Assembly (NCBI GenBank): GCA_947494145.1 | Contig: CANLTZ010000005.1 | Location: 1 to 64,000 of the forward strand | Direction: 5' to 3' | From: an uncultured Jannaschia sp. | GTDB taxonomy: Bacteria > Pseudomonadota > Alphaproteobacteria > Rhodobacterales > Rhodobacteraceae | DNA length: 64,000 bases | Shown: positions 1-64,000 of the stretch, in pieces | How positions within the stretch are numbered: the first letter of the stretch is position 1 | Layout of the letters: the number at the start of each line of letters is the position of its first letter | Notes under the pieces: generated by a model | Told to the model about the DNA's origin: nothing | The model's input: the letters and a program-made list of their open reading frames with translations, nothing else | Databases searched by the model: none | Position numbers and translations under genes: made by a program

Positions 1-86
1 TCCCGCAACAACTCAACCAACAACGTCCGACCCTCAACATCCGCCGAACGCAAAACACCATTCACCGTTAACGTGACATTCGTCAT
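1..86 (-). CDS. coxS: Aerobic CO dehydrogenase small subunit CoxS (5' end only)
   Basis: Only the first 28 codons are present; the gene runs off the left edge. The start codon at 86-84 is preceded by a purine-rich ribosome binding site (AGGGAGGAAG). The visible N-terminus reads MTNVTLTVNGVLRSADVEGR and continues TLLVELLR. This is the usual beginning of the (2Fe-2S) ferredoxin-like small subunit of xanthine-oxidase-family hydroxylases, in which the beta-hairpin precedes the first cysteine cluster; the cysteines lie outside the window. The upstream cofactor genes and the coxD/coxE homologues in the same direction favour the CO dehydrogenase small chain over another molybdenum hydroxylase. It would carry electrons from the molybdenum subunit to the flavin subunit. 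The large and medium subunits are not visible. Confidence 0.72.
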   Translation of the reverse strand, partial: MTNVTLTVNGVLRSADVEGRTLLVELLR

Positions 87-145
87 CGGTCTTCCTCCCT
101 ATCGTTGACGTTAAGAAAGCACGTGGTCGCCCGCGGAGGAAGCGC

Positions 146-1123
146 CTATTTCGCCGCGCGTTCGCGCGGCTGCGGGCGGGTGGGGATTTCGTTGAGCAGA
201 CCGCCCACCCCCATGCCCGCGATATCCCCGTGCGTGACGGCCACGCCGCAGACCAGACGCTCCAACACCCAATCGGCGCCGTTGAGCGCGGGCGACCGGG
301 CGCACCCCGGCAGACCGATCACCTGCGCGCGCCCCAGATCACCAAGAAACAACAGGTTGCCCGGATCGACGGGCATCCCGAAGCGCGTGAGCGTCCCGCC
401 CGCCGCCACGAGCGCCGCGGGGCCCACATCGCGCGGGTCGCAAGTGGCCGAGGCTGTCAAGATAAGGCGCAAGGGCGCTTGTCCGCGCGTCAGCGCCGCA
501 GTCAAGGCACCCGTCTCATGCGGCACCTCGGTGACGTGATGGGCCACGCCCAACCGGTCCAGCCGGGCCAGCACGGGGGCGGTTTTCTCGGGCGCGCCAT
601 CGAGCTTCGTCACGATCAACTCGGCCCGATCGATCGCCGGGCGGTGCAGGCGCAGCGCGCCCGCAGCACCGCTCGGCGGGTCCGGCAGCACGGCTCGATT
701 GGCGAAGAACGAGATGATCTTGACTGTCGCCACCATCATCCCCTCGGTCACGCGCTGCCATTCCGGCAAGGTTGCCACCGTCACCTCATCGGACAGCGCA
801 TTGAGCGCGTCGATCTTGGCGCGCGACACTTCCAACACGCCCGGCCCCGTCGCATGCAGATTGCAGCGACCAGTGAAGGGCGCGCGCGCCTCGATCCCGT
901 CGCTGGCCAGCGCGCAGGCAAGCCAGGCGGCCACCTCGTCTTCGGGAATGTCACCGTCCTGGGGCAGGCAAGCCACTACTTCGGTAAAGCCCGCCGCTTC
1001 CAGCCGGGCGGCCACGGCATCGTCGATCACCGTGCCCTTGCGCACCCGGCCCTCGGGCGTGGCCAGCGAATGGGCCAGCACGCCGCCCCGCGCTCGGTCC
1101 AACGGCATGGGGCCGAAGCTCAT
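146..1123 (-). CDS. Molybdopterin-binding protein (MoCF_biosynth-type domain)
   Basis: 325 residues. The C-terminal half (about 165-310) resembles the MoaB/Mog/MoeA-type molybdopterin-binding fold, with a conserved segment PGNLLFLGDLGRAQVIGLPG followed by CARSPALNGADWVLERL. This form is common next to xdhC and molybdenum hydroxylase genes in alphaproteobacteria, often fused to a MobA-like nucleotidyltransferase; that second domain is absent here. The start codon overlaps the stop of xdhC by four bases (ATGA), so translation is probably coupled, and coxS follows 59 bases downstream. The likely role is handling or modifying the molybdenum cofactor for the cox enzyme in the cytoplasm; the exact reaction is not known from sequence. 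Confidence 0.8.
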   Translation of the reverse strand: MSFGPMPLDRARGGVLAHSLATPEGRVRKGTVIDDAVAARLEAAGFTEVVACLPQDGDIPEDEVAAWLACALASDGIEARAPFTGRCNLHATGPGVLEVSRAKIDALNALSDEVTVATLPEWQRVTEGMMVATVKIISFFANRAVLPDPPSGAAGALRLHRPAIDRAELIVTKLDGAPEKTAPVLARLDRLGVAHHVTEVPHETGALTAALTRGQAPLRLILTASATCDPRDVGPAALVAAGGTLTRFGMPVDPGNLLFLGDLGRAQVIGLPGCARSPALNGADWVLERLVCGVAVTHGDIAGMGVGGLLNEIPTRPQPRERAAK

Positions 1124-2100
1124 GCCGCGCCGCCGGGTTTGCGCAACGCCTGGGTCATGGCCGCCAGGATCGCCACCGCGATTTCGCCGGGACTGCGCGA
1201 CCCGATATCGAGCCCGATGGGCGCATCGAGCCGCGCCAGCGCGTCGGGCGACACCCCCACCGCCGTCAACCGGTCGACCCGTTTGGCATGGGTCCGGGTG
1301 GAACCCAGGGCACCCACGTAAAAGGCCGGGCTGTCCAACGCGATCCGCAAGGCCGGGTCGTCGAGCTTCGGGTCATGGGTCAACAGCACAACGGCCGAGC
1401 GGGTATCGGGTGCGAAGGCAGCCATGGCCTCATCTGGCCAATCGTGAACCAGCGGCGTGTCCGGGAAGCGCGCGGGCGCGGCGAAGGCCTCGCGCGGGTC
1501 GATCACGGTCGCCGCATAGCCCGCCAGCCGCGCCATGGGCACCAGCGCCTGCGCGATATGGACGCCGCCCACAACGGCCAGCCGCAAGGGCGGCGCGTGA
1601 AGCGTCACGAAGGTCTCGCCATCGGGTTCGAAATCGCTGCGATCGCCAGTCAAACGTGTGGACAAGTTGGGTTCATCGACCAGAAAAGTGGTCCCGTTTT
1701 GCACATTTACGGCCTGGCCAACCGCCTCGGACCGCTTTCGCCGGGCCACCAGGTCAGCCAGCAAGTCGGGCGGCAGCGTGCCGCCTACCGGCTCCAACAG
1801 GACCTTGATCGTGCCACCGCAGGCCAAGCCAACGGCGAAGGCTTCGTCGTCACTGACCCCGTATTCCAGCACGCGGTGCTGGCCGTCACCCATGGCATCC
1901 AAGGCTTCGGCCACGACCGCGCCCTCAACGCAACCCCCTGAAACCGAACCGACAATTTCCGCGTTGGCCGAGATCGCCAATTGCGAGCCCCGGGGGCGCG
2001 GCGCGCTGCCCCAGGTTTCGATCACGGTGGCCAAGGCCGCGCCCGTGCCCGCCCGGTGCCATTCCAACGCCGCCTCGGGCGCGCCCTCCAAACGTTCCAT
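1120..2100 (-). CDS. xdhC: XdhC family molybdenum cofactor maturation protein
   Basis: 326 residues. The N-terminal XdhC/CoxI domain has TWGSAPRPRGSQ (about 29-40), GSVSGGCVEGAV (51-62) with Cys57, and GLACGG (91-96) with Cys94. The C-terminal part (about 170-320) is the Rossmann-like XdhC_C domain. Family members bind molybdenum cofactor, promote addition of the terminal sulfur ligand and hand it to a molybdenum hydroxylase. The start has a strong AGGAGG ribosome binding site. It leads the block xdhC, molybdopterin-binding protein, coxS, which supports a dedicated role for the CO dehydrogenase. The CoxI naming used in cox clusters would also fit. Confidence 0.92.
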   Translation of the reverse strand: MERLEGAPEAALEWHRAGTGAALATVIETWGSAPRPRGSQLAISANAEIVGSVSGGCVEGAVVAEALDAMGDGQHRVLEYGVSDDEAFAVGLACGGTIKVLLEPVGGTLPPDLLADLVARRKRSEAVGQAVNVQNGTTFLVDEPNLSTRLTGDRSDFEPDGETFVTLHAPPLRLAVVGGVHIAQALVPMARLAGYAATVIDPREAFAAPARFPDTPLVHDWPDEAMAAFAPDTRSAVVLLTHDPKLDDPALRIALDSPAFYVGALGSTRTHAKRVDRLTAVGVSPDALARLDAPIGLDIGSRSPGEIAVAILAAMTQALRKPGGAA

Positions 2101-2178
2101 GGCCGCTCCTCCTGTGGGAACGTGATACGCCGAAAGCCCCGGCCCCGAAAAGGCACGGCGGGGCCGCCAAGCAAGACG

Positions 2179-2637
2179 TTAACTCCAAGCCCTTGTCAAA
2201 AAGCAATTATTTCGGGCTGAGCGGATATCAACGAAGGCCACCCGCGCATCGGCCAACCGCGCCTCGACCTCTGGGGTTACATCCTGCTTGGGCACAACCG
2301 CCCCGGTGCCATAGAGGATGCGATTGTCTGCGCCATATGCCTTCACCAAATAGTCCGGCGAGGTCTGCAAAGCCGGGGGCGTCCCCTCGCCCTGCCAAGG
2401 TTTGCAGGACTTCTCGCAAAAGAAAATCGGCCCGGTTTCGGCATAGGGCTGGATGTCGGGAAAGGGCCGCGCGGCCAAGATCAGGAAGGACTCGCCCGCC
2501 GGGACGTCTTTCAAGCACGACCGGCATGGCGTGCCTTGGCCCGTGCTGATGGCCCGCTCAGCCGGCTGGCCGTAGGCGTCCGGCCCGCCTGAACGGATTT
2601 TCGCAGTAAAGTCCGGGTCGTAGGGTTCAAATTGCAT
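2179..2637 (-). CDS. DUF1203 domain protein
   Basis: 152 residues, cytoplasmic by appearance. It matches the DUF1203 pattern: a GxPCRSCLKDVPAGE segment near residue 40, a middle block with PYAETGPIFF, and the closing motif DIRSARNNC near the C-terminus. The start at 2637 is chosen over a longer reading because AGGAG lies seven bases upstream of this ATG. It sits between coxE and xdhC on the same strand, so it may be cotranscribed with the cox accessory genes. DUF1203 proteins have no established function; the conserved cysteines suggest a metal or redox role, but that is a guess. Confidence 0.8.
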   Translation of the reverse strand: MQFEPYDPDFTAKIRSGGPDAYGQPAERAISTGQGTPCRSCLKDVPAGESFLILAARPFPDIQPYAETGPIFFCEKSCKPWQGEGTPPALQTSPDYLVKAYGADNRILYGTGAVVPKQDVTPEVEARLADARVAFVDIRSARNNCFLTRAWS

Positions 2638-2759
2638 ATCGCGTCTCCTGCTGTTGCCATCACAGGTCACACGGGGCCCAGGCCGCGCGCGACCCGAATG
2701 CTGCGCCTTATGCGCGGGACACGGCGAACGGTGATGGCGATTGCGAAGGATGGATGCGC

Positions 2760-3989
2760 TTAACGAAGTCGCCCCAACTCACCCACATCATCGGGGCGCG
2801 ACAGAGCCTCGGCCAGCCCTTCCAGGGCGGCGATGGAATGGCCCGCGCGCAGGCTGTCCACATGGGGCAGCATGGCCTGGATGCCCACGGCTTTGGGCGC
2901 GAAGCCATCGAAGCGCAGAAGCGGGTTCAGCCAAATCACCTTGCGGGCCGTCAGATGCAGCCGCTTTGCCTCAAATGCCAGCCGGTCCGGCGCGCCCCGA
3001 TCCAGGCCGTCGGTCACCAGAAGCACCACGGCCCCCTGCCCCAACACCCGGCGGCTCCAATCGCGGTTGAAATCGTGCAGGCACTGGCCGATGCGCGTGC
3101 CCCCCTCCCAATCCTGGGCCTCGGCACCCGCGGCGGCCAGTGCCGCGTCCACGTCGCGGGTGCGCAGGTGGCGCGTGATGTTGGTCAGGCGGGTGCCGAA
3201 GGTGAAGGCATGGACCTCGGCCCAGCCTTGGCCTTGCGCGTTGGAGACCGCGTGCAGAAAATGCAGAAGCGCGCGCGAATAGGACGACATGGACCCCGAG
3301 ATATCGCACAGCGCGACCAGATTTGGCCAACGGGTGCGCTGCTTGCGATGGCGCAGTTCGGTCAGTTCCCCCTTGCGCAGCGCGGCCCGCAACGTGGCCC
3401 GGCGGTCTAGGCGCCCTTGCGGTGACGCGATCCGGCGCCGCGATGGCAGCGGCTTCACCGGCAGGCGCAGCTTCGCCAACATGCGGCGCGCCTGGGCCAT
3501 TTCGGCCACCGACATCTGCTCGAAATCGAGGCTGCGCAAACGCTCCTTCCCACTGGCGGTGGTGGAGGCGTCGATTTCCAACTCCTCCGGCGCCTCGCCC
3601 TCAGGCTCGGGACCAGGCTGGTCGTGCTGAGCCAGCAGCGCTTCGGCGGCGCGCTTTTCAGCGGCCTTGGCGCGGCGCTCTTCCTGCGTGCCGCGGATGG
3701 CGGGGCTGAGCAGGGAAATCATATGTTCCAGATAGCGGGGATCTCGCCAGTAGAGCCGGAAAAGCTGGCGGAAGGTGGCGCGGTGTTCGGGCCGCTGGAC
3801 GAAAACGGCCTCTAGCGCGTGATGGAAATCGTCGCGTTCCGTAAAGCCGGCCTGCGCCACGGCGCGCATGGCCAGAAGCAGCCGATCCGGCCCGGCGGGC
3901 AGACCCGCGCGGCGCAATGCGCCTGCGAAATGGGCGATGTTGTGGGCCAGCCGGGGGTTGTCTGGCAGGGCGATCGGCGCGTGTTCCAT
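2760..3989 (-). CDS. coxE: CoxE-type von Willebrand factor A protein
   Basis: 409 residues. An N-terminal helical region and charged linker (about 100-220) precede a VWA domain at about 222-395. The MIDAS metal site is complete: DISGSMS at 229-235, the threonine of GGTRIG near 298, and TDGLD at 326-330. In CO-oxidising bacteria CoxE works with the AAA+ ATPase CoxD in building the copper-sulfur-molybdenum active site. The matching CoxD gene is on the same strand at 4714-5592, but an opposite-strand gene and a repeat element lie between them. The start ATG at 3989 lies only 14 bases from the edge of the repeat, so its promoter and upstream sequence derive at least partly from that element. Confidence 0.88.
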   Translation of the reverse strand: MEHAPIALPDNPRLAHNIAHFAGALRRAGLPAGPDRLLLAMRAVAQAGFTERDDFHHALEAVFVQRPEHRATFRQLFRLYWRDPRYLEHMISLLSPAIRGTQEERRAKAAEKRAAEALLAQHDQPGPEPEGEAPEELEIDASTTASGKERLRSLDFEQMSVAEMAQARRMLAKLRLPVKPLPSRRRIASPQGRLDRRATLRAALRKGELTELRHRKQRTRWPNLVALCDISGSMSSYSRALLHFLHAVSNAQGQGWAEVHAFTFGTRLTNITRHLRTRDVDAALAAAGAEAQDWEGGTRIGQCLHDFNRDWSRRVLGQGAVVLLVTDGLDRGAPDRLAFEAKRLHLTARKVIWLNPLLRFDGFAPKAVGIQAMLPHVDSLRAGHSIAALEGLAEALSRPDDVGELGRLR

Positions 3990-4002
3990 GGATTGTGATT
4001 AA

Positions 4003-4111
4003 AGCGGTTTTCGAAAAACCTGAATCAGTATTTTCGAAAAACGTCCAGACATCGCATTGACGTTGCACCGTTTCACGAAAAGCTGATGGCTCAGGTTTTT
4101 CGAGAACCGCT
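4003..4111. repeat. 109-bp inverted-repeat element, copy A
   Basis: The ends are 21-base inverted repeats with one mismatch: AGCGGTTTTCGAAAAACC at the left and GGTTTTTCGAGAACCGCT at the right. The interior is also partly palindromic, so the whole unit can fold into a long imperfect hairpin. Copy B at 55425-55533 is the reverse complement with five differences in 109 bases. It has no coding capacity of its own. It looks like a short non-autonomous repeat (MITE- or REP-like) inserted between the start of coxE and the DUF4329 gene. Confidence 0.85.
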
Positions 4112-4188
4112 CTAGCAGGTGACGACTGCCAAGCCCATCTCTGTGACGCGCGCGCAACCCGGTGCGCACCCTATGCAAAGGACGCGCC

Positions 4189-4713
4189 ATGCGCTTGCCT
4201 CTTCTGGCGGCCCTCCTGCTGGCCCTGCCCCTCCCCGCGCTTGCGCAGGATGCGACAATTGTCGCGACGGCGCGCAGCGCCTTGAGCGACTTGCAGACCC
4301 CAAGCTTCCGAGAGGGCCGCGAATTCTGCGGCGTGATCGGGCGCCTTAGGGATGGCAGCCTCGCGATCACCCGGGGCTCAGGTGGCCGCGTCGACAGTTG
4401 TACGCCGCGCGGCTACGGCGCCATGTCCGAAGTGGTGGCCACATTTCACACCCATGGGTCTTACGCGCCAGAATTCGACAACGAAGTTCCGTCGCTTACG
4501 GATTTGCTCGTCGTCATGGCAGAGCGTGTGGATGGCTTCGTATCGACGCCGGGCGGGCGCTTTTGGTATGTGGACGGTATCCGGGGCGAGATCAGGCTGA
4601 TCTGCGGTCCGGGCTGTTTGCCCCAGGATCCCCGCTATGTGGATGATGAAGAGATACCCGAATATCTGGACCTGAACGGGCTGCGCGCGCGCACCCGGTT
4701 CATGATGCGGTAG
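4189..4713 (+). CDS. Secreted DUF4329 (JAB-like) protein
   Basis: 174 residues starting at the ATG at 4189, which gives a clean signal peptide (MRLPLLAALLLALPLPALAQ) and has AAGGA upstream. The mature part matches DUF4329: FCGVIGRL, then FHTHGSY with a His-x-His pair, then PSLTDL. The His-x-His plus Ser-x-x-Asp arrangement resembles the JAMM metal-binding motif of JAB proteases, so zinc binding is plausible but unproven. It is transcribed against the cox genes, its stop codon abuts the coxD stop (4713/4714), and it separates coxD from coxE. Similar domains occur in polymorphic toxin systems; here no toxin partner is visible. Confidence 0.75.
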   Translation: MRLPLLAALLLALPLPALAQDATIVATARSALSDLQTPSFREGREFCGVIGRLRDGSLAITRGSGGRVDSCTPRGYGAMSEVVATFHTHGSYAPEFDNEVPSLTDLLVVMAERVDGFVSTPGGRFWYVDGIRGEIRLICGPGCLPQDPRYVDDEEIPEYLDLNGLRARTRFMMR

Positions 4714-5592
4714 TCACGCGATTTCGGCGCGCACTTCGTCAAGGATACGTTTCGCTTCCGACCCCTGCAGTTTCTGGATATCGTCTTGATATTTCAGGAT
4801 CGCACCCAGCGTGTCGGCAATCACTTCCGGGGATAGCTCGATCATGTCGAGCGCCAGAAGACACTTCGCCCAGTCAAGCGTCTCGGCCACGCCGGGGCGC
4901 TTGAACAAGTCTTCGGTGCGCAATTTCTGGACGAAAGCCACTACTTCGCGGCTAAGCGCCTCGGATGCTTCCGGCGCGCGGGCGGCCACGATCTGCATCT
5001 CGCGTTCATGGCTTGGGTAGTCGACCCAATGGTACAGGCAGCGCCGTTTGAGCGCATCGTGAACTTCGCGCGTGCGGTTTGACGTCAGGATAACGATGGG
5101 CGGTTCGGGCGCCTTGATCGTGCCGGTTTCGGGGATGGTGACTTGGAAGTCAGACAGCGCCTCAAGCAAGAAGGCCTCAAAGGGCGCATCGGTTCGGTCG
5201 ATTTCGTCGATCAGGAGAACGGGGGGGCCCGCTGGATCAGGCCGCATGGCTTCGAGCAAGGGCCGGGCGATCAGGAAGTCGTCGGAAAAGAGGTCTGGCG
5301 CCGCCGTGCCGGCCGCTTCCGCCTGGCGAATGGCCATCATCTGACGGGCGAAATTCCATTCGTAGACGGCACTGGCGGCATCGAGCCCTTCATAGCATTG
5401 CAGCCGGATCAGACGTCGGCCCAAAGCGGCGGCGATGGCCTTGGCGATTTCGGTTTTGCCTGTTCCCGCCTCCCCTTCGAGAAAGAGCGGTCGGTTGAGG
5501 CGGAGCGACAAGAACGTGACGGTCGCGAGCGCCCTTCCACAGACATAGTTCTGTTCCGCAAGGGCAGCTTGGACGTCGTCGATCGAATTCAT
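4714..5592 (-). CDS. coxD: CoxD-type MoxR family AAA+ ATPase
   Basis: 292 residues from the ATG at 5592; a GTG nine codons upstream is possible but has no better ribosome binding site. The Walker A is GEAGTGKT (40-47), the Walker B LLIDEIDR, and sensor 1 TSNRTRE. It belongs to the MoxR group, in which an AAA+ protein pairs with a VWA protein to remodel a target enzyme. CoxD of CO oxidisers is needed for insertion of sulfur and copper into the molybdenum site of CO dehydrogenase. Its partner CoxE lies further along the strand but not adjacent, so normal operon coupling may be broken. It acts at the inner face of the membrane or in the cytoplasm. Confidence 0.88.
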   Translation of the reverse strand: MNSIDDVQAALAEQNYVCGRALATVTFLSLRLNRPLFLEGEAGTGKTEIAKAIAAALGRRLIRLQCYEGLDAASAVYEWNFARQMMAIRQAEAAGTAAPDLFSDDFLIARPLLEAMRPDPAGPPVLLIDEIDRTDAPFEAFLLEALSDFQVTIPETGTIKAPEPPIVILTSNRTREVHDALKRRCLYHWVDYPSHEREMQIVAARAPEASEALSREVVAFVQKLRTEDLFKRPGVAETLDWAKCLLALDMIELSPEVIADTLGAILKYQDDIQKLQGSEAKRILDEVRAEIA

Positions 5593-5911
5593 GACCGCAT
5601 GGGGCACGAAGCGGCCCACGGGGTCAACCGGAGATCGGCACGGCGCTGAGACGACCTTTGGCCAGCGTTGCCCTGACTATGTTCAACCGACATCCGCCGC
5701 TTCGGGGGTCGCGGTCAGCAAGGGCACTGAACACCTAGTGGTTGCCAAAGGGACGGGACAGTCCGTCTGTCAGATCGATTTTGCCGGCGGTCAAACCGGC
5801 GAACGTGTCGCGACCCTTCAGGCGCAGTCGTGTCGGTCCAGTGCCTCTGATCAAAGGCTCGCGCCCGGGGGGCGCAGGACCATTGGCAGCGGACTGTCTT
5901 CGGTGAACCCG
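5593..5911. other. Intergenic region upstream of coxD
   Basis: No gene of convincing quality is seen. It must hold the coxD promoter and the end of the receptor transcript, both on the minus strand. A short hairpin at 5861-5875 (GCGCCC, GGG, GGGCGC) follows the receptor gene but lacks a clear T-tract. No recognisable operator or riboswitch was identified. Confidence 0.4.
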
Positions 5912-8743
5912 TTAAGCCGCAAACCTTTTCGCTGGGTCTGGAAGCCGAAATGTCGAGATCAGCTTTCGGGATTGGCCAGCATCTGTTGACAAGGCCCGGG
6001 CGGTCTTGTCAGCTTCGGCGGCAAGGTCGAGCCCCTCCTTCGCGCCGCTTTCGATCTCCCGGACGGCGCCGCCAATTTCAGATACGCGTTCCGCTTGCGC
6101 GCCGCCCATCTCGCTCAGAGTGCCGGAAAGCTCGGACGCATCGGTCACGGCATCCAGGATCGCCCCCAAGCTGGCGCGGACGAGGTCCACCCGCTCGCGC
6201 CCGGTGGCGAAGGCCTTGCTCATCATTTCCGCGCGCTCTTGGATTTCTCCAACCACTTCGGCGGTCTGGTTTGCGAGGCCCCGCACTTCTTCCGCAACGA
6301 CGCGGAAACCGGTTTGACCTGCCTGGCGCGACGCTTCGACCGACGCATTCACGGCAAGCAGATTGGTCCGGAAAGCGATTTCGCCGATCTGCTCGACGGA
6401 GGCGGCAATCTCGCGGGCAGCGCGGTCCATTTCCAGCATTTGCTGAGCCGCTTCTGTTGCCAATTTGTCCCCTTTGCGCGCGGCCGACTGGGCCCCAGCA
6501 CAATGCTCAGCGGTGCGTTGCGACGTTTCGGCGCCGTCCGAGGCCATTTTATCGATGAGCGTCAACGCTTCGACCGCGGAGTTCATCAGGCTTGCCTGTT
6601 CGGCCGAGCGTGCATGAATGCGACCGCTGGAATGTAGCGTTTTCTCTGAGCTTTCGGCGACATGGTCGGCGACCTGCGACAGGCCCGAAATGACATCCGA
6701 CAGAGTCCGTGTTGCGCGCCTGACATCGGCGGCAAGCGCTGCAAAGCGGCCCTTATGGCTGTCTTCCATCTCAGCGGTGAGATCGCCATTCGCAAGGACC
6801 GACAGAACCCGGCCAAGGTCATCAAGACCGCGTTCGCAAGACATCGAGACGGAGTTCACGCCTTCGCAAAGCTCCAGAAAGAAGCCTTGGCGCCCCTCTG
6901 TCGACAACCGTGCTGAAAAATCGCCGTTCGACGCGGCACCGACAGCGTGCTGCAGGTCGGTCACGGTTGCCGTCAGTTCGCCCAAAGTGGCATTCACCGT
7001 CTCGGCGATCCGGCCCATGAGCCCGCCACGATCATCGTTGACCCGGACGCTTAGGTCACCGTTTGCAAGCGCCGTCATGGCCCTTTCAACCGATGTAAGG
7101 CTTTCGGCCGTGACATCGCAAAGGCGGTTCAGGCGCTCTGCCATTTCGAGTTCAAACCCCTCGCGATTTTCGACCTCCAGACGCCGGTCGAAATGTCCTG
7201 CGGCACAGGCGTCGATGATTTCACCGACATCGCGTTGCATTGCCGCATGGCGCGCAAGCTCTGCCTTGGCCGCAGCGGCTTCTTCTTGGCGGCGTTGTTG
7301 GATTTTCTCGATAATTCGGTTGAACAGGACAGACATCTCATAAGCGTCGTCGCCATGTTCAAGCATGATGGGCTCAATATCGGCACCGTCATTCCGCGCA
7401 ACCTTGGCCATGGCAGCCGTCAGAATGCCCGACCCCATGGGCGCGTCATGTTCATGGCTATTGAGGCCTTCACGTTCGGCTTCGGCGGTCACGCGGAAAC
7501 GGCGATTGCCGTCGGGGCCTGCGGGCAGGATATGTGCCGCAACGCGCAGCAAGGCGTAGGCCACGGTAAACGCCCAAACGAACACGACAATCCCCCCTCC
7601 GAATTGAACCGCCACCTGGGTGAGCCGATCAGCGGTGAGGAGGGCGTCTTCACGGGCGAGGATACCCGTCATGATGAGGCCAAAGAAACCGGCAGCGCCA
7701 TGGACGGAAATCGCCTGGAGTGGGTCGTCAATCTTGAAGGCACGTTCCAACATCTCAGCACAAAGAAAGACCACGGCACCGCCGCCGACGCCGATCAGCA
7801 TGGCGTTTTGGGCCGTCACCGCATCGGCACCTGCGGTGACAGCGACGAGCCCCCCGATCAAGCCGTTGATTGCCTGCTCGGGCCGGAAATGCCCTGTGCG
7901 AATACGACCGATGACCGTGACCGCGAGGCCACCGCAGGCCCCGGCAATCATGGTGTTCATGACCACGTGAGCAAATGCTTCGGTGCCCGCCGTCGTGGAC
8001 CCCCCATTGAAACCGATCCAACCAACCCAGATGAGAAGCGCACCCATGGTGGACAGGACCGGCGAATGGCCGTGCAGCACCCGCGGCTTGCCATTCTCGT
8101 CGAACTTGTCGGAGCGCGGCCCCACGATCAGAACTGCGGCCAGCGCGACGGCAGCGCCAGTCATGTGCACCACCGCACCGCCCGCAAAATCAATGAGGCC
8201 CCAGGCAGCGAGGAACGGCGTTTCGTCGCCCGAAAGTATCCCGCCCCACACCCAGTGGCCCACTGTCGGGTAGATGATAAGCCCAACCATGGCGGTGCAG
8301 GTGATATAGCCCATCATGCTCATCCGTTCGGCCACGGCGCCCGACACAATGGTCGCCGCCGTTCCACAGAACATCAGTTGGAACACGAAGAAGGTCATGT
8401 GCCATTTGTCGGTGGCGCCGTAAAACAGTGCGTCGCTATCCCACCCGATCCATCCGCTGATGCTGCTGCCGAACATCAGGGTGAAACCGACGGCCCCGAA
8501 GACGACAGTCGAAACGATGAAGTCGATCAGGTTCTTTTGCGCGACATTGACGGAGTTCTTTGACCGCACATGCCCGGCTTCAAGAAGCAGGAATCCAGCT
8601 TGCATCAAGAAAACCAAGCCAGCTGCCGTCATCGTCCAGACGTGATCAAGATTGGTTTGCAGCGCAAAACGGTCAGGCTGGGCGTGAACCGGAAGTGCAG
8701 CAAGACCCAGCATGAGGCAGGCCAGTCCAAGGATCAGCTTCAT
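5912..8743 (-). CDS. Ammonium transporter-poly-HAMP-methyl-accepting chemotaxis fusion protein
   Basis: 943 residues from the ATG at 8743. After a signal peptide (to about 22) comes a full-length Amt domain (about 25-405). It has the pore motifs expected of the family: FQLMFCGTAATI, GHWVWGG, the first histidine in GGAVVHMTG (His193) and the second in SVHGAAGFFG (His348). The Amt C-terminal tail signature EREGLNSHEH is retained near 425-435. A coiled linker follows, then four HAMP-like repeats marked by AxGxFD/ANGDL/SNGDF/ANGDL at about 514-680, then an MCP signalling domain (about 690-935) with the hairpin tip IGEIAFRTNLLAVNASVEAS. The protein should sense or transport ammonium and signal to CheA/CheW. 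No che gene is in the window. A GTG three codons upstream is an alternative start. Confidence 0.9.
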   Translation of the reverse strand: MKLILGLACLMLGLAALPVHAQPDRFALQTNLDHVWTMTAAGLVFLMQAGFLLLEAGHVRSKNSVNVAQKNLIDFIVSTVVFGAVGFTLMFGSSISGWIGWDSDALFYGATDKWHMTFFVFQLMFCGTAATIVSGAVAERMSMMGYITCTAMVGLIIYPTVGHWVWGGILSGDETPFLAAWGLIDFAGGAVVHMTGAAVALAAVLIVGPRSDKFDENGKPRVLHGHSPVLSTMGALLIWVGWIGFNGGSTTAGTEAFAHVVMNTMIAGACGGLAVTVIGRIRTGHFRPEQAINGLIGGLVAVTAGADAVTAQNAMLIGVGGGAVVFLCAEMLERAFKIDDPLQAISVHGAAGFFGLIMTGILAREDALLTADRLTQVAVQFGGGIVVFVWAFTVAYALLRVAAHILPAGPDGNRRFRVTAEAEREGLNSHEHDAPMGSGILTAAMAKVARNDGADIEPIMLEHGDDAYEMSVLFNRIIEKIQQRRQEEAAAAKAELARHAAMQRDVGEIIDACAAGHFDRRLEVENREGFELEMAERLNRLCDVTAESLTSVERAMTALANGDLSVRVNDDRGGLMGRIAETVNATLGELTATVTDLQHAVGAASNGDFSARLSTEGRQGFFLELCEGVNSVSMSCERGLDDLGRVLSVLANGDLTAEMEDSHKGRFAALAADVRRATRTLSDVISGLSQVADHVAESSEKTLHSSGRIHARSAEQASLMNSAVEALTLIDKMASDGAETSQRTAEHCAGAQSAARKGDKLATEAAQQMLEMDRAAREIAASVEQIGEIAFRTNLLAVNASVEASRQAGQTGFRVVAEEVRGLANQTAEVVGEIQERAEMMSKAFATGRERVDLVRASLGAILDAVTDASELSGTLSEMGGAQAERVSEIGGAVREIESGAKEGLDLAAEADKTARALSTDAGQSRKLISTFRLPDPAKRFAA

Positions 8744-8808
8744 TCTCTCCACATCCGGTCATTGGAAGATTTTGGAAGCTATGGAGTATGAAGGCCTAAT
8801 ATTTCGTA

Positions 8809-8841
8809 AAGCCCGAGCGCATCAAAGACGCGCTCGGGCTT
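8809..8841 (-). terminator. Rho-independent terminator after yceI
   Basis: A perfect 12-bp stem AAGCCCGAGCGC / GCGCTCGGGCTT with a 9-base loop lies just past the stop of the minus-strand yceI gene. The T-run after the stem on that strand is short (TTTACG), so efficiency may be moderate. Confidence 0.75.
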
Positions 8842-8851
8842 CGATGGTTAA

Positions 8852-9448
8852 TCAAGCGGCGTCGGTGCCCGCTTCGATGGAGATCACGATTTCGACTTCA
8901 TCGGACACAAACGGCGCAAATGCCCCCACGCCGAAATCGGACCGCAGAATGGTCGTCGTCGCGTCAAAGCCAAGCCATGGCTTGCCCTGCTGCGGATGGG
9001 TGCCCTGCTGGTTGAGCGTCGTGTCCAGGACCACCGATTGCGTGACACCGTTCATCGTCAGATCGCCGGTGATCAGGGCCGTGTCTTCGCCGGTCACTTC
9101 GATGGAGGTGCTTTCGAAGCTGACCGTATTACGGGCTTCGTCAGCCGCGGCGTCAGAAGACGCGTTGAAGAAATCCGCGGAAAGAAAATGCTCATCGCGC
9201 TTTTCCCAGCCCGTGAACATCATCGTAATCGGCATGGAGACCGAGACGGAGGAATTGGCTGGATCGTCTTCGTCAAAATTGATGGTGCCCTCGAAGCCAG
9301 AGAACATGCCATATGTCGTTGAATAACCGAGGTGGTCATAGCTGAAGATGATCTGGCTATGGCTTGCATCCAGCGCGTAAGGAACCGGGTCGGCGAAGGC
9401 AGGTGCCGCGGCGAGAATGGCAGCGGCTGCAAGGGTGGTGCGGATCAT
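8852..9448 (-). CDS. YceI family periplasmic lipid-binding-like protein
   Basis: 198 residues from the ATG at 9448, which has AGGAGG six bases upstream. An N-terminal signal peptide (MIRTTLAAAAILAAAPAFAD) is followed by one YceI domain. The lipocalin-like barrel is indicated by the opening YALDASHSQIIFSYDHLGYS, the central LTMNGVTQSVVLD and the closing SDFGVGAF. YceI proteins are periplasmic and bind isoprenoid or amphiphilic ligands; many are induced by pH or stress. It is a single-gene unit with its own terminator. A GGCACA-N6-TGTGCC palindrome at 9481-9498 lies about 33 bases upstream of the start and may be an operator. Confidence 0.9.
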   Translation of the reverse strand: MIRTTLAAAAILAAAPAFADPVPYALDASHSQIIFSYDHLGYSTTYGMFSGFEGTINFDEDDPANSSVSVSMPITMMFTGWEKRDEHFLSADFFNASSDAAADEARNTVSFESTSIEVTGEDTALITGDLTMNGVTQSVVLDTTLNQQGTHPQQGKPWLGFDATTTILRSDFGVGAFAPFVSDEVEIVISIEAGTDAA

Positions 9449-9480
9449 GAAGGACCTCCTGTCGGGTTTGGCTGGTGTAT

Positions 9481-9498
9481 GGCACACAAGATTGTGCC
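9481..9498. promoter_or_regulatory. Palindrome upstream of yceI
   Basis: GGCACA, six bases, TGTGCC: a perfect 6-bp dyad located 33-50 bases upstream of the yceI start codon, where a regulator could act. A related dyad, GCACA-N4-TGTGC, occurs at 29594-29607. The cognate regulator is unknown. Confidence 0.35.
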
Positions 9499-9813
9499 TG
9501 AAGTTCAGAAGGCAAACAGGCGTGGGTCAACAGATCGTGTGCAGCCTTGCACCGGCAAGTCTTTGCCGAGTCGAGGGCAAGGATGATCACGTCAATGCTG
9601 TCCAGCGCCCCGTGAAGCAGGGTCTCGGTCGCAAAGATCATCAGAGCGTTTTTGCAAGTCGATTTGCACTTCGGTGGAAGGGAAAACGCCGACACGAAGG
9701 GCCGCGCAAAAGGCACGGCGACTGGATGTCGCATCGCGTCGTACCGGCACGCAAACGGCACCGGTCGATGGTCGGGGAAATACGCAAGTACTAAAAAAAA
9801 CATTTGTTGGTCG

Positions 9814-9840
9814 GGAACATTTGGCCCGGGGCGGCGCGTT
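9814..9840 (+). promoter_or_regulatory. Possible ECF-type (EcfG-like) promoter
   Basis: GGAAC at 9814-9818 and CGTT at 9837-9840 resemble the -35 and -10 elements of the alphaproteobacterial general stress sigma factor EcfG, ahead of a PRC-barrel gene of a type often stress-induced. The spacer is 18 bases, longer than the usual 16-17, and many Rhodobacteraceae lack EcfG, so this is tentative. Confidence 0.3.
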
Positions 9841-9876
9841 GTCTCATCACAACCGCACCAACAGGGAGACACTCAA

Positions 9877-10314
9877 ATGTTACGTATTTTTACCACCACT
9901 GCACTGTCCGCAGCCCTAGCCCTGCCGCTGGCCGCACAAGCGCAGGTCGCAGACATCAACGAATTGATTCGCACCCGTGACATCACTGGCGGCCCGGTCT
10001 ACTCGATTTCGTCCGTCTATGACGAAACGACTTGGGCAGATGCCGACAATGCATCCTGGGATGCGATGAATTGGCAGGATGAATACGCGCAAATCGGCGA
10101 GATCGAAGACGTGGTCCTGGACGAAAGCGGCCAAATGGTCGGTATCGTTGCAGAAGTGGGCGGTTTTCTGGATATCGGGGACAAGCACGTCATGGTGCCT
10201 GTGGCAGACCTGCGGCTTGTGCCCGTCGATGACACGTCCTTTAGCTATGTGACCCGGTTGAGCGAAGAGCAGCTGGAAGAAATGGAAAGCGTCGACGAAG
10301 GCTGGTTTGATTGA
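9877..10314 (+). CDS. Exported PRC-barrel domain protein
   Basis: 145 residues from the ATG at 9877, with GGGAG upstream. A signal peptide ends near AQAQ (residue 22). The body contains one PRC-barrel: GEIEDVVLDESGQMVGIVAE, then VGGFLDIGDKHVMVPVADL. The C-terminus is strongly acidic (SEEQLEEMESVDEGWFD). PRC-barrels are found in photosynthetic reaction centre H subunits, RimM and many small alphaproteobacterial envelope proteins, where they mediate protein contacts. The signal peptide places it in the periplasm. It is monocistronic, with its own terminator. The molecular role is unknown. Confidence 0.82.
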   Translation: MLRIFTTTALSAALALPLAAQAQVADINELIRTRDITGGPVYSISSVYDETTWADADNASWDAMNWQDEYAQIGEIEDVVLDESGQMVGIVAEVGGFLDIGDKHVMVPVADLRLVPVDDTSFSYVTRLSEEQLEEMESVDEGWFD

Positions 10315-10340
10315 TCGGATTAGTTTGCAAAGACTTTGGG

Positions 10341-10370
10341 AAAGGGGCCGCGAGGCCCCTTTCTTATGTT
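10341..10370 (+). terminator. Rho-independent terminator after the PRC-barrel gene
   Basis: The stem AAAGGGGCC / GGCCCCTTT with loop GCGA is followed by a pyrimidine run (CTTATGTTT), 26 bases after the stop codon. Confidence 0.8.
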
Positions 10371-10529
10371 TGGCCGTGAGTTGAGACGGGCTGCGCTTGA
10401 ACACGGAGCCGCCATCGCGCTGTTGCCACACTAAGTTAATAGGCGCGCTGGCGCCAACGCGAGGGGGATGCTGCCCCAAAGCCTTTGTGCAGCGAATGCC
10501 TAGCCGATGAATGCAAGCGGCGATGCCCC

Positions 10530-10557
10530 TTGCGCGTTGCGTGCACATCGCTATACC
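10530..10557 (+). promoter_or_regulatory. Putative sigma-70 promoter of the rpsF operon
   Basis: TTGCGC at 10530-10535, a 16-base spacer, then TATACC at 10552-10557. It is the best -35/-10 pair in the gap before rpsF and would leave a leader of about 95 bases. The call rests on sequence resemblance only. Confidence 0.4.
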
Positions 10558-10598
10558 CCGCCCATCCCGTCAGACGATTTATCTGCGTGGTCTCTCGT

Positions 10599-10626
10599 GT
10601 CCGGGCGGCGGGTGAACGGCCCGGAC
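10599..10626 (+). promoter_or_regulatory. Hairpin in the rpsF leader
   Basis: A perfect 8-bp stem GTCCGGGC / GCCCGGAC with a 12-base loop (GGCGGGTGAACG) lies 33 bases before the rpsF start. Leaders of rpsF operons in many bacteria carry an S6:S18-binding structure used for autoregulation. This hairpin is in the right place, but the conserved bulge of that motif was not established. Confidence 0.35.
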
Positions 10627-10659
10627 TTTGAAACACGCGCTAGAAAAACAGGAGCTCAC

Positions 10660-11013
10660 ATGCCGCTCTATGAGCATGTCATGATCGCGCGTCAGGATCT
10701 GTCCAACGCGCAGGCCGAAGGCCTTGTGGAACATTTCAGCACCGTTCTTGCAGATAACGGCGGCAGCGTCGTCGATAGCGAGTATTGGGGCGTGAAAACC
10801 ATGGCCTACAAGATCAACAAGAACCGCAAGGGGCACTACGCCTTCCTGCGCACCGACGCGCCTTCGGCCGCCGTGCAGGAGATGGAGCGTCTGGCCCGCC
10901 TGCATGACGACGTCATGCGCGTGCTGACCGTGAAGGTCGACGCCCACGAGGAAGGCCCCTCGATTCAGATGCAGAAGCGCGACGAGCGGTCCGACCGCCG
11001 CGAACGTCGATAA
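10660..11013 (+). CDS. rpsF: 30S ribosomal protein S6
   Basis: 117 residues from the ATG at 10660, with AGGAG nine bases upstream. The N-terminal MPLYEHVMIARQDLS and the internal GVKTMAYKINKNRKGHY are characteristic of bacterial S6. The C-terminus is a short charged tail (QKRDERSDRRERR). S6 binds S18 in the platform of the small subunit, and rpsR follows 12 bases downstream, the standard order. A longer upstream reading in this frame was rejected because it has no ribosome binding site and lacks S6 similarity. Confidence 0.97.
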   Translation: MPLYEHVMIARQDLSNAQAEGLVEHFSTVLADNGGSVVDSEYWGVKTMAYKINKNRKGHYAFLRTDAPSAAVQEMERLARLHDDVMRVLTVKVDAHEEGPSIQMQKRDERSDRRERR

Positions 11014-11025
11014 GGAGACGGACAC

Positions 11026-11253
11026 ATGGCTGCTAAACCTTTCTTCCGTCGCCGCAAGACCGACCCGTTCGAGGGTCCCAACGCGCCCAAGATCGACTAC
11101 AAGGACACCCGCCTACTGCAGCGCTATATCAGCGAACGTGGCAAGATCGTGCCCGCCCGTATCACCGCCGTTTCGGCCAAGAACCAGCGCAAATTGGCCC
11201 GTGCCATCAAGCGCGCGCGGTTCCTGGCCCTGCTGCCTTACGCCGTCAAATAA
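11026..11253 (+). CDS. rpsR: 30S ribosomal protein S18
   Basis: 75 residues, normal family length. The [10 protein letters not shown] start, the [25 protein letters not shown] core and the [14 protein letters not shown] end are typical. It forms a heterodimer with S6 on 16S rRNA. AAGGAG lies upstream, and rplI follows after 12 bases, completing the rpsF-rpsR-rplI operon. Confidence 0.98.
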
Positions 11254-11265
11254 GGGGACTTCGAT

Positions 11266-11895
11266 ATGCAAGTGATCCTTTTGGAACGCGTGGCCAAGCT
11301 CGGTCAGATGGGCGAGGTTGTGGACGTGAAACCCGGCTATGCCCGGAACTTCCTGCTGCCCCAAGGCAAGGCGCTGACGGCCTCCAAAGCCAACGTGGCC
11401 GCCTTCGAAGGCCGCAAGGCGCAACTCGAAGCGGACAACCTCGAAACCCGCAAGGAAGCCGAGGCAATGGCTGAAAAGCTGGGTGGCCAGCAATTCGTCA
11501 TCATCCGCCAGGCTTCTGATTCCGGGGCGCTTTATGGCTCCGTCACCACACGTGACGCCGCCGAAGCGGCGACCGAAGCCGGGTTCACCGTGGCCCGTGG
11601 CCAAGTGGCCCTCCAGCGTCCGATCAAGGAACTCGGCCTGCACCCGGTCAGCGTGATCCTCCACCCCGAGGTGGAAATCGAGATCACGATGAACGTGGCC
11701 CGCAGCCAGGAAGAAGCGGAACTGCAGGCCTCGGGCAAGTCCATCCAGGAACTGGCCGCCGAGGAAGAAGCCGCCGCCGAATTCGAAATCGCCGAACTCT
11801 TCGACGATATCGGCTCGGCCGCCGACGATCTGGCCGAAGACGGCACGGTGAGCACGCCCGAAGGCGATGGCGCGGACGATCAGCCCGAAAGCTGA
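11266..11895 (+). CDS. rplI: 50S ribosomal protein L9 with long acidic tail
   Basis: 209 residues. The N-terminal domain (1-52) has [15 protein letters not shown] and [16 protein letters not shown]. The central helix and C-terminal rRNA-binding domain run to about 150, with [16 protein letters not shown] and [15 protein letters not shown]. After that comes a tail of about 50 residues rich in Glu, Asp and Ala ([19 protein letters not shown] and onward) not found in the roughly 149-residue Escherichia coli protein. Such tails are common in alphaproteobacterial L9. It is the last gene of the operon, followed by a strong terminator. Confidence 0.97.
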
Positions 11896-11920
11896 GCGCA
11901 ACGCACATAGAAACGCCGCT

Positions 11921-11950
11921 AGGGCCGTTCTTCGGGGCGGCCCTTTTTTG
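11921..11950 (+). terminator. Rho-independent terminator of the rpsF-rpsR-rplI operon
   Basis: The stem AGGGCCG / CGGCCCT with a 10-base loop is followed by a run of six T (11944-11949), 25 bases after the rplI stop. Confidence 0.88.
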
Positions 11951-12048
11951 CGTGTAACGTGCCGTTAGGTGCGAAGGCCCATGCAGCGGACTGGGAAAGG
12001 CGTAGGCTTCCACTGACCGAATCAAAAAACGCAGCGGAGGCCACCCCA

Positions 12049-14010
12049 ATGTCACTAACTCGCCGTCACTTCCTGACCGCCAGTGCCGGGGCCGCGGGCC
12101 TCGTCATGATCCACCCGTTTGCCGCCCGCGCCCAGGCCAACCAGGCCCATCTGCGCATCGCAGAGACCACGGACCTGCATGTCCATGTCTGGCCCTACGA
12201 TTATTACGGCGACCGCGCCGTCGAAAATGTGGGCTTGGCTCGGACCGCGGCGCTGATCGAACAGGTGCGCGCGGAATCCGGTAACGCCCTCGTCCTCGAC
12301 AATGGCGATTTCCTGCAGGGCAATCCCATGGGCGATTACATGGCCTATGAACGCGGGCTGAAAGAGGGCGATCTGCACCCGATCATCGCCGCCATGAATG
12401 CCGTTGGCTTCGACGGGGCCACAATCGGGAACCATGAATTCAACTATGGTATCGAATTCCTGGACAAGGCCCTGGCGCGCGCCGACTTCCCCGTCGTGCT
12501 GGCCAACATCGTCAAGGAACAGGCTGGGCAGGTCACCGACGACACAACCCTCGTGGCGCCCTATGCCATGCTTGAGCGCGAAATCGTGGACGGCGCAGGC
12601 AATGCGCATCCCATCAAGGTGGGCATCATCGGCTTCACCCCGCCCCAGGTCATGCTGTGGGATCGCCGCCATATGGAAGGCAACGTCACCGCCCGCGATA
12701 TCGTCGCCACCGCCGAAGCTTATGTGCCGCAGATGAAAGAGGAAGGCGCCGATCTCATCATCGCACTCAGCCATTCGGGCATCGGGGCTGCCCAGCATGA
12801 GGACATGATGGAAAACGCCTCTGTGCCACTGGCCGCCGTGCCGGGGATCGACATCGTCCTGACGGGCCACCATCACCGCGAATTCCCTGGTGAGGCCTAT
12901 GCCGGGATCGAAGGGGTCGATGCCACGGCAGGCACGATCCATGGCAAACCCGCCGTGATGCCCGGCTTCTGGGGTAGTCATATGGGCCTCATCGACTTGA
13001 TGTTGGAACGGGATGGCGGCGCTTGGCGCATCGCGGCCTCCACCTCGGAACTACGGCCAATTGCCATCCGCCAGGAAGATCGCAGCTGGGCGCCCCAGGT
13101 CGAAAGCCTCGATACGGTCCTGTCCGCAACCGAGGCCGACCACCAGGCGACACTGGATTATGTGCGTCGCGCCGTGGGTAAAACCGACGCGCCGCTGCAC
13201 AGCTACTTTGCGCTGGTGGCCGATGACCCGTCAGTCCAGATCGTCTCAAATGCGCAGAAATGGTATGTGGGCCAACTGCTTGAAGGCACCGAACATGCGG
13301 GCCTGCCCATCTTGTCGGCCGCGGCCCCCTTCAAGGCCGGCGGTCGGGGTGGCCCGGAATACTACACCGACGTGCCTGCGGGCGATGTGGCTATCCGCAA
13401 CGTGGCGGACCTCTATCTTTACCCCAACACGGTGCGGGCCGTGCGCGTCACTGGCCAGCAAGTGAAAGACTGGCTCGAACGCTCTGCCGGCATGTTCAAC
13501 CAGATCGAGCCGGGCTCAAAGGATGCCATCCTGCTGAACCCGGACTTCCCCAGCTACAACTTCGACATCATCGACGGCGTTCAGTACAAGATCGACCTGA
13601 GCCAACCTGCCCGCTTCGACCGCGATGGCGCCGTGGTGAACCCCGATGCAAACCGGATCACGGATCTTACCTACCAGGGTGAGCCCCTTGATATGGATGC
13701 GGAATTCGTCATCGCCACGAACAATTACCGTGCCAGCGGCGGAGGCAGTTTCCCCGGCGCAGATGGGTCCACCATCATCGTGGAAGCGCCGGACACCAAC
13801 CGCGATGTCATTGTCCGCTACATCGTCGATCAGGGCACGATCAGCCCGTCGGCGGATGCCAATTGGACCTTTGCGCCACTGGGCGACACCACCGTCCTGT
13901 TCGAGACGGGCCCTGCCGCCGAAGCCTATTCGGACACGGTGCCCGGCATCACGCCAGAGCCTGCGGGAAGCTCGGACGAGGGCTTCATGCGCTTCCGCAT
14001 CGGCCTTTGA
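12049..14010 (+). CDS. cpdB: Tat-exported 2',3'-cyclic-nucleotide 2'-phosphodiesterase / 5'-nucleotidase
   Basis: 653 residues from the ATG at 12049 (GGAGG upstream). The N-terminus carries a twin-arginine signal, TRRHFLTASAGAAG, ending at ARAQA, so a folded metalloenzyme is exported to the periplasm. The calcineurin-like metallophosphoesterase domain (about 35-300) has the metal ligands in ETTDLHVH, DNGDFLQGN, GNHEFNYG, ALSHSGIG and GHHHREFPG. The C-terminal 5'-nucleotidase domain (about 350-630) has LPILSAAAPFKAGGRGG and the substrate-stacking region NNYRASGGGSFPG. It would hydrolyse 2',3'-cyclic nucleotides and 3'-nucleotides for phosphate and nucleoside scavenging. It is monocistronic. 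Confidence 0.9.
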   Translation: MSLTRRHFLTASAGAAGLVMIHPFAARAQANQAHLRIAETTDLHVHVWPYDYYGDRAVENVGLARTAALIEQVRAESGNALVLDNGDFLQGNPMGDYMAYERGLKEGDLHPIIAAMNAVGFDGATIGNHEFNYGIEFLDKALARADFPVVLANIVKEQAGQVTDDTTLVAPYAMLEREIVDGAGNAHPIKVGIIGFTPPQVMLWDRRHMEGNVTARDIVATAEAYVPQMKEEGADLIIALSHSGIGAAQHEDMMENASVPLAAVPGIDIVLTGHHHREFPGEAYAGIEGVDATAGTIHGKPAVMPGFWGSHMGLIDLMLERDGGAWRIAASTSELRPIAIRQEDRSWAPQVESLDTVLSATEADHQATLDYVRRAVGKTDAPLHSYFALVADDPSVQIVSNAQKWYVGQLLEGTEHAGLPILSAAAPFKAGGRGGPEYYTDVPAGDVAIRNVADLYLYPNTVRAVRVTGQQVKDWLERSAGMFNQIEPGSKDAILLNPDFPSYNFDIIDGVQYKIDLSQPARFDRDGAVVNPDANRITDLTYQGEPLDMDAEFVIATNNYRASGGGSFPGADGSTIIVEAPDTNRDVIVRYIVDQGTISPSADANWTFAPLGDTTVLFETGPAAEAYSDTVPGITPEPAGSSDEGFMRFRIGL

Positions 14011-14018
14011 CATGGAGA

Positions 14019-14047
14019 GCCGAGGCTGCCGTTGCGGCAGCCTCGGC
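14019..14047 (+). terminator. Hairpin after the cpdB-type gene
   Basis: A perfect 12-bp stem GCCGAGGCTGCC / GGCAGCCTCGGC with a 5-base loop lies eight bases after the stop codon. It has no T-tract, so it may protect the mRNA end or act with Rho. Confidence 0.55.
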
Positions 14048-14128
14048 CAATCGCGCATCGGGCCGTGACGACCGGCACCGGCGCCCTATCCTTCGGTACG
14101 ATGTGGACCTCGTGACCGGAGAACCCAA

Positions 14129-15310
14129 ATGCGCCGTCTCGCTCTAATACTCGCCCTGCTTCCTGCCGCTTGCGTTGCCCAGACCTGGGAATGGGGGTCG
14201 CGCAACACCGACTTCCCACCGGCTTTTCCCCAACAATTCCGTGCGCCCCTGGCCGATAGCAGCGTGGCCTTGCAGACGCGGGTGCTGGCTGATGGGTTGG
14301 AACACCCTTGGGGCATCGCCACCCTCCCCGACGATGCGGGTTGGCTGGTAACGGAACGGCCGGGCCGGCTGCGGCACCTGGCCCCTGACGGCACGCTTTC
14401 CGCCCCCATTCAGGGCACACCGGACGTTGTGGCTGCCCGCCAGGGTGGGCTGCTGGACGTGACGCTGGCGCCCGATTTCGCCCAGTCCCGCGTCATTTTC
14501 CTGACCTATGCCAAACCCGTGGATGGTGGCTCGGCCACAGCGGCGGCGCGCATGGTGTTGTCCGATGAGCTGACCCGCGTGGTCGATGTCCGCGACATCT
14601 TCGTGCAGACGCCTGCAAGCCGGAACCCCATGCATTTCGGCAGCCGCTTGGTGTTTCTTGCCGATGGCACCGTCGCCATCACAACAGGCGAGCACTTTTC
14701 CCGATCCGAACGGGTCTTTGCCCAAGATCTGGACAAAACCTATGGCAAGGTGGTCCGCGTGACGGCTGAAGGCGCTGTTCCATCAGACAACCCCTTCGTG
14801 GACCAGGCGGGGGCGGAGCCCTCCATCTGGTCACTGGGTCATCGCAACATCCAGGGTGCCGCAGTCGACGCATCTGGCACGCTTTGGACCATCGAACACG
14901 GGCCAGCCGGCGGGGATGAGCTTAACCGGCCCCAAGGGGGTCTGAACTACGGCTGGCCCGTCATCAGCTATGGGCGCAACTACAACACATCCGCCGTAGG
15001 GTCCGGCGCGGCGGTTCGCGACGGGATGGAACAGCCCGTCTATTTCTGGGACCCGGTGATTGCGCCAGGCGGGATGGCCTTCCATTCCGGCAGCGCCTTT
15101 GGTGACTGGAACGGAGACATCTTGGCCGGGTCGCTCAACCCCGGGGGCGTCGTGCGCCTGTCGCTGGACGGACAAGGCCGCGTGGCGGAGGAAGAACGCC
15201 TGCTGACCGATCTAGGCCGCATCCGTGACGTGGAAGTCCAACCGGACGGATCCTTCATCGTGTTGACGGACTTTTCCGACGGGCAAGTCATCCATGTGAC
15301 GCCAGGTTGA
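14129..15310 (+). CDS. PQQ-dependent sugar (aldose) dehydrogenase, YliI-like
   Basis: 393 residues with a secretory signal (MRRLALILALLPAACVAQ). The six-bladed propeller of the soluble glucose dehydrogenase family is shown by GLEHPWGIA, ERPGRLR, GGLLDVTLAPDF, SLGHRNIQG, EHGPAGGDELN and GLNYGWP, covering the PQQ and calcium-binding loops. It would oxidise aldose sugars in the periplasm and pass electrons to the respiratory chain. GGAG lies upstream of the start. A lipoprotein reading of the PAAC segment is possible but its residues are not a good lipobox. No PQQ biosynthesis gene is in the window, so the cofactor source cannot be judged. Confidence 0.88.
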   Translation: MRRLALILALLPAACVAQTWEWGSRNTDFPPAFPQQFRAPLADSSVALQTRVLADGLEHPWGIATLPDDAGWLVTERPGRLRHLAPDGTLSAPIQGTPDVVAARQGGLLDVTLAPDFAQSRVIFLTYAKPVDGGSATAAARMVLSDELTRVVDVRDIFVQTPASRNPMHFGSRLVFLADGTVAITTGEHFSRSERVFAQDLDKTYGKVVRVTAEGAVPSDNPFVDQAGAEPSIWSLGHRNIQGAAVDASGTLWTIEHGPAGGDELNRPQGGLNYGWPVISYGRNYNTSAVGSGAAVRDGMEQPVYFWDPVIAPGGMAFHSGSAFGDWNGDILAGSLNPGGVVRLSLDGQGRVAEEERLLTDLGRIRDVEVQPDGSFIVLTDFSDGQVIHVTPG

Positions 15311-15333
15311 AAAACGACTGACAACCCGTTGAA

Positions 15334-15359
15334 AAAGGGCGCCCCATGGGGCGCCCTTT
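15334..15359. terminator. Bidirectional terminator
   Basis: A 26-base perfect palindrome running AAAGGGCGCCCC / GGGGCGCCCTTT around a central AT lies between two convergent genes. T-runs occur at both ends, so it can serve the sugar dehydrogenase on the plus strand and the flotillin gene on the minus strand. Confidence 0.85.
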
Positions 15360-15361
15360 GA

Positions 15362-17008
15362 TCATTCAGCGGCTTTGATCTGCTCGGGCGTGTCGTCTTC
15401 GCCAACCTCATCCGCAGCGTCCTTTCGACCGTCCGTAAGGTCAAGGCCCGTCAGCCCCTGCTCCATGGAAAGGCCGAGTTCTTCCCCAAGCTTGCGAAGC
15501 GCGGGCATCTGCACGGCCATCCCCATGATGGAGTCGAGCGCTTGATTCACCACGGGCTTGCCATCGCCATTGGCGGCGGTGCCGGGACCGCCCTGCCCCA
15601 GGCCACCGACTTGGTGGATGCGGATCGAGTCGATCTTTTCGGCAGGCTTGACCATTTGTTCGACGATGCCGGGCATGGCCTCCAGCCGGGCCAGTTGCAG
15701 CTTCATCTGGATGATCTCGTCCGACAACGCGTTTTCAGCGGCGACGATCTTTTCGCGGCCCTGGGCTTCGGCCAACATGTCGGCCTTCTTCGCCTCGGCG
15801 CGGATCGTAACCGCGTCGGCTTCGGCACGGGCCTCTTCCCGGCGGGCTTCGGCGTGGTCGGTTGCCGCATCCTTTTCGGCCTGGGCGGCCAAGCGAATGC
15901 GGGTGGCTTCGCGTTCCGCTTCGCGCGCGGCTTCGATCAGGGCGATGCGCTTCGTCCGCTCCGCCTGCTCGACCGAGCGCGCGGTTTCGATCTGCTCCCG
16001 CGCCTTTTCGGCCTCCGCTCGGGCAGCGTCAGCCGACGCACGGGCGCGGCTTTCTTCTTCGGACTTCTGATTGACGATGATCTGGCGTTCTTGCTCCGCC
16101 ACTTCCAAAGCGCGGTCGCGGTCGATTTCCGCAGCACGAATGGCCTGCTCACGGATCACCCGCGCAGCCTCCTTCTCACGCATCGAATCTTCGCGCCGAC
16201 GGGCCAGTTCGGCTTCCTGCGCGGCTTCCAACGTCTCCAACTCCTGGGTCTGAGCGATCTGCGCGGCCTTCTCGTCGCGCTCAATCTCCAGGCTGCGCTT
16301 GGCCGCCTCCAAGGCAGATTGCTTCACCGACATTTCGGCCTCAGCATCGATCTGCGCCCGCTCCTTCTTGGACGTCGCGATTACCTCGGCCAGCTTGCGC
16401 ATCCCCACGGCGTTGAACGCGTTGTTTTCATCAAGCGCATCGAAGGGCGTCTGGTCCAGCGCCGTCAGCGACACCGATTCCAGCCCCAGACCATTTTTCA
16501 GCAGGTCTTCCGTCACCGCATTCTGCACCTCTTGGACAAAGTCCGAGCGGTTTTCGTGCAGTTCATCCATGGTCATCTGGGCCGCCACGGCGCGCAAGCC
16601 GTCGATCAGCTTGCCTTCGATCATGTCGCGAAGCTGGTCGACATAGAACGTCCGGTCGCCCAGCGTCTGCGCCGCCCGGCTGATGCCTTCTTCGGTCGGC
16701 GCGACCGATACGTAGAATTCCACGCCCACATCGACGCGCATGCGGTCTTTGGTGATGAGCGCCGCTTCGGCGGTTCGGCTGACCTCCAGGCGGAGAGTTT
16801 TCATGTTGACCGGCGCGACTTCGTGAAACAGCGGCAAGACGATTGCACCGCCGTCGACAATCACCGTCTTGCCGCCAAGACCCGTTCGCACCAAGGCCAC
16901 TTCGCGCGTTGTCCGCTTGTAGAGCCGCGCGGTGACCAGGCCGACAAAAACCAAAAAGGCCAGAATGATAGCGGGAAGAATGAAGAATTCAGGAAGAGCG
17001 TTCGGCAT
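15362..17008 (-). CDS. yqiK: Flotillin family (YqiK-like) membrane protein
   Basis: 548 residues from the ATG at 17008. One N-terminal membrane helix (about 8-30) precedes a Band 7/SPFH domain (about 35-190). Then comes a long Ala/Glu/Arg-rich coiled coil (about 210-430) with heptad-like EAER and AEAE repeats, and a C-terminal flotillin region ending in an acidic tail. Flotillins scaffold membrane microdomains and are usually encoded with a NfeD/YqiJ-type OB-fold protein, which is the gene directly upstream (gap 16 bases). The pair probably forms an oligomeric membrane platform. Its weak ribosome binding site fits translation coupled to the upstream gene. Confidence 0.88.
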   Translation of the reverse strand: MPNALPEFFILPAIILAFLVFVGLVTARLYKRTTREVALVRTGLGGKTVIVDGGAIVLPLFHEVAPVNMKTLRLEVSRTAEAALITKDRMRVDVGVEFYVSVAPTEEGISRAAQTLGDRTFYVDQLRDMIEGKLIDGLRAVAAQMTMDELHENRSDFVQEVQNAVTEDLLKNGLGLESVSLTALDQTPFDALDENNAFNAVGMRKLAEVIATSKKERAQIDAEAEMSVKQSALEAAKRSLEIERDEKAAQIAQTQELETLEAAQEAELARRREDSMREKEAARVIREQAIRAAEIDRDRALEVAEQERQIIVNQKSEEESRARASADAARAEAEKAREQIETARSVEQAERTKRIALIEAAREAEREATRIRLAAQAEKDAATDHAEARREEARAEADAVTIRAEAKKADMLAEAQGREKIVAAENALSDEIIQMKLQLARLEAMPGIVEQMVKPAEKIDSIRIHQVGGLGQGGPGTAANGDGKPVVNQALDSIMGMAVQMPALRKLGEELGLSMEQGLTGLDLTDGRKDAADEVGEDDTPEQIKAAE

Positions 17009-17024
17009 GGTCGAGCCTTTCAAA

Positions 17025-17699
17025 TCAGTCGAGGGGAACGATGCGGAGTTCGGCCGCGCGGTGGTCCCAAATGGTCAGAACCTCGGCCCCGCGGGAGATT
17101 TCGTCATTATCGCGGAAGGGCTCCGCACGGACGTAGTGAGAATTGCCGTAGCGGTCGCTGACACGCAATTCGGCTGGTCGGCCGCGGCGACTTGTGCCTT
17201 GGGTGACCACACCGCGGCGGCGGGCCAGGTTGCGCACATTTTGCGCAGCGGTTTCGGTGCGCGGGATGGCGCGGGCGAAGAAGCCAGCAAAGCTACGCGT
17301 GAAGGCCAAGGCTGCGAAGGCGGCCACGGGCACAACCAGCCACAGGGGAAATGGGCCCGCAAGTTGCAGCCCGATGCCGGTGCCGCCAAACCCCGTCAGC
17401 AGGCCCGCAAACCATATGAGGAATGGAACATGGCCGAAGCCGGTCCAGCCCATACCGACGGGCTGAGGTGCGGCCACGTCGGCCATTTCCAATTCGGCCA
17501 CGTCGATTTCGCCTAGTTCCAACGCCTCGATCTCGGGCACGTCCAATTCGGGCACGTCGAAATCGACATCTGGCCCGTCGGGTTCGGAAATGAGGCTAGC
17601 GCCAACCAGAAGGGCGATAACTTCCAGTAAAAGCAGGCCACCCAAGACAAGGATGGCCGTCGTGAACGGAGCGAAGTCGGACGAAAACAGAGCGGTCAA
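17025..17699 (-). CDS. yqiJ: YqiJ-like OB-fold membrane protein (flotillin partner)
   Basis: 224 residues. There are three hydrophobic segments (about 13-36, 86-110 and 116-138). Between the first and second is an acidic loop rich in Asp/Glu/Val/Pro. The C-terminal OB-fold-like domain (about 150-222) contains RRGVVTQGTSRRGRPAELRV and YVRAEPF. The start is a TTG at 17699, chosen because GAGGAG lies directly upstream and there is no suitable ATG before the first membrane helix. YqiJ/NfeD-type proteins pair with flotillins in membrane assemblies. The gene precedes the flotillin gene in an apparent two-gene operon. Confidence 0.82.
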   Translation of the reverse strand: MTALFSSDFAPFTTAILVLGGLLLLEVIALLVGASLISEPDGPDVDFDVPELDVPEIEALELGEIDVAELEMADVAAPQPVGMGWTGFGHVPFLIWFAGLLTGFGGTGIGLQLAGPFPLWLVVPVAAFAALAFTRSFAGFFARAIPRTETAAQNVRNLARRRGVVTQGTSRRGRPAELRVSDRYGNSHYVRAEPFRDNDEISRGAEVLTIWDHRAAELRIVPLD

Positions 17700-17828
17700 C
17701 GGGTCTCCTCAAGAAAAGCCGGGCGACAGGTGTCGTCCGGGGAAAAATAGGGCGTTGATGTCAGAATAGGCGCTTGCCTGACTACTATGTCGTCATGATG
17801 GCAAGAATTTTCAAGATCCACACAGCAG

Positions 17829-17851
17829 GAAGGCACCGCTTGGGCGCCTTC
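17829..17851 (-). terminator. Hairpin downstream of tig
   Basis: A 9-bp stem with one G-U pair (GAAGGCGCC / GGTGCCTTC on the minus strand) and a 5-base loop lies 36 bases past the tig stop. An outer ACAGC/GCTGT pair can extend it. The T-run is weak. Confidence 0.45.
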
Positions 17852-17886
17852 GAAAGCTGTTCTTTGGCTGCCGCAATGCAGTCTAA

Positions 17887-19212
17887 TCAGACGTCTTCGA
17901 GCTTCTCGACTTCGACCTGCAATTCTTCCTTGGTGACCGTCTTGTCGGTCACTTTGGCACGGCCCAGAATCAAGTCTATCACCTTGTCTTCGAACAGGGG
18001 CGCGCGCAGTTGCTGCTGCGCCTGCGCGTTCTGCTGGATGAACTGGAAGAATTCCCGTTCCTGGCCGGGATACTGACGGGCTTGGGTCATGATGGCCTGA
18101 GTCATCTCGGCATCGGACACCTCAACCCCTTCCTTCTGGCCTAATTCGGCCAGAAGCAGGCCCAGACGGACCCGGCGTTCCGCAAGCTGCATGTGCTCTT
18201 CGGTGGGCTCGATCTTGTCGTGGTCGTGGCCTTGGACGTCGGGGTTTTCTTCATGCCAAAGCTGGTGGGCGATCTGATTGGCCTCAGCCTCGACCAAGCT
18301 GGGGGGCAGATCGAACTTCACAAGATTATCAAGCTGGTCGAGAAGCTGGCGCTTGACCACTTGGCGCGCGGCACCCTGGTATTCGGCAGTCAACCGTTCC
18401 TTGATCTGGTCGGTCAGCGCCTCCAGGCTTTCGGCGCCGAAGGATTTGGCCATGTCGTCGTCAATCTTGGCCTCGGCCGGCTTCTTCACTTCCTTCACCT
18501 TGCACTCAAAGACCGCCGCTTTACCGGCGAGGTTTTCGGCTTGGTATTCTTCCGGGAACGAGACTTCGACGTTCTTTTCGTCGCCCGCTTTCACGCCGAC
18601 CAACTGGTGCTCGAAACCCGGAATGAAGGAGTTGGAACCCAAAACCAGCGGGTAGTCTTCGGCGGCGCCACCCTCGAAGGGTTCATCATCCACCTTGCCG
18701 AGGAAATCGATGACGACCTGGTCGCCATCTTTCGCCTTGCCCTTCTTGGTCTCGAAGGTCTGCGCGTTCTTGGCCAACTCGCCCAGGGCTTCCTGCACGT
18801 CTGCATCTGCAGGCTCGACCACCAAGCGGTTGATTGCGACATCCGAGAAATCGGCCTCCGGGACGTCCGGCAGCGCTTCATATGACAGGGCAACTTCCAC
18901 GTCGTCGCCTTCTTCCCATTCTTGGTTTGTCATTTCGACTTTGGGTTGCATCGCCGGCCGGTCGCCCGACTTCTCAAAATGGTCGGACATGGCGCCGTCG
19001 ATGCTTTCCTGCATCGCTTCGCCCAGCAGGCGCTGGCCAAACTGCTTCTTTAGAAGGGCCATGGGCACCTTGCCCTTGCGGAAGCCCTTCATCTCAATCT
19101 CAGGCTGCGCTTCGGCAAGTTTCTGGTCGACCTTGGCATCCAGATCGGCGGCGGGGACCGTGATGGTATAGCCGCGCTTGAGGCCGTCGTTCAGGGTCTC
19201 GGTCACCTGCAT
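17887..19212 (-). CDS. tig: Trigger factor
   Basis: 441 residues, the usual family length. The N-terminal ribosome-binding domain carries [19 protein letters not shown], matching the GFRxGxxP signature. The peptidyl-prolyl isomerase domain (about 155-245) has [20 protein letters not shown] and PGFEHQLVG. The C-terminal helical chaperone domain continues to the end. It binds at the ribosomal exit tunnel and folds nascent chains. AAGGA lies upstream of the ATG at 19212. It appears monocistronic. Confidence 0.97.
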
Positions 19213-19266
19213 GGGTTCATCCTTGTCTGTATATGGACCAGACGGCCCCCTGGCCGCCCATATGCG

Positions 19267-19285
19267 AAAACCCCGCCTTTCGGGG
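19267..19285 (-). terminator. Minus-strand terminator of an unassigned transcript
   Basis: On the minus strand CCCCG-AAAGG-CGGGG is followed by TTTT, just upstream of tig. The nearest minus-strand gene ends at 19502, more than 200 bases earlier, so it either ends that transcript late or ends an independent small RNA. Confidence 0.6.
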
Positions 19286-19476
19286 CCGGGTGGAAATCAC
19301 GGGCTGTCTATGGAGGCGGCGAAGGCGGTGCAAGCGGATTCCCGGCCCACCGCCGCCGGGACTGCGCAAGCCCTGCATAGCGGGCTGCTGCGCATCTGGT
19401 GACCAAGGCCCGCGAACGTGCCGCTAATCGCCGAAATGACCCGCGCCATCGGCAGTGGTCGAATTCTCGCGGGCGC

Positions 19477-19499
19477 GGCGGCGCGGATAACGCGCCGCC
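19477..19499 (-). terminator. Hairpin after the MarR-type regulator gene
   Basis: A perfect 9-bp GC stem (GGCGGCGCG / CGCGCCGCC) with a 5-base loop begins two bases after the regulator's stop codon. It has no T-run, so it may be an mRNA 3' stabiliser or a weak terminator. Confidence 0.5.
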
Positions 19500-19501
19500 A
19501 A

Positions 19502-19999
19502 TCAGTAGATGTAGCGGATCTGGTCGGACCAGTAGCGTTCTACCCGGCGAAGGGTGCTGACGATCTCGACCAGCCCGGCATCGGACAAGACACCAGTATG
19601 GCGAATACCATCGGCATGGCGCCCAAAAAGGGCTTCCACCGAGTCGCGCACGTCGCGACCCTTGGGTGTCAGGCGAACACGCACTGCGCGGCGGTCAATT
19701 TCACAGCGCTGGTGGTGCATATAGCCCATTTCGACCAGCTTCTTGAGATTGTAGCTGACATTGGAGCCCTGGTAATAACCACGGGTCTTCAATTCGCCCG
19801 CCGTCACTTCGTTGTCGCCGATATTGAACAGCAGCAACCCCTGAACGGCATTGATTTCGAGAATGTTCAGACGCTCGAATTCGTCCTTGATAACATCCAG
19901 CAGCAACCTGTGCAGACGTTCGACGAGCGTGAGCGCGTCGAGATAGCCGGACATGAAGTCCGGTTGCTTGCGGGGTTGGAATTTTTCGAGGCGGCTCAT
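19502..19999 (-). CDS. MarR family winged-helix regulator (LdtR-like)
   Basis: 165 residues. The winged helix-turn-helix occupies about 50-125: LEINAVQGLLLFNIGDNEVT, the recognition helix YYQGSNVSYNLKKLVEMGY, and the wing EIDRRAVRVRLTPKGRDV. Its dimerising N- and C-terminal helices end in RRVERYWSDQIRYIY. The pattern, with a YYQGSNVSYN recognition helix, is that of an alphaproteobacterial MarR subgroup that I associate with LdtR, a regulator of cell-wall and stress genes. The assignment to that subgroup is by recollection of the motif. It lies alone, with an AT-rich promoter region upstream at 20000-20110. Confidence 0.8.
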   Translation of the reverse strand: MSRLEKFQPRKQPDFMSGYLDALTLVERLHRLLLDVIKDEFERLNILEINAVQGLLLFNIGDNEVTAGELKTRGYYQGSNVSYNLKKLVEMGYMHHQRCEIDRRAVRVRLTPKGRDVRDSVEALFGRHADGIRHTGVLSDAGLVEIVSTLRRVERYWSDQIRYIY

Positions 20000-20131
20000 C
20001 CGTTAGCACCCTGATCTCACTTTATGGTGCGCTCTCTATGCCGCGAAATTTCCTGATAATTCGTTAAACCTGCGCAATAATTTTTGCCAGTACCGATCAC
20101 GAAAGCAAGAGCGGATCGTTCGGAAAATCGA

Positions 20132-22625
<2,494 letters not shown>

Positions 22626-22629
<4 letters not shown>

Positions 22630-23027
22630 GCACCAGCCTGCCCCCCTATTACTTCCGCGTGAAAGACAATGGCGCGCTGGTTTTCCGTGTCGATGCCGAA
22701 AACCGCCAGCGCAGGTTGGAGTTGGACCAGATCGCCACGATCAACATCAACAACGGCCAAGTGAAACCCCAGGGCGACACCACACTCAGCCCTGAGGATG
22801 AGGCCGCCATTGCCACTTGGATTGAGGCGCGGCGCGCCGAGCTGGCCGCACGCGACTTGGACGACATCCTGCGCACCGTCGACCACCTGAACCTCACCGC
22901 CCATTGGGCACAATCCCGGGCTTCCGAGACGGATCTGGATGCGGTGACCGACCGGCTGCTGCTGGCGATGCATGATCTGCGGACGGTATTGGTTCGGAAA
23001 CGGGCGGATCGTCTTCTTGGCAAGTAG
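22626..23027 (+). CDS. Conserved hypothetical protein
   Basis: 133 residues, start overlapping the EF-hand gene stop by four bases (ATGA). It begins MSTSLPPYYFRVKDNGALVF. It has a beta-rich N-terminal half (about 8-50) that looks like a small domain with DQIATININNGQVKP, then a helical half with HLNLTAHWAQSR. There is no signal peptide and no membrane segment. No known catalytic motif is seen. It resembles short hypothetical proteins that I associate with Rhodobacteraceae. Its position makes it the third gene of the aminotransferase transcript. Confidence 0.68.
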
Positions 23028-23080
23028 ATCGACGCACCCGGTCTCTTGAGCGGCGCGCTAAAGCCCCTAGCTGCGCCAGC

Positions 23081-23659
23081 ATGGACATCACATCAGAGAT
23101 TTCGCGCTGCACCTTGTGCCGTGACCGGTTCGCCGCCACCGCTTCGGCCCATGCACCGCGGCCCGTTGTCTGGTTTCACCCCGGCGCGCGCATTCTCGTT
23201 GCCAGCCAGGCACCAGGCATGCGCGCCCATCAATCCGGCAAGCCGTTCGACGACCCATCTGGCGTGCGCCTGCGGGACTGGATGGGACTGGACGAGGCGA
23301 CGTTCTGGAACCGGGACATGGTGGCCATCATCCCCATGGCCTTCTGCTTTCCCGGCTATGACGCAAACGGAAGCGATATCGCGCCGCCGCGCATTTGTGC
23401 CAAAACCTGGCGCGGCAGGGCCCTCAACCATGCGGGACGCCCGCCCATCACGTTGCTGATCGGGGGCTACGCACAGGACTGGCATCTGGGCCGCGGCAAA
23501 GTTACCGACCGCGTGCGAAATTGGCGCGACCATGCGCCCGGCATCTGGTGCTTGCCCCATCCATCCTGGCGCAATACCGCGTGGCTCAAGAAACATCCCT
23601 GGTTCGCGCGCGAAACGCTCCCCGCTCTGCGCGCCACCATTCAGGAGGCCTTGAAATGA
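23081..23659 (+). CDS. Uracil-DNA glycosylase family protein (atypical)
   Basis: 192 residues. The N-terminal ISRCTLCRDRF has a Cys-x-x-Cys pair. The glycosylase motif 1 region reads SQAPGMRAHQSGKPFDDPSG, similar in layout to the GxAPG...GxPF motif of family 4/5 enzymes but with Asp-Asp where those have Val-Gly. The motif 2 region reads CLPHPSWRN, close to the HPS motif. Only two cysteines are near the N-terminus, so a full iron-sulfur cluster as in families 4 and 5 is doubtful. The stop overlaps the next start by four bases. Confidence 0.78.
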   Translation: MDITSEISRCTLCRDRFAATASAHAPRPVVWFHPGARILVASQAPGMRAHQSGKPFDDPSGVRLRDWMGLDEATFWNRDMVAIIPMAFCFPGYDANGSDIAPPRICAKTWRGRALNHAGRPPITLLIGGYAQDWHLGRGKVTDRVRNWRDHAPGIWCLPHPSWRNTAWLKKHPWFARETLPALRATIQEALK

Positions 23660-24411
23660 CGCCGCTGGACGCCGCCCACCAGGCCGCCGAAGCCTCGGGC
23701 ACGGACGAAGACCGCCTGGCCTTCTGGAACCGCCTAGCCGAAGCAGAGCTGCATCTGCTGCTTGACGGCACCGAGGGGGAGACCGTGCGCCCCAGGCTCT
23801 TTGAGGTGGACGGCGCGCGCTATGCCCTGGCCTTCGATCTGCCCGAGCGGCTGACAGGTTTTGCCGGGGCCGCCGAGACCGCGACCCTGTCCGGCCGCCG
23901 TCTGGCGGGCCTGCTGGCGGGTGAGGGCTTGGGGTTGGGCCTAAACCTGGAAGATGCGCCATCGGCCCAGTTGCTGCCGCCCGGTGCCATGGCTTGGCTG
24001 GCCGAAACCCTGGCCAGTGCCCCGCCCGTGGAAAGCCGCCGAATCGAAGAAGTCACCCCGCCCGGCACCCTGCCAGAAGCGCTCCTGACCGCGCTCGATG
24101 GCAAGCTGCCGCTGGCGGCGGGCGTGGCAGCCTCCGCCTATCTGGCAGGCGCGGTCTATGAGGGCGGTACGCGGGCCCATGTCCTGGCCTTCGTGGATGC
24201 GGTGCCGGGCGCCGAAGACGACCTGGCCCGCGCCATTTCCGAGGCGCTGGTGTTTTCCGGGCTGGAAGCTGGCGCATTGGACGTCACGTTCCTGCGCGCA
24301 TCCCAACCGCTGGCGGCCAGCCTGGCACGCCATGGCCTGCGCATCGACCTGCCCGAACCTGCCCCCACAGGCCGCGTCCGCGACCCCGACGCGCCACCGC
24401 GATTGCGCTAA
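23656..24411 (+). CDS. SseB family protein
   Basis: 251 residues from the ATG at 23656, with AGGAGG upstream and a four-base overlap with the preceding gene. The N-terminal region (about 1-125) fits the SseB N-terminal domain, with HLLLDGTEGETVRPRLFEVD and YALAFDLPERLTGFAG. The C-terminal region (about 130-245) has a repeat of similar character, AHVLAFVDAVPGAEDDLARA. Family members are cytoplasmic and their function is not established; the name comes from a Salmonella gene with no proven link to this one. It is the last gene of the local run. Confidence 0.78.
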   Translation: MTPLDAAHQAAEASGTDEDRLAFWNRLAEAELHLLLDGTEGETVRPRLFEVDGARYALAFDLPERLTGFAGAAETATLSGRRLAGLLAGEGLGLGLNLEDAPSAQLLPPGAMAWLAETLASAPPVESRRIEEVTPPGTLPEALLTALDGKLPLAAGVAASAYLAGAVYEGGTRAHVLAFVDAVPGAEDDLARAISEALVFSGLEAGALDVTFLRASQPLAASLARHGLRIDLPEPAPTGRVRDPDAPPRLR

Positions 24412-24695
24412 AGCGTTGCTCAGACAGGCTACAGCCAGCCCATCCGCACGCCGCTCTTACCGCCAGAGAGATGCACCAAGGCCCCCAAATCATCGGGCGA
24501 AGATCGCGGCCGCACCGCGGCCCACCGACTTGATGACCGTCAAGTCGGCATCGCAGCTACCCCACCGGTCTTTTGTGCCCCTGCTAGAGCGCGATCCTGC
24601 GTAGGAAACTGGCGCCGACCCCGTGTCGCACGTGTCGCACAACCAAGTGCAAGGTCATCGTGACGTGTTTGGATGGCCCCCAAACCCCGCTCGGG
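24412..24695. other. Convergent intergenic region
   Basis: 284 bases between the SseB-like gene and the GSCFA gene on the opposite strand. A perfect 9-bp hairpin is at 24525-24548 (CCGACTTGA, loop TGACCG, TCAAGTCGG) without a T-tract. A tandem 9-base repeat, CGTGTCGCA twice, is at 24622-24639. No gene is seen. Confidence 0.5.
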
Positions 24696-25679
24696 TCACG
24701 CCACATGGGTTTCCACGAACGTATCCACGATGCGCTGCACGACCCAATCCGACACGTGGCGCCCGTCGTCTTCGCGGAAGCTTTCGGGCGCGTTGTACAT
24801 GACGATTTCATAGGAGGGGAAATAGGTCACTTGCTCGAAATCTCGCGCAATCTGGCCCAAAGCCGCCCGCAAAACGGCCTTTCCTTCGGCATTGGCCACC
24901 AGAATGTCCTGGTCCGAGAACGTCCGCGCCAAACTGACCGGTGACAGGGTGAAGACGACCCGTGCATTGGGGCGAACCTGGGCGATGATTTCGGTGATAC
25001 GCTTCAGGTTGTCGTAGTTTTCCTGGAACGAGGACATGTGGAACTCGGTCTCGAACTCGCCAGCCCCCCCGGCATAGCCCGGCTTCTGGCAGGCGACCTT
25101 GCCGCTTTGGGTGTTGATAAAGACCTCTGCCATCCCGAAGGTGACGACGAAGACATCCGCCGCGCGGATGCCGCGGTCGATGGCCTCGTTGCACCTTTGC
25201 ACGGCCTCGCGCAGGTCTTCCGGCGTGCGGGCAACGACCATACGCCGATAAGGGTCCTGATAGATGGTCTCACCGCCCCAATAGGGGTCTTTGTTGATGG
25301 TCCAGTAATCGTCGGGGTCCTGAACCCAGTCGCCCACATGGCGCTCAAATTCCTGCCTCACCGTGAAGGAGTTGTAGTAATCCATATGCGGATAGGTGGG
25401 CAGCCGGTCGATCTTGAAGCGGTCCGCGTCCAGTTTGATGTCTTGCATGGGTGGGCCGACATCGAAGCCCTTCTTGGTCAGCGCGGCGCGGATCCGCTCT
25501 GCAAAGCAGCTCCCCACCGTGAAGAGCTTTTCGTCAGGCGACAGGATAGGAGAGCGTCTCGTTGTCAGCAGCTTGTTGTTGAAATGCGTGCTCCAACGCG
25601 GATTGGGCTTCTCGCGTGCCTGGAGCTTTTCGAGCCGACCGATCTTGCGCGCCACATCGTCTTGTTCGTCGAGTGCCAT
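24696..25679 (-). CDS. GSCFA domain protein
   Basis: 327 residues from the ATG at 25679, with GGAG seven bases upstream. The family signature KLFTVGSCFAERI occurs at about 50-62. Further conserved segments include YYNSFTVRQEF, VFVVTFGMAEVF, VVFTLSPVSLARTF and YFPSYEIVMYN. GSCFA proteins resemble SGNH/GDSL hydrolases, with a serine in the GSCFA block and a downstream His/Asp region; the substrate is unknown, with extracellular polysaccharide modification often suggested. No signal peptide is present. It lies 95 bases downstream of pxpA on the same strand. Confidence 0.85.
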   Translation of the reverse strand: MALDEQDDVARKIGRLEKLQAREKPNPRWSTHFNNKLLTTRRSPILSPDEKLFTVGSCFAERIRAALTKKGFDVGPPMQDIKLDADRFKIDRLPTYPHMDYYNSFTVRQEFERHVGDWVQDPDDYWTINKDPYWGGETIYQDPYRRMVVARTPEDLREAVQRCNEAIDRGIRAADVFVVTFGMAEVFINTQSGKVACQKPGYAGGAGEFETEFHMSSFQENYDNLKRITEIIAQVRPNARVVFTLSPVSLARTFSDQDILVANAEGKAVLRAALGQIARDFEQVTYFPSYEIVMYNAPESFREDDGRHVSDWVVQRIVDTFVETHVA

Positions 25680-25774
25680 TTTCACGCTCCAACGCGGAAT
25701 TCGTTTCTTGAGAGCTAGCGCAATCCGGTGCGGAACAGAAGCGCGATCCGACCTGCGCGCGTGTTGCCGCGGGC

Positions 25775-26539
25775 TCAACGCCGCCCCTCCATGGGCCGCA
25801 ATTCGATCCCGTCGGCCTCCAAAGCGGCGCGCACTGACCGCGCGATGGCCAAAGCCTCGGGCCCGTCGCCATGCAGGCAGATGGAATCGCAAGCAGCCGG
25901 CACTTCGCGCCCCGACACCGAAAATATCGCGCCCGACTTGACGAATTTGACCATCCGCTCGGCCGCCTCGGTCGGATCATGGACCATTGCACCGGGCTGG
26001 CCGCGCGTGACCAGCGTGGCGTCGTCGTTGTAGGCGCGGTCGGCGAAAATTTCGCCCGCCCAAGTGGCGCCCAGATCGCGGGCGGCCTTTTCCTGGGCCG
26101 TCCCCGCCAGCACCAGCAAGATGATGTCCGGATCCACCCGCAGCGCCCCTTCATAGGCGGCGCGGGCGAGGTCGTAATCTTCCGATGTCATGTTAGCCAA
26201 GGCGCCGTGCAGTTTGAAATGCCGCACCTGCGCGTCCAGAGCGCGCGCCATGCCCAGTGAAGCGCCGAACTGCCAGATCACCAGATTGGTGAGGCTAGTG
26301 TGGGGCATCTGCATCCGCCGCCGCCCGAAGCCCTGCAAATCGGGGAAGCCGGGATGGGCGCCGATACCAACGCCTTCATCCCGCGCGATAGCCATGGTGG
26401 AGGCCATGACATCCCAATCGCCTGCATGGATACCACAGGCGATATTGGCGGAGGTCACCACCTTCAAAATGGCGGCGTCGTCACCCATGGGCCAGGGCCC
26501 GAAGCTTTCGCCCATATCGGCGTTCAGATCGACTTTCAT
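25775..26539 (-). CDS. pxpA: 5-oxoprolinase subunit PxpA (LamB/YcsF family)
   Basis: 254 residues. It has the family start VDLNADMGESFGPW, the metal-binding histidines in ANIACGIHAGD and IGAHPGFPD, and the later HFKLHGALAN and VFSVSG-like region GAIFSVSGREVPA with CDSICLHGDGP. PxpA is the subunit that binds and opens 5-oxoproline, using the phosphorylated intermediate made with PxpB and PxpC. It is the third gene of pxpB-pxpC-pxpA, starting three bases after pxpC. The system removes the toxic by-product 5-oxoproline and recovers glutamate. Confidence 0.93.
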   Translation of the reverse strand: MKVDLNADMGESFGPWPMGDDAAILKVVTSANIACGIHAGDWDVMASTMAIARDEGVGIGAHPGFPDLQGFGRRRMQMPHTSLTNLVIWQFGASLGMARALDAQVRHFKLHGALANMTSEDYDLARAAYEGALRVDPDIILLVLAGTAQEKAARDLGATWAGEIFADRAYNDDATLVTRGQPGAMVHDPTEAAERMVKFVKSGAIFSVSGREVPAACDSICLHGDGPEALAIARSVRAALEADGIELRPMEGRR

Positions 26540-26542
26540 GGG

Positions 26543-27505
26543 CTATCCTCCATCACGGGCGGACACGACGCCGCCAATCAGTTGCAGTTCCATCAATTCG
26601 GCGATTTGCGCGGGGTCGCGCACCAGCGGGGTGGTGGCGGGTGGCGGTGCTGGGGCGGGCGCTGCTTCCACGAAGGTGAAGCGCAGCGATGCCCCCGGCA
26701 CGGCTTGCAGCGCACGTGGCAGGTCGGCGGACAGGACAGTGCCGATCCGGGGATAGCCGCCCGTGGTCTGACATTCCGGGCCCAGGATGTAGGGCACGCC
26801 ATCGCCGGTCATCTGGACATCGCCGGGCAGGATGAAATCCGACAGCAGGTTAAGTTGCCCGTCGGTGGCAAAGCCTGCCCCGTCCATGGCCAGCCGCACG
26901 CCTTGGCGATTGCCGCGCGTGTCGCGGGTGAAGGTCGTGGCCTCGAACCGGGCGCGTTCTTCGGGGGGGAAAAGCCGGGTCTGGGGCGTGGGCAGCAGTC
27001 GCAGCGTGCCGCCGCCAAAGCGGCTTGGGACATCGCGCAGACGGCGCGGGGTGCTGGGCCCACCAGGGTCGGTTTCGAATCGATCACCGGGCGCAAGCGC
27101 GCGCCCGATCCCGGCAATCAGATGGGCGGCGCGGCTGCCCATCACGTCCGGCCCGTCGATACCCGTCCCCACACTCAGATAAGAATAAACCCCCTGCCCC
27201 GCAGGCCGCAGCCGCAAGGTGGCGCCAGCGGGAAGGGGATGGGCCGCGTGCCAGACAAGCCCACGGCCATCGGCCTCGGCGCGCATCTCTGCGCCGGTCA
27301 GCGCTATGGTCCGCGCCGCATGCAGCTTGACGGTGATGGGCGCGCCCGGCACCTCCAGCGCGGCTCCGCCGCAACCAAGTGCCACGGCCTCGCGCAGCGC
27401 TTGGCGGTCGGCCGCGCCACCCTGAGCCAGACCCTGAGCCAAAAAGCCCGGCCGCCCTTCGTCTTGCAAAGTCACCAGCGGCCCGCAATCGAGGATTTCG
27501 ATCAC
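26543..27505 (-). CDS. pxpC: 5-oxoprolinase subunit PxpC (KipA-like)
   Basis: 320 residues. The family pattern is present: ILDCGPLVTLQDEGRPGFLA at the start, then GGAALEV, then YLSVGTGIDGP, and the late GPECQTTGGYPRIGTVL. This is the carboxyltransferase subdomain-like half that works with PxpB. The start overlaps the pxpB stop by four bases. The C-terminus has a proline/alanine stretch (EAAPAPAPPPATT) before the last helix. Confidence 0.93.
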   Translation of the reverse strand: MIEILDCGPLVTLQDEGRPGFLAQGLAQGGAADRQALREAVALGCGGAALEVPGAPITVKLHAARTIALTGAEMRAEADGRGLVWHAAHPLPAGATLRLRPAGQGVYSYLSVGTGIDGPDVMGSRAAHLIAGIGRALAPGDRFETDPGGPSTPRRLRDVPSRFGGGTLRLLPTPQTRLFPPEERARFEATTFTRDTRGNRQGVRLAMDGAGFATDGQLNLLSDFILPGDVQMTGDGVPYILGPECQTTGGYPRIGTVLSADLPRALQAVPGASLRFTFVEAAPAPAPPPATTPLVRDPAQIAELMELQLIGGVVSARDGG

Positions 27506-28230
27506 GCGATCGCCTCCAACCGGGCGCCACCCAAGCGCGCCGCGTCGCGGGCCGCGCCTTCGCGCAGCGCCTCGGGCGTGACGGGGGGAAAGCAGACTTC
27601 ATCACCTGGGGACAGCGCGATGGGTTCTGGGCGTGTGGGCTCAAAGCAACCAAACAGCGTGCGACCCACATGGCGCCAGCCCGTGGGCGCCTCGGTTCCG
27701 AAAAGGACGAATTGCCGGACGGCCAGCACCAGCGCCCCTTCGGGCACTTTGGGCGTCAGACCTGTCTGGCGCGGCAGGTCCCAATTGTCCGGTAAGATGC
27801 CAAGATACGGCATGCCCGGCGCGAAGCCCAAGGCCAGGACGCGAACACGCGCGTTGGACAGCACCTCGATGGCCTGCGCCTGGCTCAGACCCGCCATCTC
27901 GGCGGCCTCTGCCAGTTGCGGGCCGTCGGCACCTCCATAGCTGCAAGGGATCGACCAAAGCCTATGGGCCACCGGAGCAGCCTGCGACCAATCGCGGTCC
28001 AGCCGCCGGGCCAGGGCCGCGCGCAGCGCATCGGGCTGTTGCCCGTCATGGCGCACCAGGACCGAGCCCAGCGAAGACGCGGTTTCCACGATGCCGGGCA
28101 GCGGGTCGGCCTCCAGATCTGCGCGGAAGGCCACGCAGGCGCGGTTGGCCGCATCGTCCAGTCGTTCGGCGAAGCGGACCAGAAAGGCGGCTTCACCCAG
28201 GGGTTCGATGCGGGGGGTGTTATCGGGCAT
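27502..28230 (-). CDS. pxpB: 5-oxoprolinase subunit PxpB (KipI-like)
   Basis: 242 residues from the ATG at 28230; a TTG six codons upstream is an alternative and neither has a strong ribosome binding site. It contains the conserved PLGEAAFLVRF, IVETASSLGSVLV, IPCSYGGADGPQL, VLALGFAPGMPYLG and VPEGALVLAVRQFVLF. PxpB and PxpC are fused in some bacteria; here they are separate overlapping genes. With PxpA they form the bacterial ATP-dependent 5-oxoprolinase. Confidence 0.91.
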   Translation of the reverse strand: MPDNTPRIEPLGEAAFLVRFAERLDDAANRACVAFRADLEADPLPGIVETASSLGSVLVRHDGQQPDALRAALARRLDRDWSQAAPVAHRLWSIPCSYGGADGPQLAEAAEMAGLSQAQAIEVLSNARVRVLALGFAPGMPYLGILPDNWDLPRQTGLTPKVPEGALVLAVRQFVLFGTEAPTGWRHVGRTLFGCFEPTRPEPIALSPGDEVCFPPVTPEALREGAARDAARLGGARLEAIA

Positions 28231-28301
28231 GGCACTTGGTCGCGCCAAGGGCCGGGCGCGTCAAGGCTTGCGCCGAAAGGCTGGGAATGGGACGAAGCAC
28301 C

Positions 28302-28823
28302 ATGCGATTGGCCTATACGATGACCGAAGGACGCGGTGTCCTTGATCCACTGCTGCATGCGGTGGCCCAAACAGCCATGGCACGCGGCCTGCGGCTGGCG
28401 GGCGTGGTGCAAGTCAATTCCGACCGCCCCGATTGCGCGCGTTGCGACATGGACGCTGTCGTGTTGCCCGACGGCCCGGTCATCCGCATCAGCCAGTCGC
28501 TGGGCCGCGAGGCGCGGGGCTGCCGCCTGGATCCGGAGGGGTTGGAGACAGCCGTGGCCGCGGCAGAGGCACGTCTGGCCGCGGGCGCCGATCTGCTGAT
28601 CGTCAACAAGTTCGGCAAGCAGGAAGCCGCCGGACGCGGCTTTCGCCCCGTCATCGCCGCCGCGCTAGAGGCCGGGGCCGATGTGCTGGTGGGCGTCAAC
28701 CGCCTGAATCTGGAGGCGTTGGAAAGCTTTACCGGCGGCACCGCCACCGCGCTGCCACCTGACAACGGCGCGATACTGGACTGGATCGGCCAACGCGCCG
28801 CTACCGCCAGAACTTCGGCCTGA
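28302..28823 (+). CDS. DUF2478 domain protein
   Basis: 173 residues from the ATG at 28302; an in-frame ATG five codons upstream (28287) is equally possible. It fits DUF2478 closely: AYTMTEGRGVLDPLL, RLAGVVQVNSDRPDC, CDMDAVVLPDG, LLIVNKFGKQEAAGRGFR and VLVGVNRLNL. The family is often encoded by molybdate transporter genes and has an NTPase-like look, with the NKFGKQE block highly conserved, but its activity is not established. It is divergent from pxpB. The nearest molybdenum-related genes here are the cox accessory genes about 26 kb away. Confidence 0.85.
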   Translation: MRLAYTMTEGRGVLDPLLHAVAQTAMARGLRLAGVVQVNSDRPDCARCDMDAVVLPDGPVIRISQSLGREARGCRLDPEGLETAVAAAEARLAAGADLLIVNKFGKQEAAGRGFRPVIAAALEAGADVLVGVNRLNLEALESFTGGTATALPPDNGAILDWIGQRAATARTSA

Positions 28824-28882
28824 TCACCGTGGCATATTCCCTGCCGCAGCGGCATCCCAGCTCAAGTCGCTAGGGACTATAG

Positions 28883-29584
28883 ATGGCCCGCGCTAGCCCT
28901 TCCCCCCTGCCCATTTGGCAGCTTTGGCTTTGGCCAAGCATTTTGGTCGTCCTTGCCTTTAGCATGTGGCTTCTGCCTTGGGGCACCTGGGTGCCGCTGC
29001 TGCGGGACTGGGTAGATAGCCACGGCGCCTGGGGCGGTATCGTCTATGTGGGCGTCTACATCGTGGTGGTCATCCTGCCATTGCCGGCCGCCGCCATGTC
29101 AGTTGTCGGCGGGCTCGCCTTTGGTTGGTGGGGCTATCCGCTGGCCCTGCTGGGCAGCGTCCTGGGCGCTATTCCACCCTATCTGATTGGCCGCCACTGG
29201 CTGCGCCAACCCCTGATGCGGCGCATATCGGGGCCGAAAGTGGAAGCTGCAGACCATGCCATACGGGATAATGCCGTACTGTTCGTGGCACTGCTGCGAC
29301 TGACACCGATCTTACCGTTTACGGCGCAGAACTGGCTTCTGGGCCTGACCGCCGTGCGCACGTGGCCCTATATCTGGGCGACATTGGCCGGATTGGCGCC
29401 GGGCACGCTTGCCATGGTCTGGATCGGTGAGATGGGTGGCCTGGCATCCGTGGGCGTTGCGCAGACACAGCTTTGGCTGGCTGGCGGCGGCCTTCTGGCC
29501 TTTGGGGGCCTCGTGCTCTGGCTTGGCCGGGTCGCCACGCAGGAACTGCGCCGCGCCGGTTTTCACGAATCGCCTCCAAAATAG
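28883..29584 (+). CDS. TVP38/TMEM64 (DedA-like) membrane protein
   Basis: 233 residues with about five or six membrane helices. The SNARE-associated (VTT) domain is at about 55-195: VVVILPLPAAAMSVVGGLAF with GWWGYPLALLGSVLGAIPPY, then LLRLTPILPFTAQNWLLGLT, the conserved Arg/Pro loop. Family members act in the inner membrane and are linked to lipid scrambling or ion homeostasis. It sits 59 bases after the DUF2478 gene. A small dyad (GCACA-N4-TGTGC) follows the stop. Confidence 0.88.
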   Translation: MARASPSPLPIWQLWLWPSILVVLAFSMWLLPWGTWVPLLRDWVDSHGAWGGIVYVGVYIVVVILPLPAAAMSVVGGLAFGWWGYPLALLGSVLGAIPPYLIGRHWLRQPLMRRISGPKVEAADHAIRDNAVLFVALLRLTPILPFTAQNWLLGLTAVRTWPYIWATLAGLAPGTLAMVWIGEMGGLASVGVAQTQLWLAGGGLLAFGGLVLWLGRVATQELRRAGFHESPPK

Positions 29585-29869
29585 AAGGCTATGGCACAAA
29601 ATTGTGCATTCATGACGCCGTTTGGCGTACTTTGATCCCCGCAGCCACCGCAATTTTTTCGATATATTGCGAACACATAGCTTTCACGAAAATTTTTTTA
29701 ATCAGAGTGTAATGCCAAGAGCAGACCTGTAAGCGGATGCTGAGCCCACCAGAAACGGCTTTTGGTGAGGATTCCAAGAAACTTGTCCCGTGCAACGTTG
29801 GGCATCGCGCCAGTGTCCGCGCTGCCGACCGCAAAAAAATGAAAGCGGCCCTTAGTCTTTGCTGTCAAT
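29585..29869. other. AT-rich intergenic region upstream of the AraC gene
   Basis: 285 bases, visibly richer in A and T than its surroundings, especially 29650-29710 with runs of T and A (AATTTTTTCGATATATTG and ACGAAAATTTTTTTAATC). It begins with the dyad at 29594-29607. No gene is seen. It probably holds the AraC promoter and might be bound by nucleoid proteins. Confidence 0.5.
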
Positions 29870-30889
29870 TTGAATAGACATTATAGTGAACCGAGACCTG
29901 GACGGACCGACGTTGTGACCGAAGCCAAGACAAGGATGGGCCTGCAGACCGGACCCCACCGCGCGTCACAAAAGCGACCGGCGCCTTATTTGGGGTCCTT
30001 CGCTCCCGGATCACATATACAACGTGTGGACGCCGCTGATGACGGCCCGTCGATGAACGCACTACCCGCCATCGGCTCCAACAATGTGGGCATCGTCCAA
30101 CTGCGGAACAGCCCCGCCGGAGAATACTTCGACCAGCCCAAACCCCATTATGTGCTTCAACTTGCCGAGGGAGGCTTCGGCACGGGACGCAGCGATATGG
30201 GAAACGGGTTCTTCAGTACAAGTTGGCGGCGTGGCGTAATGCTTTTGTCGACGCCAGACGAACCAGTCGGGTGTGACGCCCATTGCAGTTTCGATCTTTC
30301 GGCCATCGCGCTTGACCCACAGCTGTTTGAAACGGCTTGGGCGGAGTTCGGGAACGGGTCGCGCCCGCTCGACACCGGGGCACTGCATGATCAAGCCTTT
30401 GCAGATCAGTTTATCTACGAACTGGGACTGCAATTCGTGGACGAAGCAGCACAAGGCAATCCCGGCGGCGCGCTTTTCGCGGATAGTCTGTCCTATCTGA
30501 TCGTGGCAAGCCTGTTACGACTGGCAGGGACCATTCAGCCGTCTCAGGATCGGGCCCGCCCACTCACCCCCGGGGATCTGGGGCGCGTCACAGAGACGAT
30601 CGAAGACCGGCTCTCGGAAAAGGTCGGAATGTCGGATCTCGCCGGCTTGATCGATATGAATGTCTACGGCTTTAGCCGGGCCTTTCGCGCAGCCACCGGG
30701 ATGAGCCCGCACAAATACCTGACGGATCGCCGCATCGCCCGCATCAAAGAGCTTCTGGAAACAACAGATGAGCCGCTGGCCACCATCGCTTTCGATTGCG
30801 GGTTTTCCAGCCAGTCCCACATGACAGCCGCATTCACGCGCCATGTGGGTGTGCCCCCGGGCGCCTGGCGACGCGACCGCCAACGCTGA
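29870..30889 (+). CDS. AraC family transcriptional regulator
   Basis: 339 residues from a TTG at 29870; GTG at 29915 or ATG at 29936 are equally plausible because no start has a clear ribosome binding site. The C-terminal AraC DNA-binding domain (about 236-336) has two helix-turn-helix units: MSDLAGLIDMNVYGFSRAFR, then PLATIAFDCGFSSQSHMTAA, with the family signature ending VPPGAWRRDR. The N-terminal domain has no recognised ligand fold. It is monocistronic and follows an AT-rich region. The effector and targets are unknown. Confidence 0.85.
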   Translation: MNRHYSEPRPGRTDVVTEAKTRMGLQTGPHRASQKRPAPYLGSFAPGSHIQRVDAADDGPSMNALPAIGSNNVGIVQLRNSPAGEYFDQPKPHYVLQLAEGGFGTGRSDMGNGFFSTSWRRGVMLLSTPDEPVGCDAHCSFDLSAIALDPQLFETAWAEFGNGSRPLDTGALHDQAFADQFIYELGLQFVDEAAQGNPGGALFADSLSYLIVASLLRLAGTIQPSQDRARPLTPGDLGRVTETIEDRLSEKVGMSDLAGLIDMNVYGFSRAFRAATGMSPHKYLTDRRIARIKELLETTDEPLATIAFDCGFSSQSHMTAAFTRHVGVPPGAWRRDRQR

Positions 30890-30955
30890 CCACGATAGAG
30901 CAATACTCTTGTCGCGGCTTCTAGATGACTGATCTTCGATCTTCCCAGAGCCGCT

Positions 30956-31081
30956 CTAGCGCCGCATTCGACGGGCCATGCGCAATGCGCGGCTGGCCAG
31001 ACGTGTGTTGCGGGCAGCCTTACCGCCGACCATGCGACCCAGGCCACGAAACAGGACCATACGAAGGATTTGGTTGAGCAT
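30956..31081 (-). CDS. Small basic protein, 41 residues
   Basis: A 41-codon reading frame, ATG at 31081 and TAG at 30956, with AGGAG eight bases before the start. It begins MLNQILRMVLFRGLGRMVGG and ends RMARRMRR. About a quarter of its residues are Arg or Lys, with a hydrophobic N-terminus, so it could be amphipathic and membrane- or nucleic-acid-associated. Similar short proteins beginning MxNQILRMV occur in Rhodobacteraceae, to my recollection. The clean start region supports translation. Its function is unknown. Confidence 0.6.
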   Translation of the reverse strand: MLNQILRMVLFRGLGRMVGGKAARNTRLASRALRMARRMRR

Positions 31082-31251
31082 TGCGTGTCTCCTGAACCCC
31101 ACAGGTGGGTGCTCTCTCCCCCCGTCGCAACCAAGTAGAAATGTCGCTGGTTGTGCAAAGCAGAAATGCCCCTAATGCGCGAGACGGTAGCAAGGCTTAG
31201 CAGCCCGGAGACTTCAAATATCGCAGAGCTGAAAAGCCTTGCGGGGTACGT

Positions 31252-31662
31252 CTAGGTCAGTCGCTTGTCTTGGGTAATGACTGCATCGAAAATCGCAAAC
31301 ACATGCGTTGCAAGATCGGTTCCGATGATCTCGTCACGTGTCAAAGCTTTTGAAACCAAACTGATGTTCGCGACAGGACGATCTTTTGCGTCGATGACCA
31401 TAACGCCTGGACCGTTTTCATTTTCGAAGTGTAGTAATGAAATAGCACATCTGTCGGAGCTTGATGCGCCGTCGCCCCATCTTCCATAGATCAGATCGAA
31501 GTTGGCTGGATGGATCTCTAGCGACGCTCCGACTGTCCATTGCATGAAGTAGCTGGTAACCGTGCCGTGATCTTCGTGTACATATCCCCAAACTGTACGG
31601 GTTTGGTTCCCGCAGCAGTCGCAGTGACCGCCGCTCTCTTCTGTGGGTTCGACCTCAATCAA
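31252..31662 (-). CDS. Hypothetical protein with Cys-x-Cys-Cys motif
   Basis: 136 residues, starting at the TTG at 31662 with a textbook AGGAGG four bases upstream; an ATG 12 codons further up overlaps the transposase remnant's 3' region and lacks a spaced binding site. The N-terminus has ESGGHCDCCGNQTRTVWGYV, a possible metal site, followed by YFMQWTVGASLEIHPANFDL and GRWGDGASSSDR. It resembles short uncharacterised proteins with a TEESGGxCxCCG start. Base composition is visibly less GC-rich than the neighbourhood, and it sits beside a mobile-element remnant, so it may have arrived by transfer. Confidence 0.7.
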   Translation of the reverse strand: MIEVEPTEESGGHCDCCGNQTRTVWGYVHEDHGTVTSYFMQWTVGASLEIHPANFDLIYGRWGDGASSSDRCAISLLHFENENGPGVMVIDAKDRPVANISLVSKALTRDEIIGTDLATHVFAIFDAVITQDKRLT

Positions 31663-31716
31663 AATACCTCCTCGCCTGCATGACGAGAATTGCAACATCT
31701 CCGGCTTGCAATCACA

Positions 31717-32157
31717 TCAAGATTGCTGCGCAGCACGCTCGGCCCGCCGATGCTCGTAGTAGGCTTCCATCTTGGAAGGGCGTCCTGGCGGGCGGCGTCC
31801 TGTCTTCTTGTACCCGTTCTTGGCGCTGACGGGTTTGACCTTTGGTGGCGGCGCGGCTTTCTCTTGTTCTTCCTTGATGTGGGCCAGCACAGCGCTCAGG
31901 TGCTTGTTCTCGGCGATCGCTGCATGGGTCACGCGCTGTTGGTGCGGATCGAAGACGCTGCAGGGCAGGACGACGCCTTTGGCGCGGACTTGGATGCGCC
32001 CGTCTGGCATCTCGTAGACATCGACGTATTTGCCAACGAGACCACGCGTCAGGTCCAACATGTTCGCAGCATTGTCGACACTCAGCCGACCATCATCGAC
32101 CTGCGCCAGAACCACCACGCGGTTCAACTTGCGCTCGCTCATCGTTACCCATCCCAT
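31717..32157 (-). pseudogene. Internally deleted ISNCY-type transposase remnant
   Basis: An open frame of 146 codons that joins two ends of a transposase. Residues 1-37 (SERKLNRVVVLAQVDDG, NAANMLDLT) are the N-terminal helix-turn-helix, and from residue 38 (RGLVGKYVDVYE, VFDPHQQRVTHAAI) it is the C-terminal end. Full-length relatives have about 300 residues between these, including the DDE catalytic core, which is missing. The junction keeps the frame. The product cannot transpose; it could only be a DNA-binding fragment. The tail is rich in basic residues and Pro. Confidence 0.75.
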
Positions 32158-32227
32158 GTCCGCTCACCCTCATTGATTTTTGAGGGCAGAGTGACATTCC
32201 TGAATTGCTCATGGGTGACATTTTAGC
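31717..32227 (-). mobile_element. Degenerate ISNCY-like insertion sequence
   Basis: It comprises the deleted transposase frame plus one recognisable end. At the upstream end two copies of GTGACATT occur at 32191-32198 and 32215-32222, 24 bases apart, as in ends of this IS group. No matching end was found downstream of the transposase stop, so the other terminus is lost. The boundaries given are approximate. Confidence 0.6.
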
Positions 32228-32252
32228 TTTGCGGCTACAGGCGCAATGCGCG

Positions 32253-32885
32253 TCAATCTTCATCCGGCGGTGGCGGTGTGAACAGTTCTTCCTGAGCGTC
32301 CTCCGGCGCGTCCGGCAACGCATCGGGCGGCGGGGTGCTGTCCAGAAGGCCCGCAGCCCGGAGTTCCTTCAAACCAGGCAGATCGCGCGGGGTTTCCAGG
32401 CCGAAATGGTCCATGAAGGCGCGCGTGACCACGAAGGTCACGGGACGGCCCGGGGTCTCCCGGCGGCGGCCCAGCTTGATCCAATCAAGTTCCATCAATT
32501 GCTCCACCGTGCCTTTGGAGACGGAAACGCCGCGGATCTCCTCGATCTCAGCGCGTGTCACAGGCTGGTGATAGGCCACGATGGCCAAGGTTTCGATGGC
32601 CGCGCGGCTGAGCTTGCGGGTCTCGACCGTCTCGCGCGTCATCAGGAAGGCCAGATCGGGCGCCGTGCGGATGGCCCAGGCATCCCCCACCCGTACCACG
32701 CGCACACCGCGGCCTTCATAGCGCTTGCGAAGCTGGTCCAACGCGGCGGGCGCGTCGCATCCATGGGGCAGTCGGGCGTGCAAATCCGGCACCGTGACCG
32801 GCATGGCCGAGGCGAACAGGATCGCTTCGATCATCCGCTCCTGCTCAGCCAGCGGGGGCGCTTCGAAAAGGCTTTCCTCGCTCAT
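32253..32885 (-). CDS. scpB: Segregation and condensation protein B
   Basis: 210 residues. It has two winged-helix regions: QERMIEAILFASAMPVTVPD, then KLSRAAIETLAIVAYHQPVT with RAEIEEIRGVSVSKGTVEQL, the family core. The C-terminal tail is acidic and proline-rich. ScpB dimers join ScpA and Smc to compact and separate chromosomes. The start overlaps the scpA stop by four bases. The IS remnant begins about 26 bases after its stop, so the insertion just missed the gene. Confidence 0.95.
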   Translation of the reverse strand: MSEESLFEAPPLAEQERMIEAILFASAMPVTVPDLHARLPHGCDAPAALDQLRKRYEGRGVRVVRVGDAWAIRTAPDLAFLMTRETVETRKLSRAAIETLAIVAYHQPVTRAEIEEIRGVSVSKGTVEQLMELDWIKLGRRRETPGRPVTFVVTRAFMDHFGLETPRDLPGLKELRAAGLLDSTPPPDALPDAPEDAQEELFTPPPPDED

Positions 32886-33676
32886 CCCCGTCCCCGCACC
32901 CGGATAGGCCCGAATGTGTCGTCCTGGCGCAGGTCGAGCTTACCGGTCTTCGCCAATTCCAACGTCGCCGCAAAGGTCGACGCCGTGGCAGAGCGGCGGC
33001 GCATCGGGTCCGCATCCCAGCCGTCGGGCAGGAAGGCCATCAGGTCTGTCCAATCCACCGCCGACCCGATAAGCGGGCGCAGCCGTTCCAGCGCGTCTTC
33101 CAAGGTGAAAACGCCGTCACGATCCATCACGAAGGGCCTGAAATCGTCACGGGTGCGTAGGCGGGCATAGCCCTGCATCAGATCGAGCAACGTGGCGGTG
33201 TAAGTCACCCGGCGCGCGCGTTCGACGCCCTGCGGCTCGCCCCGCACGAAGACATCGCGGCCCAACTGATCCCTTGCCATGAGCCGCGCAGCCGCCTTGC
33301 GCATCGCCTCTAGCCTTTCAAGCTGGAAGGCAAGGTGGGCAGCCAGATCTTCAGCGGACACCTCTTCTTCGGGATCGGGCGGCAGCAGCAAACGGGATTT
33401 CAGGAAAGCCAGCCAAGCAGCCATCACCAGATAGTCGGCAGCCAGTTCGATCCGCAGGGTCCGGGCCTGTTCGACAAAGGCCAGATATTGCCGCGCCAGT
33501 TGCAGCACCGACACCTGCCGCAAATCCACCTTCTGGGTGCGCGCCAGCGTCAGCAAAAGGTCCAGCGGGCCCTCAAAGCCGTCCACATCCACGACCAAGG
33601 CTTCGGCTGCCAACCGGTCGGCGACGGCGTCCGCGCTGTCATGCGCCGGACCTTCGGTGAAGTCTTCTTCGGCCAA
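32882..33676 (-). CDS. scpA: Segregation and condensation protein A (kleisin)
   Basis: 264 residues. The kleisin N-terminal motif is DGFEGPLDLLLTLARTQKVD (about 32-51), followed by LADYL-type helix ELAADYLVMAAWLAFLKSRL. The C-terminal winged helix is near 195-262. ScpA bridges the Smc heads and binds ScpB. The gene is 10 bases downstream of nagZ, continuing the argS-SPOR-nagZ-scpA-scpB run. Confidence 0.95.
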   Translation of the reverse strand: MAEEDFTEGPAHDSADAVADRLAAEALVVDVDGFEGPLDLLLTLARTQKVDLRQVSVLQLARQYLAFVEQARTLRIELAADYLVMAAWLAFLKSRLLLPPDPEEEVSAEDLAAHLAFQLERLEAMRKAAARLMARDQLGRDVFVRGEPQGVERARRVTYTATLLDLMQGYARLRTRDDFRPFVMDRDGVFTLEDALERLRPLIGSAVDWTDLMAFLPDGWDADPMRRRSATASTFAATLELAKTGKLDLRQDDTFGPIRVRGRG

Positions 33677-33686
33677 GTGCCACCCC

Positions 33687-34670
33687 TTAGGACGTCAGCG
33701 CGGCAAGTTCTGCGTGGGCGGCTTCGATGTCAAGGTCGCCGGGGGCGGAACGCAGCGCCAATGCCGCGTCCGATCTGTCCTGCGCCGGTTCCGACAGGCG
33801 GGGCGTCTTGTTGGCGACAACCTCCATATCCTCGGCCTCGCCGTTGCAATGCAAAACCAGGTCACAGCCCGCCGCGATGGAGGCCTGGCAGCGGCTGGCC
33901 ATATCACCCGGCAGCGCCCCCATGGAGATATCGTCGGTCATCAACAGACCTTCGAAGCCGATCCCATGGCGGATTTCGGTGATGACGGGTCTGGAAATCG
34001 TGCCGGGTGCACTATCGATGGCGGAATAGACCACATGGGCCGTCATGCCGAGCGGCAGGTCGCGCAACCTGCGGAAAACCTTGAAGTCCGTCTCACGCAA
34101 CTCACCCAGCGGCGTATCGACCTGCGGCAAACTCAAGTGACTGTCGGCGGCCCCGCGACCATGGCCCGGAATGTGCTTCATGACCGGCAGCACACCGCCC
34201 GCAATACAGCCTTCGGCATTGGCGCGGGCCCGTTCGGCCACGGTGTCGGCGCTATCGCCATAGAGGCGGGACAGAAGAAACGGGTGCGTCTTGTCATAAG
34301 CGATGTCGGCGGTGGGTGTACAATTCACGTCAATGCCCAGATCGCGCAATTCATGCCCAATGAGGGCTGCGCGCAGGTACATTGCCCGGACGGGGTCGGC
34401 CGCCCGGCTCATCTGGGTCAGCGGACGGGGCCAGCGCGTCCAGAATGGCGGGCCCAGGCGCTGCACCCGCCCACCTTCCTGATCCACAAGGATGGGTGCA
34501 TCGCGGCCCACGGCCTCCCGCAGGTCAGCGGTGAGGGCGCGCAGGCGGTCGGGCGTGTCCACGTTGCGCGCGAACAGGATGAAACCCCAGGGGTCCGCAT
34601 CGCGAAAGAAGTCGGCTTCGCGCCGCGAGAGGTCGGGCCCCTCGCAGCCGAAGATGAAAGCACCGGGCAT
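33687..34670 (-). CDS. nagZ: Beta-N-acetylhexosaminidase NagZ (glycoside hydrolase family 3)
   Basis: 327 residues, no signal peptide, so cytoplasmic. The catalytic signature KHIPGHGRGAADSHLSLP carries the His of the Asp-His dyad, and MTDDISMGAL carries the nucleophile aspartate. ILVDQEGGRVQRL near the N-terminus binds substrate. It removes N-acetylglucosamine from anhydromuropeptides in cell-wall recycling. The start lies five bases beyond the stop of the SPOR gene, so the two are in one transcript. Confidence 0.95.
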   Translation of the reverse strand: MPGAFIFGCEGPDLSRREADFFRDADPWGFILFARNVDTPDRLRALTADLREAVGRDAPILVDQEGGRVQRLGPPFWTRWPRPLTQMSRAADPVRAMYLRAALIGHELRDLGIDVNCTPTADIAYDKTHPFLLSRLYGDSADTVAERARANAEGCIAGGVLPVMKHIPGHGRGAADSHLSLPQVDTPLGELRETDFKVFRRLRDLPLGMTAHVVYSAIDSAPGTISRPVITEIRHGIGFEGLLMTDDISMGALPGDMASRCQASIAAGCDLVLHCNGEAEDMEVVANKTPRLSEPAQDRSDAALALRSAPGDLDIEAAHAELAALTS

Positions 34671-34675
34671 CGATG

Positions 34676-35713
34676 CTACCGGACGGTAACCGGGATGCAG
34701 GCCGCGTCGCGGGCCAACAATTCCGAGCAGAAGCGGCGCGCGTCCGAGGCATCCTCGAACCCGACAACGCGCAGGCGCCAGAAGTCGCGCCCGCCAGAAC
34801 GGGCCTTTTGGATCATGCGGGACTTACCGACCATGTAGTCGCGGAAACGGCCTTCCAAACGCTCCCACTCGGACAGCGCAATGGCTTCGCTGTCGAAGGC
34901 GCCAAGCTGCACGACACGCGTGCCCACCGGCACCGACGCCGGATCGACCGAACGGGTGGCGGGCACATCGGGCGAGGCGGAAACCACTTCGACGCCCGCG
35001 CGGGGCGACGGGATATCCGTGGGCACGGTGGCCGCGACCTGGCGAAGCCCGGCGGGCCGCTGGCGCGGGCGCGACGAGACGGCGATGCCGGGCTCATTGG
35101 GCGAGATGATGGGCGTCGCAGCGGCGACAGCCTCGACCGTGGCGGGCGGCGTCTCAAACACCGGGGATGGCACGGGCTGGGCCGTGGGGGCGCTGGCACC
35201 GACAAGGACCTGCTCTGTCAACTCGATCACCGTATCGGTGGCAGGGCTGGCCAGCGACACCACTTCGGTCACCTCCAAAGCGGGCCCCGGCGCGGCCGCG
35301 GCCACCTCGGCCTCAGCAGGCGGTGTGGTGGCGGGCGCAGCAGCCGCGATCCGCTCGCCCAAGGCAGGCGCATCCAGGGCCACGGGCGGCGGGGCGAGCA
35401 CGATGGCATCGGGCGCAGGGGCGGCTGCCCCGCCTGACGTGATGTCCGACAGGGCCATGCCCTGATACGGCGCCACACGGCCGCCGGGATCGGCGGGGCG
35501 TTCGCGCATGGGCCCTTCCATGGCGCGGATGACCGGCACGCCCGATACGTCGCGGAACGTCAGGTCCACCGCCCAAACAGCCATGCCCGCCGTCAGCGTC
35601 AGTGAGGTCAACGCCCCGGCCCAGTTTACAAAGCCGAAATTGCGCGCAGCTTCCATAAGCCGCGACGGCGCTTCGGTGCCGTAATCGGCACCGTAGTAAT
35701 CCATATCCGCCAT
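34676..35713 (-). CDS. SPOR domain membrane protein
   Basis: 345 residues. One membrane helix is near 32-52 (GALTSLTLTAGMAVWAVDL). A long Ala/Pro/Val-rich region (about 90-255) spans the periplasm. The C-terminal SPOR domain (about 265-345) has VGTRVVQLGAFDSEAIALSE and FWRLRVVGF. SPOR domains bind denuded glycan strands at the division site. GGAGG lies upstream of the ATG at 35713. The position between argS and nagZ is the standard alphaproteobacterial order and fits a cell-wall role. Confidence 0.88.
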   Translation of the reverse strand: MADMDYYGADYGTEAPSRLMEAARNFGFVNWAGALTSLTLTAGMAVWAVDLTFRDVSGVPVIRAMEGPMRERPADPGGRVAPYQGMALSDITSGGAAAPAPDAIVLAPPPVALDAPALGERIAAAAPATTPPAEAEVAAAAPGPALEVTEVVSLASPATDTVIELTEQVLVGASAPTAQPVPSPVFETPPATVEAVAAATPIISPNEPGIAVSSRPRQRPAGLRQVAATVPTDIPSPRAGVEVVSASPDVPATRSVDPASVPVGTRVVQLGAFDSEAIALSEWERLEGRFRDYMVGKSRMIQKARSGGRDFWRLRVVGFEDASDARRFCSELLARDAACIPVTVR

Positions 35714-35838
35714 ATGCCTGCCCTCCGCCGATAGGACGGGCGTCGTCCCTCGGCTGTTATTCGTTCACTGCCCTGGGCTTGGGGGTTTACCCCTTGCCCG
35801 CCTCTGCTCTGCCCGCGCGCTGCGCCCCTTTGAGGTCT

Positions 35839-37581
35839 TCAGCGCATCTCATTCGCGGGCTCGACGCCCAAAATACCCAAACCCGCCGCAATTACAACGG
35901 AAACGGCGCGCGCCAGCGCGATCTTGGCGGCACTGATCGCATGATCCTCCTGCAAGAAGCGAAGCGCGGGCTCATCATTGCCGCGGTTCCACAGCGCATG
36001 GAGGCCGCTGGCCAAGTCATAAAGGTAAAAGGCAACGCGGTGCGGCTCATGGGTGCGGGCGGCGATTTCGACCAGCCGTGGCCATTCGGCCAGTTTGGCG
36101 GCCAAGGCATGTTCGGCGCTGTGGCTCAGATGCGACAGGTCGGCAGCGCCAAGGGCGGCATCCGACACATCTATCCCCTGCTCTGCCGCTTTGCGCAGCA
36201 CCGATTGCACGCGCGCATGGGCATATTGAACGTAGAAGACCGGGTTGTCCTTCGACTGTTCCAACGCCTTATCCACGTCGAAATCCAGCGGCGCGTCGTT
36301 CTTGCGCGTCAGCATGATGAAGCGGGTCACGTCGGGTCCCACCATGTCGACCAGATCGGCCAGAGTGACGAAGGTGCCTGCGCGTTTGGACATCTTCAGT
36401 TCTTCGCCGTCGCGCATCAGTTTCACGATCTGCGTCAGCTTGATGTCCAACGGCACCTTGTCGTCGCTGAGGGCCGCAACAGCAGCCTTCATCCGTTTCA
36501 CGTAGCCGCCATGGTCGGCCCCGAAGACGTTGATCAGCGCATCGAAGCCCCGTTCGCACTTGTCCCAATGATACGCGATGTCGGGCGCGAAATAGGTCCA
36601 AGCGCCGTCCGATTTCTGGATCGGACGGTCTTGGTCGTCGCCAAAAGCGGTGGACCGGAAGAGCGTCTGTTCCCGCGCCTCCCAATCGTCGGGCAGCTTG
36701 CCCTTGGGCGGCTCAAGCGTGCCGCGATAAATCAGGTCTTTGGCGCGCAACGCGTGGATGGCCGCCTCGATCTTGCCGGTGCCATAAAGCGCCTTTTCCG
36801 ACGAAAACACATCCATTTCGATGCCCAGCCGGGCCAGGTCGGCGCGGATCAGGTCCATCATGGCTTCCGTCGCGAAAAGGCGCAGAACCGGTAGCCAGTA
36901 TCGCTCCCCCTTGTCGAGGTAGTCTTCGCCCACCTTGTCCTTCAGCGCCTGCCCCACCGCCACGAGGTAGTCGCCTGGATAGACATCGCCTTCAAAGGCA
37001 ACGTCACGACCATGGGCCTCCAGATAGCGCAGATAGACCGACCGGGCCAGCGTATCGACCTGCCCGCCGCCATCGTTGATGTAGTATTCGCGGGTGACTT
37101 CATGGCCGCTATATTCCAAAAGCGCGGCCAGCGCGTCGCCGAAAACCGCGCCCCGCGTGTGCCCGACATGGAGGGGCCCCGTGGGGTTCGCCGAGACGTA
37201 TTCGACGTTGACCTTCGCCCCCTGCCCCATGGCCGAGCGCCCGAAATCGGCGCCGTTCGCCAGGACGGCGGCCACGACCTGTTGCCAGACATCTGGGGCC
37301 AGCCGGATGTTCAGAAAGCCCGGTCCCGCCACTTCCACCGACACGATCCGCGGGTCGGCGGCCAGCCGGGGGGCCAACGCCTCGGCGATGTCGCGGGGTT
37401 TCATCTTGGCGGGCTTGGCCAGCACCATCGCCGCATTGGTCGCCATGTCGCCATGGGCCGCGTCGCGCGGCGGCTCAACGGCCACATTGGCTGTATCGAG
37501 CCCCCCAGGCAGCACGCCGTCAGAGACGAGCCCGTCCAGGGCGGAAATCGTAAGCGCGCGGATATCGGCAAAGAGGTTCAT
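35839..37581 (-). CDS. argS: Arginyl-tRNA synthetase
   Basis: 580 residues from the ATG at 37581, with AAGG upstream; the start gives the typical N-terminus [19 protein letters not shown]. The HIGH motif appears in [18 protein letters not shown] and the KMSK-like motif in [13 protein letters not shown]. The C-terminal anticodon-binding DALR domain contains [16 protein letters not shown]. It charges tRNA-Arg. A gap of 125 bases separates its stop from the downstream SPOR gene. Confidence 0.97.
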
Positions 37582-37662
37582 GGTGGCGACCTTAGGATGG
37601 GGCCCGCGCGGTGTAACACGGGCATCCCGGTCGTCAATTGCCAGGGCCGCCAAGCCCCCTTG

Positions 37663-38142
37663 TCAGGAGATGATTTGCAGCCGCCAGGTGAAGCGCGCTG
37701 TAATCACACAGGCCTCGATCCCCTCGGGCGGTTGATCCATATCCGCGAAGATGGCCTTGGCAACGATCTGCGTCTCGTAGGTCAGCTTATCGGGGGCGTC
37801 CAAGCGCAGGCGACCGGTTTCGACGGATGCACCGTTGGACATCCGCTCCACCTTCAGCACTTCGGGGGAAATCAGGCTCCAACTGCCTTCGACGATTTCG
37901 TCATCCAATTGCTGGGCGCCCGACACATCGAACCGGCCTTGCCAGGCCACGGGGCGGCTTGGGATACGGGCTAGCTGTTCTTCCATGTAGGGCGCTGCGC
38001 GGACCATGTGGTCAGGACAGTCTGACCCGGCGCGCACGATGGCATCGGTGGCCTGCCAGACCCCATCTAGGGGCGCCAGAACCTGTGCCGTGCCGGGCGT
38101 TGCCACGGCGAATGCGAGGGCGAAAGGTGCGAGGGCCCTCAT
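37663..38142 (-). CDS. Exported hypothetical protein
   Basis: 159 residues from the ATG at 38142, which overlaps the dgt stop by four bases. A signal peptide (MRALAPFALAFAVATPGTAQ) is followed by a beta-rich domain: PLDGVWQATDAIVRAGSDCP, SGAQQLDDEIVEGSW and ACVITARFTWRL. There are two cysteines, possibly bridged in the periplasm. No known family motif was recognised. Translational coupling to dgt is likely, but a functional link is not obvious. Confidence 0.7.
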   Translation of the reverse strand: MRALAPFALAFAVATPGTAQVLAPLDGVWQATDAIVRAGSDCPDHMVRAAPYMEEQLARIPSRPVAWQGRFDVSGAQQLDDEIVEGSWSLISPEVLKVERMSNGASVETGRLRLDAPDKLTYETQIVAKAIFADMDQPPEGIEACVITARFTWRLQIIS

Positions 38143-39287
38143 CGGGCGGCTCCGGCCACCAGGCGGTCGTGGCATTGCAAGGCGAATCGATCTGTCATTC
38201 CAGCAATATAGTCAGAAACAAGGCGCGCGAGTGTCATTTCGCTGTCAGCTTCGGAAACATCCTTGCGCCATTGTTTCGGCAAATCTTGGGGGTTGGCCAT
38301 GAAATGGGGGAACAGATCTTCGACGACCTGCGTCACCTGAGCCCGCATTTCCACCACCGTGGGCGCGCGGTACATGCGGTCGAACAGAAATTGCCGGATG
38401 ACCTTCAAATCGGACCAGAGGCCGGGGCTGAACTGCACCATCATGCGCCCGGCCAGTCGGATATCTTCGGGCGATGTGGGGGCGAGGTCGCGCAGGTTGC
38501 GTTCGGTCACCGCGATCACGTCTTCCACCAGCACACCGAAGAAGCGGCGCAGCGCCTCGTGGCGGCGGCGATAGTAGTTGAGGCCTGGATATCTGGCATC
38601 GACGGCACCGAAGCAATCGCACAGCACGGGCAGTTCGGCGAGTTCATCGGTTGAAAACAACTCCGCCCGCAGCCCGTCATGGAGGTCGTGGTTGTTATAG
38701 GCGATGTCATCGGACAGGGCCGCTACCTGCGCTTCGGCACTTGCATGGGTGCGGAGTTCCAAATCGTGGATGGCATCGTAATCGGCCAGGGCATAGGGCA
38801 CCGGGTCACCCACCGGGCCATTGTGCTTGGCGATGCCTTCCAACGTGTCCCAAGTCAGGTTCAGCCCGTCCCAATCGGCATAATGCCGTTCCAACGAGGT
38901 GACTATGCGGATGGCCTGGGCATTGTGATCGAACCCGCCATAGGGCGCCATCAGGCGGGCCAGGGCTTCTTCACCGGTATGGCCGAAGGGCGGGTGGCCC
39001 AAGTCATGGGCCAGGGCCACGGCCTCGGTCAGTTCCACGTTCAGGCCCAGATGCTTGGCGATGGTGCGCGCCACCTGTCCGACTTCGATAGAGTGGGTCA
39101 GGCGGGTGCGGAAATAGTCGCCCTCATGCTCGATGAAAACCTGGGTCTTGTGCTTGAGACGACGGAAGGCGCTGGCATGGATGATACGGTCGCGGTCCCG
39201 CTGGAAGGGCGAGCGGAAGGCGCTCTCCTCCTCGGGGTGGAGCCGTCCGCGCGTGCGGTCTGGGTCGCTGGCGAAGGGGACGATCAC
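38139..39287 (-). CDS. dgt: Deoxyguanosinetriphosphate triphosphohydrolase-like protein
   Basis: 382 residues from the GTG at 39287 (AAGAGAG upstream), which gives the family start IVPFASDPDRTRGRLHPE. A TTG 18 codons further up overlaps the erpA promoter region and is less likely. The HD-domain metal ligands are visible: THSIEVGQVART and ALAHDLGHPPFGHTGE, with the distal Asp in ALSDDIAYNNHD. It hydrolyses dNTPs to deoxynucleosides and triphosphate. It is divergent from erpA across about 75 bases. Confidence 0.93.
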   Translation of the reverse strand: MIVPFASDPDRTRGRLHPEEESAFRSPFQRDRDRIIHASAFRRLKHKTQVFIEHEGDYFRTRLTHSIEVGQVARTIAKHLGLNVELTEAVALAHDLGHPPFGHTGEEALARLMAPYGGFDHNAQAIRIVTSLERHYADWDGLNLTWDTLEGIAKHNGPVGDPVPYALADYDAIHDLELRTHASAEAQVAALSDDIAYNNHDLHDGLRAELFSTDELAELPVLCDCFGAVDARYPGLNYYRRRHEALRRFFGVLVEDVIAVTERNLRDLAPTSPEDIRLAGRMMVQFSPGLWSDLKVIRQFLFDRMYRAPTVVEMRAQVTQVVEDLFPHFMANPQDLPKQWRKDVSEADSEMTLARLVSDYIAGMTDRFALQCHDRLVAGAAR

Positions 39288-39361
39288 GGGGGGCTCTCTT
39301 GGCAGGCGGAGATGTCCCCCATATATCGGTGTCGATGGCAATGCACAGCCCCGAGGCGCCC

Positions 39362-39694
39362 ATGGACCTGTCGACCCTGCCCCCCCGCGTCACCCCCCGC
39401 GCTTTCGAGCGTCTGTCCGAGATCGGCGCAGCGACCCAGGGCAAGGCCCTGCGCGTGGCCGTGGAAGGCGGCGGATGTTCTGGCTTTCAGTACCAGATCG
39501 AATTGGATGACCCATCCGACGGCGATTTCATTCTGGAAGGCGCGGGCGAAAAGGTGGTCGTGGACGAAGTATCCCTGCCCTTCCTGGGCGGCGCCACGAT
39601 CGACTTCACCGAAGAACTGATCGGCGCGCGGTTCACCATCGACAACCCCAACGCCTCCAGCTCGTGCGGGTGCGGGGTCAGCTTCTCTATGTGA
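39362..39694 (+). CDS. erpA: Iron-sulfur cluster insertion protein (A-type carrier)
   Basis: 110 residues from the ATG at 39362, with GAGG six bases upstream; ATGs at 39335 and 39341 would add an atypical extension. It has the three conserved cysteines of the HesB/IscA family: GGGCSGFQY and SSCGCGVSF. It carries iron-sulfur clusters from the assembly scaffold to apoproteins. Its 3' end overlaps the MATE gene's 3' end on the other strand by eight bases. Confidence 0.92.
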   Translation: MDLSTLPPRVTPRAFERLSEIGAATQGKALRVAVEGGGCSGFQYQIELDDPSDGDFILEGAGEKVVVDEVSLPFLGGATIDFTEELIGARFTIDNPNASSSCGCGVSFSM

Positions 39695-41039
39695 GTGCGA
39701 CCGGCGCGCTTTGCCGCAGGAAGCGCGCCCCAAGCGTCCCTGCGGCTGCCGCCAGCCCGACGGTCAGGCCAAGCCACAATCCGTGGGGGCCCAGCCCGGC
39801 CGTGAACCCCAGCAAGTAGCTGGCCGGGATGCCCAGCACCCAATAGGACAGCAGTGCGTAAATCATCGGCAGCCGCGTGTCGTTCATACCGCGCAGGAAG
39901 CCCAGCGCCATGACCTGCCCCGCATCGACCAGTTGGAACAAAGCCGCCACCGTCAGCAGGCTGACGCCCAGGGCCAGGATGGCCGGGGCATCCGGGTCGG
40001 CATGGTCGATGAATGCCCCGATCAGCACAGTGCCTGCCCCGAAATAGAGCACACAGGCCCCCAGCACCGCTGCGCCTGACAGAAGGCTGGCGGCAAAGGC
40101 GGCGCGGCGCAGCCCCTCGGCATCGTTGCGCCCAAAGGCATGGCCCACCCGCACCGTAGCTGCCGAGGCCAGGCCCATATGGACCATGAAGGTCAGTGCA
40201 GCGATCTGGATGGCGATGCCATGGGCGGCCAGCGGCACCGTGCCCATCCACCCCATCATGAGCGCGGAGGCCGCGAACAACCCCGACTCAGCCAGGCCCG
40301 TCAGGCCGATGGGCCAACCCAAGCGGAAGATTTGGAAGAAAGCGGGCCAGTCCGGGCGGTGGATGTTGCGAAACAGCTCAAACCGCGCCATGCCGGGGCC
40401 CTGCGCGGCATAGATGGCCAGGACGACGAAGGCCGTCACCTGCACGGCGACCGAGGCGATGGCCGCTCCCCGCAAGCCCAGTTCGGGAAAACCCAGATTG
40501 CCGAAGATCAGCACCCAGTTGAGCGCGATATTGACCGCAACCGCGACCAGCGTGGCCCAAAGGACGATGCGCGTGCGTTCCAGCGCGCTCAGATGGCTGC
40601 GCAGGGTTGCCATAAGCAGATAGGGCACGATCCCAAAGCCCGCGATGTGCAGATAGGCCTGCACGTCCTGGGCCAGGCCGGGCGCCTGACCCAGGGCCTG
40701 CATGATGGGGCCGGACCAGATAAAAAGGGGCAGCACCGCCAGGGAAAACGCAAGCGACAACCACAGCCCCATGCGCGCCACGCGCCGCGCCTGGGTCTCG
40801 TCCGACCGCGCCACGGCCTGGGCCGACATGGGCATGACCGCGTTGGCAAAGCCCGACCCCAGCACGAAGATCGTGAAGAAGACCGTCGCGCCCAGCGTCC
40901 CTGCCGCCAGCGCGGGCACCGAATAGCGGCCCAGCATCAGGGTGTCGGTCACGCCGATCAGGATCTGCGCCACCTGACTGCCGACAAGCGGCAGGCCCAG
41001 GCTGAGCGTAGCCTTCAAATGCGATGACAAGGTTTGCAT
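39687..41039 (-). CDS. MATE family efflux transporter
   Basis: 450 residues from the ATG at 41039. Twelve hydrophobic helices in two homologous halves are visible; the first half begins LGLPLVGSQVAQILIGVTDT with LMLGRYSVPALAAGTLG, and the second carries LGWPIGLTGLAESGLFA with AAHGIAIQIAALTFM. This is the NorM-like branch that extrudes cationic drugs in exchange for Na+ or H+. The start lacks a good ribosome binding site, so an alternative near-upstream start is possible. Confidence 0.9.
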   Translation of the reverse strand: MQTLSSHLKATLSLGLPLVGSQVAQILIGVTDTLMLGRYSVPALAAGTLGATVFFTIFVLGSGFANAVMPMSAQAVARSDETQARRVARMGLWLSLAFSLAVLPLFIWSGPIMQALGQAPGLAQDVQAYLHIAGFGIVPYLLMATLRSHLSALERTRIVLWATLVAVAVNIALNWVLIFGNLGFPELGLRGAAIASVAVQVTAFVVLAIYAAQGPGMARFELFRNIHRPDWPAFFQIFRLGWPIGLTGLAESGLFAASALMMGWMGTVPLAAHGIAIQIAALTFMVHMGLASAATVRVGHAFGRNDAEGLRRAAFAASLLSGAAVLGACVLYFGAGTVLIGAFIDHADPDAPAILALGVSLLTVAALFQLVDAGQVMALGFLRGMNDTRLPMIYALLSYWVLGIPASYLLGFTAGLGPHGLWLGLTVGLAAAAGTLGARFLRQSAPVALT

Positions 41040-41229
41040 ATCACTGGCGCTATAGAAGCCCGCGCCAGGGGGCAATACAGGCCGCGTCTGCCCCGGCCTT
41101 TCGGCCCAAAAGGTTATGCACACATTCTGTTGAACAGACGTTCGTGGAACCGTGAGGTCCGGCACCGTATCTCGCACGTCAATGGCCGCGGCTGCAGCTG
41201 CGGCATTTCCCCAAGATAGGACTTGTCCC

Positions 41230-41799
41230 ATGACCGACTTCCCGCTCCACGATATGGAGAGCGCGCCCGAGGCGTCCAAACCGCTTCTGGAAAATTCCAT
41301 CAAGGCCTTCGGCCGCTTGCCTGGCCTGCATCGCGTGATGTCAGAAAGCCCGCAGCACTTGGAAGCGTACCACATGCTCCACAAGCTGTTCCAAGAAACG
41401 GCTTTCGACGCCGAAGAACTGACGGTGGTCTGGCAGACCATCAACGTGGAACATGAATGCCACTATTGCGTGCCCGCCCATACCGGGATCGCCAAGATGA
41501 TGAAGGTGGACGACGCCATCATCGACGCACTGCGCAACGAGACACCGCTGCCGACCGACAAGCTGGAAGCGCTGCGCCGTTTCACTCTGCAAGTCGTCCG
41601 CCAGCGCGGCGCGATGGAGCCTGCCCAGATGCAAGCGTTCTTCGCGGCGGGCTACACCCACCGCGCAGTGCTGGATGTGGTGTTGGGTTTGGCGCAGAAG
41701 GTGATGTCGAACTACGTCAACCACATGGCCGAAACGCCCATGGATGACGCGTTCAAGGCCTTCGCCTGGCAGCGTGGGGCAAGCCCAGTCGCGGCTTGA
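41230..41799 (+). CDS. Carboxymuconolactone decarboxylase family protein (AhpD-like)
   Basis: 189 residues from the ATG at 41230, with AGGA upstream. The core motif VEHECHYCVPAHTGIAK holds a Cys-x-x-Cys pair and nearby histidine, the pattern of AhpD-type alkylhydroperoxidases. Surrounding helices are those of the CMD fold. It may reduce peroxides or act in redox relay rather than decarboxylate. It is monocistronic with a strong terminator. The 150 bases before it hold no recognised regulatory motif. Confidence 0.85.
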   Translation: MTDFPLHDMESAPEASKPLLENSIKAFGRLPGLHRVMSESPQHLEAYHMLHKLFQETAFDAEELTVVWQTINVEHECHYCVPAHTGIAKMMKVDDAIIDALRNETPLPTDKLEALRRFTLQVVRQRGAMEPAQMQAFFAAGYTHRAVLDVVLGLAQKVMSNYVNHMAETPMDDAFKAFAWQRGASPVAA

Positions 41800-41820
41800 C
41801 CGCCTCGCGTTAGATCATTG

Positions 41821-41849
41821 AAAAGGGCGCCAGATTGGCGCCCTTTTTC
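41821..41849. terminator. Strong terminator between the AhpD-like gene and ndk
   Basis: An 11-bp stem AAAGGGCGCCA / TGGCGCCCTTT with a 3-base loop and T-runs on both sides. It can stop the plus-strand AhpD-like transcript and the minus-strand ndk transcript. Confidence 0.88.
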
Positions 41850-41902
41850 GTGTCTAGCGGACTGCTATATCGAAGTTGCTCGCCGGTCAGGCGCGGCGCG
41901 AC

Positions 41903-42325
41903 CTAGCCGACCAGCTCAAGACCCGAGAAGAAATAGGCGATCTCTTCCGCCGCCGTGTCCGGCCCGTCAGAGCCATGGACGGAGTTTTCGCCGATGGACA
42001 GCGCGTATTCCTTGCGGATCGTGCCGTCAGCCGCGTCGGCGGGGTTCGTGGCGCCCATGACTTCGCGGTTCTTGGCGATGGCGTTTTCACCCTCCAACAC
42101 CTGTACGACGATGGGTTCGGAAATCATGAACTCGCAAAGCTCACCGAAGAAAGGCCGGTCCTTGTGGACGCCATAGAAGGTCTGGGCCTGGGCCAATGTC
42201 AGCTGGATGCGCTTGGAGGCGACGACGCGCAGGCCGGCTTCCTCGAACTTGGCGACGATGGCGCCGGTCAAGTTGCGCTTGGTGGCGTCGGGCTTGATGA
42301 TCGAGAAGGTACGTTCCAGGGCCAT
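41903..42325 (-). CDS. ndk: Nucleoside diphosphate kinase
   Basis: 140 residues, family length. It has [15 protein letters not shown], the active-site region NSVHGSDG with the phosphorylated histidine, and [18 protein letters not shown]. It equilibrates nucleoside triphosphates. It is divergent from the ABC-F gene, 100 bases apart. Confidence 0.97.
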
Positions 42326-42425
42326 ATCGGTCTCCGTCTGTTATCTTTGGCGCGGCCTTAACAGGGGCCGGGGGCGAAGGAAACCGGGTGTTGACGCCGC
42401 CGCGCGCGCGGCGCAAGGCAGCGCC

Positions 42426-44279
42426 ATGCTACGGATCTCGGACCTCCATTACTCGGTTGCCGGACGCCCCCTTCTGGTGAGCGCCAGCGCGACAATTCCC
42501 GAAGGCCACAAGGTGGGCCTTGTGGGGCGCAACGGAACGGGGAAGACGACGCTTTTCCGCCTGATCCGCGGGGAATTGGCGTTGGATTCCGGTGAGATAT
42601 CCCTGCCCAGCCGCGCGCGGATCGGGGGCGTGGCGCAGGAAGTGCCGTCGTCCGAGACGTCGGTGCTGGATACGGTGCTGGCCGCCGATGCGGAGCGCGC
42701 CGCGCTTATGGCCGAGGCGGAGACCGCCACGGACCCCGCCCGCATCGCGGAGGTACAGACGCGGTTGCAGGACATCGATGCCTGGTCGGGGGAGGCGCGC
42801 GCGTCCAGCATCCTCAAAGGGTTAGGTTTTGAAGTCCACGAACAATCGCGGCCCTGTTCCGCCTATTCCGGCGGCTGGCGCATGCGCGTGGCACTTGCGG
42901 GCGTGCTATTTTCCCAGCCTGACCTGCTGCTGCTGGACGAGCCGACAAATTACCTGGACCTGGAAGGCGCGCTTTGGCTGGAAAGCTACCTCGCGAAATA
43001 TCCCCATACGGTCATCATCATCAGCCATGATAGGGGCCTGTTGAACCGGGCAGTGGGCGGCATCCTTCATTTGGAAGACAAAGGCCTGACTTACTACACA
43101 GGCACCTATGACCAATTCGTAAAGATGCGGGCCGAAAAACGCGCAGGCCAAGCCGCTGAGGCCGCCAAGCAGGATGCAAGGCGCAAACACCTGCAAGCCT
43201 TCGTGGACCGCTTCAAAGCCAAGGCCAGCAAGGCAAAACAGGCCCAAAGCCGGGTCAAGATGCTGGAGCGGATGGAGACAATCACGGCGCCCGAAGACGC
43301 AGCGCGCGTCGTGTTTACTTTTCCTAAGCCCGAAGAGTTGTCGCCGCCGATTGTCCGCATGGAAAGCGCCGCGGTGGGCTATGACGGACCGCCGGTTTTG
43401 CAGCGCCTGAACGTACGGATCGATCAAGACGACCGGATCGCGCTTTTGGGTCGGAACGGCGAAGGAAAATCCACGTTTTCCAAGCTTCTATCGGACAAAC
43501 TTCACACGAGCGATGGGCGCAAGATCGCGTCGGGCAAGCTGCGGGTCGGGTATTTCGCGCAGCATCAGGTCGATGAGTTACATGTGGATGAAACCCCGCT
43601 CGACCACATTCGCCGCGAACGACCCGAGGACGCGCCGCCTAAGCTACGGGCGAGGCTGGCGTCTTTCGGGCTGGGCGTCGACCAGGCGGATACGCTGGTC
43701 GGCAAGCTTTCGGGGGGCCAGAAGGCACGCCTCAGCCTGCTTCTGGCGACGCTGGACGCGCCGCATATGCTGATCTTGGACGAGCCCACCAACCACCTGG
43801 ATATAGAGAGCCGGGAAGCCCTGATCGAAGCCCTGACCGCCTATACCGGGGCCGTGGTTTTAGTAAGCCATGACATGCACTTACTCAGCCTGGTAGCCGA
43901 CCGGCTTTGGCTGGTGAAAGGCGGCACAGTGCAGCCGTATGAGGGTGATCTGGAAGCGTACAGGACGCTGCTGCTGCAAGGTGAAGAACGCCCCGCAAAA
44001 CCCTCGAAAGAAAAGAAAAAACAACCTATCTTACGCGATAGATTGTTGGAGTTGAAAGCAGAGGTGCGCAAGGCAGAGGCGCGCGTCAAGAAGATCGACG
44101 ACATGCGCGACAAACTGGCAAAGAAACTGGCCGATCCAACGCTTTACGAGGATGGCCGCATGGGCGAGCTGGAAACATGGAACCGGAAATATGCCGAAGT
44201 GATGGAAGCGGCAGACCGCGCTGAAACACTATGGATGCAGGCCGTGGAAACCTTGGAAAAGGCGGAGAAACCGGCGTGA
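42426..44279 (+). CDS. ABC-F family ATP-binding protein
   Basis: 617 residues from the ATG at 42426, with AAGG upstream. It has two ATP-binding cassettes and no membrane domain. The first has Walker A GRNGTGKTT, signature YSGGWRMRVALA and Walker B LLLLDEPTNYLD; the second has GRNGEGKST, LSGGQKARL and LILDEPTNHLD. A charged linker lies between them and a C-terminal coiled coil (about 535-615) resembles that of Uup. ABC-F proteins act at the ribosome to relieve stalling. The MarC gene follows 43 bases on. Confidence 0.92.
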   Translation: MLRISDLHYSVAGRPLLVSASATIPEGHKVGLVGRNGTGKTTLFRLIRGELALDSGEISLPSRARIGGVAQEVPSSETSVLDTVLAADAERAALMAEAETATDPARIAEVQTRLQDIDAWSGEARASSILKGLGFEVHEQSRPCSAYSGGWRMRVALAGVLFSQPDLLLLDEPTNYLDLEGALWLESYLAKYPHTVIIISHDRGLLNRAVGGILHLEDKGLTYYTGTYDQFVKMRAEKRAGQAAEAAKQDARRKHLQAFVDRFKAKASKAKQAQSRVKMLERMETITAPEDAARVVFTFPKPEELSPPIVRMESAAVGYDGPPVLQRLNVRIDQDDRIALLGRNGEGKSTFSKLLSDKLHTSDGRKIASGKLRVGYFAQHQVDELHVDETPLDHIRRERPEDAPPKLRARLASFGLGVDQADTLVGKLSGGQKARLSLLLATLDAPHMLILDEPTNHLDIESREALIEALTAYTGAVVLVSHDMHLLSLVADRLWLVKGGTVQPYEGDLEAYRTLLLQGEERPAKPSKEKKKQPILRDRLLELKAEVRKAEARVKKIDDMRDKLAKKLADPTLYEDGRMGELETWNRKYAEVMEAADRAETLWMQAVETLEKAEKPA

Positions 44280-44322
44280 CCCTAACCTCCGCCAAAGGGT
44301 ACGACCCACGGATCGCCTGCCC

Positions 44323-44931
44323 ATGACCTGGGCCGAAGCCATCACAGCCTTCACCGCGCTCTTCGTGGTGATCGACCCCATCGGATTGGCCCCGATTTTC
44401 GTTGCCTTAACAGCGGGCTTGTCGGCCCGTGCACGTCGCAGCATCGCCCTGCGCGCGTGCCTGATCGCGGCGAGCCTTCTCATCATCTTCGCACTGGCCG
44501 GTGAGGGGCTTTTGAATTTTCTGGGCATCTCCATGCCCGCCTTCCGCATCGCAGGCGGCCTGCTGCTGTTTCTAACTGCGCTTGAGATGCTTTTCGAAAA
44601 GCGCACCCTGCGCCGCGAAGGCCAAGCCGATGCACCGCCCGACGACCCGTCGGTCTTTCCGCTCGCCCTGCCCCTGATCGCCGGGCCGGGCGCCATCGCA
44701 ACGATGATCCTGCTAACGGACGAGGCAAGCCCCGTGGGCACGGCCCAGGCCATCGGCGTGATGCTGGTGGTGATCGCCGTGGTCTTCGCCTTCTTCCAAC
44801 TGGCCGCCCCGATGGAGCGGCTCTTGCGCGCCACGGGCATCAACGTGGTGACGCGGCTTCTGGGCATGTTGCTGGCGGCCCTCTCCGTGCAATTCGTGCT
44901 GGACGGGCTCGGCGCCATCCTGGGGTGGTAA
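44323..44931 (+). CDS. MarC family integral membrane protein
   Basis: 202 residues with six predicted helices. It has FTALFVVIDPIGLAPIFVAL at the start, GISMPAFRIAGGLLLFLTAL in the middle and PLALPLIAGPGAIATMILL, all typical of MarC/UPF0056. The family's function is unresolved despite the early link to multiple antibiotic resistance. It lies in the inner membrane and is followed 28 bases on by the protease gene. Confidence 0.92.
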   Translation: MTWAEAITAFTALFVVIDPIGLAPIFVALTAGLSARARRSIALRACLIAASLLIIFALAGEGLLNFLGISMPAFRIAGGLLLFLTALEMLFEKRTLRREGQADAPPDDPSVFPLALPLIAGPGAIATMILLTDEASPVGTAQAIGVMLVVIAVVFAFFQLAAPMERLLRATGINVVTRLLGMLLAALSVQFVLDGLGAILGW

Positions 44932-44959
44932 CAGGCGGCGGATCGACTATGTCTGCCCC

Positions 44960-45547
44960 ATGTCCAGTGACCAGACCGCCAGCCTCATCTATCTGACCCT
45001 GCTTGTGGGGGTCATCGCCGGAAGCTTCCTTGTGGCCAATCGCCAGAAGCTGAGTACGGTCGTCCAGCAGGGCGCCATCTGGTTTTTCATCTTCGTGGGC
45101 GCCATCGTCGTCTTCGGCATGTGGGACGAGGTGAGCCAGACCGTGCTGCCGCGCCAATCGGTTGTGGTGGGCGACGGCGAGATGGTGATCGAAGTGCCGC
45201 GTTCGCAGGACGGCCATTACCACATGGTGCTGGATGTGAACGGTGCCCCCATCCGTTTCGTCGTGGATACGGGGGCAACCGACTTGGTGCTGACCCAGGA
45301 AGACGCGGCTCGGGCGGGGATCGATCTGGAGGAATTGCGCTATTTCGGCACCGCCTACACGGCGAATGGAACAGTGCGGACGGCGGATATCCGGCTCGAT
45401 ACCGTGGGCGTCGGAGAGATCGTTGACGCGAATGTGCCCGCCGTCGTCAACGAAGGCGACATGAATGTGAGCCTTCTGGGTATGTCCTTTCTAGGCGAGT
45501 TCGGGCGTATCGAGATCGAGAACGACACGCTGCGCTTGGTGCGTTAG
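44960..45547 (+). CDS. Membrane-anchored clan AA aspartic protease
   Basis: 195 residues. Two hydrophobic segments are near 8-26 and 38-54. A retropepsin-like domain (about 78-193) follows, with the catalytic motif RFVVDTGATDLVLT and the flap region YFGTAYTANGTVRTADI, and LLGMSFLGEFGRIEI near the end. It fits the TIGR02281 family of single-domain aspartic proteases, which need to dimerise. It should face the periplasm. Its substrate is unknown. Confidence 0.88.
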   Translation: MSSDQTASLIYLTLLVGVIAGSFLVANRQKLSTVVQQGAIWFFIFVGAIVVFGMWDEVSQTVLPRQSVVVGDGEMVIEVPRSQDGHYHMVLDVNGAPIRFVVDTGATDLVLTQEDAARAGIDLEELRYFGTAYTANGTVRTADIRLDTVGVGEIVDANVPAVVNEGDMNVSLLGMSFLGEFGRIEIENDTLRLVR

Positions 45548-45718
45548 GGCTCCGGCTAGAGGCTCCGCACCGCGTTTGGCATGAAGCCGGTCCAGGGCAG
45601 AGCGGGAACACCTAGGCAATGATTACCAAAGCAATCTCGGCCATTCACTGGCCGGACAATCGCACAATGGCCGGTCAAAGTCGTCCTCAGCAGATACGCA
45701 ACCGCCTGCCATTTCGCC

Positions 45719-46183
45719 TTAAACGTTCTTCGACGCCTTCTCCTCCCACTTCCCCGATTCCTCGGACCAGTATCGCGCGCCCACGCCCGCCCCTGTCAGC
45801 GCCGTCCATTGGGCACGCGCGCGGCTGAGCGCCTCACCATCGGTGCCGTCGAACAGGATGCAGGCGCGTTTAAGGGGGCTCAGTTCGTCGGGCGATATCT
45901 CTGCCCCGTCGATGGACATCAGGCAATCGGGCGCGTTGGGCGTGGGCCCTTCGGTCAGCAGGATGGGTTGGGCGGCGTCGTGGTCGCCGCCCGCCAGCCC
46001 GTGGGGCAGGAAGGCGTCGTTCGCCCCATGGGTCCAAAGCGCACTATCGAGCCCTTCCAGACGCGCGCGGCCCACACCGCGCACCGCCACGCGCCACTCC
46101 TGCTGGCGGGCGCGGCCCAGAAGCGTGACCAGCGTCGGTTCCACCCCTGAACGGGTCAGGTGGTAGAAATAGACCTCAGCCAT
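45719..46183 (-). CDS. holC: DNA polymerase III chi subunit
   Basis: 154 residues from the ATG at 46183, which lies inside the 3' end of pepA (eight bases overlap). It starts MAEVYFYHLTRSGVEPTL with LLGRARQQEWRVAVRG and ALWTHGANDAFLPHG, the HolC family pattern. It links the clamp loader to single-strand binding protein. The pepA-holC pairing is widespread in proteobacteria. Confidence 0.93.
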   Translation of the reverse strand: MAEVYFYHLTRSGVEPTLVTLLGRARQQEWRVAVRGVGRARLEGLDSALWTHGANDAFLPHGLAGGDHDAAQPILLTEGPTPNAPDCLMSIDGAEISPDELSPLKRACILFDGTDGEALSRARAQWTALTGAGVGARYWSEESGKWEEKASKNV

Positions 46184-47666
46184 CGCGGCTCTCGAACCGG
46201 TCGCGCACAAGCTGGTCCAGTGCACGCACACCCCAGCCCGTGGCGCCATCGGGCGACAGCGTGGTGCCGCCCTTCACAGAAGCCACGCCCGCGATGTCAA
46301 GGTGGATCCACGGCGTGTCGTCCTTGACGAAGCGTTGCAGGAATTGCGCCGCCGTAATCGAGCCCGCGGGGCGACCGCCCACGTTCTTCATATCGGCCAC
46401 GCGGGATTTCAGCTGCTTGTCATAGGCCTTGCCCAAGGGCATGCGCCAGGCGCCCTCGCCGGTGGTGCGCGCGGCTTTCAGGAATGCGTCGGCCAGCTTG
46501 TCGTCGTTGGAAAAGACACCCGCATTCTCATGGCCCAACCCGATGATGATGGCGCCGGTCAACGTGGCAAGATCCACCATGGCGGATGGCGCGAAACGGT
46601 CCTGGGCGTACCACATGACGTCACACAGCACGAGACGCCCTTCGGCATCCGTATTGATCACCTCTACGGTGTCCCCCTTCATGGAACGGACCACGTCGCC
46701 GGGACGCTGTGCGCGGCCATCGGGCATGTTTTCCACCAAACCCACCAGGCCCACCACATTGGCGCGTGCCTTGCGCTTGGCCAGCGTGTGCATCGCGCCC
46801 GCCACCGTGCCCGCGCCGCCCATATCCATCGTCATGTCTTCCATACCAGCGGCGGGCTTGATGCTGATGCCGCCCGTGTCGAAGACGACCCCCTTGCCGA
46901 TCAGCGCGAAGGGCGCTTCATCGCCGCCGCCCTTCCACTGCATCACCACCACTTTGGACGGGCTTTCGGAGCCCACACCAACGGCAAGCAGCGTGCGCAT
47001 GCCGAGCTTTTCGAGATCGGCCTCTTCCAGAACCTCCACGTCGACCCCCAGATCGCGAAGCGCTTCAAGCCGTGTGGCAAATTCGGTGGTGGTCAGCACA
47101 TTGGCGGGCTCATTTACCAAATCGCGGGTCAGAAAGACGCCCTCAGCCACGGCGCTTGCATCGGCGAAGGCAGCCTCGGCCTCGTCGGGTTTGGGCGTGG
47201 TGATCGTAATCGGTGCGGCGCCGGGCGCGTCGTCGCCCTTGCCCTCGCCCGTCTTGTGGTCGGTGAAATCGTAGCTGCGGAGCGTTGCCCCCAGCACGAT
47301 ATCGGTGAGCAGGCGCTGACTACCCGCCAGCAGGGTCAACGGCCGGGTGCCGCACAGCTTGGCCAAGGTCGCACCGCCCGCCAGGGCCTTGTCGGCGTCT
47401 GGGCGGCGATCAAGGCGCAGAATGGCCAGGGTCGACGCCTCCATCCCCGCGGGGAAACCCAGTTCCAGGACGTCACCGTCGGACAGTTTCTCGAAAGCAG
47501 CCGACTCCACCGCGCGTTTCACGGCGCCCTTGGTGAGGCGGTTCAGACGGCGCGCCTCAGGCGAAAGCGTGCCGTTTTCAGGTATGATGCAGGCCACCAC
47601 CCCTTCGGTCGTCGCGAGCGCGTCGAGATCGGTGGCGACGAAGGTAACGGTGGCGGGTGCGGTCAT
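46176..47666 (-). CDS. pepA: Leucyl aminopeptidase
   Basis: 496 residues. The catalytic C-terminal domain has LIGKGVVFDTGGISIKP, DMGGAGTVAGAM and the family signature NTDAEGRLVL, which together bind two metal ions. The N-terminal domain (about 1-170) is the usual variable part. It cleaves N-terminal residues from peptides in the cytoplasm. The gene precedes holC and diverges from lptF across 142 bases. Confidence 0.96.
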   Translation of the reverse strand: MTAPATVTFVATDLDALATTEGVVACIIPENGTLSPEARRLNRLTKGAVKRAVESAAFEKLSDGDVLELGFPAGMEASTLAILRLDRRPDADKALAGGATLAKLCGTRPLTLLAGSQRLLTDIVLGATLRSYDFTDHKTGEGKGDDAPGAAPITITTPKPDEAEAAFADASAVAEGVFLTRDLVNEPANVLTTTEFATRLEALRDLGVDVEVLEEADLEKLGMRTLLAVGVGSESPSKVVVMQWKGGGDEAPFALIGKGVVFDTGGISIKPAAGMEDMTMDMGGAGTVAGAMHTLAKRKARANVVGLVGLVENMPDGRAQRPGDVVRSMKGDTVEVINTDAEGRLVLCDVMWYAQDRFAPSAMVDLATLTGAIIIGLGHENAGVFSNDDKLADAFLKAARTTGEGAWRMPLGKAYDKQLKSRVADMKNVGGRPAGSITAAQFLQRFVKDDTPWIHLDIAGVASVKGGTTLSPDGATGWGVRALDQLVRDRFESRDG

Positions 47667-47808
47667 GGGAAGCTCCGACTGAGTAAGGTGTTTGGGCGGG
47701 ACCCTAGTGCCGCACTCCGCGACAATCCAGACGGCAACATGCGAAGGGGCTTTGCGGGCTGCGCGCAGCCCGGCTAAGACGGTGCGGAACGCGGGCGAAG
47801 GGGTCGGC

Positions 47809-48924
47809 TTGGCATTATTCGACAGATACTTCGCGGGGCAGTTGCTGATCTACTTCGGCTTCTTCAGCCTGGTGCTGGTGGCCGTCTATTGGGTCAACCG
47901 CGCCATCGGGTTGTTCGACCGCCTGATCGAAGGCGGGTCGAACCTTGTGACGTTTCTGGAATTCACCGCGCTGGCGCTGCCCAATGTCATCTATGCGGTG
48001 CTGCCCATATCGGCCCTGGTGGCGACGCTTTATGGCGTAAACCGGCTTTCGGGCGATAGCGAAATGGTGGTGGCGCAGACCACCGGCGTGTCGCCCTGGC
48101 GGCTGGCACGGCCCGTTTTGATCTTTGGGCTAGCGGTGGGCATGATGGTGTCGGTCCTGGGCCACGTGCTGGTGCCTGCCGCGCGTACTGCCTTGGGCGA
48201 ACGGGGCGAAGCCCTCAGCCAGGACGTCACAGCGCGGTTCCTGAAGGAAGGCGAGTTCCTTCACCCTGGCGACGGCGTGACCGTTTACCTGCGCGAGATC
48301 ACCGATGCGGGTGAGCTTCTGGGCCTGTTCCTGCAAGACCGGCGCAGCGAGACGGTGCAGACCTTCTACACCGCAGAACGGGCCGTATTGGTGCGCGGCG
48401 AAAACGGCACGCGGCTGGTGATGTTCGACGGGATGGCGCAGTCGCTAAGGGTGGAGGAACGCAGCCTGGTGATCACCACATTCGAGGATTTCGCCTTTGA
48501 TCTGGCATCGCTTGCGGGCACCGAAGCCATGCGCCAGCGCGACCCCAGAGAATTGGGTACTGCCGTGCTGCTGCGTGCCGACGAAGCAGCGCAGGCGGCC
48601 ACGGGCGATGACCGCGCGAAACTGGTCTATGAGGGCCATGCGCGCTTTGCCGAAGCCCTGTTCGCCTTTGCCATGCCGCTTCTGGCCTTGGGCTTTTTGA
48701 TGCTGGGCAGCTATTCGCGTTTAGGCCTGTGGCGCCAGATCCTGGCGGCGGTGTCGGCTGCGATCTTGGTCAAGGTGCTGGCCAATGTGGCCGAAGATGC
48801 GGCGCGAGGCGATATCGCGCTTTGGTGGACGCCCTATGTCCCGCCCCTGCTGGCGCTGATGCTCGGGGCGGGGCTTGTCTGGCGCGACGCGCGCGGGCGC
48901 TGGCTGATGGCGCGGCCCGCATGA
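47809..48924 (+). CDS. lptF: LPS export permease LptF
   Basis: 371 residues from the TTG at 47809, the start that gives the expected LptF N-terminus LALFDRYFAGQLLIYFG and length; a GTG at 47782 is the main alternative. There are three helices at each end with a periplasmic beta-jellyroll between them (about 130-260). Conserved segments are LPNVIYAVLPISALVATLY and GVSPWRLARP. LptF and LptG form the inner-membrane channel that extracts lipopolysaccharide, powered by LptB. It overlaps lptG by four bases. Confidence 0.93.
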   Translation: MALFDRYFAGQLLIYFGFFSLVLVAVYWVNRAIGLFDRLIEGGSNLVTFLEFTALALPNVIYAVLPISALVATLYGVNRLSGDSEMVVAQTTGVSPWRLARPVLIFGLAVGMMVSVLGHVLVPAARTALGERGEALSQDVTARFLKEGEFLHPGDGVTVYLREITDAGELLGLFLQDRRSETVQTFYTAERAVLVRGENGTRLVMFDGMAQSLRVEERSLVITTFEDFAFDLASLAGTEAMRQRDPRELGTAVLLRADEAAQAATGDDRAKLVYEGHARFAEALFAFAMPLLALGFLMLGSYSRLGLWRQILAAVSAAILVKVLANVAEDAARGDIALWWTPYVPPLLALMLGAGLVWRDARGRWLMARPA

Positions 48925-50018
48925 CATTGTCGGTCTATATCGCACGCCGCTTCCTTTGGCTGGTACTGCTGGTGGGACTGATCTTCACCGCGCTTCTGCT
49001 ACCCATCGACTTGATGGAGCAGTTGCGCCGCCTGGACGGACGCGGCGCCGACATGGGCGACGGGCTGCGTCTGGCGGCGTTGAACCTGCCTGCGGCGCTC
49101 TACCAGATTTTGCCGTTGATCGTCATTTTGGCGACGCTGGCGCTGTTTCTATCGCTGGCACGTTCATCGGAAATGGTGGTGATCCGCGCCGCTGGACAAT
49201 CCGCCTTGCGCGCGCTTCTGGCCCCGGTAAGCGCGGCATTGCTGCTAGGCGCGGTGGCGCTGATGGTCATCAATCCCATCGTCGCCGCCACCAACGCCGC
49301 CTATGAACGCGAAATCGCCAGCTTCCGCAGTGGCGCGGGCAGCGTGCTTTCGGTCAGCCCGGAAGGCGTCTGGCTGCGCCAGGGCGATGCGGACGGGCAA
49401 ACGGTGATCCGCGCGGCCCGATCCTCGTTGGACGGGACGGTTCTCTACGAAGTGTCCTTCATCGCCTTCGACGCCCAGGGCAGCCCGATTGAGCGCTATG
49501 ACGCCGCCCGGGCCGAATTGGTCCGCGGGGCCTGGCTGCTGGACGATGCCAAGCGCTGGCCGCTTGGCCGATCCGACAACCCCGAGCGCGACGCAGAGAC
49601 ATTGGGCGAGACCACGATCCCGTCCACGCTGACACGCGACCAGATCCGCGACAGTTTCGGGGTCCCGTCTTCGGTGCCGATCTTTCAATTGCCCGCCTTC
49701 ATCCGCCAACTGGACGCGGCGGGCTTTTCAGGTCGCTCCCACCGCGTATGGCTCCAGATGGAGTTGGCGAACCCGCTGATGCTGGCCTCCATGGTGTTGA
49801 TCGGGGCGGCCTTTTCCATGCGGCAACAACGCGGCGGGCGGTCGGGCATGATGGTGCTTGGGGCGCTGGTCGTGGGGTTCATGGTGTTCTTTCTGCGCAA
49901 TTTTGCCCAAGTCCTCGGGGAAAACGGACAATTGCCGGTGCAGCTTGCGGCGTGGTCGCCGCCTTTGGCCGCCATATTGCTCGCCACCGGTCTAATCCTG
50001 CATCTGGAGGACGGATGA
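48921..50018 (+). CDS. lptG: LPS export permease LptG
   Basis: 365 residues, the ATG at 48921 overlapping the lptF stop. It has the LptF/LptG fold again: MTLSVYIARRFLWLVLLVG, then LPAALYQILPLIVILATLAL and MVVIRAAGQSALRALLAP. The jellyroll is at about 130-255 and the last helices end in HLEDG. The stop overlaps the lptD start. The operon lptF-lptG-lptD-surA-pdxA-rsmA is characteristic of this bacterial group. Confidence 0.94.
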   Translation: MTLSVYIARRFLWLVLLVGLIFTALLLPIDLMEQLRRLDGRGADMGDGLRLAALNLPAALYQILPLIVILATLALFLSLARSSEMVVIRAAGQSALRALLAPVSAALLLGAVALMVINPIVAATNAAYEREIASFRSGAGSVLSVSPEGVWLRQGDADGQTVIRAARSSLDGTVLYEVSFIAFDAQGSPIERYDAARAELVRGAWLLDDAKRWPLGRSDNPERDAETLGETTIPSTLTRDQIRDSFGVPSSVPIFQLPAFIRQLDAAGFSGRSHRVWLQMELANPLMLASMVLIGAAFSMRQQRGGRSGMMVLGALVVGFMVFFLRNFAQVLGENGQLPVQLAAWSPPLAAILLATGLILHLEDG

Positions 50019-52165
50019 GACCGCTGCGCGCCCTTCTTCTGATGCTCTGCCTTGCGTTGCCCCTACCGTTGGCCGCGCAACAGGACGCGCCGCCTGCCCC
50101 GGCCACACTGGTGGCGGACCGGATCGACTTCGATGAAAACATGCTGACCGCGTCCGGCGCGGTGGAAGTCTTCGCTGACGGTCGCATCCTGCGGGCCACA
50201 CGGATCACCTATCTGCGTGAAGAAGACCGATTGCTGGTGGAAGGGCCGCTGACCCTGCTGGACGGGCCGGATACCATCGTGATCGCGGACTTCGCGTCGC
50301 TATCATCGGATCTGCGCAACTCCATCCTTCAAGGCGCGCGGCTGGTGCTGGACCAGCGCTTGCAGATCGCGGCCACCGAAATCGCCACGGGGGCCGAAGG
50401 GCGGTTCACGCAGCTTTACCAGACCGTCGCCTCATCTTGTGAAATTTGCGCCGAAAGCGAAGTGCCCATCTGGCAGATCCGCGCCAAGCGCATCATCCAC
50501 GACACCGAAAAGCGGCAGCTCTATTTCGAGAATGCACGGTTCGAAGTGGCGGGCATCCCCGTCGCGTGGTTCCCGCGCTTGCGTCTGCCGGACCCTACGG
50601 TCGAACGCGCCACGGGCTTTTTGGTGCCCCGTTTTTCGGATGACGGGCAGTTGGGGACGGGCATCACCCTGCCCTATTTCATCGCTTTGGGCCCGTCGCG
50701 GGATCTGACGCTGGCGCCATTTTTCACCACCAATGACGTGCAAAGCCTGGGCTACCGCTACCGCCAGGCCTTCAACAACGGCGCCATCGAAATCGAGGGT
50801 GCGTTTTCCGGCGACGATATTCGGCCCGGAGAGTTGCGGGGCTACGTCTTCGCCGAAGGCGCCTTCCTACTGCCGCGCGATTACCGGCTGGAATTCGACA
50901 TTGAGGCGGTGACCGACGAAACCTACCTGCTGGACTATGAGATCACCGAAAAGGACAGGCTCGACAGCCGTTTGGCGCTGACCCGGATCGACCGCGAAGA
51001 CCGCGTCCTGGGGGAAGTCATCATCTTCCGCAGCCTGCGCGACGGCGAAGAAAACCGCTTCCTGCCCACCCGCATCTTGACGGTCGAACGCGAACGCCGC
51101 GTGCCGCGCCCCATCTTGGGCGGCGATCTGGTCTGGAAATTGCAGGCCCATGGCCGCGAACGCAGCGCCAGCAACGTGCCCGAAGGCCTACCGGCCAATT
51201 CGGCGCGTGATGTGCAGCGCGCGTCACTAGCGCTCGACTGGCGGGCGACGCGGGTCACGGGGCCGGGCGTCGTGGCGACGGCCATCGCGGGTGTGGATGT
51301 GGATGCGTTCAACGTGCGCCAGACCGACGAGTTCGACGACGACCTGATCGTGCGGGCCATCCCCTTCGGAGGGTTTGAGCTGCGGATGCCGCTGACCCGC
51401 AGCAACGCCAACGGCGTGCGCCACCTGATTGAGCCCGCAGCGCAACTGATCGTCGCGCCCTCGGACGCGCCCGACACGCCGGATGAAGACAGCCTGACGC
51501 CCGGCTTCGATGAAGGGAACTTGTTTTCCACCCAGCGTTTCCCCGGCCGCGATACCCGCGAATTGGGCACGCGGCTGAACCTGGGGCTGAGCTACACGCG
51601 CTATGACCCGTCGGGTTGGGAATTGGGCGGCACCGTTGGTCGCATCCTGCGCACGGCAGATCTGGACCAGTTCCTGACAGGGTCGGGGTTGAGCGGAGAT
51701 GCCTCGGATTGGTTGGTGTCGACCACGGCGGAATATAATGACCGCTTCCAACTGCTCCAACGCTCGATTTTCGACGACAGTTTCGAGTTTACACGGGCCG
51801 AAACCATCCTGCGCTGGCAAAGCAGCCGCCATTCGCTGGAAACCCGCCACACTTGGCTGCTTGCAGACGAAGAGGCCGGGCGGCCGATTGACACATCGGA
51901 ATGGACGGTGGACGCCGCCCTCAACCTGACCCGCGAGTGGACGGGCCGGGCCAATTGGCGCTATGATTTCGTGACCGATGACCCAAGCCGGGCGGGTGTT
52001 GGCCTGACCTATCAGTCGGAATGTCTGACGGTGGATTTCGACGTGGAACGACGCTTTACCTCCAACGATGATCTGGAACCTTCGACCAAGTTCGGGCTAG
52101 GCGTGCAACTGGTCGGGTTCGGTGCCGATGAACGGCGGGACCGCCGGCGCCGCTGCGGGATATGA
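50015..52165 (+). CDS. lptD: LPS assembly outer-membrane protein LptD
   Basis: 716 residues from the ATG at 50015 (GGAGG upstream). A signal peptide ends near LPLAAQ. The N-terminal OstA-like jellyroll (about 30-140) includes LVADRIDFDENMLTASGAVE, and the rest forms the 26-strand barrel. Cysteines occur in the CEIC pair near 145 and at TYQSECLTVDF and RRCGI at the C-terminus. A disulfide between the two regions is usual for LptD maturation. It inserts lipopolysaccharide into the outer leaflet with LptE, which is not in the window. Confidence 0.94.
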   Translation: MRPLRALLLMLCLALPLPLAAQQDAPPAPATLVADRIDFDENMLTASGAVEVFADGRILRATRITYLREEDRLLVEGPLTLLDGPDTIVIADFASLSSDLRNSILQGARLVLDQRLQIAATEIATGAEGRFTQLYQTVASSCEICAESEVPIWQIRAKRIIHDTEKRQLYFENARFEVAGIPVAWFPRLRLPDPTVERATGFLVPRFSDDGQLGTGITLPYFIALGPSRDLTLAPFFTTNDVQSLGYRYRQAFNNGAIEIEGAFSGDDIRPGELRGYVFAEGAFLLPRDYRLEFDIEAVTDETYLLDYEITEKDRLDSRLALTRIDREDRVLGEVIIFRSLRDGEENRFLPTRILTVERERRVPRPILGGDLVWKLQAHGRERSASNVPEGLPANSARDVQRASLALDWRATRVTGPGVVATAIAGVDVDAFNVRQTDEFDDDLIVRAIPFGGFELRMPLTRSNANGVRHLIEPAAQLIVAPSDAPDTPDEDSLTPGFDEGNLFSTQRFPGRDTRELGTRLNLGLSYTRYDPSGWELGGTVGRILRTADLDQFLTGSGLSGDASDWLVSTTAEYNDRFQLLQRSIFDDSFEFTRAETILRWQSSRHSLETRHTWLLADEEAGRPIDTSEWTVDAALNLTREWTGRANWRYDFVTDDPSRAGVGLTYQSECLTVDFDVERRFTSNDDLEPSTKFGLGVQLVGFGADERRDRRRRCGI

Positions 52166-52176
52166 GGGGACCGAGC

Positions 52177-53385
52177 ATGGCAAGACTTATGGGGATCATG
52201 GTTGCCCTGATCATGGCGCTGAGCGCGGGGCCCGCCCCTGCGCAAAATCCGTTCGAAGCGGCGGCCACCGTGAATGGCCGCGCAGTGACAAACTTTCAGG
52301 TGCAACAGCGCGCCCTTTTCCTATCGCTCTTGGGGGCACCGGGCGGTGATCCTGTTTCGGCCCGGCAAGCTTTGATCGACGAAGTCCTACAGCGTGAGGC
52401 CGCGCGCGTCGCGGGCGTCGAGGTCACGCCCGAAGAAGTGGACGATGCTTTGGTGGAGTTCGCGGGACGCGCAAACCTGACGCCCGAGGAATTTATCACG
52501 GCACTGGAAGGCGCGGGCGTGGCGCCCGAAACCTTCCGCGATTTTGTGCGCAATGGGATCTATTGGCGCGCGCTGATCCAGCAGCGCTTCGGCCCCCGCG
52601 CCCGACCCACCCAGGCTGAGGTCACGCGCGCCGCCGCCCGGGGCGGCTCCGGCACGGGGGGTGTGCGGGTGCTTTTGTCGGAAATCGCCCTGCCGATCAC
52701 ACCCGAAAACACCGAGCAGGTTCAGGCCCTGGCCCAACGTCTGTCGGACACAGTCAGCGGCCAAGCCGCCTTCGAACGGGCGGCGCGGGCCAATTCGCGC
52801 GCCCCCTCCGCGCAGCGCGGCGGGCGGATCGATTGGGTCCCGCTGGCGAACCTGGCCCCGCCCATCGCGGCTCAGGTCCTGTCACTGGCGCCGGGCGAAG
52901 TGTCCGACCCGATCAATCTGGGCAGCTTCATCGCGCTCTTCCTACTGCGCGATCTGGATGAAAGTGGCGTGACCGCGCCCGAAGACCTGTCCGTGGATTA
53001 CGCCGAGTTCCTTATTGCAGGGGGACGCAGCGCCGATGCGTTGCGCCGCGCCGCGCGTCTGCGCGATGACGTGGATACCTGCGATGACCTTTACGGGATG
53101 GCCCAAGGCTTGCCCGAAGAGGTGCTGTCGCGCGAAGTGTTGCCCATTGCCGAACTGCCCGACGATCTGCGTCAGGAAATTGCAAAGCTCGATGAAAACG
53201 AAGTCTCAACCCTGCTGACCCGCGGCGGTAATCTGCGCTTCATCATGCTATGTGCCCGCGTGGCCGAACCGCCCGAGGGTGGGTTCGAGGCAATTGGTCA
53301 GCAATTACTCAATGAACGTCTGACCAACTACGCCCAGAACTTTCTGGAGGAGCTGCGGGCAGACGCAGTCATCGTTGATGGCTAA
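52177..53385 (+). CDS. surA: Periplasmic chaperone SurA (peptidyl-prolyl isomerase)
   Basis: 402 residues from the ATG at 52177, which has AGGGGA upstream; the ATG at 52162 overlapping lptD is an alternative. A signal peptide ends near PAPAQ. The SurA N-terminal chaperone domain (about 25-140) is followed by a parvulin-like domain (about 160-265) with GGRIDWVPLANLAPPIAAQV and LAPGEVSDPI. It escorts outer-membrane proteins, including LptD. The stop overlaps the start of pdxA. Confidence 0.9.
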   Translation: MARLMGIMVALIMALSAGPAPAQNPFEAAATVNGRAVTNFQVQQRALFLSLLGAPGGDPVSARQALIDEVLQREAARVAGVEVTPEEVDDALVEFAGRANLTPEEFITALEGAGVAPETFRDFVRNGIYWRALIQQRFGPRARPTQAEVTRAAARGGSGTGGVRVLLSEIALPITPENTEQVQALAQRLSDTVSGQAAFERAARANSRAPSAQRGGRIDWVPLANLAPPIAAQVLSLAPGEVSDPINLGSFIALFLLRDLDESGVTAPEDLSVDYAEFLIAGGRSADALRRAARLRDDVDTCDDLYGMAQGLPEEVLSREVLPIAELPDDLRQEIAKLDENEVSTLLTRGGNLRFIMLCARVAEPPEGGFEAIGQQLLNERLTNYAQNFLEELRADAVIVDG

Positions 53386-54340
53386 GTCACCGATTGCCGT
53401 CACCTGCGGGGAACCGGCGGGCATCGGTCCAGAAGTGGTGGCCAAGGCTTGGAACCTGCTGCCGGAGTTACGACTTTTCGCCATTGGTAATCCGTCCCAT
53501 TTCGCGGGCCATGGCGCCCCGGTTGAGGTGATCAGCGACCCCTCCAAGGCCCATAGCCGCGCCCTTTGCGTGTTGTCCCACGACATCCCAGGCCCTGCCG
53601 TTCCGGGTCAGCCCCAGGCAGCGCAGGCACCTGGTATCGTGTCGGCCATTGCCCGGGGCGTGGACTTGGTGGAAAGCGGCGCGGCCTCGGCTTTGTGCAC
53701 GGCGCCGATCCACAAGAAAGCCCTGAAAGATGGGGCCGACTTCCCCCATCCGGGCCACACGGAATACTTGGCAGCATTGTCGGGCGAGGCAGAGGTGGCC
53801 ATGATGCTGGCCTGCCCCGAACTACGTGTGGTGCCTGCGACGATTCACATTCCGCTGCGGGAAGTGCCAGAGGCTCTAACGCCGGATTTGTTGGAAGCCG
53901 TGCTGCGCATCACCCACCACGCCTTGCGCCAGGACTTCGGGGTGGATGCGCCGCGCATTGCCGTGGCCGGGCTGAACCCCCATGCGGGCGAAGGCGGCGC
54001 CATCGGGGATGAAGAACTGCGCTGGATCCGCCCGCTTGTCGCGCGGCTGGCACCAGAATTGGGCTGTTTCGGGCCCCTCTCGGCAGACACGCTGTTCCAC
54101 GCCGATGCGCGCAAGGGGTTTGATGCGGCGATCTGCATGTATCACGATCAAGCGCTCATCCCGATTAAGACCATCGACTTCGCGGGCGGTGTGAACGTCA
54201 CGCTGGGCCTGCCCTTCATCCGCACATCGCCCGACCATGGGACGGCCTTCGACATTGCAGGCACTGGCCAAGCAGATCCGACATCTATGGTGGCGGCCCT
54301 GGAACTGGCCCGGGATATGGCGGAGCGGCGCGTGGACTAG
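53378..54340 (+). CDS. pdxA: 4-hydroxythreonine-4-phosphate dehydrogenase
   Basis: 320 residues from the ATG at 53378, overlapping the surA stop. Family landmarks are PIAVTCGEPAGIGPEV at the start, TAPIHKKAL, FPHPGHTEYLA with the metal-binding histidine, GLNPHAGEGGAIGDEE and ICMYHDQALIPIKT. It makes the precursor of pyridoxal phosphate from 4-phosphohydroxy-L-threonine with NAD. It precedes rsmA, as in many proteobacteria. Confidence 0.96.
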   Translation: MAKSPIAVTCGEPAGIGPEVVAKAWNLLPELRLFAIGNPSHFAGHGAPVEVISDPSKAHSRALCVLSHDIPGPAVPGQPQAAQAPGIVSAIARGVDLVESGAASALCTAPIHKKALKDGADFPHPGHTEYLAALSGEAEVAMMLACPELRVVPATIHIPLREVPEALTPDLLEAVLRITHHALRQDFGVDAPRIAVAGLNPHAGEGGAIGDEELRWIRPLVARLAPELGCFGPLSADTLFHADARKGFDAAICMYHDQALIPIKTIDFAGGVNVTLGLPFIRTSPDHGTAFDIAGTGQADPTSMVAALELARDMAERRVD

Positions 54341-54477
54341 GGAAGGGCTGTCTACTCCGAGAGATCGGACGCGGTTGTTCGATCGCAGCCGTGCGTCATC
54401 CCAAAACGAAGCTGGCCGATGCTCTGAAAATCTAGATCAGCCCTTTACCTGCCATCCATTTCGGCCCACCCAGCACC

Positions 54478-55314
54478 ATGGCCCAACTCGACGACCTGCC
54501 GCCCCTTCGCGAGGTGATCGCCACCCACGACCTGCGGGCGCGCAAATCCATGGGGCAGAACTTCCTGCTGGATTTGAACCTGACGGCGCGGATTGCGCGG
54601 TGCTCGGGCGTAGTCGAGGGTGCCCATGTGTTGGAAGTGGGCCCCGGCCCTGGCGGATTGACGCGCGCGCTATTGGCTGAAGGGGCGGCGAAGGTTCTGG
54701 CCATCGAAAAGGACGCACGCTGCCTGCCCGCCTTGGCAGAGATCACGGCGGCCTATCCGGGGCGCCTGGAGGTGATCGAGGGTGATGCCTTGGACGTGGA
54801 CGTAGCGGCGCATCTGCGCGCGCCGTGGCGTGTCGTGGCCAACTTGCCTTACAACGTCGGGACGGAACTCCTGGTCCGTTGGCTGACACCGCCAAGCTGG
54901 CCGCCGCCTTGGGAGAGCCTCACGCTGATGTTCCAGAAGGAAGTAGCGCAGCGCATCGTGGCGGCGCCAGGCTCCAAAGCCTATGGACGACTTGCCGTGC
55001 TGGCGCAGTGGCGCAGTGATGCCCAGATCGTCATGACCCTGCCGCCCGAGGCCTTCGCCCCGCCGCCCAAGGTGCATTCAGCTGTGGTTCACCTGAGCGC
55101 CCTGCCTGCGCCGCGCTTTCCTGCGGATGCCAAGATGCTAGAGAGGGTGGTGGCCAAAGGGTTCAACCAGCGCCGCAAAATGCTGCGCGCAGCCCTCAAG
55201 GGCCTGGCACCTGATATCGAGGACCGCTTACGCGAAGCCGGGCTGTCGCCCACAGACCGTGCCGAGGTGGTGCCTTTGGAAGGTTGGTGTGCTCTGGCAC
55301 GGGTCTTAGGGTAA
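54478..55314 (+). CDS. rsmA: 16S rRNA (adenine(1518)-N(6)/adenine(1519)-N(6))-dimethyltransferase
   Basis: 278 residues. It has [17 protein letters not shown], the AdoMet-binding motif [24 protein letters not shown] and the catalytic [11 protein letters not shown]. It dimethylates two adenines near the 3' end of 16S rRNA during small-subunit maturation (KsgA). The gap from pdxA is 137 bases. The region after its stop carries repeat copy B. Confidence 0.96.
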
Positions 55315-55424
55315 CGCCACTTCGGTCGAAAGTGGAACCATCCGTCACGTCTTACGAAGCTGCTCAAAGCGCTTTTCGAAACGTTGACGGTTCAGGCACG
55401 TCAGAAGCCGTTAAAGTGCTCTAT

Positions 55425-55533
55425 AGCGGTTCTCGAAAAACCTGAGCCGTCAGCTTTTCGAGAAACGGTGCAACGTCAATGCGATGTCGGGACGTTTTTC
55501 GAAAATACTGATTCAGGTTTTCCGAAAACCGTT
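55425..55533. repeat. 109-bp inverted-repeat element, copy B
   Basis: The reverse complement of copy A at 4003-4111, the same length with five differences. The 21-base terminal inverted repeats here have three mismatches between them. It lies between rsmA and the DUF4167 gene. The preceding 100 bases contain a similar but degenerate stretch (AAGCGCTTTTCGAAACG at about 55369), perhaps an older copy. Confidence 0.85.
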
Positions 55534-55602
55534 TTAGACCGCAATGAAGCCCGCGGAGCGTCGGAGGTCCTGATCGGACACAGGCTACCTTTGGCCAAGA
55601 AC

Positions 55603-56370
55603 CTACGCCTCAGAAGGTTCCGCATCCGTGGGGGGTACTTCGCCGGTGCCTTCTGCTGGGGCTGGAGCCTTCTTGCGGGTACGGGTGCGCTTGGGTTTGT
55701 CCGCCTTGACCTTTTCGGCCTTCGCCTTTTCCACCTTCGGAGCTTCCGGCGCGGGCGTCTCGGCCTTTGGCGCTTCCGGCACGGCGGCTTCGACCTTGGG
55801 CGCCTCGGCCACGGGCGCGCCTTCGGGCGTGTCCACCAGTTCAGGCGCGCCGGTCGGCGCTTCGATCACATCGGGCTGCGCATCGCGATTGGTGTCGCGA
55901 TCCCGGTTGCGGCTGCGGCGATTGCGCCCGCCGCCGCCATTGCCATCCTGGCCCTGCTGGGCACCATGATCGCCACCGCTTTGCCCGCCATCGGCTTGCT
56001 GGCCACCGTTGTTCTGAATGGCGCCACCCTGCTGGCCGTGCTGCCCATTCTGGCCGCCCTGGCCCTGGTTGTGGTGCTGATTTTGCTGGTTCTGTTGGTT
56101 CTGCTGCTGGCGCGCTTCGATTTCCTTCTGAGCGGCCGCCAACATGCGGGTGTAATGCTCCGCATGCTGCTGGAAATTTTCGAGCGCGACGCGGTCACCG
56201 GAAAGCTGCGCATCGCGGGCAAGCTGGTTGTACTTGTCGATGATCTGTTGCGGCGTGCCGCGCACCTTGCCCTCGGGCCCGGAGCTGTCGAACACCCGGT
56301 TGACGATATTGCCGCCCTGGGGCCGGTTGCCACGGTTCTTGTTGCGCGAACGGGACTTGCTGCTTCTCAT
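55603..56370 (-). CDS. DUF4167 domain protein
   Basis: 255 residues. The N-terminal DUF4167 domain (about 1-85) has RSRNKNRGNRPQGGNI, VFDSSGPEGKVRGTPQQIID and HYTRMLAAAQKEI. After it comes a Gln/Asn/Gly-rich low-complexity region (about 85-150), then Arg-rich and Ala/Pro/Glu/Lys-rich repeats (APKVE/APKAE). The domain is largely alphaproteobacterial and its function is not established; basic patches suggest RNA binding. It is downstream of prmC on the same strand but separated by 164 bases. Confidence 0.92.
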   Translation of the reverse strand: MRSSKSRSRNKNRGNRPQGGNIVNRVFDSSGPEGKVRGTPQQIIDKYNQLARDAQLSGDRVALENFQQHAEHYTRMLAAAQKEIEARQQQNQQNQQNQHHNQGQGGQNGQHGQQGGAIQNNGGQQADGGQSGGDHGAQQGQDGNGGGGRNRRSRNRDRDTNRDAQPDVIEAPTGAPELVDTPEGAPVAEAPKVEAAVPEAPKAETPAPEAPKVEKAKAEKVKADKPKRTRTRKKAPAPAEGTGEVPPTDAEPSEA

Positions 56371-56534
56371 GCGTATGTTTTCCGCTGATCTTTGCCTCGG
56401 ACCCTGCCCACCATTCGTGGGTCACGGGGGTCCATGATTATCGGGCTTCGCATCTGGGGCGCGCGCTTCGGCACGTCTTCCCGTGTTGCTGAGTGGGTTA
56501 TGGGTGTGTCCGTCCCGGCTTACAAGGGGATTCG

Positions 56535-57437
56535 TCACCTGGCCCCCGGTTTTTGTGCCGAAACGACGCGATTCCGCCCATCGAGGTCCCTTGCGACCGA
56601 AATGGATACCAATCCCGCGGCTTGGAACAGGGCGCTGACGGCCTGGGCCTGGCTGGGCCCGATTTCCACCATGAGCCAACCGCCCGGCGCCAGATGGGCC
56701 GGTGCGTCGCGAGCGATCTTGCGATACGCGTCCAGCCCATCCCCACCCGGGGTAAGGGCAAGGTGCGGTTCCCAATCGCGGACCTCGGGTTGAAGGTCGG
56801 CCATTTCGCGGGCAGCGATGTAGGGCGGGTTGGAAACGATCAGGTCGAAAGCGCCTTCGACCCCGTCCAGCCAGTCAGCCCGCCGCAACTCGACCCGACC
56901 CGCCACGCCGACCAGCTCCGCGTTGCGCGCCGCCACATCCAGCGCCGCCTGCGAGATATCGGTGCCGACCCCGGTGGCCGTTGGACGCTCATGGAGCAGC
57001 GAGAGCAGGATGCAGCCCGACCCCGTGCCCAGATCGAGGACGCGGGTGAACGGTATGGACGGCGAGGTTACGGCTACATCCGTCTCTGTCGGCCAGCGGG
57101 CTGGATCGCGCAATGTATCGCCGCGGGCGTTCAAGGCTGCGCTGACCAACGTCTCGGTATCGGGGCGCGGGTCGAGTACGTCGGGGGTGACAATGAAATC
57201 GTGCATCCAAAAGGCCCGGCGACCGGTCAGATGCGACACGGGCTCTCGCCGGACCCTGCGGGCAACCAGCCGTTCGAACTGCGCCGCGACTTCAGGGGAC
57301 AAGGTTTCCTCGATCCCCGCGCCAGCCGCATCCAGCAGGACCGACACATCGCGCGCGGGGTCGGGCACGCCCGCCAGTTCAAGCCGCCGCCTAGCATCGA
57401 CCATGGCGTCGCGCATCGTTCGGACGGCGGCTTTCAT
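56535..57437 (-). CDS. prmC: Peptide chain release factor N(5)-glutamine methyltransferase
   Basis: 300 residues from the ATG at 57437, sharing one base with the prfA stop. An N-terminal helical domain carries RREPVSHLTGRRAFW; the AdoMet site is VLDLGTGSGCILLSLL and the catalytic motif is IVSNPPYI. It methylates the glutamine of the GGQ motif in release factors. The direct pairing with prfA fits its substrate. Confidence 0.96.
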   Translation of the reverse strand: MKAAVRTMRDAMVDARRRLELAGVPDPARDVSVLLDAAGAGIEETLSPEVAAQFERLVARRVRREPVSHLTGRRAFWMHDFIVTPDVLDPRPDTETLVSAALNARGDTLRDPARWPTETDVAVTSPSIPFTRVLDLGTGSGCILLSLLHERPTATGVGTDISQAALDVAARNAELVGVAGRVELRRADWLDGVEGAFDLIVSNPPYIAAREMADLQPEVRDWEPHLALTPGGDGLDAYRKIARDAPAHLAPGGWLMVEIGPSQAQAVSALFQAAGLVSISVARDLDGRNRVVSAQKPGAR

Positions 57438-58489
57438 CACTCCATCTCCGCCAGGAGCATGGCTTGATGGTCGGCGACAAGCGCGTCGATCACCTCATCC
57501 AGGTCGCCTTGCATGATGTTCCCCAGGGAATACAGCGTCAGGTTGATCCGGTGATCGGTCATGCGGCCCTGGGGGAAGTTGTAGGTCCGGATCCGCTCGG
57601 ACCGGTCACCACTGCCCACCTGCGCCTTGCGGTCGGCGGAGCGTTCGGCATCAAGTGCGGCGCGCTGCGCATCGTAGAGCCGGGCGCGCAGCACATTCAT
57701 CGCGATCTCCCGATTGCGGTGCTGTGATTTCTCGGACGAGGTCACCACGATGCCCGTGGGCAAATGCGTGATCCGCACGGCCGAGTCGGTGGTGTTGACG
57801 TGCTGTCCCCCTGCCCCGGATGCGCGCATGGTGTCGATGCGGATATCGCCTGCGGGGATGTCGACATCTACGGCCTCCGCCTCGGGCAGCACGGCAACTG
57901 TGGCCGCCGAGGTATGGATGCGCCCACCGGATTCGGTGGTGGGCACGCGCTGCACCCGGTGGACGCCGCTTTCGAACTTCAGACGCGCGAACACGTTTTC
58001 ACCCTCAATCCGGGCGATCAATTCCTTTACCCCACCCAGATCGGTTTCCTGGCGTTCCACCACATCCATCCGCCACCCGTGGGTTTCCGCATAGCGGCGG
58101 TACATCTGTTCCAGATCGCCCGCGAACAGCGCCGCTTCCTCCCCCCCCGTTCCGGGGCGGATTTCCAGGATGGCGGGGCGGGCATCGGCGGCATCCTTCG
58201 GCAGAAGCGCCAGTTGAAGGTCGGCTTCGGCGGTCTTGATCTGGGCCTTGAGCGCGGGAAGCTCCGCTTCCGCCAATTCGCGCATCTCGGGGTCGGCCAG
58301 CATGGCCTCAGCCTCAGCCTGCTGCGCTTGCAGCGTTTGGTAGGCGCGGACCTGTTCCGCCACGGGGCGCAAGTCGGAATATTCGCGCGTCAGACCCGCA
58401 ATTTCGCCAGCGTCGGGCGCGGCATTGAGACGCGCTTCAAGGAACTCAAAGCGCGACAGGAGTTGATGAAGGCGGTCCGCAGGGATCAT
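57437..58489 (-). CDS. prfA: Peptide chain release factor 1
   Basis: 350 residues from the ATG at 58489, giving the usual start [19 protein letters not shown]. The codon-recognition tripeptide lies in [12 protein letters not shown] (Pro-Thr-Thr in place of the common Pro-Ala-Thr). The catalytic GGQ is in [19 protein letters not shown]. It terminates translation at UAA and UAG. The ribosome binding site is weak. Confidence 0.97.
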
Positions 58490-58566
58490 GGGGCGGGTGA
58501 TGGGGTGCGCAAAGTATTTGGTCAAGGGCGGCTGCCCATGCCATGCTGCATTGCGGAGGTATTGCG

Positions 58567-58779
58567 ATGCGACCCATTATCCTGTCCCTTGCCGTTCTCT
58601 GGCCCGTGGCCGCGACGAGTGGACCCGATTGTTACTGCACCGACCGCGTGGGCGCGCGTGTCGAGCTTGGTGGCCATACATGTCTGACAATTGGCGGCCG
58701 CAGCTTCCGGGCCTATTGCGACATGTCCCAGAACAACCCGATCTGGCGGGATACGGGCGAGGCCTGCGTCACCGGCTGA
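58567..58779 (+). CDS. Small secreted cysteine-rich protein
   Basis: 70 residues from the ATG at 58567, with GGAGG seven bases upstream. A signal peptide ([19 protein letters not shown]) is followed by about 51 residues with five cysteines: [26 protein letters not shown] and EACVTG. The odd number means one may be free or the protein may dimerise. No known domain is recognised; similar short proteins occur in Rhodobacteraceae to my recollection. Its 3' end overlaps the DUF6314 gene on the other strand by 11 bases. Confidence 0.7.
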
Positions 58780-59173
58780 CTGGCCCATAGCGCGTCAGCG
58801 CGCGATAATCCTTGCGTGGGCCGGTGACCCGCCAGCGGATGGACCAACGGGGCCAGGCGCTGAAATCGTAGTGCAGGATGTACGTGTCGGGTGGGCAATC
58901 ATGATGCGCCGTGCCGCCACCGCTGGGCACCTCGTGGAACAGGCGGCCATCGGCAAAGCTGACCCGAAGCTCGGTTGGTGTCGCTTGCCAGTGCGTGGTG
59001 CGACTGGCCTGTAGATCGTGCCCCCTCTGGCTAAGCGTGCCCGTCTCAACGCATCGCCCACCGTCCCAACGCGTCTCGCCTGCAAACCGCGCGCGCGCCC
59101 CGTCGGCATGGCGGATGACGCGCAGCGTGCGCCAGGTGCCTTGCAAGGCCGCCAGCCTATCCGCCGGTGTCAT
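58769..59173 (-). CDS. DUF6314 family protein
   Basis: 134 residues. It matches the DUF6314 pattern: LQGTWRTLRVIRH at the start, ETRWDGGRCVETGTL, VSFADGRLFHE and the closing CPPDTYILHYDFSAWPRWSI with VTGPRKDYRALTRY. The layout is that of a small beta-barrel of lipocalin type. The function is unknown. Its start overlaps the stop of the upstream gene by four bases. Confidence 0.85.
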   Translation of the reverse strand: MTPADRLAALQGTWRTLRVIRHADGARARFAGETRWDGGRCVETGTLSQRGHDLQASRTTHWQATPTELRVSFADGRLFHEVPSGGGTAHHDCPPDTYILHYDFSAWPRWSIRWRVTGPRKDYRALTRYGPVSR

Positions 59174-59478
59174 GGCACGAGCCGCCCCTCGGTCACGGCG
59201 CCATCCGGCCCAATGAAGCGGATGCGGTCGTCATCGCGCTCCACCCCGTAGCAAATCCAACTGGTCTCGGGCGGCCAGACCGAGCAATAGCGCCCGTCCC
59301 GTACTGCCCACAGCCCAAAATCGGGGCCGTAATAGGTCGTGCCATTGGCCATGAAGAGTTGCCCAACACCCATATAGTCGATTCGCGCGCCCGTCAGCAG
59401 GCCCGCCACGTCCTCCACGGGGCGCCAGTCGGCGGCAGCCGGGCTGGCCAACGTGATGGCGATCAAAAGGGCGCGCAT
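59170..59478 (-). CDS. Exported hypothetical protein
   Basis: 102 residues from the ATG at 59478, with AAGGAA upstream. A signal peptide (MRALLIAITLASPAAA) is followed by LLTGARIDYMGVGQLFMANG with TTYYGPDFGLWAVRDGRYC and WICYGVERDDDRIRFIGPDG. The two cysteines could form one disulfide. It resembles small periplasmic beta-sheet proteins of no known function. It is coupled to the DUF6314 gene and divergent from purB. Confidence 0.72.
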   Translation of the reverse strand: MRALLIAITLASPAAADWRPVEDVAGLLTGARIDYMGVGQLFMANGTTYYGPDFGLWAVRDGRYCSVWPPETSWICYGVERDDDRIRFIGPDGAVTEGRLVP

Positions 59479-59549
59479 GGCGGGTTCCTTGCGGGTGGTC
59501 GGCCTGAGGTCTAGGACGCCCTCGACCTTTCTGCCAGAGCGAGCCGCCC

Positions 59550-60857
59550 ATGATCCCCCGCTATTCCCGCCCCGAAATGGTGAACATCTGGTCGCCGGAG
59601 ACAAAATTCCGCATCTGGTTCGAGATTGAGGCCCATGCCTGCGACGCCATGGCCGATCTGGGCGTGATCCCCCGCGAAAACGCCGACGCCGTCTGGAAAG
59701 CGAAAGACGTGGAGTTCGACGTGGCCCGCATCGACGAGATCGAGGCCGTCACCAAGCACGATGTCATCGCCTTTCTGACCCACCTGGCCGAAATCGTCGG
59801 CTCGGATGAAGCGCGCTTCGTGCATCAGGGCATGACATCGTCCGACGTGCTCGACACCACATTCAACGTCCAGCTTGCCCGCGCCGCCGACATCCTCATC
59901 GCGGATATGGAGGCATTGCTGGCCGCGCTCAAACGCCGGGCGCTGGAACATAAGGACACGGTCCGCATCGGGCGCAGCCACGGCATCCATGCGGAGCCCA
60001 CGACCATGGGCCTGACGTTTGCGCGCTTCTACGCCGAGATGGATCGCAACCTTCGAAGACTGCGCGTAGCAAGGGATGAGATCGCCACGGGCGCGATTTC
60101 CGGCGCCGTGGGCACGTTCGCCAATATCGACCCGGCGGTCGAAGCCCATGTCTGCGCCAAGCTGGGCCTCGTGCCGGAACCCATCTCGACCCAGGTCATC
60201 CCCCGCGACCGCCACGCCGCTTTCTTTTCAGCCCTCGCCGTGGTGGCGTCATCGGTGGAAAACATCGCCACGGAAATCCGCCATATGCAACGCACCGAAG
60301 TCTTGGAGGCGGAGGAATTCTTTTCCAAGGGGCAGAAGGGCTCATCCGCCATGCCCCACAAACGCAATCCCGTCTTGACCGAAAACCTGACGGGCCTGGC
60401 TCGCATGGTCCGCTCCGCCGTTATGCCCGCACTGGAAAACGTCGCGCTGTGGCATGAGCGCGACATCTCCCACAGCTCGGTCGAACGAATGATCGGGCCT
60501 GACGCCACGATCACCCTGGACTTCGCCCTGGCGCGTCTGACGGGTGTGGTGGACAAACTCGTCGTCTATCCCGACAACATGTTGGCCAACATGAACAAGT
60601 TCCGCGGCCTGGTGATGTCACAGCGCGTTCTTCTGGCCCTGACCCAAGCGGGCGTCAGCCGCGAAGACGCCTACCGCCTGGTGCAGCGCAACGCCATGAA
60701 GGTCTGGGAGGAAGGCAAGGATTTCCAGACCGAGCTTCTTGCCGACGCAGATGTCCGCGCCGCCCTGCCTGAGGACGAAATCCGCGAAAAGTTCGACCTA
60801 GGCTATCACACCAAACACGTGGACACGATCTTCGCCCGGGTCTTCGGGCCGGACTGA
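59550..60857 (+). CDS. purB: Adenylosuccinate lyase
   Basis: 435 residues. It has the fumarase/aspartase-superfamily signature GSSAMPHKRNPV, with RYSRPEMVNIWSPETKFRIW at the N-terminus, TKHDVIAFL, HQGMTSSDVLDT and RSHGIHAEPTT. It acts twice in purine synthesis, releasing fumarate from SAICAR and from adenylosuccinate. It is monocistronic, convergent with the AlkD-like gene. Confidence 0.97.
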   Translation: MIPRYSRPEMVNIWSPETKFRIWFEIEAHACDAMADLGVIPRENADAVWKAKDVEFDVARIDEIEAVTKHDVIAFLTHLAEIVGSDEARFVHQGMTSSDVLDTTFNVQLARAADILIADMEALLAALKRRALEHKDTVRIGRSHGIHAEPTTMGLTFARFYAEMDRNLRRLRVARDEIATGAISGAVGTFANIDPAVEAHVCAKLGLVPEPISTQVIPRDRHAAFFSALAVVASSVENIATEIRHMQRTEVLEAEEFFSKGQKGSSAMPHKRNPVLTENLTGLARMVRSAVMPALENVALWHERDISHSSVERMIGPDATITLDFALARLTGVVDKLVVYPDNMLANMNKFRGLVMSQRVLLALTQAGVSREDAYRLVQRNAMKVWEEGKDFQTELLADADVRAALPEDEIREKFDLGYHTKHVDTIFARVFGPD

Positions 60858-60865
60858 ACCCGCGA

Positions 60866-61558
60866 TCAGGACAACAAGCCGGCGCGAATGTCGGGCGGCA
60901 ACAGTTTCGATGCCGCACTGCGCGTCGGTCGCGGCAGCACATCGCGGTGACGATCCAAAAACGCAACGAGCGCGTCTTGATCACGCTTGCCCGCTTCGCG
61001 GACCCAAGATGCGATGGCCTTCTGGACATAAGCATCAGAGTCAGGCGCTAAGATATCGGCGATCCGAAAGGTATCTTTGACCTGGCTCCGCTTCAGGAAG
61101 GCATAGGTTGCAACCAAAGCGGTGCGACGTTCATTTGGATTAGCAGACGCAGCCAGACGGTCGAGAACCGTGCGATCACCGTTGACGAGGTATTCGCCGA
61201 CCACGAACGGCGCCGCGCGGTCCACCAGATCCCAATTGTCGATACGGTCGTGACGGCGGAGATAGAGATCGAACAAAGCGCGGCGGTCTTCGTCCGGCAG
61301 CTTTTTGCGACGCGCCTTGAAATCCATCACGGCGACGGCTGCCATGCGGACCTCGTACCGTGGGTCGTCAAGCAGGGTTTCGATATCGCTGAGGCTGAGG
61401 TCGATATGTGCCTTGGAGATGGGGAAGACCTTACCGATGGGCACGCCCATGGCATAGGTTTCGGGATCGCCGCCTCGATAGAAGCGTGCAACACCCGGCA
61501 CAGCATCGGCGCTGGCGATGGCATCCAGGGCGGTGATCAAACTGGCGACCGTGCTCAT
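60866..61558 (-). CDS. DNA alkylation repair protein (AlkD-like)
   Basis: 230 residues from the ATG at 61558. It is built of HEAT-like helical repeats, with family segments AMGVPIGKVFPISK, DPRYEVRMAAVAVMDFKARR, DNWDLVDRAAPFVVGEYL and YVQKAIASWVREAGKRD. AlkD enzymes excise positively charged alkylpurines without base flipping. The catalytic acidic residue would lie in the DNWDLVD block. It stands alone with no clear partner. Confidence 0.85.
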   Translation of the reverse strand: MSTVASLITALDAIASADAVPGVARFYRGGDPETYAMGVPIGKVFPISKAHIDLSLSDIETLLDDPRYEVRMAAVAVMDFKARRKKLPDEDRRALFDLYLRRHDRIDNWDLVDRAAPFVVGEYLVNGDRTVLDRLAASANPNERRTALVATYAFLKRSQVKDTFRIADILAPDSDAYVQKAIASWVREAGKRDQDALVAFLDRHRDVLPRPTRSAASKLLPPDIRAGLLS

Positions 61559-61685
61559 ATTGTTAGCATATTTCCGGCATAGCCTGTGCCCAAGACCGAA
61601 AAGCACCGTATCTGCGACATTTCGTTGATTGAGTCGTGGGCAAAAGGCGCTACCGTTTATTCACCACGTACTGAGGAGACGACAG

Positions 61686-61853
61686 ATGAAGACCGCCAAG
61701 ACCGTTCTCGCCGCCGCCGTCCTGATGACCGCGCCGGGCCTGGCCATGGCCTATGAGTGCAATTGGTCCAAAGAACAGACCGCGCAGATCAGTTGTGCCC
61801 CCGGTACAGCCTTCGACGATGCCAGCGGGACCTGCGTCACCGTCACCGGCTGA
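61686..61853 (+). CDS. Small secreted protein, 55 residues
   Basis: 55 residues from the ATG at 61686, with GAGGAG seven bases upstream. A signal peptide ends near GLAMA. The mature part of about 33 residues has three cysteines: YECNWSKEQTAQISCAPG and TCVTVTG, with GTAFDDASGTC resembling the end of chitin-binding (CBM14) domains. Comparable short proteins are sometimes misnamed adenylosuccinate lyase in databases because of neighbouring purB; it has no such activity. A terminator follows. Confidence 0.75.
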   Translation: MKTAKTVLAAAVLMTAPGLAMAYECNWSKEQTAQISCAPGTAFDDASGTCVTVTG

Positions 61854-61870
61854 CATACGACACGACCCTG

Positions 61871-61910
61871 AAAGGTCTCGGTTGTTCCCTCGGCCGGGGC
61901 CTTTCTTTAT
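61871..61910 (+). terminator. Terminator after the small secreted protein gene
   Basis: An 11-bp stem with two G-U pairs (AAAGGTCTCGG / CCGGGGCCTTT), a 12-base loop and a following TTTCTTTAT. It also lies just past the guaD stop on the other strand. Confidence 0.75.
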
Positions 61911-61940
61911 GTGCCGACCGCTTCATGTGCCGACCGCTTC
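61909..61940. repeat. 16-bp tandem duplication at the guaD stop codon
   Basis: ATGTGCCGACCGCTTC occurs twice in direct succession (61909-61924 and 61925-61940). It spans the end of guaD; the guaD stop is at 61923-61925, at the join. Confidence 0.9.
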
Positions 61941-63206
61941 GCCCGCCACATAGACGGCGCGCACGGCCCGATCGTCGCCCATCATGATCGTCGGGAAGAC
62001 CGCTTCCCAGATGTCGCCTGCGCGATTGCTGCGTTGTGCGATGGCGGGGGTTGAGGCCAAATCGAGCACCACCAGGTCCGCGGCGGACCCTTCGGCCAGC
62101 GTGCCGACCTCGTTCACCGCATGAAGCACCCGGGCCGACCCTTCCGTGGCCAGCCACAAAAGCTGCGCCGGGTGCAGGGCCCGCCCGCGCAATTGCGCGA
62201 TCTCGTAGGCCGCAGCCATGGTGCGCAGCATCGAAAAGCTGGACCCGCCGCCGGTATCCGTGGCCAGACCCACGCGGTGGGTCGCTGCCAACCCGATGTC
62301 GAACAGACCTGACCCGATGAAGGTGTTGGATGTCGGGCAATGGACCAGCCCTGCCCCAACTTCGCGCAAGCGGTCGATTTCACGCGGCTCCAGATGGATG
62401 GCGTGACCGTAGAGCCCGCGTTCACCCAGCAGATTATGGGCCTCATATGTGTCGAGGTAGTCGCGCGCACTCGGGAAGAGCGCGCGCACCCAGGCGATCT
62501 CATCGACCTGTTCGCTCAGATGGGTCTGCATCAGGCAATCGGGATGGGCCGCCCAAAGAGCGCCCAGGGCCTCAAGCTGCGCAGGCGTTGATGTGGGCGA
62601 AAAGCGCGGTGTGATCACATAGGAGGCCCGCCCCACCCCATGCCAATTGGCCAGCAGTGCCGCGCTGTCGTCATGGGCCGATTGTACCGTGTCGCGCAGA
62701 TCGTCAGGTGCGTTGCGATCCATGCAGGTTTTGCCCGCCCAGACAGCCATGCCCCTGGCCTTCGCCGCGGTGAAGATCGCGTCCACGCTGGCGGGATGGA
62801 TCGTGCAATAGCTGCACAGGGACGTGGTGCCGTTGGCCAGTGCCAAATCCAGCGCACGTTCTGCGATTTCAGTGGCATAGGTGGTGTTCTTAAAGCGTGC
62901 TTCTTCGGGAAAAGTGTACGTGTTGAGCCAGTCGATCAGTCGTTTGCCCCAGCTCGCGATGATCGCCGTCTGAGGGTAGTGCATATGGGCATCGACAAAA
63001 CCCGGCAGGATCAGCGCATCGCTATGATCGACCTCCTCCGCCCCCGGAAAGCGGTCACGCAGGGTATCGACGGCGCCGCTGCCGACGATCCGGTCGCCCT
63101 GGATGGCGACGGCCCCGTGGGCATAGAACCGTGTGGCATCCGCCCAAGGCGTGCTGAAAGGATCGGCATGGAAGGCCAGAACCTGGCCTTTGATCAGCGT
63201 GGTCAT
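61923..63206 (-). CDS. guaD: Guanine deaminase
   Basis: 427 residues from the ATG at 63206. It is an amidohydrolase with the metal-binding FVDAHMHYPQTAIIASWG, later histidines in LMQTHLSEQVDEI and YGHAIHLEPREI, and the catalytic aspartate in GLATDTGGGSSFSML. It converts guanine to xanthine. The gene is divergent from mgtE. A 16-bp duplication lies at its stop codon but does not alter the reading frame. Confidence 0.93.
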   Translation of the reverse strand: MTTLIKGQVLAFHADPFSTPWADATRFYAHGAVAIQGDRIVGSGAVDTLRDRFPGAEEVDHSDALILPGFVDAHMHYPQTAIIASWGKRLIDWLNTYTFPEEARFKNTTYATEIAERALDLALANGTTSLCSYCTIHPASVDAIFTAAKARGMAVWAGKTCMDRNAPDDLRDTVQSAHDDSAALLANWHGVGRASYVITPRFSPTSTPAQLEALGALWAAHPDCLMQTHLSEQVDEIAWVRALFPSARDYLDTYEAHNLLGERGLYGHAIHLEPREIDRLREVGAGLVHCPTSNTFIGSGLFDIGLAATHRVGLATDTGGGSSFSMLRTMAAAYEIAQLRGRALHPAQLLWLATEGSARVLHAVNEVGTLAEGSAADLVVLDLASTPAIAQRSNRAGDIWEAVFPTIMMGDDRAVRAVYVAGEAVGT

Positions 63207-63292
63207 GCCCTGGCCTAACCCGAGCCTGAATTCACCGCTACCCCTCGCCCCCAAGCCGCGCTATCCCGACCAAGACCCTAGGGAGCGCCGCA

Positions 63293-64000
63293 ATGACCGA
63301 TCCCCAGCCTGACGGCGAGTTCGTCACTGTCCCCAAAGACGAAATCGATGGCGATTTCGAGTTGGATGAAGCGCGCCTGCGCGCCATTCGGGATGCGCTA
63401 GAGACCCGCGACCGCACCACGCTGGATGACCAGTTGGGCGTGCTTCACGGCGCCGACATTGCCGACCTTCTTGAACAAATCAGCGTGGCTGAGCGCTTCG
63501 CCCTGATCGAGCTTTGGTCGGGCAGCATCGACGGTGAAATCCTGTCGGAACTGGACGAGGCCGTCCGCGAAGAAATCCTAGAGGCCCTGCCCGCTGAAGA
63601 CGTGGCCGAAGCGGTGCGTGAACTCGATACCGACGACGTCGTCGACCTGATCGAGAACCTGGAAGACGAAGACCAAGCCGATGCCATCATGGAAGCGCTC
63701 GACGACGTGGACCGCGTCGCCGTGGCCCAAGCACTGACCTTCCCGGAACACTCCGCCGGGCGCCTGATGCAGCGCGAGGTCGTGATGGCGCCGTCCTATT
63801 GGACAGTGGGTCAAGCCATTGATTTCATGCGCGCCTCAGATGATCTGCCGCAGCAATTCTACCATGTCATTCTCGTCGATCCCCGGACCCGGCCTGTGGG
63901 CCACGTGACGCTGGGCCGGATCCTGTCCCACCCGCGAGAGACACCCTTGGCCGATCTGCTGGAAGAAAGCTTCCGCACGTTCGAGGCCACCGATGGTGAA
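63293..64000 (+). CDS. mgtE: Magnesium transporter MgtE (5' part)
   Basis: The first 236 codons are present; the gene runs off the right edge. The start at 63293 has GGGAG upstream. The N-terminal MgtE domain (about 40-140) has LHGADIADLLEQISVAERFA, LIELWSGSIDGEILSELDEA and VVDLIENLEDEDQADAIM, and the first CBS domain begins near 160 (LMQREVVMAPSYWTVGQAID). The membrane channel is outside the window. The cytosolic part senses magnesium and closes the channel at high levels. Confidence 0.93.
   Translation, partial: MTDPQPDGEFVTVPKDEIDGDFELDEARLRAIRDALETRDRTTLDDQLGVLHGADIADLLEQISVAERFALIELWSGSIDGEILSELDEAVREEILEALPAEDVAEAVRELDTDDVVDLIENLEDEDQADAIMEALDDVDRVAVAQALTFPEHSAGRLMQREVVMAPSYWTVGQAIDFMRASDDLPQQFYHVILVDPRTRPVGHVTLGRILSHPRETPLADLLEESFRTFEATDGE

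Follow-up and report, generated by a model that had tools for sequence, protein, structure and literature searches.

A putative ammonium chemoreceptor combining a sensor-type Amt domain with a divergent MCP-type transducer in an uncultured Jannaschia

We found that a single minus-strand gene of an uncultured Jannaschia sp. (amt-mcp, 5912..8743 of the 64,000-nucleotide stretch analyzed here, the window) fuses an Amt domain with the pocket signature of ammonium sensors to a HAMP stalk and a chemoreceptor (MCP) signaling hairpin. Our best reading is that of an ammonium chemoreceptor with a remodeled tip, and we consider it probable that a converted Amt domain, with a putative ammonium-binding site, acts via the HAMP-MCP module on CheA, a coupling that we infer. 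This makes it a concrete candidate for a chemoreceptor dedicated to ammonium, one that is widely distributed and that would carry the sensor-Amt principle from the kinase over to chemotaxis.

We suggest that the N-terminal Amt domain, once a transporter, has become a receptor, where NH4+ would enter past the intact selectivity filter but, rather than cross the membrane, lodge in a buried pocket (Q48, E55, N71, D74, T131, S134). The movement upon binding would pass through the Amt C-terminal tail and a linker helix to four HAMP units and on to a Tsr-length MCP hairpin, which, by way of CheW, would regulate the only CheA of the genome, while CheA would act via CheY on the flagellar motor, in a direction of response that we likewise infer. 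Amt is trimeric, whereas MCP hairpins act as dimers grouped in threes; a pair of Amt trimers would therefore provide exactly one trimer of dimers. The trimeric Amt set against dimeric hairpins, together with a variable tip, makes this family well suited to finding out which parts of the tip signaling arrays require.

Gene and fusion architecture

The amt-mcp frame is open over 943 codons plus stop (943 residues) from an ATG at 8743, or over 946 codons from an alternative GTG start at 8752, and homologues carry the same fusion. The open frame that the first-pass annotation had reported here is real, but its strand had been omitted: the frame runs on the minus strand from 8743 to 5912, whereas the plus strand of 5912-8743 contains six stops. 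Between amt-mcp and the upstream yceI-like gene lies a terminator-like hairpin (8807..8840, minus strand; GC-rich stem, 9-base loop, short T run), which was read by eye from the sequence and was not reported by the automated scan, and which suggests that amt-mcp is transcribed apart from the yceI-like gene. No sigma-54 promoter that could place amt-mcp under nitrogen control was found near it, with 2 matches of at most one mismatch in the window against 2.7 expected. The neighboring genes scanned around amt-mcp included no P-II gene and, as had been noted earlier, no che gene.

A Pfam search detected both halves of the proposed Amt-HAMP-MCP fusion above their cut-offs in one frame, namely Ammonium_transp (PF00909) at residues 35-434 (336.3 bits, cut-off 23.2, E 2.8e-100) and MCPsignal at residues 748-902 (70 bits, cut-off 34.6, E 2.9e-19), and Pfam, the structural model and Foldseek all place an Amt fold in frame with a C-terminal signaling module, as in sensor Amts. 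The region between them holds four consecutive HAMP-like units (6674..7252, minus strand; approximately residues 498-690). The AlphaFold2 model contains four helix-break-helix units with breaks at 515-529, 561-575, 606-620 and 652-665, the first two modeled with modest confidence at best (block pLDDT about 56-72), and a pattern search for the HAMP repeat motif finds three of the four, the third unit having been read by eye. By Pfam, a single HAMP exceeds the curated cut-off, since HAMP_2 at residues 619-674 passes (38 bits, cut-off 24.3) and HAMP at residues 549-591 falls below its own. The four-HAMP stalk described at first pass thus reappears in the model, with only one unit passing Pfam, and we regard it as probable. 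The HAMP-MCP part bears some similarity to poly-HAMP Aer2, scoring 166 bits against the Vibrio Aer2 model, which is short of that model's cut-off of 1200.

That two genes were joined by an assembly or frame artefact is barely conceivable, as 943 codons are open with Pfam matches on both sides, and many other contigs and named isolates carry the same fusion; Rhodovulum kholense and Jannaschia pohangensis are among the relatives with the gene. Indeed, both Pfam families occur in 118 of the 120 best homologues listed (this protein included), so the fusion is neither a chance event nor an assembly error, and the Amt-MCP combination is not uncommon, contrary to what had been stated. Within the genus, the gene occurs in only 2 of 20 genomes. 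Listed homologues that have a name are mostly annotated as transporters and, among open-licence PMC papers, we found none on an Amt-MCP protein; the family is apparently large and unstudied.

The Amt domain and its pocket

The Amt domain (7442..8641, minus strand; residues 35-434, by Pfam, phmmer and Foldseek) belongs to the sensor type. Among solved structures, those closest to it are ammonium receptors and not assimilatory Amts: Ks-Amt5 (6eu6) and Sd-Amt1 (8qj3, 8qj4, 8qpf) occupy Foldseek ranks 1-4, and a phmmer search of the PDB with the Amt part as query gave 269.5 bits for 6eu6, whereas Af-Amt1 scored 152.5 and most AmtB entries 92-99. Sd-Amt1 from Shewanella denitrificans is the best Foldseek match and the near-equal best by sequence. 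Its PDB titles read "Receptor Sd-Amt1 (OFF-state)" and "(ON-state)", and its output module is, we assume, a diguanylate cyclase; no paper on Sd-Amt1 was found among open-licence PMC papers.

In Kuenenia stuttgartiensis, the ammonium sensor histidine kinase Ks-Amt5 binds NH4+ but is not an efficient translocator; its binding site is formed by Q24, E31, N47, D50, T51, T109 and T112 (PMC5764959). In the alignment, Q48, E55, N71, D74, T131 and S134 of our protein (8342..8602, minus strand) correspond to Q24, E31, N47, D50, T109 and T112 and would form the buried NH4+ pocket. Hence six of the seven site residues are present (T112 as S), while the position of T51 is taken by F75, as in Sd-Amt1. The pocket Q, E, N and D occur together in 119 of the 120 best homologues listed, in 37/37 Amt-MCP loci used and in 35/35 Amt-GGDEF loci, but in none of the 30 comparison Amts of the same family. 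As the unfused Amts of two genomes (G141 and G200) also have these residues, the pocket is not exclusive to fusions. The second Amt of the Jannaschia genome has only the E and N of the pocket, carries no signaling domain and adjoins a P-II gene. It fits the description of an assimilatory AmtB (unfused, P-II-linked, without the acidic pocket), whereas the Amt-MCP protein does not. With AmtB-type transporters and this second Amt, the Amt-MCP protein shares the Amt fold, filter, Phe gate and His pair, but AmtB lacks both the pocket residues and a signaling domain.

The first-pass annotation had taken the transporter itself to be the sensor, which would imply a transceptor whose Amt domain still transports ammonium and whose fusion partner reports that transport. 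The selectivity filter and Phe gate are indeed intact, as are both pore histidines that it had pointed out (7700..8167, minus strand), which we located at H193 (8167-8165) and H348 (7702-7700), and the side chains that block the Ks-Amt5 pore, Y30 and F34, are replaced by L54 and H58. However, filter, Phe gate and His pair are likewise intact in Ks-Amt5 despite its inefficient translocation (PMC5764959), and both the acidic buried pocket and the separate Amt beside P-II speak against transport by the fusion protein, which we hold to be quite improbable. Judged by its residues, the domain is thus more plausibly a converted receptor, with a Ks-Amt5 pocket that the comparison Amts do not have. The resemblance to Ks-Amt5 extends to the sensor-type Amt, pocket, filter, His pair and C-terminal signaling module, with the difference, apart from T51, Y30 and F34, that the output of Ks-Amt5 is a histidine kinase without HAMP.

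The MCP hairpin and its tip

The signaling hairpin (5954..6748, minus strand) has Tsr length and is antiparallel in the model, with helices at residues 666-806 and 811-930; residues 649-938 match Tsr 231-521 with one internal gap, located at the tip. The turn (6311..6325, minus strand; residues 807-811) is one residue shorter than that of a canonical MCP, with a tip spacer of 8 instead of 9, and Tsr E391 aligns to G and Tsr G393 to the gap. As the tip is canonical neither in length nor in sequence, we class the protein as a divergent MCP-type transducer rather than as a canonical MCP. Unlike in Tsr and other MCPs, the sensor is an Amt domain, and three of the five positions methylated in Tsr carry other residues here: Q297, E304, Q311, E493 and E502 align to E715, S722, L729, E910 and S919, where S, L and S replace Glu/Gln and E715 and E910 stay. 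The hairpin tip is normally the most conserved part of MCPs; its alteration here, the most unusual feature of the protein, had escaped the first-pass annotation. Among open-licence PMC papers, a search on insertions in chemoreceptor tips brought up work on arrays (for example PMC4692393).

Across the clade of this protein, the tip spacer ranges from 8 to 17 residues, with 44 of 58 rows departing from 9. Outside the clade it is constant: each of the other 60 Amt-MCP rows has 9, and so do all 115 non-Amt MCP relatives in which it could be measured. The non-Amt set consists of the matches from a search with the HAMP-MCP part alone, in whose listed matches other Amt fusions were absent, probably an effect of the word pre-filter. 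The MCP-module columns conserved to at least 93% in the clade all fall within residues 779-824, the tip arms, and include the equivalents of Tsr N381, E385, R388, F396, E402 and R404. The equivalent of Tsr N376 is Asn in 35% of rows P0001-P0054, 79% of P0055-P0120 and 98% of the non-Amt set. We also considered whether a missing counterpart of Tsr F373 might indicate that trimer contacts had been lost, but rejected this, for canonical-tip Amt-MCPs are also without F373 and this protein retains it.

Probable output and association with CheA

A Che-type output, as put forward at first pass, is the likeliest one. CheA and CheW, whose location elsewhere in the genome had been anticipated, lie on contig C14 together with CheR and a receiver protein, and the genome carries Bac_export_1 (FliR family) and flagellin genes. 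CheA was present in all 14 distinct Amt-MCP genomes checked, among them 12/12 named-locus genomes and 6/6 Amt-MCP genomes of the family sample versus 140/295 for that sample overall, these being raw counts without phylogenetic correction and with a background from one family sample. Had Amt-MCP genomes lost CheA, a non-Che output would have been indicated, but no such loss was seen. Within the family sample, one genome alone combines a fused Amt with a lack of CheA (G054), and its output is of the kinase type, as assigned from its sequence without a Pfam run. Furthermore, Amt-MCP lies within a che cluster in one genome (G017) and follows CheY, CheB and CheR at another locus (L039). As both of these che-linked relatives have canonical tip spacing and fall outside the clade of our protein in a FastTree tree, their linkage is not direct evidence on this clade, and we set it aside as such.

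This placement, together with the variable spacer and the reduced N376 equivalent, leaves some room for an output other than chemotaxis, where the hairpin of the clade would no longer drive a standard CheA array and would instead be a vestigial oligomerization stalk or dock another partner. In the same direction, Amt-MCP is among the weakest near-full-length MCP matches in five genomes, albeit not the weakest in G024. We nevertheless deem such an output unlikely, as CheA is present in all six checked genomes with non-canonical tips, conservation within the MCP module is still highest in the tip arms, and, the Amt fusion aside, no neighboring gene family is common to more than three of the 26 loci compared, which also removes a conserved neighbor as a candidate alternative partner.

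More tentatively, it may be the Amt trimer rather than the tip that fixes the threefold geometry, such that the freed turn of 8 to 17 residues could contact the CheA/CheW baseplate, or another partner, in a new and lineage-specific manner. If so, these proteins would be chemoreceptors of a class that docks in a new way, a trimeric Amt having freed the MCP tip from its length constraint. In the 60 remaining Amt-MCP rows, the canonical length is kept despite the presence of the Amt domain, and hence Amt alone is not the cause of the tip change.

Gene organization and the Amt domain

We found a chemoreceptor output, unusual at its hairpin tip, fused to a sensor-type Amt in this protein. The amt-mcp frame runs from 8743 to 5912 on the minus strand (943 codons plus stop), with an ATG start and GTG 8752 as an alternative start. 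The first-pass annotation had described an open Amt-HAMP-MCP frame at 5912..8743, which holds once these coordinates are read on the minus strand, as the plus-strand reading contains stops. Pfam recovered the domains that it had named, all on the minus strand: Ammonium_transp (residues 35-434, E 2.8e-100), HAMP_2 (619-674, E 1.6e-9), and MCPsignal (748-902, E 2.9e-19), along with a sub-threshold HAMP match at residues 549-591. An AlphaFold2 model (alignment of 25 sequences including this protein; mean pLDDT 79.3, pTM 0.53) displayed the Amt bundle, four HAMP-like helix-break-helix units, and a hairpin formed by helices 666-806 and 811-930, with confidence dropping at the first HAMP units and at the hairpin turn. 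Among the homologues listed, the spacing between the Amt VH motif and the tip fell into classes, mostly 448-457 in the top-ranked P0001-P0042, 358 in two homologues, and 309-310 or 340 in others, as would be expected if HAMP units had been gained or lost.

By eye, a GC-rich terminator-like hairpin parts amt-mcp from the upstream yceI-like gene, and hence amt-mcp is probably a separate transcript; the terminator scan did not report this hairpin. Downstream, on the minus strand at 1123-5619, lie genes for an AAA ATPase, a CoxE-type VWA protein, a DUF1203 protein, and an XdhC/CoxI protein, a set of the type that accompanies molybdenum hydroxylases, without an evident link to amt-mcp.

The Amt part resembles a receptor more than a plain transporter. 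Used as a query against solved structures, it scored highest with the sensor Amts Ks-Amt5 (6eu6, 269.5 bits) and Sd-Amt1 (8qj3/8qpf, 267 bits), followed by Af-Amt1 (152.5 bits), Mep2 (~109), and AmtB (~99 and lower), and Foldseek ranked the same sensor entries, titled 'Receptor Sd-Amt1' and 'Sensor Amt Protein', at positions 1-4. According to the Ks-Amt5 study (PMC5764959), a membrane-buried pocket of Q24, E31, N47, D50, T51, T109, and T112 holds two NH4+ ions, and ammonium is bound while efficient movement across the membrane is absent. Pairwise alignment gave Q48, E55, N71, D74, F75, T131, and S134 as equivalents, so that Q, E, N, D, and T109 are matched whereas T51 is replaced by F75 and T112 by S134.

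The Q+E+N+D set was present in 119/120 of the best homologues listed (this protein, a kinase fusion, and a fragment are among the 120), the remaining one being gapped there. With locus classes assigned by motif rather than Pfam, it also occurred in 37/37 Amt-MCP loci used (of 39), 35/35 Amt-GGDEF loci, and 6/6 other loci. None of 30 comparison Amts had it; these were the top-scoring PF00909 matches overall from 61 family genomes and may therefore over-represent ordinary transporters, and they may include extra domains, two having longer frames (628 and 918 aa). All four residues are lacking in E. coli AmtB, and the second Amt of this genome, which adjoins a P-II gene, has E and N only. As unfused Amts with the sensor-type pocket occur in two genomes (G141 and G200), the pocket marks a sensor-like Amt subfamily and not the fusion itself. 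Each of these genomes has two such Amts, adjacent and with CheY-like sequence nearby (loci L025 and L026), which are perhaps split ammonium sensors.

Combinations of Amt modules with other domains had been seen earlier (PMC5764959). Our search of the open-licence literature turned up no paper on an Amt-MCP protein; the Tremblay and Hallenbeck 2009 review may list such fusions. The word chemotaxis is absent from the main text of the review PMC10433425, and passages of PMC12918730 and PMC8534201 name Ks-Amt5 as the only fused sensor.

Variation at the hairpin tip

Residues 649-938 align to Tsr 231-521 with a single internal gap, located exactly at the hairpin turn. The spacer between N-A-x-V-E and GF-x-VVA has 8 residues in this protein and 9 in 115/119 non-Amt MCPs found with the HAMP-MCP part as query, the other four not being measurable. 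In five genomes bearing non-canonical Amt-MCPs, 26 of the 30 MCP loci fetched (out of 56 matches) likewise had a spacer of 9, leaving one Amt-MCP (16), one short protein (10), and two that were not measurable. The genome of Amt-MCP locus L032 contains a short MCP-like frame of 249 aa with a tip spacer of 10 (L176, G295:C15).

Among the listed homologues, P0001-P0054 had spacers of 8 (2), 9 (12), 10 (16), 11 (4), 12 (8), 13 (6), and 14 (2), as well as 15, 16, and 17 (one each), with one homologue missed, while P0055-P0120 had 9 (61), 10 (1), and 11 (1), with three not measured. In a quick IQ-TREE tree built from the Amt domains, without the tip columns, all 44 non-canonical tips fell on one side (58 rows, SH-aLRT 100), with at least 6 switches between 9 and not-9 and 20 length changes required; the other 60 rows had a spacer of 9 throughout. 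Since these 60 Amt-MCPs keep canonical tips, the Amt alone does not bring the tip change, and a link between this change and the Amt trimer would be conjecture.

Within the clade, the turn is free and its flanks are constrained: MCP-module columns kept at ≥93% all lie within residues 779-824 and include the equivalents of Tsr N381, E385, R388, G395, F396, E402, and R404. Trimer contacts and CheA/CheW-binding determinants sit near the MCP tip (PMC4692393). We read this pattern as a sign that the hairpin still docks to a partner that is itself conserved, CheA/CheW being the simplest choice, and that the very end of the tip has been remodelled.

Association with CheA and a likely signalling route

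CheA accompanied Amt-MCP in every genome tried. This genome encodes CheA, CheW, CheR, and a receiver protein in one cluster (one CheA overall), together with eight MCPsignal matches, one flagellin, and two Bac_export_1 matches. CheA was present in 6/6 Amt-MCP genomes of the family sample versus 140/295 of all genomes (~0.01 one-sided, by hand arithmetic that ignores relatedness), and in 12/12 named-locus genomes tried (out of 80 loci), ten with the MCP tip seen in the locus. Because their CheA coordinates coincide with those of G024 and G127, two of the ten were taken as duplicates, giving 14/14 distinct genomes, six with non-canonical tips (G000, G024, G127, and those of loci L032, L036, and L038). 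The sole family-sample genome with a fused Amt but no CheA (G054) has a kinase output, as read from sequence.

The Amt-MCP genes of two relatives sit in che clusters, both with canonical tip spacing. In G017 (L112), the order is CheB, HEAT-repeat protein, CheR, receiver, CheA, receiver, a protein without Pfam match, and Amt-MCP (cut by the contig end), and at L039 it is receiver, CheB, CheR, a stretch without Pfam match, and Amt-MCP. A FastTree tree of 156 Amt parts placed both outside the clade of this protein and L032-L038 inside it. Hence, CheA coupling is best supported in the canonical group, and its support in this clade consists of co-occurrence. On a small contig with transposase-like sequence, as read by eye (L012, G000:C31), a CheW-like stretch lies beside an MCP gene and matches no more than the first 48 profile positions.

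In the likely chain, NH4+ would bind in the Amt pocket and loop 5 and the C-terminal tail would move, as proposed for Ks-Amt5 (PMC5764959); this motion would pass via the HAMP stalk into the MCP hairpin and on to CheW/CheA, CheY, and the motor. Adaptation may be restricted, or it may proceed at other sites, because Glu is kept at only two of five Tsr methylation positions in the alignment.

Distribution and related fusions

Among the candidates scored in the whole-protein search, 1275 proteins reached E ≤ 0.001, and 118 of the best 120 homologues listed had both Pfam families. Named Amt-MCP loci, their MCP tips recognised by pattern with Pfam run for six, include Jannaschia pohangensis, Roseobacter, Rhodovulum, Thioclava, Rhodospira, Azospirillum, and Terasakiella. 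In the family sample, 11/295 genomes matched at E ≤ 1e-60, a lower bound because two candidates per genome were scored; read from the sequences, nine were fused (six MCP ends, one GGDEF-EAL, one kinase, one cyclase) and two unfused. Within the genus, 2/20 genomes have amt-mcp, counting this one (the second in a 976-aa frame at ~683 kb on contig 6), and the gene is thus often gained or lost.

Loci L068-L111 hold numerous Amt proteins that bear the same pocket together with GGDEF and EAL motifs (35 by pattern) and are probable ammonium-sensing cyclic-di-GMP enzymes. As read from sequence, Amt is joined to a nucleotide-cyclase-like part at L029 (G185) and to a kinase-receiver part at L028 (G054). 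The precomputed list also gave a PilZ domain (PF07238) in the Amt-MCP proteins P0055, P0056, P0066, P0067, P0069, P0070, P0073, P0074, and P0076, suggesting that these combine ammonium and cyclic-di-GMP input.
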